DNA of 25,228 nt, from positions 1 to 25,228 of the IMG/VR virus record IMGVR_UViG_3300010041_000001; one strand, given 5' to 3'. A program made the translations under genes and the position numbers. This DNA comes from a virus. The notes beneath the pieces are model-generated. The model was not told the origin of the DNA, made no database searches, and saw only the letters and a program-made list of their open reading frames with translations. Positions 1-25,228 of this stretch are shown in pieces. The number at the start of each line of letters is the position of its first letter. The first letter of the stretch is position 1.

Positions 1-119
1 AATCCTATAAACATGACTAACCCTTTACTTCTGTCCCATATTCTCCATAGGGCATAACGATACGATCTGTCGTCACTAAATGCAGCTCCATTATTCTCTT
101 CTTCGCCAAATAGTTTCAT
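1..119 (-). CDS. DUF1643 family protein (N-terminal part, cut by window edge)
   Basis: The minus strand from the ATG at 119 reads MKLFGEEENNGAAFSDD, then a stretch with YRYALWRIWD and LVMFIG, and runs off the left edge after 39 codons. The order FS-x-YRY-x-LWRIWD-x-MFIG is the characteristic opening of DUF1643 proteins, which normally continue with LNPSTA. That family is common in phages and plasmids and has no settled function. The ATG overlaps the TGA stop of the upstream DnaA-like gene by four bases (ATGA), so the two are probably translationally coupled. The rest of the protein is not visible. Confidence 0.82.
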   Translation of the reverse strand, partial: MKLFGEEENNGAAFSDDRSYRYALWRIWDRSKGLVMFIG

Positions 120-502
120 AATGGTATATCCTTTACTTTATTATATATCTCAATAAACTTCTCATCTTTATGCTTTAAAAAGCTTTGTCCACTCGTTATC
201 AAATACTTGGCACCGTGGCCATTAATATTTGCTACAGCGTGACCTATCTCGTTGAACGTTGACTTCTCAATTTCATTTTTAATCCTATACATTATAGCTC
301 TCCTTAAATCTGATAATGATAAGTCGTTATAATGCCTTAACCCTCTTCCTAGTGAATCTTTTTCAAGTAAATACCCTTTAGGAATATTAAAAGATTCATA
401 AACTTTATCTAGAAATTGGCCTATTACTTTAAGTCTTTCTTCTCTTGCTTTATTCTTCCTTTCAGCTATTTCAGCAAGTTGTCTAGCGGATATTGATTGC
501 AT
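116..502 (-). CDS. Small protein with DnaA domain IV-like helix-turn-helix
   Basis: 128 aa. Residues about 1-45 are charged and helical. Residues about 58-125 resemble the DNA-binding domain IV of DnaA: LRRAIMYRIKNEI, then STFNEIGHAVANINGHGAKY (the IG..f...GH core that in DnaA reads IG-x-F-GGRDHST), then a helix ending KDEKFIEIYNKV. In DnaA this domain reads DnaA boxes, so the protein may bind origin-like sites or act as a regulator. The ATPase domain of DnaA is absent. It has its own promoter just upstream (543-573) and overlaps the DUF1643 gene by ATGA. The domain call rests on pattern reading only; a generic HTH regulator is the alternative. Confidence 0.5.
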   Translation of the reverse strand: MQSISARQLAEIAERKNKAREERLKVIGQFLDKVYESFNIPKGYLLEKDSLGRGLRHYNDLSLSDLRRAIMYRIKNEIEKSTFNEIGHAVANINGHGAKYLITSGQSFLKHKDEKFIEIYNKVKDIPL

Positions 503-542
503 AAGTAAAATAAAATTAATAGTGTAAATTTTATATCATGTA

Positions 543-573
543 CAAATATATTAACCACTTTGAAATAACGAAA
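543..573 (-). promoter_or_regulatory. Bacteroidetes-type promoter for the DnaA-like/DUF1643 pair
   Basis: The minus strand shows a perfect -7 box TATATTTG (550-543). At 19 bp it has TTTC (573-570), one mismatch from the -33 consensus TTTG. The -33 region lies inside the hairpin arm of the preceding terminator, so one operon ends exactly where the next begins. The leader to the ATG at 502 is about 40 nt, AT-rich and without a Shine-Dalgarno sequence. Confidence 0.6.
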
Positions 574-602
574 AAGGCCTACAAATAAATGTAGACCTTT
601 TC
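568..602 (-). terminator. Intrinsic terminator after the SPFH lipoprotein gene
   Basis: Arms 572-583 and 590-601 pair (AAAAGG and CTACA with their complements, one C/A mismatch between them). On the minus strand the hairpin is followed by a short T run (TTTTT). It starts about 10 bases after the stop codon of the gene at 613-1422 and so closes the long left operon. Confidence 0.62.
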
Positions 603-612
603 TATGTTTAAC

Positions 613-1422
613 CTAATTGCCAGATAAAATTACAGGCGTTTTGCCATCAGTTATAATAACTCTATTTTGAGTTGTTCTTATCGCTTCAATCCACTTTTCT
701 GTAAGGTTTTTCTCTGATAAACCTTCTGTTCTTGCTTTATTTGTTTCAGCATCAATTTTAGCCTTTTCAAGATTCATTTTTGACACTTCAAGCTCATTTT
801 TAACTTGTTCAGCTTGTTGTTTTGCATTATTCCTTCGCTCTATAGCTTCAGACATTGATGCAGGCGGTTTTAGACCGCTAGTTAGTGTATTTATAGTAAA
901 ATACTTCGCTTCGAACTTATGTTTTAAAGTATCAAACACATTCTTTTCGAACTTGTTAAGGTTGTTCATTAAACTGTCAGTAGTGAAATTCCTTGCTTCT
1001 TCCCTATATGAGTCTATAACTATCTTATTTAATATACCTGATTCTATATTATCAAGTATAGTATTTTCGTCTGTTAATCCAAGATGCTTGTAATGATAAA
1101 CTATATCTTTGCCTTTGCCTCTTATTGCTTGATATGTATATCCAGGGTCTACTGTAAATACACCGGCGTCCCTTGCTGTTAATTCTATCGCTGCTGGGTC
1201 TCCTTGAGACTCAAACATAGGAACCTGGTACAAATCAGTGCCATGGCTTAACAATCCTTGAGAACCAGATACTACTTTAAAATCCTCAGGCCATGACCTT
1301 CCATAATTACTTACAAGCACTCCTTCATAATTTAGGTTAACCCTATTGCACCCTGTACACCCAGATGTGGCCATAAGGCTGATGATCGCTAACAAAAAAC
1401 TGATCGATTTAAACTGCTTCAT
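613..1422 (-). CDS. SPFH/Band 7 (prohibitin-like) lipoprotein
   Basis: 269 aa. Residues 1-22 form a lipoprotein signal (basic MKQFK, hydrophobic core, MATSGC with Cys22 as the likely lipidated residue). The body fits an SPFH/Band 7 fold: an N-terminal NYEGVLVSNYG strand, VDPGYTYQAIRGKGKDIVYHY, and the family-typical SGLKPPASMSEAIERRNNA. That leads into a charged coiled coil (about 190-235, rich in AEQ, EKAK, AETNKA) and ends with VIITDGKTPVIL. SPFH proteins oligomerise on membranes; as a lipoprotein this one would face the periplasm or outer membrane. It is the last gene of the left operon, with its ATG overlapping the preceding membrane-protein gene, so the two may work together. Its role in the phage is unknown. 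Confidence 0.78.
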   Translation of the reverse strand: MKQFKSISFLLAIISLMATSGCTGCNRVNLNYEGVLVSNYGRSWPEDFKVVSGSQGLLSHGTDLYQVPMFESQGDPAAIELTARDAGVFTVDPGYTYQAIRGKGKDIVYHYKHLGLTDENTILDNIESGILNKIVIDSYREEARNFTTDSLMNNLNKFEKNVFDTLKHKFEAKYFTINTLTSGLKPPASMSEAIERRNNAKQQAEQVKNELEVSKMNLEKAKIDAETNKARTEGLSEKNLTEKWIEAIRTTQNRVIITDGKTPVILSGN

Positions 1423-1616
1423 TTTATGTATTTTTGATAAGGAAAAAAGATTAGTCCAATAATGTGGAAGAATATGCTAAGCCAGCAAGCCTTTGGCATG
1501 CTTGAATGGAATAAATCTATGTGTATAAGAACTATAATAATATTTATTACAGCAAACGCTACACAAAACGCTATTAACATTCTTATTTTCATATGTATAT
1601 AAAGTTTGTGTTTCAT
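1419..1616 (-). CDS. Small two-helix membrane protein
   Basis: 65 aa, unrecognised. Two hydrophobic segments are visible: about 12-32 (IRMLIAFCVAFAVINIIIVL) and about 44-59 (CWLSIFFHIIGLIFFP), joined by a short loop, with a basic C-terminus. Both ends overlap neighbours by ATGA: its start with the stop of the upstream Cys-containing gene, its stop with the start of the SPFH lipoprotein. It is probably translated together with the SPFH protein. An internal ATG at codon 9 is possible, but the coupled first ATG is preferred. Confidence 0.7.
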   Translation of the reverse strand: MKHKLYIHMKIRMLIAFCVAFAVINIIIVLIHIDLFHSSMPKACWLSIFFHIIGLIFFPYQKYIK

Positions 1617-2011
1617 AAGAATGATTCCATTTTAGACGTTAAAGCTCTGATAAGTTCTTCTCTTTCTTCAATAGGAGCTCCAACTTCGTAGTCTTCTATT
1701 CCTTCTCCAGTCGGGCCTATATAAGTCTCAACATAGTCTCGAATTATCAATTCTAGTTTTCTGTTTTCTTTATATCTTGAAGTGTGATTAATGCAACCAA
1801 AATATGATGCAGTTATTATATAAGACTGGTCAGCAAGAATGTGCTTCTTTTTTTCAAGTTGCCTTTTTGTTAAATCTTTACTTGTTATGCCTTTAAATAT
1901 ACACACTCCATATCCTTCTGGAACAGATAATGGTACAAAGTCAGGTAGCTTTAATCGTTCCTTCTCAATACTTTCATTTTTTATAAAGTGCTTACAGCTT
2001 TTACAAAACAT
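1613..2011 (-). CDS. Unknown protein with N-terminal Cys pair (zinc-binding type)
   Basis: 132 aa, unrecognised. It begins MFCKSCKHF, a CxxC pair, with further cysteines at about 37 (YGVCIF) and 73 (YFGCINH), which together could hold one metal ion. The C-terminal half is acidic and helical (EEREELIRALTSKMESF). It sits in the left operon, with its stop overlapping the start of the next gene by ATGA and a 9-base gap from the gene upstream. Confidence 0.7.
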   Translation of the reverse strand: MFCKSCKHFIKNESIEKERLKLPDFVPLSVPEGYGVCIFKGITSKDLTKRQLEKKKHILADQSYIITASYFGCINHTSRYKENRKLELIIRDYVETYIGPTGEGIEDYEVGAPIEEREELIRALTSKMESFL

Positions 2012-2020
2012 ATAGTTATT

Positions 2021-2488
2021 TTAATTGTTAGTTTTAATCCTTATTCCGTTTTCATCGAAACATGACCTATTTGTACCAGAACCAAGGCAGAAAGAGCAAT
2101 GCATCATATACTTTTCTTCCTCATGGCAATCAGCGCTAGAACACTCGTCACAATATAAGTAACCGTGATAATCAAAAACTCTTCCAGGCTTTAAACTTAA
2201 AGCACTTACAGTCTTGGCACCATCCATTCTCTCACTCCAATATACACTTATATTAACTTGTTCACTGACAATTTCTTCTTCTTTGTATTGTTCTACTCCT
2301 AACTCTATAAGCCTTCTTGCAACATCACGAGGAATGCTTATTTCTGACTTTACTTTAAAAACTGTATTTAAGTTTGATGCAACACTTATATTTGTATAAA
2401 GTGGTTCACTAATTACAAGCAAAAATGACTTCATTGCTGGCCTTTGTGGATCTAAATAAACAGTTTTTATTCTCAAATCTAAATTCAT
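2021..2488 (-). CDS. Unknown protein with C-terminal Cys cluster
   Basis: 155 aa, unrecognised. Residues 1-100 look like a mixed alpha/beta domain. The C-terminal third carries a dense Cys cluster: CDECSSADC, then HCSFCLGSGTNRSC. Seven Cys with nearby His suggest one or two zinc sites. The CxxCxGxG-like part recalls DnaJ-type zinc knuckles, but only loosely. It lies in the left operon, five bases after the gene at 2494. Confidence 0.68.
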   Translation of the reverse strand: MNLDLRIKTVYLDPQRPAMKSFLLVISEPLYTNISVASNLNTVFKVKSEISIPRDVARRLIELGVEQYKEEEIVSEQVNISVYWSERMDGAKTVSALSLKPGRVFDYHGYLYCDECSSADCHEEEKYMMHCSFCLGSGTNRSCFDENGIRIKTNN

Positions 2489-2493
2489 ATTGC

Positions 2494-2754
2494 TTATTTT
2501 TGTTTCTTGAAACTACCAGTTTTATTGCAAAAGTGTACTACGTAATGTGGTATACTACCAGATATAGATGACATAAACGAATTATGTATACTACACGCTT
2601 TAGCAAAGTCAGTCGAATGAACTAATATATCTATAGTGCCTTTCTTAGGAAAGATTAAATAGTTTATTTTATTATCACTTAAGCACTCTCTTAGCTTTTT
2701 GCTAATAGTTTTAGACTCTTTGTCTTTAAAATCAATTGTTACTAGTGTTACCAT
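2494..2754 (-). CDS. Small unknown protein
   Basis: 86 aa from the ATG at 2754, which lies 8 bases after the upstream stop (TAA at 2764-2762). A start 7 codons earlier (2775) would overlap the upstream gene by 14 bases. The protein begins MVTLVTIDFKDKESKTISK and has a strand/helix pattern with the KINYLIFPKKGTIDILVHS segment in the middle, suggesting a small ferredoxin-like fold. No family is recognised. Confidence 0.6.
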   Translation of the reverse strand: MVTLVTIDFKDKESKTISKKLRECLSDNKINYLIFPKKGTIDILVHSTDFAKACSIHNSFMSSISGSIPHYVVHFCNKTGSFKKQK

Positions 2755-2761
2755 CTTTATA

Positions 2762-2989
2762 TTAAATAGTGGCATTGCCTTTAAGTTTTGATTGAAGCGA
2801 TTTTATTTCCTTTAACATTTTCTTTTGTGTAACTGATATGCTAAATAAAAGTATAGTATAAGCTGATATGTATTTTTCGTCTTTTTCTGAGCAACGTTTT
2901 AAGTTGCATATATAGAATACAGATTGCCAATACTTAGTTCTCCATACCCTAAGCTTTAATGTCGTTACAACTCTTTCAATATCTGTCAT
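2762..2989 (-). CDS. Small unknown basic protein
   Basis: 75 aa, unrecognised. It is lysine-rich and largely helical, with an aromatic patch (RVWRTKYWQSVFYIC) and a C-terminal amphipathic helix (KKMLKEIKSLQSKLK). The ATG overlaps the TGA of the upstream gene by four bases. Confidence 0.62.
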   Translation of the reverse strand: MTDIERVVTTLKLRVWRTKYWQSVFYICNLKRCSEKDEKYISAYTILLFSISVTQKKMLKEIKSLQSKLKGNATI

Positions 2990-3216
2990 AAGTATAATAT
3001 GTCTTCAACAACTCTGCCTCCAAAACTAACTGTCTCACCGTGTTCAGAACTTTTCTTTACACACTTGTAAAAACACCAATTGTCTTTACAAATTGCAAGC
3101 ATCACGTCTTTTGGTATGTTAGATATTTCTTGTGTTCTAACATTTGCATAGTTGACAATTATATCATAATCTTCTGTAGAAAATGACAGATCTTTTTGTT
3201 GAACTATTATTATCAT
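2986..3216 (-). CDS. Small unknown protein
   Basis: 76 aa, unrecognised. It starts with a hydrophobic strand (MIIIVQQKDLSF), continues with a helix (STEDYDIIVNYANV), and has a Cys-rich centre (CKDNWCFYKCVKK). It is coupled by ATGA to the gene at 2762 and sits 11 bases after the gene at 3228. Confidence 0.62.
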   Translation of the reverse strand: MIIIVQQKDLSFSTEDYDIIVNYANVRTQEISNIPKDVMLAICKDNWCFYKCVKKSSEHGETVSFGGRVVEDILYL

Positions 3217-3227
3217 TTTATAATCTT

Positions 3228-3434
3228 TTATTTTTGGTTAAACTTTTTAGCAGCTACTTTTGCACTACGGCCTTTATAGATCTTTTTCCAAACTTCACGA
3301 TATACTGTTATAGTGCCTCCTTTTGCCAATATTATCTTTGTTTTTGTGCTTCTGCCATTTGGCTGATTATCTAAAATTCCAAATAGAGTACCACCAATAG
3401 ATCGCTCTCTTTTAATTTCATCTTCAGTTATCAT
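3228..3434 (-). CDS. Small basic unknown protein
   Basis: 68 aa, unrecognised. It is strongly basic towards the C-terminus (WKKIYKGRSAKVAAKKFNQK), a composition that suits nucleic-acid binding, and the N-terminus is acidic (ITEDEIKRE). The start overlaps the stop of the gene at 3431 by ATGA. Confidence 0.62.
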   Translation of the reverse strand: MITEDEIKRERSIGGTLFGILDNQPNGRSTKTKIILAKGGTITVYREVWKKIYKGRSAKVAAKKFNQK

Positions 3435-3700
3435 AACCTTTTATTTTTAAAGTATGATTCCCTTATTATCCTTGATACCTTTACAACATTTCCAGTTACA
3501 ACGATAGTATAAACATTTCTTAAAAAATCATCGCTTATGATTCCAGATTTTGTCTTTATATTAGTAATAAGCTTTCCTTTCAAAAGGTATTCTGACTTAT
3601 TACGATAGGTGTCTATTATAACCTGATCTTGTGTTGCTGAAATATTAGCTATGTAATCCTGATTCAAATTAACTTTATATGACCAAGCTATTTTTACCAT
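3431..3700 (-). CDS. Small unknown protein, beta-rich
   Basis: 89 aa, unrecognised. Alternating hydrophobic strands (WSYKVNLNQDYIANISA, NVYTIVVTGNVVKVSRII) suggest a small beta fold. It is placed between ATGA-coupled and 2-base-spaced neighbours in the left operon. Confidence 0.62.
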   Translation of the reverse strand: MVKIAWSYKVNLNQDYIANISATQDQVIIDTYRNKSEYLLKGKLITNIKTKSGIISDDFLRNVYTIVVTGNVVKVSRIIRESYFKNKRL

Positions 3701-3702
3701 GG

Positions 3703-3954
3703 TTATATGTTTTCGTCCAGAATCATAGAATCCTCTTTACCTTTTACAATAGGCGTGAAAGATATACCTAATTGCTGCAATTGATAAGCTTGACTATCAC
3801 TCAATACTATATCTGTTTCTTTAAAGGTATTCAGATCTAAAACTTTTAACATAAAAGTTTTAAGTCCAATATCCTTATCTTCTTCAAGTATAGTATCATA
3901 GATATGTAATCCATAGCCTAGATCTGGTTTTTCGAAGATGTGAGTAATACACAT
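3703..3954 (-). CDS. Small unknown protein
   Basis: 83 aa, unrecognised. It is acidic, with a central TFMLKVLDLNTF strand and a DSQAYQLQQLGI helix, and ends in a disordered acidic tail. It lies 2 bases before the next gene and 7 bases after the previous one. Confidence 0.6.
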   Translation of the reverse strand: MCITHIFEKPDLGYGLHIYDTILEEDKDIGLKTFMLKVLDLNTFKETDIVLSDSQAYQLQQLGISFTPIVKGKEDSMILDENI

Positions 3955-3961
3955 GGTTATA

Positions 3962-4174
3962 TTAGTTTAAGAAGCCTATCATTGTTAGTAGTTTCATGTC
4001 TTTTAAAACCTTCTTAGGTGTTTTATCTTCATTAAGAACTGGTTCTTGCAAAAATTTGTCTTTATAAACATGAACAAGAACCTTGTTTACTTTTCTAAAC
4101 TCATCTTCTTGCTCATTTATAAATAAGATATAATAAAAACTATCATCTTTGCACAAGTATCCGCTGTTTCTCAT
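3962..4174 (-). CDS. Small unknown protein
   Basis: 70 aa, unrecognised. It has an aromatic, hydrophobic start (YLCKDDSFYYILFINEQ) followed by a lysine-rich helical part (KVLKDMKLLTM). Ten bases separate it from the gene upstream. Confidence 0.6.
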   Translation of the reverse strand: MRNSGYLCKDDSFYYILFINEQEDEFRKVNKVLVHVYKDKFLQEPVLNEDKTPKKVLKDMKLLTMIGFLN

Positions 4175-4184
4175 ATATTAGCAA

Positions 4185-4457
4185 TTAATCTTTTTTAAAA
4201 GGGTGCTCTGTAAACAAACTAACAACAGGCATACCAGATGAATATATGCTCAACCATATATGTCCCGTCCTTTGTATTTCCTGCAAATCTTCATAAGACA
4301 ACTTCCAACAAGAAATAATAATATGGACACTCTTTTTCTTCTCATCATCTATAAATGTTTGCCCTTGCCACACAGGCAATTCCATGCATTCTTCATCTGT
4401 CATACTCTCTGGCTTCTTGTATATTTTGTTTCTTTCAGGAAAGTCTGTTGGTAACAT
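4185..4457 (-). CDS. Phage hypothetical protein, conserved-looking
   Basis: 90 aa. The middle and end (ECMELPVW, then ISCWKLSYEDLQEIQRTG and IWLSIYSSGMPVVSLF) have the look of a widespread small phage family with an ISCW-K-LS-x-EL-x-EI-x-TG-x-IWL pattern and a closing PPV-x-L-type strand. No function is known to me for it. It lies two bases after the 58-aa membrane-protein gene. Confidence 0.65.
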   Translation of the reverse strand: MLPTDFPERNKIYKKPESMTDEECMELPVWQGQTFIDDEKKKSVHIIISCWKLSYEDLQEIQRTGHIWLSIYSSGMPVVSLFTEHPFKKD

Positions 4458-4459
4458 AA

Positions 4460-4636
4460 TTAATCTTTTAACATTTGATAAAATCCATAGATTATTAAAA
4501 CACTAGCAAAAGCGAAAAATACAAAAGAACATATAAGAAGCCAATAACTGTCAAAATACATAGAGAATATTCTACACAATTCAGCTATTGTATATGATAT
4601 AGTTATTAATAAGTAATTGACAGTGAATTTGTCCAT
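4460..4636 (-). CDS. Short two-helix membrane protein
   Basis: 58 aa. The ATG at 4636-4634 overlaps the TAA of the gene upstream by one base (TAATG), and the stop TAA is at 4462-4460. The protein begins MDKFTVNYLLITISYTIAEL and contains a second strongly hydrophobic segment (WLLICSFVFFAFASVLIIY), ending FYQMLKD. It fills an otherwise empty gap in a tightly packed operon and its spacing matches its neighbours, so it is very likely real. Function unknown; a small inner-membrane protein is the best description. Confidence 0.72.
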   Translation of the reverse strand: MDKFTVNYLLITISYTIAELCRIFSMYFDSYWLLICSFVFFAFASVLIIYGFYQMLKD

Positions 4637-4836
4637 TAACCTTTTATCAGATTTGATGTTTCCTCATGGCTTAATGGCAATCTCATAAACTCAGATCCAT
4701 CTGCCTTTCCAGCGTAAACATAAGGCTTCCACACTTTATTCTTTACTCTTCCTGAATAAGAAACAAAGTACTTTTTGCCGTCTATAGTCATTATTCGGCC
4801 ACTTCTGCCTTCATGAGTATTATGTAATATTCCCAT
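4636..4836 (-). CDS. Small basic unknown protein
   Basis: 66 aa, unrecognised. It is beta-rich and basic (RSGRIMTIDGKKYFVSYSGR, then VWKPYVYAGKADGSEF). The pattern could be a small SH3-like barrel, but this is a guess. The TAA stop overlaps the ATG of the 58-aa gene, and four bases separate it from the gene upstream. Confidence 0.62.
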   Translation of the reverse strand: MGILHNTHEGRSGRIMTIDGKKYFVSYSGRVKNKVWKPYVYAGKADGSEFMRLPLSHEETSNLIKG

Positions 4837-4840
4837 TTTA

Positions 4841-5017
4841 TTATCTCTTTCCTTTTAAAAGTTGTTCTTGCTTTTTCAATACTTGACCATAAAGATTTTG
4901 TATATCTTCATCTGTAAGATGGTCAAAAGGTTTGTTTTCTAAATATTGAGACACATATATTAGCTTTTGTGTATAAGCTATTTTATCCCACCATATTGTA
5001 TGTTTTTTAGATGACAT
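4841..5017 (-). CDS. Small unknown helical protein
   Basis: 58 aa from the ATG at 5017 (MSSKKHTIWWDKIAYTQK). A longer frame begins at 5077 but would overlap the upstream gene by 44 bases, and its extra residues (MILNQKKTLKKQFINKQTYK) look like translated leader. The protein has an aromatic helix and an acidic-then-basic end (DEDIQNLYGQVLKKQEQLLK). No family recognised. Confidence 0.58.
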   Translation of the reverse strand: MSSKKHTIWWDKIAYTQKLIYVSQYLENKPFDHLTDEDIQNLYGQVLKKQEQLLKGKR

Positions 5018-5033
5018 TTTGTAAGTTTGTTTA

Positions 5034-5282
5034 TTAATAAACTGTTTCTTCAGTGTTTTCTTCTGATTCAAAATCAAATATAACAGTTGGCCTTAATCCA
5101 TCGTTTATTATCCTTGAATAACAAGCTTGTAAATACAATCTTACATCTTCCAACCACTGCCTTTTCTCTGACTCATTATCGTCAAATACAACTCTCATAT
5201 CTGGTATTTCAGCTGTATATTTAATAAGACTTGAAAGTATTCCTATCGAATCTTCATTTTGACTTATTATAGCTTTTATCAT
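5034..5282 (-). CDS. First gene of the left operon, unknown acidic protein
   Basis: 82 aa, unrecognised. It is acidic with a helical centre (RQWLEDVRLYLQACYSRII) and an acidic tail (FDFESEENTEETVY). It is the first gene behind the promoter at 5321-5352 and begins the run of co-directional small genes that reaches 613. Confidence 0.68.
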   Translation of the reverse strand: MIKAIISQNEDSIGILSSLIKYTAEIPDMRVVFDDNESEKRQWLEDVRLYLQACYSRIINDGLRPTVIFDFESEENTEETVY

Positions 5283-5320
5283 TTGCCAAATTATTTTAGT
5301 TGAAATTATTTTTCATTTTA

Positions 5321-5352
5321 CAAATATAATATTAATCCGGGAATTTAACAAA
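5321..5352 (-). promoter_or_regulatory. Promoter of the left operon
   Basis: On the minus strand TTTG (5352-5349) is followed after 20 bp by TATATTTG (5328-5321), a full match to the Bacteroidetes -33/-7 consensus. The leader to the ATG at 5282 is about 38 nt and AT-rich. No other good promoter is seen until 573, so about 15 genes probably depend on this one. Confidence 0.8.
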
Positions 5353-5429
5353 TGTTTTTTTGGACTATTTTTAATCTGATGAAATTTCTGGAATGGCCTG
5401 GGATTTTTTGGGCACGCTATTTGTGGCAT

Positions 5430-5639
5430 TCAGACTTTTATATTAAGAAAGTATTCTGCATCTGGTAGATATCTTTCAATGTTCCAGTCTACATCTTTCA
5501 CACATCCTCTGAATACAAGTTTCTGAATTTGAGTTAAATTTTTGTAAGGAATTTTACTTATCTTTTTCCAGATTGATGGATATTTTATAGATGTTTTATG
5601 AATGTCATAATAGGATTTTATATAGTCTTCGATTGTCAT
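5430..5639 (-). CDS. Small unknown protein
   Basis: 69 aa from the ATG at 5639 (MTIEDYIKSYYDIHKTSIKY). The open frame reaches back to 5723, but the extra 28 residues (hydrophobic, Trp/Pro-rich) run up to the terminator of the upstream gene and probably cover promoter DNA. The protein is basic and helical (WKKISKIPYKNLTQIQKLVF, then CVKDVDWNIERYLPDAEYFL). No family recognised. A promoter is less clear here than for its neighbours. Confidence 0.5.
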   Translation of the reverse strand: MTIEDYIKSYYDIHKTSIKYPSIWKKISKIPYKNLTQIQKLVFRGCVKDVDWNIERYLPDAEYFLNIKV

Positions 5640-5731
5640 ATTAAGAACATTTATTATATGAGTTAAGATAACAAATGGGAAATTTGGGGAGACTGCCCAC
5701 AGCCTTAACCCGAACAGAAACATTTTTATAT

Positions 5732-5765
5732 AAAAAAAACAGTGTGTATATTAATACACACTGTT
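5732..5765 (-). terminator. Intrinsic terminator after the 54-aa gene
   Basis: A perfect 12-bp stem (5738-5749 with 5754-5765, arm AACAGTGTGTAT) has a 4-base loop. It is followed on the minus strand by eight T (5739-5732). It lies 10 bases after the stop of the gene at 5775. Confidence 0.85.
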
Positions 5766-5774
5766 AAAGTTATG

Positions 5775-5939
5775 TTAATGATTTTTAATGTTAGACAGGT
5801 CATAGTCGTGATAGCCTTTTGAACCTTCAAGCCTGACCGTGAAGCAAAACCGGCTGCCCCTGTCAATGTTATATTCAATAAAAGTTACATCTTTCCCTGA
5901 TAACAATTCGATAATAGCAGCTGCTGTTGAGATTTTCAT
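5775..5939 (-). CDS. Short unknown protein, single-gene unit
   Basis: 54 aa, ATG at 5939, TAA at 5777-5775. It starts MKISTAAAIIELLSGKDVTF and contains a basic aromatic centre (DRGSRFCFTVRLEGSKGYHD). It has its own promoter (5966-5997), a 26-nt A/C-rich leader, and its own terminator, so it is a complete one-gene transcription unit. No family recognised. Its GC content is visibly higher than that of the AT-rich genes beside it. Confidence 0.72.
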   Translation of the reverse strand: MKISTAAAIIELLSGKDVTFIEYNIDRGSRFCFTVRLEGSKGYHDYDLSNIKNH

Positions 5940-5965
5940 GTGTGTTTGTTTTGTGTTTTGTTATA

Positions 5966-5997
5966 CAAATATAAAGCTAATTGTTTGATTTGACAAA
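5966..5997 (-). promoter_or_regulatory. Promoter of the 54-aa gene
   Basis: TTTG (5997-5994), 20 bp, TATATTTG (5973-5966) on the minus strand, preceded by AATA as in the sister promoters. It starts three bases from the end of the upstream gene. Confidence 0.85.
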
Positions 5998-5999
5998 TA

Positions 6000-6146
6000 T
6001 TATTTTACAGCTTTTACGCTTTTAACAGTTTGATAACATACTGTAACAAGGCCTGTTAACATGAGGCAGGTCATAACAGCACACATTAATAAAGTTGTAA
6101 TATTTACGCTTTTCAGTTCGATCATTGTTTGTGTAAAGTTTTGCAT
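6000..6146 (-). CDS. Short single-pass membrane protein
   Basis: 48 aa from the ATG at 6146: MQNFTQTMIELKSVNITT, then a hydrophobic segment (LLMCAVMTCLMLTGLVTVCY) and a basic tail (KSVKAVK). An ATG further upstream (6266) would include the promoter, so 6146 is chosen: it sits 40 nt after the -7 box behind an ACAAACAAAC leader. Function unknown. Confidence 0.65.
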   Translation of the reverse strand: MQNFTQTMIELKSVNITTLLMCAVMTCLMLTGLVTVCYQTVKSVKAVK

Positions 6147-6186
6147 TGTAAAAAGTTTTAAGGGTTGTTTGTTTGTTATTGAGATA

Positions 6187-6217
6187 CAAATATATGCAGG
6201 TTTGCTGAATGTGCAAA
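6187..6217 (-). promoter_or_regulatory. Promoter of the 48-aa membrane protein gene
   Basis: TTTG (6217-6214), 19 bp, TATATTTG (6194-6187), preceded by AAATAATA, on the minus strand. Confidence 0.85.
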
Positions 6218-6240
6218 TATTATTTGCAATTTTTTTATAT

Positions 6241-6609
6241 TTATTTGAATATTTCATAATTATCACATATTATATTTTTGTAATCAGTTTTTTTGTTATA
6301 ATAATCAATTAATATAAAACATTCAAATAATGTTTTTGTTTCAATGAAATTATTATAATATTGCATACAATAGTTTTCATAATCATAATTATAAAAACAA
6401 TCATATAATACATTATCATTTTCATCAATTAAAAAATATAATGTTTCAATGTCATAATCAAATATAATACACATTTTAATTACGATATCGTAATCGGTCA
6501 TTTTTTCATCATTTTCAAAATATTTATTTATTAAATATTTTTTGATATTTTCATATTTATGAATATGATTAAAATCGCAAATTGCAATAATTTTTAATGT
6601 TTGTGTCAT
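6241..6609 (-). CDS. Asn/Tyr/Asp-rich unknown protein
   Basis: 122 aa from the ATG at 6609 (MTQTLKIIAICDFNHIHKYE). The open frame upstream of this ATG is leader sequence. The composition is extreme: Asn, Tyr, Asp, Ile and Lys dominate (for example YDCFYNYDYENYCMQYYNNF). This reflects very AT-rich codons, but the hydrophobic/polar pattern still suggests a folded alpha/beta protein. No family recognised. Single-gene unit with its own promoter. Confidence 0.66.
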   Translation of the reverse strand: MTQTLKIIAICDFNHIHKYENIKKYLINKYFENDEKMTDYDIVIKMCIIFDYDIETLYFLIDENDNVLYDCFYNYDYENYCMQYYNNFIETKTLFECFILIDYYNKKTDYKNIICDNYEIFK

Positions 6610-6654
6610 GTGTTTGTTTTTAAATTGTGTTTGTTTGTTGTTTGTTTGTGAATA

Positions 6655-6685
6655 CAAATATACAATGTTTTCCGATTCCTACAAA
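6655..6685 (-). promoter_or_regulatory. Promoter of the 122-aa gene
   Basis: TTTG (6685-6682), 19 bp, TATATTTG (6662-6655), preceded by AAATAAA. The 45-nt leader consists almost only of A and C with ACAAACAAAC runs. Confidence 0.85.
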
Positions 6686-6687
6686 AT

Positions 6688-6990
6688 TTATTTGCTGTTT
6701 TTTTGAATATTTATTTTTGTGATATGTGTTGAATTAAATGATTCAACACATATTGATAATTTCCTTAATACACATGATAAATCACATATTGATAAATCAG
6801 ATATATCAATATCATTATACCCTGATAATACACATTGAATATCATCATCAGGTGTTATATATATATCAGTTATTTGATATGAATTTTCACATATATGATT
6901 TATCCTACATTCATTATCAATTAATGATAACAATGTATATATTGATTTTATCAAATTTCCCTTAATTTTAATGTTTGTTGAATTTTTCAT
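6688..6990 (-). CDS. Unknown AT-rich small protein
   Basis: 100 aa from the ATG at 6990 (MKNSTNIKIKGNLIKSIYTL), 24 nt after the -7 box. It has a low-complexity composition (Ile, Asn, Asp, Ser, Cys) and repeated ISDLSICDLSCVLRKLSICV in the second half. Single-gene unit. No family recognised. Confidence 0.64.
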   Translation of the reverse strand: MKNSTNIKIKGNLIKSIYTLLSLIDNECRINHICENSYQITDIYITPDDDIQCVLSGYNDIDISDLSICDLSCVLRKLSICVESFNSTHITKINIQKNSK

Positions 6991-7014
6991 TTTGTTTGAT
7001 GTTTTAATTGAATA

Positions 7015-7046
7015 CAAATATACAGTCTTTTTTTTTATTGTGCAAA
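7015..7046 (-). promoter_or_regulatory. Promoter of the 100-aa gene
   Basis: TTTG (7046-7043), 20 bp, TATATTTG (7022-7015), preceded by AAATAAA. It overlaps the last codons of the upstream membrane-protein gene. Confidence 0.84.
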
Positions 7047-7229
7047 TTTATTTTGCAATTTTTCACATATTGTTTTTAATAATTTGTTAATCATTTTTGA
7101 TGCAAACGTATTATATAATACATTTAACATATCATTAAATATATATATAAACATTGATGCAAATGCAACAAATATTACAAATAACATTAATCCGTTTGTT
7201 ATATAATCAAAAAATGTAAAATGTGACAT
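7035..7229 (-). CDS. Small membrane protein
   Basis: 64 aa. MSHFTFFDYITNG is followed by a long hydrophobic stretch (LMLFVIFVAFASMFIYIF) and a basic amphipathic C-terminal helix (SKMINKLLKTICEKLQNKF). One transmembrane helix is likely. It begins 23 nt after a TATATTTG box. Function unknown. Confidence 0.66.
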   Translation of the reverse strand: MSHFTFFDYITNGLMLFVIFVAFASMFIYIFNDMLNVLYNTFASKMINKLLKTICEKLQNKFAQ

Positions 7230-7252
7230 ATTGTATTTTTATTTTGTTATTA

Positions 7253-7279
7253 CAAATATACATCAGGAATGCCTACAAA
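7253..7279 (-). promoter_or_regulatory. Promoter of the 64-aa membrane protein gene
   Basis: A perfect -7 box TATATTTG (7260-7253) is present. The only nearby TTTG (7279-7276) is 15 bp away rather than 19-20, so the -33 element is weak or different here. Confidence 0.6.
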
Positions 7280-7306
7280 AAATCATTTATAGATGTCATT
7301 AACATA

Positions 7307-7395
7307 ATTTTAACAAATAATTTATTGATTACATTTTAACAATTCATTAACATTATTTTAACAAATATTATTTGTATATTTGAATTTGTTAAAAT
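7307..7395 (+). promoter_or_regulatory. Four 12-bp ATTTTAACAAAT sites around a plus-strand -7 box
   Basis: ATTTTAACAAAT occurs at 7307-7318 and 7355-7366, a variant ATTTTAACAATT at 7333-7344, and an inverted perfect copy at 7384-7395. A plus-strand TATATTTG (7375-7382) lies between copies 3 and 4. No TTTG is found at the expected -33 position; the TTTAACA of copy 3 is the nearest element. The arrangement looks like operator sites or origin-type iterons controlling rightward transcription. The whole 7230-7471 interval has no convincing gene. Confidence 0.5.
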
Positions 7396-7467
7396 TATAT
7401 AAACATATTAGGTAAATTAAAAATACAGATTAATTATGATATGACCACCGGGTAGACATATTAAACT

Positions 7468-7501
7468 AAAAAAACATGAATATTTGTCTATATTCATGTT
7501 T
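7468..7501 (-). terminator. Intrinsic terminator for leftward transcription
   Basis: A perfect 11-bp stem (7472-7482 with 7491-7501, arm AAACATGAATA) has an 8-base loop. It is followed on the minus strand by seven T (7474-7468). It would end the transcript of the gene at 7666-7953, giving that mRNA a 3' tail of about 190 nt. Confidence 0.82.
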
Positions 7502-7537
7502 AATTATATCAGTTATTTCCTGTATAAATATATTACT

Positions 7538-7559
7538 GCATGTGACTATAAACACATGC
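7538..7559. other. Perfect 7-bp hairpin in the 3' tail region
   Basis: GCATGTG (7538-7544) and CACATGC (7553-7559) pair around an 8-base loop. It lies between the 13-bp repeat array and the terminator, so it is a further structured part of the long 3' tail of the gene at 7666-7953. Confidence 0.55.
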
Positions 7560-7578
7560 CTATGACAATACACCCCAG

Positions 7579-7665
7579 CCCAGTGGGACTACCCAGTGGG
7601 ACTACCCAGTGGGACTACCCAGTGGGACTACCCAGTGGGACTACCCAGTGGGACTACCCAGTGGG
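7579..7665. repeat. Tandem array of a 13-bp repeat, core CCCAGTGGG
   Basis: Seven copies of CCCAGTGGG start at 7579, 7592, 7605, 7618, 7631, 7644 and 7657, exactly 13 bp apart and separated by ACTA. The core is an odd palindrome (CCCA-G-TGGG). In RNA, neighbouring units can also pair TGGG with CCCA around a 4-base loop. On the minus strand the array begins at the base right after the TAA stop of the gene at 7666. It is GC-rich in an AT-rich setting. The plus-strand open frames across it (PSGTTQWDYPVG units) are by-products of the repeat: 13 is not a multiple of 3. A second, degenerate array with the same period lies at 9988-10108. Confidence 0.92.
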
Positions 7666-7953
7666 TTAAAGCACCCTGGTTATTATGATTTCTTTTATCT
7701 TCTCATGAACCGGTTTAGTTATGTGTTCCCCCATATCATACATAGTAGCGGAATACATAGATATCACAGCAGAGTAAGGACCTTCAGATGATAACATATC
7801 TTTAATACACTTTTTAACTTGTCTTTCAAATTGAAAGCCAGCAGTCTCTTTATCCCTTTCATTTAACGCAATAGAGCTGGTTTTATCATTAGCTTGAACT
7901 TGAATTTCAAACATTAATTGATATACTTTTTTTTCTGTTTGTGTCGTTTCCAT
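7666..7953 (-). CDS. Unknown protein followed directly by the repeat array
   Basis: 95 aa from the ATG at 7953 (METTQTEKKVYQLMFEIQVQ), 34 nt after its -7 box. The open frame upstream is leader (ACAACAAAACAAAAAC). The protein is mixed alpha/beta: MFEIQVQAND strand, FQFERQVKKCIKDML helix, AVISMYSATMYD strand, and a C-terminal HEKIKEIIITRVL. Codon use is less AT-biased than in the genes at 6.2-7.2 kb. The stop codon touches the 13-bp repeat array, so the array forms its 3' untranslated region. Function not recognised. Confidence 0.68.
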   Translation of the reverse strand: METTQTEKKVYQLMFEIQVQANDKTSSIALNERDKETAGFQFERQVKKCIKDMLSSEGPYSAVISMYSATMYDMGEHITKPVHEKIKEIIITRVL

Positions 7954-7987
7954 GTTTTCTGTTTTTGTTTTGTTGTTATTGATAAAG

Positions 7988-8019
7988 CAAATATACACCC
8001 CATAAATTGAATAAACAAA
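7988..8019 (-). promoter_or_regulatory. Promoter of the 95-aa gene
   Basis: TTTG (8019-8016), 20 bp, TATATTTG (7995-7988) on the minus strand, preceded by AAAATA. The leader is A/C-rich. The 8020-8112 stretch further upstream holds only AT-rich spacer. Confidence 0.85.
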
Positions 8020-8112
8020 TATTTTATTGATTTTTTTAGATATTTATTTGATTAATGTGTATAATATGATATTATTTTATAAATTATTGATTTATTTAAT
8101 ATTATTTTACAT

Positions 8113-8145
8113 AATAAAACCTACACATATAATGTAGGTTTTATT
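8113..8145 (-). terminator. Intrinsic terminator after the HTH-protein gene
   Basis: A perfect 13-bp stem (AATAAAACCTACA at 8113-8125, complement at 8133-8145) has a 7-base loop. The AAAA/TTTT arms make it usable in both directions. It lies 18 bases after the stop of the gene at 8164. Confidence 0.8.
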
Positions 8146-8163
8146 AATTTTAATTGTTATTAG

Positions 8164-8937
8164 TTATTGTTGTGTTACAACTTCGGCTTCTACGTTTTCC
8201 TGTGCCGGTTCATCAGCAGGCACCTCAATCCGGATAGGGGCAGATGCAGTGGCCGCAGGGGTTGTTGTGACATTAGCAGCAGCCTTGTTTGCCGCTGATT
8301 TCGCTTTCTGTTTTGCCGTACGTTTGTCAATATAGGCATTTTGCCCGATTAACCACTTTTTTGTCCTTTCATCAGTCCAGGACGGGTTAAAATCAGCTGC
8401 TTCCTGTTTGTATGTATAATTCGCAAGGATTGCGTTTATTGACCAAGGCGTTACATTGTACATTTTTGACAGTTCCCCGACAGAGAATTTTTTGACAGTT
8501 CCATCAGGTTGCGCAACCCCGTCGAAATACATAGACCGGATTTTTTGTGCCTCGGCGTAATCAAATTTATTAGGGACATTTTCCTTTTTCACCTCGGGCG
8601 GTGCATTAGGATCAATTTCCTTTGCAGGTTTCCCTGACTTTTTCGCTTCGGTCACAGATTCCTTTGCCTCTGTCACAAGTTTTGAAATATCACCGGCAGG
8701 TTGATCAGTTTCAGATTTTCCATCAATTGTTCCTTCAATAGGTTCAAGTTTTGTTTCAACTATATCGTCAACAATAGTTTCGACATTTTCAACAGGTGTT
8801 TCGTTGGCTTCAACAGTTGCAGGAATTTCCTGTCCGGCTTCGTTTGTTTCAGGCATTGCGGTAGTTGCGATTTGATCGTTCATGGTTTCAGTTTTAACAG
8901 TTTTTGATTTGTTTGATTTTTTAGTTGCGTTTGACAT
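8164..8937 (-). CDS. HTH DNA-binding protein with long acidic and Ala-rich flanks
   Basis: 257 aa from the ATG at 8937 (MSNATKKSNKSKTVKTE), 40 nt after its -7 box. The first ~120 residues are low-complexity, rich in Glu, Thr, Pro and Ala (GQEIPATVEANETPVENVE), and probably disordered. Residues about 125-175 form the only folded-looking part: YAEAQKIRSMYFDG, then FSVGELSKMYNVTPWSINAI and LANYTYK, which fits the helix-turn-helix seen in homing-endonuclease tails and Sigma-like regulators (IR-x-x-Y ... ELA-x-x-Y-x-V ... I-x-x-IL-x-x-x-TYK). The C-terminal ~80 residues are Lys/Ala-rich, then acidic (PADEPAQENVEAEVV). It is the most GC-rich gene of this block. A role as regulator or binder of the nearby repeats is conceivable but unproven. 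Confidence 0.68.
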   Translation of the reverse strand: MSNATKKSNKSKTVKTETMNDQIATTAMPETNEAGQEIPATVEANETPVENVETIVDDIVETKLEPIEGTIDGKSETDQPAGDISKLVTEAKESVTEAKKSGKPAKEIDPNAPPEVKKENVPNKFDYAEAQKIRSMYFDGVAQPDGTVKKFSVGELSKMYNVTPWSINAILANYTYKQEAADFNPSWTDERTKKWLIGQNAYIDKRTAKQKAKSAANKAAANVTTTPAATASAPIRIEVPADEPAQENVEAEVVTQQ

Positions 8938-8977
8938 TTTTGAAGTTTTTAAGTGTTTGTTTGTTTGTTTGATAGTG

Positions 8978-9009
8978 TAAATATACAAAGGGCAATTTAA
9001 GTGGCCAAA
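8978..9009 (-). promoter_or_regulatory. Promoter of the HTH-protein gene
   Basis: TTTG (9009-9006), 20 bp, TATATTTA (8985-8978): same geometry as its neighbours with one change in the last base of the -7 box. The leader carries four CAAA repeats (TCAAACAAACAAACAAACAC). Confidence 0.75.
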
Positions 9010-9041
9010 TATTTCTCATTTATTTTGAGATATATTTTTCT

Positions 9042-9129
9042 TTAATCTGTTTCGGCAAATTTCACCAGTTCGATTGCCGTTGTTATTGACAGATTGGTAA
9101 AATTAAGGCTTTATTCTGAATGCACCAAA
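9042..9129 (-). promoter_or_regulatory. Weak promoter-like site with structured downstream segment
   Basis: TTTG (9129-9126), 20 bp, TAATTTTA (9105-9098) repeats the local promoter layout with one mismatch. Downstream, nested inverted repeats are present: ACAGATT/AATCTGT (9089-9095 with 9044-9050) and CGGCAA/TTGCCG (9053-9058 with 9074-9079). An open frame without a start codon reads SITTAIELVKFAETD before a TAA at 9044-9042 and resembles the start of the 54-aa protein at 5775. This is either a small RNA or the remains of a gene. Confidence 0.35.
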
Positions 9130-9130
9130 T

Positions 9131-9304
9131 TTATTTTATAGATTTTTTGATAATTAAAAAAGCATCATCTATGACCTTTTTAGCTTCTTCGATTGTTTCA
9201 CATGAAACATGCAAAGCTACATATTTACCGAAATTTGCATATATCATGCAACCTTTATAACGGACAGGGATTGCTGTTGATGTAGTTTGTTTGTTGTTAT
9301 TCAT
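9131..9304 (-). CDS. Short unknown protein, start uncertain
   Basis: 57 aa from the ATG at 9304 (MNNNKQTTSTAIPVRYKGCM), stop TAA at 9133-9131. The C-terminal part (IEEAKKVIDDAFLIIKK) looks like a genuine helix. The ATG lies only 4 bases after the -7 box, so translation from it would be leaderless. The codons that follow match the leader of the 95-aa gene (TTTGCTTTAT-AATAACAACAAA). The only later in-frame ATG is at 9247 and would give 38 aa. The frame is probably coding; the start is open. Confidence 0.55.
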   Translation of the reverse strand: MNNNKQTTSTAIPVRYKGCMIYANFGKYVALHVSCETIEEAKKVIDDAFLIIKKSIK

Positions 9305-9308
9305 AAAG

Positions 9309-9340
9309 CAAATATATTAAGGTTTTTTAAATTAAGCAAA
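9309..9340 (-). promoter_or_regulatory. Promoter of the 57-aa gene
   Basis: TTTG (9340-9337), 20 bp, TATATTTG (9316-9309), preceded by AAAATA, on the minus strand. Confidence 0.82.
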
Positions 9341-9347
9341 TATTTTA

Positions 9348-9599
9348 TTACTTATTTTCAAATATTTTTTGTGACAGGTGATATAACACATTAGTAACAA
9401 AACTAATAGGATAATCAACAAAAGGAACTTTGCACAATTCACCTTCTAGTGTGAAATGCAAATATAACTTGTTTTCATCATCTAATTCAAGTGCAAAAGG
9501 CTGTTCACCGTCAAGGTTAATAAACAGTTTTAAGAACTCATCCTCATTTTGTTGAGCCTTTATGTTTATATCATTTACAAGGTTTTTTATCACCTGCAT
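9348..9599 (-). CDS. Small unknown acidic protein
   Basis: 83 aa from the ATG at 9599 (MQVIKNLVNDINIKAQQNED), 34 nt after its -7 box as for the sister genes. An earlier ATG at 9629 lies only 4 bases from the box and its codons match the A/C-rich leader type. The protein has an N-terminal helix, a beta part (PFALELDDENKLYLHFTLEG) and a hydrophobic C-terminal helix (VTNVLYHLSQKIF). No family recognised. Confidence 0.66.
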   Translation of the reverse strand: MQVIKNLVNDINIKAQQNEDEFLKLFINLDGEQPFALELDDENKLYLHFTLEGELCKVPFVDYPISFVTNVLYHLSQKIFENK

Positions 9600-9633
9600 C
9601 AATTTGTCCTTATTTGTTTGTTGTTTCATACAG

Positions 9634-9665
9634 CAAATATACACCCTATATCACTATCAAACAAA
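9634..9665 (-). promoter_or_regulatory. Promoter of the 83-aa gene
   Basis: TTTG (9665-9662), 20 bp, TATATTTG (9641-9634), preceded by AAATAAA on the minus strand. It is the first of the run of near-identical leftward promoters. The stretch 9666-9780 upstream holds no convincing gene. Confidence 0.84.
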
Positions 9666-9786
9666 TTTATTTTCAGTTTTTTCAGATATTTATTTCTGCA
9701 ATATTGATCACATGACCGGCATAGACAGAAGGACTTAAAATAACAAAAAAACTGACAGTACCAAATTTATTTATCCGTTTAACAAT

Positions 9787-9810
9787 AATTTAACAAATAT
9801 TGTTGTATAT
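9787..9810 (+). promoter_or_regulatory. Plus-strand promoter-like region sharing the 7.36-kb motif
   Basis: AATTTAACAAATATT, then GTTGTATATTAC, closely matches the plus-strand region at 7355-7382 (ATTTTAACAAATATT, then ATTTGTATATTTG). The -7-like box here is TATATTAC, two mismatches from TAnnTTTG. It would drive rightward transcription through the second repeat array to the terminator at 10130-10158. Confidence 0.4.
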
Positions 9811-9987
9811 TACATATTATAACAATGCAACTACAACAACTCATATCACCAAATATTTCTGAAAATTTATCAGATATTTATTTTCCTGATATAACTAATC
9901 ATATTAGAAAAAAATGTCATATTATAGGATCCGATGATATGACACAGGTTGGCAAAACTCTGCTTGGGACAAAGCTGCCAGCCCCCA

Positions 9988-10108
9988 CCCAGTGGGACCA
10001 TCCAGTGGGTACACCCAGTGGGACAGAGGCTGATGACGCTAGACAGGTACCATCGTCATTCAAGCCTCTACCTGTTGGTGGGGCCACCCAGTGGGTCTAA
10101 CCAGTGGG
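9988..10108. repeat. Second, degenerate array of the 13-bp CCCAGTGGG repeat
   Basis: Units start at 9988, 10001 (TCCAGTGGG), 10014, then 10087 and 10100 (ACCAGTGGG). The 13-bp period is kept in both parts although the 4-base spacers vary (ACCA, TACA, TCTA). The orientation equals that of the first array. The 64-bp gap between the two parts is the inverted-repeat stem described for the candidate RNA. Confidence 0.88.
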
Positions 10109-10129
10109 TACACAAGATACGAACGATTT

Positions 10130-10158
10130 AAACGGGGCAAATTTGCCCCGTTTTTTTT
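10130..10158 (+). terminator. Strong intrinsic terminator, plus strand
   Basis: A 24-bp perfect palindrome (10130-10153, arms AAACGGGGCAAA/TTTGCCCCGTTT) runs into eight T (10151-10158) on the plus strand only. It shows that something is transcribed rightward across 9.8-10.1 kb. The downstream stretch 10159-10247 before the terL stop holds a small imperfect hairpin (CCAACGGC/GCCATTGG, 10219-10237) and no gene. Confidence 0.9.
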
Positions 10159-10247
10159 GCCATATCAATATATCAAAACAATATTAAGTTTGAATGTACC
10201 CCGGTGGAAACGATTGCCAACGGCAACTTGCCATTGGTTGTGGATTG

Positions 10248-11432
10248 TCAATTGTCGGATGGATTCCGGGAAAATGAATGTGAGTACTCTCCGTATCTTG
10301 CAGCGTCCATCAAGTGGTTAAATTGATCTATTGGAACATTTGTAGGTTTGCCTGTATTAGTGTCTATCATCCATTTATATCTAATTCTTTCAGCATGAAT
10401 ATTAACAGATGATGCTGTATAGAACACTTTCTTCTTTTGTAAATCAAGTATACCTGACTTAAGACTACCTGCACCTTTCCTTGCTGGAAGAACAAGAAGA
10501 TCTAACCTTCTTAATTGGCTTATTTGATCAACATCATGTTCAGCGTATATAGGTTTATCTTCATTAAATCCATGGGCTTCAAATATTTCTTTCTGTTCTT
10601 TCGGAGAAAGGCCTGGTATATAAAACAGCTCGTGAAGAAATACAGATTCAAACTTATGAGCTATTCTTACTCCAGCTGTTGGGTCATTAGTATAACCAAA
10701 GTCCAAACCTCCAAAGAAGTTTTCTTCACTCCAAGGGAAATCCTCATCAGGAATTCTTACCATGTGGGGGTATATCAAACCAGTAATATTACCTGTTTTA
10801 CCCCTAGCGTAAACTGCAAATAGTTGTGGGTCTTTTATGCCTTCAATCTTTGCATGTTCAAGTTCTGAAAGGAAAGTATTATGTCTGTGATCAGATATTA
10901 TCAACTCAACAGTAGCTGTAAGATCGTTAGTAGATGGATTAGTTCCTATCAAATTTTCATGTGCCCAGAAAGGAGCAGTTGGGTTGTAATCAAGGAATAC
11001 TTGCACATGAGTTCTTATTGCAAGTTGCCAGAATATTAACCAAGATATGCCTTGCGCTTCATTTACAAATAAGTAATCTCTTTTACCAGACTTTGCAGAC
11101 TGTTCATCTAAGTTTGAAACAAACTCCATTATAGATTTGTTCTTGAATACTATTGTCTTAGTGGATTTGTTCCAAGATTCTATATACTGTTGCAAAGCTT
11201 GGCTATTTGTAAAGATTGTTTCTGCATCACGGTAAGCTCCTTTACGAAGGTTTGGAATAGATTCACCTGTAACTGTTACAACAGTCCCTGGTCTCTCTAT
11301 GCATTTATAGTATAATACTTGTATTATACTATATGTCTTTGACGAAGATGTTCCACCTTGATTAATAACAACACCAGCTTTACTATGATAGTTTTTAGTA
11401 AAGACTGGTGTATACTTAAATAGTACAGACAT
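10248..11432 (-). CDS. terL: Terminase large subunit
   Basis: 394 aa, PBSX/SPP1-type terminase. ATPase domain: Walker A-like QGGTSSSKTYS (about 25-35), Walker B YLFVNEAQGIS (about 120-130), and a coupling motif near FLDYNPTAPFW (147-156). Nuclease domain (RNase H-like): GGLDFGYTNDPTAG (241-254, Asp244), IYAEHD (295-300), MDAARYG (375-381, Asp376). The protein packages DNA into the procapsid by ATP hydrolysis and makes the headful or cos cut. The length is near the lower end of the family but all motifs are there. It lies two bases after the small subunit. No portal gene follows downstream; that space holds the repeat/early region. Confidence 0.93.
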   Translation of the reverse strand: MSVLFKYTPVFTKNYHSKAGVVINQGGTSSSKTYSIIQVLYYKCIERPGTVVTVTGESIPNLRKGAYRDAETIFTNSQALQQYIESWNKSTKTIVFKNKSIMEFVSNLDEQSAKSGKRDYLFVNEAQGISWLIFWQLAIRTHVQVFLDYNPTAPFWAHENLIGTNPSTNDLTATVELIISDHRHNTFLSELEHAKIEGIKDPQLFAVYARGKTGNITGLIYPHMVRIPDEDFPWSEENFFGGLDFGYTNDPTAGVRIAHKFESVFLHELFYIPGLSPKEQKEIFEAHGFNEDKPIYAEHDVDQISQLRRLDLLVLPARKGAGSLKSGILDLQKKKVFYTASSVNIHAERIRYKWMIDTNTGKPTNVPIDQFNHLMDAARYGEYSHSFSRNPSDN

Positions 11433-11434
11433 AA

Positions 11435-11926
11435 TTAACCTATTTGAGATTCGTCACTTGAAAGTGGAGGTATACCATCTTCACCCTCTTTACCATTTGC
11501 TTCAAGTTGAGGAACCTCAGGTAACCCTGTATGGTTAACATTCTTATTATCTGCCCAACCGAGATTCTTCAAAGCAAATATTGAACCATTAGGATACTTT
11601 CCTGAAAGGTTTTTTTCATATTTCCCTTCAACCCTTAATTTGGCCATTTCGATTATTTCCTTGAAGTCTTCTCTATGTTGATAGTTTAATAATGCTTGTC
11701 TTGTAGAGAAACCAAGGTATAAAGCTAATCCTGTAACAGTTGGAGGTTCAGGTTCCCTGTCATAAACAAGTATAGTATTGTCTCCTCTTTCTTCTTCATG
11801 CCATTCACCTTTGATGTAAACGAAGTACTCATCTATCTTATTTTGAAGTTCTTCAGGTGTTTTGTAATCGTTTATCCTTATTGGCCTGAAGTCTGTAAAC
11901 AGTTCACCTTTTATTTGCTTTTCCAT
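11435..11926 (-). CDS. terS: Terminase small subunit
   Basis: 163 aa from the ATG at 11926 (MEKQIKGELFTDF). An ATG six codons earlier (11944) lies inside the -7 box and is disfavoured. The sequence fits the phage DNA-packaging small-subunit type: a helical start (ELQNKIDEYFVYIKGEW), PPTVTGLALYLGFSTRQALL (HTH for DNA recognition), DFKEIIEMAKLRVEGKYEKN, and SIFALKNLGWADN, the usual closing motif. It recognises the packaging site and loads TerL. It has its own promoter. Confidence 0.88.
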   Translation of the reverse strand: MEKQIKGELFTDFRPIRINDYKTPEELQNKIDEYFVYIKGEWHEEERGDNTILVYDREPEPPTVTGLALYLGFSTRQALLNYQHREDFKEIIEMAKLRVEGKYEKNLSGKYPNGSIFALKNLGWADNKNVNHTGLPEVPQLEANGKEGEDGIPPLSSDESQIG

Positions 11927-11941
11927 ATAGGAAGTTTGATA

Positions 11942-11974
11942 CAAAATTACAAAATAATTGCTATATGAACCAAA
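11942..11974 (-). promoter_or_regulatory. Promoter of the terminase genes
   Basis: TTTG (11974-11971), 21 bp, TAATTTTG (11949-11942) on the minus strand, a match to TAnnTTTG with slightly long spacing. The start codon of terS is 15 bases downstream. Confidence 0.6.
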
Positions 11975-12010
11975 TAATTTTTATGGAACGAGTTTGCGTC
12001 GTATGAGATG

Positions 12011-12072
12011 GCACTCAAATCCATCAAATCCATTATTTTTATCTCAAATCACCATTTTCAGCACTCAAATCC
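12011..12072. repeat. Direct repeats GCACTCAAATCC upstream of terS
   Basis: GCACTCAAATCC occurs at 12011-12022 and 12061-12072, exactly 50 bp apart. Two partial copies lie between (TCAAATCC at 12024-12031, CTCAAATC at 12043-12050). On the minus strand they read GGATTTGAGTGC. They occupy the gene-free 190 bp between the nuclease and terS and may be a regulatory or packaging-recognition site. Confidence 0.6.
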
Positions 12073-12135
12073 GCCATTTTTCATCGTTTTAAACTAAAAA
12101 TTAGTCCCATGTTAACTTGAGCCATTTATTCTTAT

Positions 12136-12555
12136 CTACAAAATCAATAGTTTAAACTCATCCAAACTGTGAAACAAGTAATACCCAAATCCTAACATCT
12201 TAACCATAGACTCAAACTTAATCTGTTCTTTATCTTGTTTACAACCAGGTAACTTACATTCAAGAAACTTAACACTAGGACTAATCTTCCATTCATCTTT
12301 AAAAAGATAAATCAAATCTGAAACTCCTGGCACCATTCCCATACCTTTTAATACTGCTCCTTCTATCCTGTTATTAGGATTATTATATACCATAAACAAT
12401 CTTCCTCTCTCACTAGGAAAACTATTCCAATGCCAAGTAAAACATATTGACTGTAATCTTGCTTCATACATATTAACCTGCTTATTATTCAAAGCTTTAA
12501 CAACTCCTTCATTAATACCAGACTTTAAATTATCTTCAGAAATAATCAAACTCAT
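12136..12555 (-). CDS. VRR-NUC domain nuclease
   Basis: 139 aa. After an N-terminal helix, NMYEARLQSICFTW contains the early Glu (about 31). It continues with KGMGMVPGVSDLIYLF (Asp80 in the G-x-SD motif), VKFLECKLPG (Glu99-x-Lys101), and KEQIKFESMVKMLGFGYYLF (Gln111), ending HSLDEF. This G-SD...ExK...Q order is the PD-(D/E)xK nuclease signature of the VRR-NUC family, which acts on branched DNA and is frequent in phages as a single domain. It may process replication or packaging intermediates. It lies between the origin-like stretch and the terminase genes. Confidence 0.82.
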   Translation of the reverse strand: MSLIISEDNLKSGINEGVVKALNNKQVNMYEARLQSICFTWHWNSFPSERGRLFMVYNNPNNRIEGAVLKGMGMVPGVSDLIYLFKDEWKISPSVKFLECKLPGCKQDKEQIKFESMVKMLGFGYYLFHSLDEFKLLIL

Positions 12556-12640
12556 ATTACTAAATTTAACTTGTTAAAAATAAAGTTATAAAATCACATA
12601 ACATATTGAATATCAACCAATTAACCATTTTAACACATTC

Positions 12641-12921
12641 TTATCCACCACTTATCCATCCCTTATCGACCATAAACCATTGGTTACCAATCACTTAACT
12701 CACTTTACCGTTATAAATGGTATAAGATAAGTATAATACAATATAACCAATAAAAAAAAGACTGGAAAACGACGTCGAAAAATATATGGACGTATGTATG
12801 GTATATAAAGAGTGGACGACGAAAAACGTGGTATCGGGGTTAAGTGGCGATATGTCGTTGATTTCCAACCACTTGCAAACCGATATATTTTGGTAAGGGG
12901 TGTAAAGTGGCGGATAAGTGG
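12641..12921. other. Candidate replication origin (DnaA-box-like sites in a gene-free stretch)
   Basis: The stretch 12556-12954 has no convincing gene. It holds TTATCCACC (12641-12649, one base from the DnaA box TTATCCACA), TTATCCATC (12652-12660), TTATCGACC (12663-12671) and, inverted, TTATCCGCC (12917-12909). CCACTTATCC at 12648-12657 is repeated inverted at 12921-12912, and AAGTGGCG occurs twice (12842, 12905). ATTGGT-T-ACCAAT (12679-12691) is a perfect palindrome. An AT-rich part (12556-12620) lies beside the box cluster. This fits an origin; a complex regulatory site is the alternative. Confidence 0.45.
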
Positions 12922-12954
12922 TATAAATCAATCGTTTATGCATTAAAATAAATA

Positions 12955-13302
12955 TTAATCATTAGATTTTTTCCCTTTTATTTCCCTTATTAATTGCATT
13001 TTTCTATCATATTCAGCTTTTTCAGCCATCCTTTGCTCATTAGTTTTCTTTTTACTTCTCATTTCCTTATTCATTTCTTTAATCTTATCAACATTAGTAT
13101 GTTTACTATACCATACTAACGATTCTATAATCTTATCTAATTTTGTTATAGTCTCTCGGATTGCATCTCTTTTTCCTTTCAAATACATCTTATCAATAGT
13201 ATTTTCTTGTTTAATGAGCTTTTTGTAATCCTCAAGATCTCTATTCAAAGTACTCACAAACTTACGCAACTCATAGATCTGATTATTCTTTCTTACATTC
13301 AT
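12955..13302 (-). CDS. Charged coiled-coil protein
   Basis: 115 aa, unrecognised. It is Lys/Glu-rich with heptad-like stretches (YELRKFVSTLNRDLEDYKKL, then IRETITKLDKIIESL) and a very basic C-terminus (KKKTNEQRMAEKAEYDRKMQ...KGKKSND). Likely all-helical and possibly nucleic-acid binding. It is the first gene beside the origin-like stretch. Confidence 0.66.
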   Translation of the reverse strand: MNVRKNNQIYELRKFVSTLNRDLEDYKKLIKQENTIDKMYLKGKRDAIRETITKLDKIIESLVWYSKHTNVDKIKEMNKEMRSKKKTNEQRMAEKAEYDRKMQLIREIKGKKSND

Positions 13303-13328
13303 ATATCTTAATTTAATATTTATTATAG

Positions 13329-13404
13329 TGGCTAAGATCTAAATATGCCAGCCGATTAAGCTGGCATAGTGACATTTAATTAATCAACCTTATGGCTAAG
13401 ATCT
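13329..13404. repeat. 12-bp direct repeat flanking a hairpin
   Basis: TGGCTAAGATCT occurs at 13329-13340 and 13393-13404, 64 bp apart. Between them is a perfect 9-bp hairpin, TATGCCAGC (13344-13352) with GCTGGCATA (13360-13368), loop of 7. The second repeat covers the TAG stop of the gene at 13396. The hairpin lacks a good T run, so it is a weak terminator at best; it may be an mRNA-processing or protein-binding site. Confidence 0.6.
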
Positions 13405-14367
13405 GTTCGTTATTTTATCGCACACTGATTCAAATAATGAAAGCATAAGCTTTAAATTATAAGAAATACGGTCACATTTCTTAATCAGTTCATCTTTAGT
13501 AATTATAAACTCTATAACATCATTAAAAGATAATATGGGTTCGTCTTTTTTAACAAATGACTCTTTGTCTACGGCAGGTATGTTAAAAGTCATTAAACTT
13601 TCAGCTGTAACATTATTCTCAATGGCGACATACTTATGTCCTTTGTTTACCTTCTCTTGTATAAACTTCTCAAGGTGTGATATTGTTTCACCTACCTGGT
13701 TTAACTTGCCTGTAAGATAAGCCTTTTGAAAATCGTTAGACTCTCTATCAAGCATTGAGAAGTAATAACCATGGTGTCTGTAAAATTCATTTAATACGCC
13801 TTGCAGTGTAGATGACATAATAAGCTTTATATCTCCATCGTTGTAAACTTGCTTTGACGCCTTTGATGCAATTTCAAACTGGCACAAGTAATCAAGATGA
13901 TTTAACACAAGTCCTAAAGTGTGATATCTGTGATGGTAATATACTTTCCTTATGCCGGAATGCTTTTCAGCTTCATTATAACAGAAATCACGATATAAGT
14001 AAAGATGTTTTGAAAGTTCATGCACATCTTTAAATCCATCGCCTTCTTTAGACGCATACTTATTATAAAAGTCGTCTTGGTAGTTCAGATCATTTTCATC
14101 TACATATTCCAAAATACCATTAAGATCATTCTTGTGCTTTTCAATATCTGACCCAAACTTCTTCATAGAATCATTAAACATATTAACCTCCTCAAATGTA
14201 AATTCATACTTATTCTTCCAGTCCATAATTGAGTAAAATATATCTACAGATACTGGAAGAGGCAAGACAAATCCTATTTCAGAAGACTCTGAACCATTTA
14301 CAACCTTGAATTTAATTTTGCCGGCTGTTATTAAAGACATGCGATCATCTGTTTTAGATTGTGACAT
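13396..14367 (-). CDS. Large unknown protein
   Basis: 323 aa, unrecognised. It is mostly helical and charged, with aromatic/His-rich stretches in the middle (HLYLYRDFCYNEAEKHSG, then KVYYHHRYHTLGLVLNHLDY) and a second His cluster (EFYRHHGYYFSMLDRE). The C-terminal third contains a long helix (DELIKKCDRISYNLKLMLSL). Histidines in HHRYH and RHHGYY could bind metal, but no enzyme motif is clear. It stands between ThyX and the coiled-coil gene with 90-base gaps on both sides. Uses the rare TAG stop. Confidence 0.72.
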   Translation of the reverse strand: MSQSKTDDRMSLITAGKIKFKVVNGSESSEIGFVLPLPVSVDIFYSIMDWKNKYEFTFEEVNMFNDSMKKFGSDIEKHKNDLNGILEYVDENDLNYQDDFYNKYASKEGDGFKDVHELSKHLYLYRDFCYNEAEKHSGIRKVYYHHRYHTLGLVLNHLDYLCQFEIASKASKQVYNDGDIKLIMSSTLQGVLNEFYRHHGYYFSMLDRESNDFQKAYLTGKLNQVGETISHLEKFIQEKVNKGHKYVAIENNVTAESLMTFNIPAVDKESFVKKDEPILSFNDVIEFIITKDELIKKCDRISYNLKLMLSLFESVCDKITNRS

Positions 14368-14457
14368 AATTTGACTATTTTTTAGTTAAAGACTATATAG
14401 ATTTGAAATAAAAACGGTTAAGTGAGTTAAGTTATTGATTGTCAATAAGATATATGG

Positions 14458-15219
14458 TTAAGTGTTGTCAGCATGAGTTTGAATATCTGTTGTTGGGTCA
14501 CCAGAGAAATAACCTCTTGTATTTGGTGTATTACTTATAATCTCCTCAAATCCATATCCTAAAGCACTTGATATTATAGGAAGTTGCTGCATGAATATAT
14601 TTTTTATCTCCTTTGAAGGCAGCTGAGCTTCTTTCTGCGCGTGCGCATCTAATCTTCCTTGAAGGAAGTGTATCCAACTCCTTACAGAACCAGTCATAAA
14701 AAGAGTTGTTTGCGTAGTCATTGGCAGAATAAACCTAGCACATTCTTTTGCCACACCTTTATTAAGCAATTCTTCGTATAAAGCCTTTCCTTGAGCAAGA
14801 TAAGTCGTTATCGCTTCAGAAGCAAGTTGACCAGATTCAAGCCTAAATCCACTTTCGTCTTCATGCGGAAGAAATATATCTAAAACTGGATCAAAAACTT
14901 CTTCACTGCTTTGTCTGTTCTTAACAGCCTGTCTTCTCAACTCAATAGGTTCAAAATTATCAACCTTTGCATATCTTTGAGAGAACTCTTGGAAAGTAAA
15001 AGACCTATGGCGAAGGAACTGGATTGCAACAACTTTGCTTGTCTCAATTTCAATAGTCATAAAGCTGTGTTCAAAAGGAGACCAATGCTTATTGTTAATT
15101 AGATACCTTACTAATCCTTCAGGATTTTCTGACTTATCTTCTCTGTTTGAACTAACACGAGCGATCTCAACAATGTTTATCTCTGCATTAGGCGTAACTG
15201 ACTTTAGTGATACTTTCAT
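14458..15219 (-). CDS. thyX: FAD-dependent thymidylate synthase ThyX
   Basis: 253 aa. The ThyX signature RHRSFTFQEFSQR (residues 70-82; RHR-x7-S with the extra QR) is intact. So are the other conserved segments: HWSPFEH (45-51), ARFILPM (161-167) and SVRSWIHFLQGRLDAHAQKE (178-197), which holds the dUMP and FAD contacts. The enzyme makes dTMP from dUMP with methylene-tetrahydrofolate, FAD and NADPH. It boosts the thymidine pool for AT-rich phage DNA. The C-terminal tail (TRGYFSGDPTTDIQTHADNT) is an extension without clear role. Length and motifs are normal, so the gene should be active. Confidence 0.96.
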   Translation of the reverse strand: MKVSLKSVTPNAEINIVEIARVSSNREDKSENPEGLVRYLINNKHWSPFEHSFMTIEIETSKVVAIQFLRHRSFTFQEFSQRYAKVDNFEPIELRRQAVKNRQSSEEVFDPVLDIFLPHEDESGFRLESGQLASEAITTYLAQGKALYEELLNKGVAKECARFILPMTTQTTLFMTGSVRSWIHFLQGRLDAHAQKEAQLPSKEIKNIFMQQLPIISSALGYGFEEIISNTPNTRGYFSGDPTTDIQTHADNT

Positions 15220-15254
15220 ATACTGTTTTAAATGTTTAATAAATGCTATTTTAT

Positions 15255-15474
15255 TTAACTAGTGGAAATTGCCTCCAGCTTTTTATTTAAATCCTGTATA
15301 TATTCCTTGTCTTTAAAGGACAATTCTAATAACAGATTTAACTGGACTCTTAATCCTTCTTTCTCTATAACAAGTTTTAGTAAGTAAATCCTGATAGTGT
15401 TGATACATAAGTATCCATCTATCAGGAGGCACAACCTTTGCTAAATCTTCCCAAGTTTTTTCTTTATCTATCAT
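15255..15474 (-). pseudogene. Small gene interrupted by a one-base frameshift
   Basis: The ATG at 15474 opens MIDKEKTWEDLAKVVPPDRW and reads on to QDLLTK. Frame 1 then turns into improbable sequence and stops at 15313. In the +1 frame, from the AAAA run (minus strand of 15378-15375), the text continues as LVIEKEGLRVQLNLLLELSF, then a helix KEYIQDLNKKLEA, and stops at 15257-15255. Removing one A from the run gives a smooth 72-aa helical protein. So the gene is either frameshifted (mutation or sequencing error in a homopolymer) or uses a +1 shift. Spacing to neighbours is normal. Confidence 0.6.
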
Positions 15475-15483
15475 AAAACAAGT

Positions 15484-15591
15484 TTAAAAGATTAAGTAAT
15501 ACAATATGAACCATATCCAATAAGTGAGTAAGATGAAAGCTATGATAACAAAGATATATGGCCATTTACTTTTGCTCTTGTCTTCGTCCAT
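15484..15591 (-). CDS. 35-aa single-pass membrane protein
   Basis: ATG at 15591, TAA at 15486-15484. MDEDKSKSKWP is followed by one long hydrophobic helix (YIFVIIAFILLTYWIWFILY). The charged N-terminus should stay in the cytoplasm. The start overlaps the end of the DUF4031 gene by 26 bases; the stop lies 9 bases before the next start. Function unknown, but the gene fits the many tiny membrane proteins of this phage. Confidence 0.6.
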   Translation of the reverse strand: MDEDKSKSKWPYIFVIIAFILLTYWIWFILYYLIF

Positions 15592-15862
15592 AATGAGTTT
15601 TTAAGAAGTCAAATAAATCACCTCGCGTGACGATTTCAGCCCCCAATTCTACGCATAAAGCAATATTAATCTTTCCTACAACATCATAGTGAGGCTGATT
15701 TGTGCTTTTCTTCTTATGAAAATAACTTCTCTTCAACCCTATCATTTTAGCAAATTCATGCAAGTCATTAATATTGTCAGAAACCAAATGACTATGTATT
15801 CTGCCATAAAATCTGCTTTTCTTGTTCTTGATAGTGAAAGGAGTATCTATTAATATTTTCAT
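15566..15862 (-). CDS. DUF4031 family protein
   Basis: 98 aa. MKILIDTPFTIKNKKSRFYG, then HLVSDNINDLHEFAKMIGLK, then HYDVVGKINIALCVELGAEIV follows the DUF4031 plan: an ILVD start, HL-x-SD-x-x-x-ELH-x-FA-x-x-IGL, an aromatic/basic turn, HYD, and A-x-x-x-GA-x-x-V. The family is small, common in phages and bacteria, and without assigned activity; the conserved Asp/His residues suggest a catalytic or metal site. Confidence 0.8.
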   Translation of the reverse strand: MKILIDTPFTIKNKKSRFYGRIHSHLVSDNINDLHEFAKMIGLKRSYFHKKKSTNQPHYDVVGKINIALCVELGAEIVTRGDLFDFLKTHYGRRQEQK

Positions 15863-15871
15863 AAGTCTGTT

Positions 15872-16003
15872 TTAAATTTTAATCATTATGTAAAGTATAA
15901 TAATATATATTACAGTAATAACTATAATATATATAATAGACTTTGGGAAAATATAATTGTCTTCTTTTTTATCTTCTGGAAATACAGGCTTTCTTATTAT
16001 CAT
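15872..16003 (-). CDS. 43-aa single-pass membrane protein
   Basis: ATG at 16003, TAA at 15874-15872. MIIRKPVFPEDKKEDNYIFP is followed by a hydrophobic helix (IIYIIVITVIYIIILYIMI). It lies 5 bases after the gene at 16009 and 9 bases before DUF4031, so the spacing supports it. Function unknown. Confidence 0.6.
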   Translation of the reverse strand: MIIRKPVFPEDKKEDNYIFPKSIIYIIVITVIYIIILYIMIKI

Positions 16004-16008
16004 AAATA

Positions 16009-16299
16009 TTAAATTAAGTCATCAAATTTCACTGTTACTTTTCCTGAAATACTGTCATAAAGATCGCGACTTAAATATACATTTCCTATAACCTTTGTTT
16101 TATACATAACAACTATTTCATCTTCTGAATAAGGAACCATGAAAAGCATTGATAACTCAGGTGTTTCTGGTGTTTTCTTTAAGAATTCTTTTAAACAATG
16201 AACAGAAAAACACCAAATAAGAATTACAGCTCTCTTCTTTATTTCATGTGATCTTTCGTTGGCATACTTATAATCGTCTATCTTTATGACAGTTATCAT
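16009..16299 (-). CDS. Small unknown protein
   Basis: 96 aa from the ATG at 16299 (MITVIKIDDYKYANERSHEI), 2 bases past the stop of the gene upstream. A GTG three codons earlier (16308) is also in frame. The protein is mixed alpha/beta with a hydrophobic central strand (RAVILIWCFSVHCL) and a C-terminal beta part (EIVVMYKTKVIGNVYLSRDL). No family recognised. Confidence 0.62.
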   Translation of the reverse strand: MITVIKIDDYKYANERSHEIKKRAVILIWCFSVHCLKEFLKKTPETPELSMLFMVPYSEDEIVVMYKTKVIGNVYLSRDLYDSISGKVTVKFDDLI

Positions 16300-16301
16300 T
16301 T

Positions 16302-16706
16302 TTACCACTTTACTTCAAAAGGCATTTTTTCTATTATCTTAGAAGCGACAGGCACAGATAAAACCAAAGCTTTCATCTCTTCTTTACTAAATTCACCTTC
16401 AGTAAAGAATATAGACCTAGTACCGTTCCTCGTGTCATAACAACTTCCATAAATAGCTAACACTGTAAATTTGCCAAACTGTTTAATTTCTGTATATCCT
16501 TTCTCCATAAAAACTCCTTTTACCTTTTCTGGCAAAGATTCAGGATTAAAAGGTATATCTTTGAAACCGAATCCACTTCTGTAAAGTAAGTCTCCATTTA
16601 GTTTCCAAAAGTAGTGACCTGCACTGTTAAGATCTGTACCAAAGTACTCAAGTGTAATGCCTTTAACAACTTTAGTTATTTGTGTCTGAGCTGTTTTAGT
16701 TTGCAT
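16302..16706 (-). CDS. Unknown protein
   Basis: 134 aa, unrecognised. Beta-rich: ITLEYFGTDLNSAGHYFWKL, then LAIYGSCYDTRNGTRSIFF, with Gly/Asn turns and a short helix EEMKALVLSVP. Likely a small cytoplasmic protein. It sits in the run of small genes between ThyX and the primase. Confidence 0.66.
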   Translation of the reverse strand: MQTKTAQTQITKVVKGITLEYFGTDLNSAGHYFWKLNGDLLYRSGFGFKDIPFNPESLPEKVKGVFMEKGYTEIKQFGKFTVLAIYGSCYDTRNGTRSIFFTEGEFSKEEMKALVLSVPVASKIIEKMPFEVKW

Positions 16707-16723
16707 AAATAAAAGTATAATGG

Positions 16724-16945
16724 TTAAAAAAGTAAGTTTAACAAGGTGTAAAAAGATAAAGTCTGAATTACAAAGTTTAATACATAACTAAAAACAGATT
16801 CATTTGTACAAATCTTATAGTTAGTACCATTTTTCCTGTCTTCAATTTTGGTAGTAAATACTATGACTCCCCAAATTACAAATCCTAATAAAGGGATAAA
16901 AGGAGAATAATAAATTATTCTCCTAAAAATAGATTCAGTTCTCAT
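16724..16945 (-). CDS. Two-helix membrane protein
   Basis: 73 aa. The basic N-terminus (MRTESIFRRIIYYSP) leads into a first helix (FIPLLGFVIWGVIVF). A polar loop (KIEDRKNGTNYKICTNE) is followed by a second hydrophobic part (FVIQTLSFYTLLNLLF). No motif of a holin family is clear, though size and topology would allow one. Function unknown. Confidence 0.64.
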   Translation of the reverse strand: MRTESIFRRIIYYSPFIPLLGFVIWGVIVFTTKIEDRKNGTNYKICTNESVFSYVLNFVIQTLSFYTLLNLLF

Positions 16946-16947
16946 AT

Positions 16948-17409
16948 TTAACTTGTTACAGTCCCTGTTACAATTCTGTCTTCTGAAAGTCTGACTATCA
17001 TCTGATCTCGTGTTTCTACACGAAGGTGCATATTGTTAACCATCTTTAAATACAAATGATAAGCTTTATCTTGTACAACCTTGTCATAATGCCTATACGC
17101 TATAACCTCCAAAGCGTGCATAACATGACTATACCAATGCTGAGGTAAATGGCCAAACTCTGAAGGCTTAAATGGATCAGGCGGTTCACTTCTAAAAAAA
17201 GCTCCCTCTTCATAATCAACTTCTCTTATATCTGCCGGATTCATAAAGCACCATCTTATAAACGCTGTAATTCTCCTACCTGGTGAATAAGCCACTCCTT
17301 GCTTATTCCACTGCTTAGGTTCATCGTCACAACCTCTTACAGCCGTTAATAAAGTTCCTTGTTCGCGTAAAGGTAATTCCATTACCCAATCTTGTAATAC
17401 TGAGTTCAT
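16948..17409 (-). CDS. Conserved phage protein of unknown function
   Basis: 153 aa. MNSVLQDWVMELPLREQGTL, then LTAVRGCD, NPADIREVDYEEGAFF, HWYSHVMHALEVIAYRHYD, and VETRDQMIVRLSED form a pattern I recognise from many phage genomes: a fixed N-terminus WVMELPLREQGTLLTA-x-RGCD, PAD-x-REVD, and H-x-x-H-x-x-HA-E-V-x-x-Y-x-H. The His/Cys residues could bind metal. No activity is known to me. Two bases separate it from the membrane-protein gene. Confidence 0.75.
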   Translation of the reverse strand: MNSVLQDWVMELPLREQGTLLTAVRGCDDEPKQWNKQGVAYSPGRRITAFIRWCFMNPADIREVDYEEGAFFRSEPPDPFKPSEFGHLPQHWYSHVMHALEVIAYRHYDKVVQDKAYHLYLKMVNNMHLRVETRDQMIVRLSEDRIVTGTVTS

Positions 17410-17464
17410 AATTTGTGTTTTATAGTTTAAGTTAATACTTTATATAAAAAAATGGTTAAAAGTT

Positions 17465-17563
17465 TCACTTTACAAAAGTAGGAGTAAAAATATAAATATT
17501 CTCTTTTACCATAGGGGCAACTTTGCAACCATGATAAATCTTATTATAATAGTCTATTATTGG
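17465..17563 (-). other. In-frame coding-like extension beyond a TAA stop
   Basis: Directly after the TAA of the gene at 17564 the same frame continues for 32 codons to a TGA (17467-17465), reading PIIDYYNKIYHGCKVAPMVK and ENIYIFTPTFVK. The composition is protein-like, yet no ATG, GTG or TTG opens it except an internal ATG near its end. Either TAA arose from CAA (Gln) in a longer gene, or this is a remnant of a separate gene that lost its start. Otherwise 17410-17563 holds only AT-rich spacer. Confidence 0.4.
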
Positions 17564-17773
17564 TTAAACTTCTTTAAGTGTTCTTGGCTTATCAACTATA
17601 TAGCGTCTAATCCATGTAGTATCTACAACTCCATTTGGATATTCTATTGTACCATAAACTGTGTTAATCCAATATCCTGATTTATTATGTTTGCGATCAG
17701 GCATTTTAACAGCCATACAATTATACGAAACAAGAATAAAAATAGATGATAGTATTATATTATTTATTTTCAT
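17564..17773 (-). CDS. Small exported protein
   Basis: 69 aa from the ATG at 17773, which gives a clean signal sequence (MKINNIILSSIFILVSYNCM). An earlier ATG at 17797 would overlap the upstream gene more and add charged residues before the signal. The Cys after VSYN could be a lipobox Cys, but the motif is poor. The mature part is short (YWINTVYGTIEYPNGVVDTT). The frame continues after the TAA stop (see 17465-17563). Function unknown. Confidence 0.58.
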   Translation of the reverse strand: MKINNIILSSIFILVSYNCMAVKMPDRKHNKSGYWINTVYGTIEYPNGVVDTTWIRRYIVDKPRTLKEV

Positions 17774-17945
17774 AATTATTGTTTTTACTTCTTTCAAATT
17801 CTATATCGCTTTTGTCTTCTCTGAAAGTCATCCATCTAAAAGCATAAGTAATATTTATCCATAGATGCTGGAAATATGAACAATTATAATGCTTACTACT
17901 TTCATATACCCAATAATGCATAAAGCCATGATATAAAGAATACAT
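17760..17945 (-). CDS. Small aromatic-rich unknown protein
   Basis: 61 aa from the ATG at 17945 (MYSLYHGFMHYWVYESSKHY), 19 bases after the primase stop. Starts at 17999 or 18050 would overlap the primase gene by 35-86 bases. Rich in Tyr, His, Trp and Phe (NCSYFQHLWINITYAFRWMT) with a charged C-terminus. No family recognised. Confidence 0.58.
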   Translation of the reverse strand: MYSLYHGFMHYWVYESSKHYNCSYFQHLWINITYAFRWMTFREDKSDIEFERSKNNNYENK

Positions 17946-17964
17946 TATAGCTTTAATTCTTACA

Positions 17965-20571
17965 TTAAAATCCGTCTTGTTCAACTTCTTCTGAGTCATG
18001 GTAATCAAACTTTTTACATTTGCAATTCTCCCACTTTCCTCCAGCTGCATCTATTACCCAATGGCCAACTTGACAAGTATTTTCATACTTTATATTCTTT
18101 AGGAAACAGTATTCTGAAAGTGCATCTGAAATATGTTTTGTCTTTGGTATTGGTTTTCTGCCTAATTCGGTGAAGTATTTCTTTATACTTTCTTCAAACA
18201 CTTTATTAGGAACACATCCAACTTTATAGCTTCCAGACTTATTCTTTAAATCTTTATAAGTTTTCCAAGTTTCAATATGTTCATCTATAAATTCAAGAAT
18301 ATCGGAGCCGAAAGTTATTTCAAACTGTCTTACTTTACCTTCTTCTGAAAGTTCATTATTTTTAAGTACATATCCAGACTTAAACCATTGCTGAATACAT
18401 AATACTATAAATTGATCGTATCCTATCCAGTCTCCTTGATTCCAACAATCAGGAAATATACCTTTAAAATAACCATTGACACCGCCGACCTTTTTAAAGA
18501 AATCAGTAAATTCAAGGTTTATAACTCTTCTCTTAACACCACCATCATCTATACGGACAGCGTAATTTGTCACAACTACAAACTTAGGAGTTTCATTATA
18601 TCCAAGTACCATCCTATCCTTATACATCCTGTGAACTGTAATATCACCATCAGCTGCTTGCTTTAAAGTTTTCCAATCAAACCTTTTATTAGGATCCGAT
18701 ATTACGAATAACTTCTGATTTCTCCATCCTTGGAAGGTATCTTCATCTACATCACTACATTGAGAGCCAGGATATAAATAATAAGAAATACTATGGCTAA
18801 GCATCTCGAATAAAACGTTTTTACCAGTACCTCCACCTTGCCTGACATCTTCACACATTTCTGTACCAGCAATTATGTAACTCATTGACCTGTCCTTATA
18901 ATCGTGAACTAAATAACCTATTATACCCATCACATAGTCAAGCTTTTTATCCAACTCAACAGATAGTTGCAAAAACTTTAAATACTTACAATCTTCATCA
19001 TAAGGTATTAAGTCGTATGATCTGTTTTGTATTCTATCTTTGTGTATTAACTTTTTTAGGTTATTAAGTTTAGAATAAGGCATCAATATAACTGAATCTT
19101 TTGTTATCTTTAATATACCGTTTTTGAAATACTTGTAACAGATATATTTGCTGTCATGTAAGAACTCTTCGTCTTGTATTTTAACAAGTCTTTTACTAAC
19201 AACGTGAGACCAATATCTTGCAACGAATTCTTCAAACTTTCGGCATATTTCAGAATACAAATCGCCATCTTCTTCCTTTATATACGCTTTCAACTCGTTA
19301 TAGAAATCAGGTTCATTGTAATCCACAACAATACCACCAACGATACGACATAACACACTCATAGTGCTGTAAACTCTAAACCCTAATCCAGTCGCAATTT
19401 CTAATAATCCATTAAAGTCTATTTCAACAGAACCCCTATCACCGATATTCCAGAATATACCATAAGGATATAATTCATCTTGCTTCTGTTTTAACTCGTC
19501 AAGTAACTTTTTACCTTCATCAGATATATTTCCTGGAGTATTACTGCCATTTATTATAGACCTTTCAATTATCTGCTTTTCTACATTAGGTTTAAGTTTA
19601 CCGTAACCTTTTTCAACTAAATACCTAAAAGCTGACTTTTTATCACCATTAAACTGAAAGTGAGCTAATAAAGTAGCAGGGTTATAACCTCTTGGCGCAT
19701 CTAAGTTTGTTGAAGTAGTGAATACAAAGAAGACTCTTTTTTGATAATTAAATGATGCTGATATTCCAGTTCCTTTATCTGGACGAGTGAACCATGCAAA
19801 CCTGTTATTTGAATTAGGAAACTTAGACCAACCATTTGAAACCATAAGCTCTACAGGATCGCAAGTGCGATTATAATGTTCAAAAGGTGATTCGTCATAA
19901 GAATTAAATTCTACAGTGTTTATCTTTGGTGGTTCTTTTACTTCAATTATTTCATCATAAGATTTGAAAAAGTTTATAAAAGAGCACCTCTCTTCATAAG
20001 TAAACATAGGCACAGGCAAGTTCTTTACTACCTTGTAATTTAATGAAGGAGGTGCAACTATATAACCACCTTCGCCCCTTGTTTCTATAAAGCATTTTTT
20101 CTTTTGTTTAGGATTTGCTAAAAGTTCAGATTCAGTCGCATACCTGCTTGCAAGTTTCATATTACCAGAGACCTCTCCATCAACTCTATAAAGTAAATGG
20201 TATCCTCCTGAAGGAGTTTTATGAACTCTAAGTCTTGCAGCAATATCTGGATATGTTAACTTTAAGTCTTGAAATATTAATCCATCTATGCCTGGATAAT
20301 ATTTAGTATCCAAATCTATTACTTCTAAATGTCCACTGATGTTACCACATATAATAGCTACAGCTGTAGTTTTATATTGAGTATCCATCTCAAACCATAA
20401 CCTGTCTTTAGTTACGACCTTACTTTGAAACTCTTTCCAACCAGTATAAGGTGATTTGGCAGGAAATCTTTCTGGATTATTTTCATCAGGTCTATCACGC
20501 ACAGGTATTATGCTAAATCCTTCTGAAAGCAAAGTCTCAACTTCCCTCCAGACAGGTTCCATACCTTCCAT
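17965..20571 (-). CDS. Prim-pol primase fused to SF3 (D5-type) helicase
   Basis: 868 aa. The N-terminal bifunctional primase-polymerase domain (1-200) has GFSIIPV (18-24), the catalytic EVIDLD (83-88, Asp86/Asp88), TPSGGYHLLYRV (119-130, His125) and FIETRGEGGYIVAPPSL (161-177). The middle links through helical D5_N-like sequence (about 500-565). The C-terminal SF3 helicase has Walker A RQGGGTGKN (577-585), Walker B KLFVISDPN (620-628), motif C TPKFVVVTNY (661-670) and a following GGVKRRV (677-683) with likely arginine finger. A Cys/Lys-rich tail (WENCKCKKFDYHD) closes the protein. It should prime and unwind phage DNA. The upstream ATG three codons further in is an alternative start. Function is clear; the fold order is standard for phage/plasmid replication proteins. 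Confidence 0.92.
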   Translation of the reverse strand: MEGMEPVWREVETLLSEGFSIIPVRDRPDENNPERFPAKSPYTGWKEFQSKVVTKDRLWFEMDTQYKTTAVAIICGNISGHLEVIDLDTKYYPGIDGLIFQDLKLTYPDIAARLRVHKTPSGGYHLLYRVDGEVSGNMKLASRYATESELLANPKQKKKCFIETRGEGGYIVAPPSLNYKVVKNLPVPMFTYEERCSFINFFKSYDEIIEVKEPPKINTVEFNSYDESPFEHYNRTCDPVELMVSNGWSKFPNSNNRFAWFTRPDKGTGISASFNYQKRVFFVFTTSTNLDAPRGYNPATLLAHFQFNGDKKSAFRYLVEKGYGKLKPNVEKQIIERSIINGSNTPGNISDEGKKLLDELKQKQDELYPYGIFWNIGDRGSVEIDFNGLLEIATGLGFRVYSTMSVLCRIVGGIVVDYNEPDFYNELKAYIKEEDGDLYSEICRKFEEFVARYWSHVVSKRLVKIQDEEFLHDSKYICYKYFKNGILKITKDSVILMPYSKLNNLKKLIHKDRIQNRSYDLIPYDEDCKYLKFLQLSVELDKKLDYVMGIIGYLVHDYKDRSMSYIIAGTEMCEDVRQGGGTGKNVLFEMLSHSISYYLYPGSQCSDVDEDTFQGWRNQKLFVISDPNKRFDWKTLKQAADGDITVHRMYKDRMVLGYNETPKFVVVTNYAVRIDDGGVKRRVINLEFTDFFKKVGGVNGYFKGIFPDCWNQGDWIGYDQFIVLCIQQWFKSGYVLKNNELSEEGKVRQFEITFGSDILEFIDEHIETWKTYKDLKNKSGSYKVGCVPNKVFEESIKKYFTELGRKPIPKTKHISDALSEYCFLKNIKYENTCQVGHWVIDAAGGKWENCKCKKFDYHDSEEVEQDGF

Positions 20572-20590
20572 ACGACAAAGATTAAATGAG

Positions 20591-20674
20591 TCATCTTTTA
20601 TTCTTACGTTTTGAAAATATAAGAACTAAAAGGCAACTCCAATAAATTAGTAATATAATATCTAGAATTAACAT
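20591..20674 (-). CDS. 27-aa membrane peptide
   Basis: ATG at 20674 follows the preceding TAA directly (TAAATG), TGA at 20593-20591. MLILDIILLIYWSCLLVLIF is one hydrophobic helix, ending SKRKNKR. It lies between the degenerate frame at 20675 and the primase start. The tight stop-start junction suggests coupling. Function unknown. Confidence 0.48.
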   Translation of the reverse strand: MLILDIILLIYWSCLLVLIFSKRKNKR

Positions 20675-20961
20675 TTATAAGTCTATGTCAAGTATTTTTA
20701 CGTTAGTAAATTCATAATCTGGACTTAATATAATAACTTTGTAATTAGTTGTTATATTATTTATAGTTTGTTTAATGTTATCTAGAACATTTGGTTTGTT
20801 TTCTATATCATATAAAGTGATAGAAAACTGTTCAGGATTATGGTCTCCTAGTTGTTCAGATTAAATAAACAAACTAACCAACTTATTATAATTGACATAT
20901 TCTAAACTTGTTAATCTTTTCTTGTCAATTCTAATAGCCTTTGCAATTAATTGTTTGTGCT
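20675..20961 (-). pseudogene. Coding-like sequence broken by a missing start and an in-frame TAA
   Basis: One frame reads RRIKHKQLIAKAIRIDKKRL, then TSLEYVNYNKLVSLFI, a TAA (20863-20861), then SEQLGDHNPEQFSITLYDIE and on to VKILDIDL and a TAA at 20677-20675. Both halves look like real protein and would join smoothly if the TAA were CAA (Gln). No start codon opens the frame. It is the -1 frame of the preceding 80-aa gene, whose end contains a run of seven A followed by an AGGAGG. A broken gene, or a frameshifted and read-through extension of the 80-aa gene, are the two readings. Confidence 0.5.
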
Positions 20962-21204
20962 TTATCCTCCTACCGTTTTTTTGCATTCTTCTAATATTTT
21001 TATTGAATCTTCTTCAGCTTGTTTTTGAGTGTCATAAACAAAGTCAGTTCCCCATATTCTTCTTTGGAAAGTTTGTTCACGGCGCTCATAAAAAGATATA
21101 TCAAACTTATTGTTTACGTTTTTGTATATTTCAATAAGTAATAATCCGCCAGTTTGTGCTGAAATTATTTGCTCTGATTCTAACTTTGGTACTTTCATTT
21201 TCAT
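20962..21204 (-). CDS. Small unknown protein
   Basis: 80 aa. MKMKVPKLESEQIISAQTGG is followed by a beta strand pair (LLLIEIYKNVNNKFDISFYE), WGTDFVYDTQKQAEEDSIKI and LEECKKTVGG. The ATG overlaps the TGA of the helicase gene by four bases. Near the 3' end an A7 run could allow slippage into the frame described at 20675-20961. No family recognised. Confidence 0.65.
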   Translation of the reverse strand: MKMKVPKLESEQIISAQTGGLLLIEIYKNVNNKFDISFYERREQTFQRRIWGTDFVYDTQKQAEEDSIKILEECKKTVGG

Positions 21205-22670
21205 TTTAGTTTAAAGTCGTTAAATTCTATCGGTTCAGACGTTATAAGCTGAATTTGATGGTCTATCCAACCGTTTTTATAGCCCATTGATTTAGCGAAA
21301 TCTCTAAGCCATCCTTCCCTTTTCTGCTCTTGAGAACGGGCTATTCTCATTGCAAATTGACCTTTATTTTTCAATCTTGCGTATAATGCAAGTTCTTCTG
21401 CATTTAACTCACTAAGCTTCTTTCCTATTAAGGATTGATACTTTTCTGTTAATTCAACTAGTAATCCATCCTTCTTTTGTTTTTCAGTTAGTGGCAATTC
21501 AAAGGAGCAATATGGACAAACTCTTGCAGACGCTGCTATTATTGCCATGCAACTAGGGCAGTTCTTTACTGGAGGAGCTCCAAGAGGTTTATCTCCTTTC
21601 TTTGGAGCTTTCCATAACTTGTTCCAATCCCTATCCCAGTCCCATAAACCATGCTTTTGCCAGTTGCTACCATAATCTAAAGCTGTAAAAGATTGCTTCA
21701 TATCTGAAGGTCTTGAACCTCTTCCAAGCATTTGAAGAAATAGAGCTAAAGACGTGGTGGCCCTGTTCAAAACTATCAAGTCTACAACGGGATAGTCATA
21801 ACCTTTTGTTAATTGCCCAACTGATACACAAATATTTATACCAGAGTTTTCTGTATCAAACTCTTTCATTAAAGCAGAGTCAATAGAATGAGTTTTAGAT
21901 ACTTTAAATCCAGCTTCACACAAGTCTTTATGCAAAAGATCACAATGGTCAATGCTAGAACAAAATATTAGACATTTTTTATAAGGAATCTTATTCAAAT
22001 CTTCATATAAGCCATTAAAAACATCCTGATTATAAAAAGCTAACATTTGTGATTTCTCAGTATATTCTCCATTTTGTATCTTTAAGAAGTCGTGCCTAAT
22101 CCCAACCCTTGCATAGTGTCTGTATGGAACTAAAGCTTGTTCTTGTATTAGTTCTTGTACTTGAGGACCTGTTACCAAAGTTTGGTATATTAAAGGGAGA
22201 TGTTTTGATGTTCTCCAAACAGGTGTAGCAGTAAATCCTATTAATTTAGCAGACGGAATTTCAAATAATATTTTTGAATGAGTCCCCATGTGGGCTTCAT
22301 CTGTTATAACCAAAAGTTCGTTTTTGAAATTATTAAACTGCCTTAATATCATAGGCCTTTTATTCAATGTTTGAGCCATCGCTACATACGCCATTCCTTT
22401 TTCTATTTTAATAGCATCGCTGCATCCAGCATTTAGCTCTATGCCTCCAACTTCATTTTGAATCTGAGAAAATATCTTTTTGGACTCTGTTAATATTAAA
22501 ACAGGTCGCTCCTTTTCAAGAGCGGCCTGTGTAATAGATATAAATACTTTTGTTTTGCCTCCACCAGTAGGTAACTGGGCAAGAACAGATTTGTTTGTTC
22601 TAAAAGCCTGCCTTATGTTTTCTTTAAATTCATTCTGGTATTTGCGGAGAGTAAAGTTCATAAACAACAT
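21201..22670 (-). CDS. DEAH-box SF2 helicase with zinc finger
   Basis: 489 aa. Motifs in order: Q-like RKYQ (9-12), Walker A LPTGGGKT (33-40), DEAH (124-127), FTATP (146-150), a RecA2 domain with CVSVGQLTKGYDYP (281-294) and motif VI QMLGRGSRP (313-321). Then a four-Cys zinc site CPSC...CPYC (371-374 and 385-388), and a C-terminal basic helical part. This is the RadD/UvrB-like type seen in many phages as a replication or recombination helicase. The ATG three codons later (MNFTLRKYQ) is an equally good start. It stands between SSB and the primase in the replication module. Confidence 0.9.
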   Translation of the reverse strand: MLFMNFTLRKYQNEFKENIRQAFRTNKSVLAQLPTGGGKTKVFISITQAALEKERPVLILTESKKIFSQIQNEVGGIELNAGCSDAIKIEKGMAYVAMAQTLNKRPMILRQFNNFKNELLVITDEAHMGTHSKILFEIPSAKLIGFTATPVWRTSKHLPLIYQTLVTGPQVQELIQEQALVPYRHYARVGIRHDFLKIQNGEYTEKSQMLAFYNQDVFNGLYEDLNKIPYKKCLIFCSSIDHCDLLHKDLCEAGFKVSKTHSIDSALMKEFDTENSGINICVSVGQLTKGYDYPVVDLIVLNRATTSLALFLQMLGRGSRPSDMKQSFTALDYGSNWQKHGLWDWDRDWNKLWKAPKKGDKPLGAPPVKNCPSCMAIIAASARVCPYCSFELPLTEKQKKDGLLVELTEKYQSLIGKKLSELNAEELALYARLKNKGQFAMRIARSQEQKREGWLRDFAKSMGYKNGWIDHQIQLITSEPIEFNDFKLK

Positions 22671-22698
22671 TTAACACTTGAAAAAATCTACAAATTTA

Positions 22699-23100
22699 TT
22701 AAAAAGGTAGATCATCTTCTACTCCTGTGTTTGCAGCTGCTGGCTGTTGTTCTGTATTACCAGATGATTCTTGTTGTCCTGATTTGCTCCCTCCAAGCAA
22801 TTGTACGTTTAAAACTCTCAAAGAAAATGCTACACCTGTAGAACCGTCATTTCTGGTGAATGTCTTTACACTAGGAAAGCCTTCTACATAAATTTGTGAA
22901 CCTTTTTTCAAGTACTCAACTATCTTTGTTGACTCTGTCCACCATGAACAATCTACCCATGTGGTTTTTTCTACATTTTCACCTTGGCTGTCTTTGTATT
23001 TTTCAGTATGAGCTACGCTGAAATTTATAACCTTTTTTCCATTAACATTGTTAACAGAGCAATCTTTCCCTAAGTTTCCTATTGCTATAGTCTTTAGCAT
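22699..23100 (-). CDS. ssb: Single-stranded DNA-binding protein
   Basis: 133 aa. The OB-fold of bacterial/phage SSB: MLKTIAIGNLGKD, KVINFSVAHTEKYKD, TTWVDCSWWTES, IVEYLKKGSQIYVEGFPSVK, then ALSL-like FSLRVLNVQLLG. A flexible Gly/Gln/Ser linker follows (SKSGQQESSGNTEQQ). The end, VEDDLPF, is the acidic tip that recruits partner proteins. It binds and protects single-stranded DNA during replication. Length is slightly short of cellular SSB, typical for Bacteroidetes-phage versions. Confidence 0.95.
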   Translation of the reverse strand: MLKTIAIGNLGKDCSVNNVNGKKVINFSVAHTEKYKDSQGENVEKTTWVDCSWWTESTKIVEYLKKGSQIYVEGFPSVKTFTRNDGSTGVAFSLRVLNVQLLGGSKSGQQESSGNTEQQPAAANTGVEDDLPF

Positions 23101-23117
23101 TTGAATTTATTTAATAT

Positions 23118-23447
23118 TTAAAAATCAGTTAACATACTTTTTGCTGGTGTAGAAAAGCCTTTTGTTATATCGTCGATAGCTTTCTTTACGGTTTCGTAAC
23201 TCTTTCTGTGCCCAGATTGCTCTTCTGAATGTATGCAAGCCACAACACCTTGGGTTAATGCTGTCAATAAAGACTGGTAACCAAGTGCAGTAAAGTCTCC
23301 ATCTGTAGTAAAATATTTGTCTTGATCTAAGTTTTCACTTATTTCAAGGCGTATGTCTGTTGCCACGTGGCTAGACGTTTTAGTTCCAACTTCATGCTTT
23401 AGTGTAAGCCTGACTAAGCCTATTATCTCAAATTGTAGTGCTGGCAT
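23118..23447 (-). CDS. Unknown protein of the replication module
   Basis: 109 aa, unrecognised. MPALQFEIIGLVRLTLKHEV, TATDIRLEIS-like strands and a helix GYQSLLTALTQGVVACIH, with a C-terminal KKAIDDITKGF. Its start overlaps the stop of the gene at 23428 by 20 bases, and it lies 17 bases before ssb, so it probably acts with SSB in replication or recombination. Confidence 0.7.
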   Translation of the reverse strand: MPALQFEIIGLVRLTLKHEVGTKTSSHVATDIRLEISENLDQDKYFTTDGDFTALGYQSLLTALTQGVVACIHSEEQSGHRKSYETVKKAIDDITKGFSTPAKSMLTDF

Positions 23448-23730
23448 AATAACTTTGATTTGTTATTAATTCAGTTGTTACTTTTAACTTGTTTATGTTT
23501 GTTATTAACGATATCTGTTGCTGACATTCTGTGTAATCTATAACAACGCGACTTCTATTAAAATCTCTCATTTCGTTAAACACAAACATAGATAATTGCT
23601 TACTGAAATTATCCCTTATTTGTACAAGTCTTTTTTCAGCTTTGCTTTCTGGAACTACTTCACATACTTCAAATATAGGCGAAATTGCAGTGATTTTAAC
23701 ATTGTTTTCTTGTTTTTTTTTGCTTGACAT
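23428..23730 (-). CDS. Unknown protein of the replication module
   Basis: 100 aa, unrecognised. The basic N-terminus MSSKKKQENNVKITAISPIF is followed by a long helix (KRLVQIRDNFSKQLSMFVFN) and beta/coil SRVVIDYTECQQQISLITNI. It lies 19 bases after the clamp-like gene and overlaps the next gene by 20 bases. Confidence 0.66.
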   Translation of the reverse strand: MSSKKKQENNVKITAISPIFEVCEVVPESKAEKRLVQIRDNFSKQLSMFVFNEMRDFNRSRVVIDYTECQQQISLITNINKLKVTTELITNQSYYASTTI

Positions 23731-23749
23731 ATTGTTACTTATTTATTTT

Positions 23750-24844
23750 TTACACTACTAATGTCGAAAATATACCTAAAAACTTTTCGTCTTCTGTTGT
23801 CCATAAGGTTAAAAACCCTTTTGACAAAGCGCCAACACAAGGAGAAAATCTCATCTTGCTATATGGTAAAGGCTTCATATAATCCATAGTAATCCTATGA
23901 TTGAATTTTATAGGGTCTGTAAGCTCAAAATGCCCTGAAGAGTAGAAATTCGTATCACCACCTACATGGAAATCATTATCTGAAAGATTCAACGTCATTC
24001 TACCATCAGAACAACCAGGCAACCCTTGAACCTTTGTTCGTTTTAGTATACATTCTGGTATCTTAGACGTAGCACTTTTGCTTGTAAGTTCGCAAAACTT
24101 TATTAAGTCAAACTTTTCAAACTCAAACCATTGGTCTTTACTAACAAACTCAAACCTTGAATTAAATGCAGGCGTCTCAACTTCAGGTTTCACAAATCCG
24201 TAAGTTAAGAAATTGTTACCAAAGAAGTTGTAATTTTGATACTTGAAATAATCCATATCGCCTAAATTATTTATCATGGCCACTTGTTCTGGTGATAGTA
24301 TTACTTCAGGAAGTGATTTGTCCCCTATATTATAGGAAAACATATTGAAAGCATCTGTGCTAAATATAAAACCATCCTTTATATGTATAAAGAATAGAGG
24401 ATGGTTATTGTCTAATTCAGATGTATTTTGAGCTGCAACATTCATCAAAGTTATCACTTCCCTTGAAAATTTACCTGGACTTTCTTGTGTATCAAAGTCT
24501 GGATACTTTGGATACAAGTTTATATCCAACACAGGGTATGACATTTTTAACATTCCATCAGATATCTGAATAAGATTTTCTTCAATATACTCAAAAGAAA
24601 GAATATCTTTAGTAGTGTAATCTAAAAATCCATTTAGTATCTTATCGTCAATAAGTATTTCTACTCCCGTGTCAACAAATAACTTGTATTGGCAATATGA
24701 TTTATAATTAGTTTTTATAAGCCTGTTGTTTTCTAACTTTGAAAATGCAAGTATTGGATAGGTATTGTCTCCTTTTATATTTCTGCTGTTTTGTTGGAAA
24801 GATCTTAAGTCTGATACTTTTAGTTGTACTTTGTATTGCTGCAT
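23750..24844 (-). CDS. Probable sliding clamp (DnaN-like)
   Basis: 364 aa, nearly the length of bacterial beta clamps (~366 aa). The layout fits three clamp repeats: LRSFQQNSRNIKGDNTYPIL in the first, FSREVITLMNVAAQNTSELD with FIHIKDGFIFSTDAFNMFSY in the second (the typical helix then L-x-x-x-G-x-x-ATD-x-x-R-like segment), and NHRITMDYMKPLPYSKMRFS with GFLTLWTTEDEKFLGIFSTL at the end (the closing strand of domain 3). Identity by eye is low, so the call is tentative. A clamp without a polymerase in the window suggests a host or distantly encoded polymerase partner. It is followed by the unknowns at 23.7-23.1 kb and ssb. Confidence 0.6.
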   Translation of the reverse strand: MQQYKVQLKVSDLRSFQQNSRNIKGDNTYPILAFSKLENNRLIKTNYKSYCQYKLFVDTGVEILIDDKILNGFLDYTTKDILSFEYIEENLIQISDGMLKMSYPVLDINLYPKYPDFDTQESPGKFSREVITLMNVAAQNTSELDNNHPLFFIHIKDGFIFSTDAFNMFSYNIGDKSLPEVILSPEQVAMINNLGDMDYFKYQNYNFFGNNFLTYGFVKPEVETPAFNSRFEFVSKDQWFEFEKFDLIKFCELTSKSATSKIPECILKRTKVQGLPGCSDGRMTLNLSDNDFHVGGDTNFYSSGHFELTDPIKFNHRITMDYMKPLPYSKMRFSPCVGALSKGFLTLWTTEDEKFLGIFSTLVV

Positions 24845-24855
24845 ATCTTTTTAGT

Positions 24856-25228
24856 TTAAAATAATTTACTTTGCACCTTTGGCGTAAAAGAAGCATCATA
24901 ACGGCCGTTTTGCCCCTTTGGGTAGGAAAGTACAGGATAAGGTAACGCTTGCCGCATTTGTTTAACTTCTTTCTTATTTCCGATAAAATAAAAGTATCTA
25001 TGCTTAGCTGTTGAGTTACCGACTTCATAACCATTTTCTATTGCTGTATCTTTGCCACAAGAACCATACTTTGAAAATAAAGTTCTTGGGTGGAAGTTTT
25101 TACCGTTTTTCTTGTACTCCATATTTTCACCAGACATTCCAGTATATATCCAGTTAGTTGCTTGATAAATATAGCCATGGTGATTTTGCCCTGAGTCAGC
25201 GTAAGATATTATAGCGACAGGTTTAGTA
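24856..25228 (-). CDS. Mom-like DNA modification protein (N-terminus cut by window edge)
   Basis: The frame is open to the right edge and gives 123 visible residues. It begins KPVAIISYADSGQNHHGYIY, then QATNWIYTGMSGE. Later come KNFHPRTLFSKYG, KHRYFYFIG and ALPYPVLSYPK near the C-terminus. The sequence S-x-AD-x-x-x-x-H-x-G-x-IYQA-NW-x-Y-x-G, then HPR, K-x-RY-x-x-x, PYP is that of phage Mu Mom and its relatives, GNAT-fold proteins that turn adenine in phage DNA into a carbamoylmethyl derivative and so block restriction enzymes. An ATG at 25137 gives a shorter frame, but the coding signal clearly goes on upstream. It leads the replication module here. Confidence 0.78.
   Translation of the reverse strand, partial: TKPVAIISYADSGQNHHGYIYQATNWIYTGMSGENMEYKKNGKNFHPRTLFSKYGSCGKDTAIENGYEVGNSTAKHRYFYFIGNKKEVKQMRQALPYPVLSYPKGQNGRYDASFTPKVQSKLF

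Follow-up and report, generated by a model that had tools for sequence, protein, structure and literature searches.

In phage-inducible islands of the PICI/SaPI type the initiator is an SF3-type protein, and in satellite phage P4 (alpha/ori/crr) the primase-helicase recognizes short iterons, with a second iteron site located kilobases away. PICI origins lie immediately after the initiator gene and consist of two iteron sets, one on each side of an AT-rich region; plasmid replication has been demonstrated for one of these origins, and in 2018 the layout was called unique to phage-inducible islands (PMC6092414). A region of Streptococcus thermophilus phage Sfi21 has been described as an element that resembles an origin and confers phage resistance through its copy number (PMC6356513). 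The Sfi21 record (NC_000872) annotates the gap after the D5/DUF5906 helicase gene as 'origin of replication, 302 bp non-coding region, phage inhibitory sequence', with the cos site annotated away from this 302-bp origin, and in the gap sequence AGTAAC repeats flank an AT-rich center on both sides. The next gene in Sfi21 has no Pfam match and is therefore not established as a VRR-NUC gene. Finally, the stem-loop origin of the Prim-Pol/SF3 protein of pRN1 is still functional when relocated (PMC4234260).

Here, we describe a comparable locus in a phage of Bacteroidota-type bacteria. The window (the whole stretch of DNA that was analyzed, 25,228 bp) is a linear 25-kb fragment, and the locus is a 399-bp gap between called genes at 12556..12954. 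Based on its iteron cluster, its gene context, the recurrence of such repeats after helicase genes (14/20 loci) and the annotated origin of Sfi21, we consider it reasonably likely that the gap is an SF3-helicase iteron-type replication origin that would be bound by the phage's own helicase. The only ORF inside the gap (82 aa; 12695-12943, minus strand) does not look coding, with a codon score of -0.27 compared to +0.1 to +0.24 for small genes. An Rfam search returned no match, and the folding of the gap is only mildly better than that of shuffled sequences (z -2.0). The first-pass annotation had expected a skew change at the locus. On a large (500-bp) scale GC skew has no sign change around 12.7 kb, a test of little weight because all likely genes share one direction.

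Downstream of the gap, the minus strand encodes in order a VRR-NUC nuclease, the terminase small subunit and the terminase large subunit. The nuclease is a stand-alone 139-aa protein whose gene adjoins the gap (12136..12555; phrog_824, 5e-15). It has no direct Pfam match, and a single query found no close relatives in IMG/VR. When aligned with annotated or PF08774-positive VRR-NUC proteins, residues E31, D80, E99-x-K101 and Q111 are invariant, and the D ... E-x-K ... Q nuclease motif of the known members is present. The terminase genes follow at 11435..11944 (terS; phrog_606, 8e-25) and 10248..11432 (terL; PF04466, 1.4e-6; phrog_2, 5e-23). The proposed initiator, an 868-aa Prim-Pol and SF3-type helicase protein, is encoded further upstream on the same strand (17965..20571; PF09250, 51 bits; PF19263 DUF5906, 31.9 bits with a cut-off of 27.6). 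It belongs to the Prim-Pol/DUF5906 branch and not to VapE, and a C-terminal DNA-binding domain was not identified in it; both points count against the proposed origin. Its relatives in phi17:2, phi38:1 and Shambre1 have only the N-terminal third in common, with no comparable gap annotated after the gene. The replication module also contains a ResIII/DEAD-type helicase (21201..22670, minus strand; PF04851, 7e-18; phrog_16, 2e-62), and the phage encodes an SSB. A 364-aa protein (23750-24844, minus strand) looks like a sliding clamp by eye, with no match in Pfam, PHROG or NCBIfam.

The clustered repeats of the gap are real, and those listed in the first-pass annotation were recovered. Its four TTATC(C/G)-type nonamers are TTATCCACC at 12641(+), TTATCCATC at 12652(+), TTATCGACC at 12663(+) and TTATCCGCC at 12909-12917(-). 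The inverted CCACTTATCC pair (12648-12657 on the plus strand and 12912-12921 on the minus strand) and the repeated AAGTGGCG (12842 and 12905) are each the only two copies in the window. The perfect 13-base palindrome, ATTGGTTACCAAT, is odd-centered and lies at 12679..12691 within a 34-nt element (12679-12712) that has a related inverted copy at 14413-14446. The flanking AT-rich part spans 12556-12638 and is 82% A+T. The repeat cluster had been placed at 12641-12921; the repeats are genuine but the cluster reaches beyond those bounds. TRF further identified an 11-bp tandem triple on the plus strand at 12640..12672 (CTTATCCACCA/CTTATCCATCC/CTTATCGACCA) with three CTTATC units. Four TTATC[CG] sites were reached in 16/2000 dinucleotide shuffles of the gap, and none of 2000 such shuffles reproduced an 11-bp tandem triple. 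Compared to the rest of the window, the gap is enriched for the 6-mers AAGTGG (5 copies, 0.22 expected) and CTTATC (5 copies, 0.30 expected).

The TTATCC "boxes" are the reverse complement of a degenerate 9-bp iteron, GNTAAGTGG, a motif that the remaining repeats fit as well. The units of the tandem triple are likewise the reverse complement of GATAAG.. iteron units. All five sites of the left set (12617..12708) read on the minus strand: GTTAATTGG at 12617, GATAAGTGG at 12648, GATAAGGGA at 12659, GTTAAGTGA at 12691 and GTAAAGTGA at 12700. All four sites of the right set (12839..12921) read on the plus strand: GTTAAGTGG at 12839, GGTAAGGGG at 12892, GTAAAGTGG at 12902 and GATAAGTGG at 12913. 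The two sets are thus oppositely oriented, and between them lies an AT-rich spacer (12713..12765, 79% A+T) that is a candidate melting region. With up to 1 mismatch, GNTAAGTGG occurs 17 times in the window, close to the 15 copies expected by chance, and 7 of the 17 fall within the 399-bp gap (binomial P 4e-9, an optimistic value because the consensus was chosen from the gap). All three exact copies in the window are in the gap. Two less circular tests, the repeat count and the sharing of sequence between the halves of the gap, gave more modest agreement. The mismatch-tolerant repeat count of the gap is 11, a value reached by 1/200 shuffles and by 1/121 other windows of the sequence. The inverted sharing between halves was reached in 2/500 shuffles; however, it is as strong at 12/403 other places in the window, which counts against an origin. 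The gap iterons are degenerate: no exact 8-mer is present three times, and the repeats of comparator phages are more exact. An exact search of IMG/VR with TTATCCRCCACTTATCC found 9 contigs, most of them not comparable.

The features expected of an SF3 origin that are present here are the noncoding region, the opposed iteron sets with an AT-rich spacer, and a self-encoded SF3-type helicase. By contrast, the gap is not immediately 3' of the initiator gene: about 5 kb separate the helicase stop (17965) from the gap (12954). Because the helicase gene is non-adjacent and the iterons are degenerate, we refer to the gap as a variant of the SF3-helicase iteron origin.

Outside the gap, a secondary cluster on the plus strand at 14413..14465 (GTTAAGTGA at 14417, GTTAAGTTA at 14426 and GTTAAGTGT at 14457) lies upstream of a 323-aa gene. 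These further copies, and the fact that many DNA-binding proteins could use short repeats of either orientation, would fit a regulatory region with a partition site or with the operators of a phage repressor or activator. We regard this explanation as rather improbable, as the TAnnTTTG promoter core is absent from 12400-13100 and, in other phages, repeats of this kind accompany SF3 helicase genes and in one case are an annotated origin. The window holds other repeats as well. Small AT-rich minus-strand genes at 5.9-9.7 kb have common 60-90-nt leader repeats with TATATTTG, a Bacteroidota-type promoter core. A perfect 13-bp tandem array (CCCAGTGGGACTA x6.7) is located at 7579-7665 in an AT-rich 436-bp gap (7230-7665), and diverged CCCAGTGGG copies are found downstream of terL (9985-10026 and 10074-10125).

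A true origin elsewhere in the window, either at the 13-bp array or in a stem-loop that directly follows the Prim-Pol/SF3 gene, is in our judgment highly improbable. The CCCAGTGGGACTA array does sit beside 22-bp AT-rich repeats, and in pRN1 a stem-loop located 3' of the gene serves as origin (PMC4234260). However, none of 218 loci contains a counterpart of the array, which is located in the accessory part, and the stretch downstream of the SF3 gene shows no folding beyond chance level (z -1.4; 8/100 shuffles). The first-pass annotation had presented the gap at 12556..12954 as the sole ~400-bp gap in the right half of the window, which is incorrect: a second, at 20572-20961, measures 390 bp. 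It is directly upstream of the Prim-Pol/SF3 gene and contains zero copies of GNTAAGTGG at ≤1 mismatch.

The first-pass annotation had interpreted the locus as a phage origin with DnaA as the protein that binds its sites. Of the readings of the gap, a phage origin has the best support, but the assignment of its sites to DnaA is probably wrong, and a phage-specific iteron in opposed sets fits instead. In other phages, gaps in the same gene context have the same layout and unrelated repeats. The gap does not contain an exact TTATCCACA DnaA box; one box has 1 mismatch and the others have 2, and the density of boxes with ≤2 mismatches is no higher than in several other 500-bp bins. In a host-DnaA-dependent origin, DnaA would occupy the 11-bp tandem TTATC boxes, open the flank at 12556-12638 and recruit the host replisome. 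The triple indeed repeats every 11 bp, as adjacent DnaA boxes do, and was reproduced in 0/2000 shuffles, and true tandem DnaA-box arrays exist in four other viral contigs (L012, L016, L022 and L023, the last with TAAGTGGCG nearby). We nevertheless find a host-DnaA origin unlikely. All four gap boxes end in C where the consensus has A, and GTTAAGTGA, GTAAAGTGG and AAGTGGCG are iteron-like and not DnaA boxes. Furthermore, the L012 and L016 records encode a DnaB-type helicase with no SF3 helicase detected, whereas the window encodes an SF3-type helicase, and the proteins scanned from this 25-kb fragment gave no DnaB match. The array in L023 (IMGVR_UViG_3300014911_000010, 7100-7150) consists of tandem TTATCCACT/TTATCCACC boxes before a 151-aa gene, in a 49.8-kb record without a DnaB, VapE or DUF5906 match. 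A dual-use origin, in which SF3 iterons drifted into DnaA-like boxes, namely the 11-bp tandem TTATCC units, and host DnaA or a DnaA-like protein such as other Bacteroidota phages encode competes for them to switch or limit replication, seems to us very improbable.

The DnaA interpretation had also drawn on an orphan 128-aa protein (116..502, minus strand) that was claimed to be DnaA domain IV-like. The idea was reasonable because other Bacteroidota phages, for example mumin9-1 and phi46:1, encode stand-alone DnaA-IV proteins, but the claim is unsupported. Searched against PF08299, the protein gave nothing at E≤10. An HMM that combines phage DnaA-IV proteins with E. coli DnaA gave it 3.4 bits, a score that was equaled or exceeded by 37/500 shuffles, and it has no relatives in IMG/VR (single query), phages, plasmids or GTDB genomes. 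A structure prediction, which the first-pass annotation had put forward as a check, yielded a model with no significant fold match. The single-sequence AlphaFold model has a pLDDT of 66.9 that falls to 34-42 over residues 81-110, just where the helix-turn-helix would be expected, and Foldseek found no match at E≤0.001. The best VIA Z was 4.1, and a DnaA chain (8btg) scored Z 3.1, with the match not clearly over domain IV of 8btg.

We compared the gap with those of other phages. In two TerL relatives, L043 and L049, a VRR-NUC gene precedes the terminase genes and is itself preceded by a gap. Both gaps are filled with copies, direct as well as inverted, of a motif unlike that of the window (AGGTAACA in L049 and GGTAGTAGG in L043), and the gene that ends before the gap encodes an SF3 helicase (by a Pfam VapE domain in L043, and by position and a custom profile in L049). 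The same order of SF3 helicase, gap, VRR-NUC and terminase genes is found in Flavobacterium phages snusmum6-1, lotta8-1 and FPSV-S27, Cellulophaga phi17:1, Staphylococcus phiSa2wa_st30 and Paenibacillus FutureBee. Each of these gaps has its own repeat: AGGTAACC in snusmum6-1, ATTGGAAC in lotta8-1, GGTTACAC in FPSV-S27, AGTGACCA in phi17:1, GATGCAAC in phiSa2wa_st30 and CTGCAACA in FutureBee. Gene order in mumin9-1 is equivalent, with an extra nuclease gene inserted. This GIY-YIG-like gene (2665-3228 of L114, the mumin9-1 locus) separates the SF3 helicase gene from the iteron gap, as though it had entered at the origin, and is absent from snusmum6-1. The gaps of BT47P1, BK687P6 and phi3:1 lack iterons, a point against the origin reading, an iteron cluster is absent from L079, L082 and L046, and a TerL alignment search of genome contigs gave no match.

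A scan for VRR-NUC genes added 80 contigs, of which 42 have an SF3 helicase gene upstream of VRR-NUC. Many of these 42 have iterons directly after the SF3 gene and a ResIII helicase gene before the nuclease. The arrangement bears on whether the gap could be a packaging site (cos or pac) for the terminase small subunit. Such a site would be well placed just upstream of VRR-NUC, terS and terL, and the comparator iterons vary by phage, as TerS specificity could. However, contigs with the VRR-NUC closest to that of the window have their iterons right after the SF3 gene, and a 1.4-kb helicase gene separates these iterons from the nuclease. In Sfi21 the equivalent gap is annotated as the origin and cos lies elsewhere, and the TerL relatives (80 loci) lack a cluster of DnaA-like boxes. 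A packaging site is accordingly, in our view, quite unlikely.

The association of iterons with SF3 helicase genes was quantified in 20 non-redundant SF3 loci, drawn from IMG/VR contigs and from Flavobacterium, Cellulophaga, Staphylococcus, Paenibacillus and Streptococcus phages. In 14 of the 20, including Sfi21, which served as the positive control, the 300 bp that follow the helicase gene contain significant phage-specific iterons (P≤0.005). At 13 loci, no other window of the locus equaled the iteron count found after the helicase gene. The remaining six loci (L117, L118, L142, L148, L114 and L043) failed the test, L114 and L043 because their iterons sit further downstream.

From the sequence evidence, we infer how the gap may function as an origin. 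The Prim-Pol/SF3 helicase (17965-20571) would bind the GNTAAGTGG iterons and assemble on both sides of the AT-rich center, which would then melt. The protein could load as both helicase and primase and would need neither host DnaA nor a DnaB loader. Bacteroidota and Firmicutes phages also have a PICI-type layout, which points to a single replication module common to islands and phages, with a recognition repeat that changes between elements; the pairing of helicase and repeat is directly testable by swaps. The layout also provides a simple rule for finding origins in uncharacterized phages: phage-specific iterons are to be sought in the gap that follows the SF3 helicase gene or precedes VRR-NUC and the terminase genes.

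Among known systems, pRN1 (ORF904) is similar to the window in having a Prim-Pol and SF3 helicase protein, but its origin is formed by a stem-loop of 100 nt downstream of the gene (PMC4234260) and the signal here consists of iterons. By analogy with P4, the cluster at 14413-14465 might be a second iteron site, although iteron sequence and gene context differ. Compared to PICI/SaPI origins, the locus belongs to a terminase-encoding phage, lies ~5 kb from the helicase gene and has degenerate iterons. The Flavobacterium mumin/snusmum phages, lotta8-1 and FPSV-S27 have, like the window, an opposed-iteron gap that adjoins VRR-NUC upstream of the terminase genes; unlike the window, they have exact iterons (x5-8) and, except for mumin9-1, an adjacent helicase gene. 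In the Sfi21 origin the iteron is AGTAAC instead of GNTAAGTGG and the origin comes immediately after the helicase gene. The Sfi21 origin and the gap at 12556..12954 are alike in being noncoding gaps of this general size (~300 bp in Sfi21) in a replication module, with two-sided repeats, an AT-rich center, and Prim-Pol and DUF5906/D5 helicase genes nearby.
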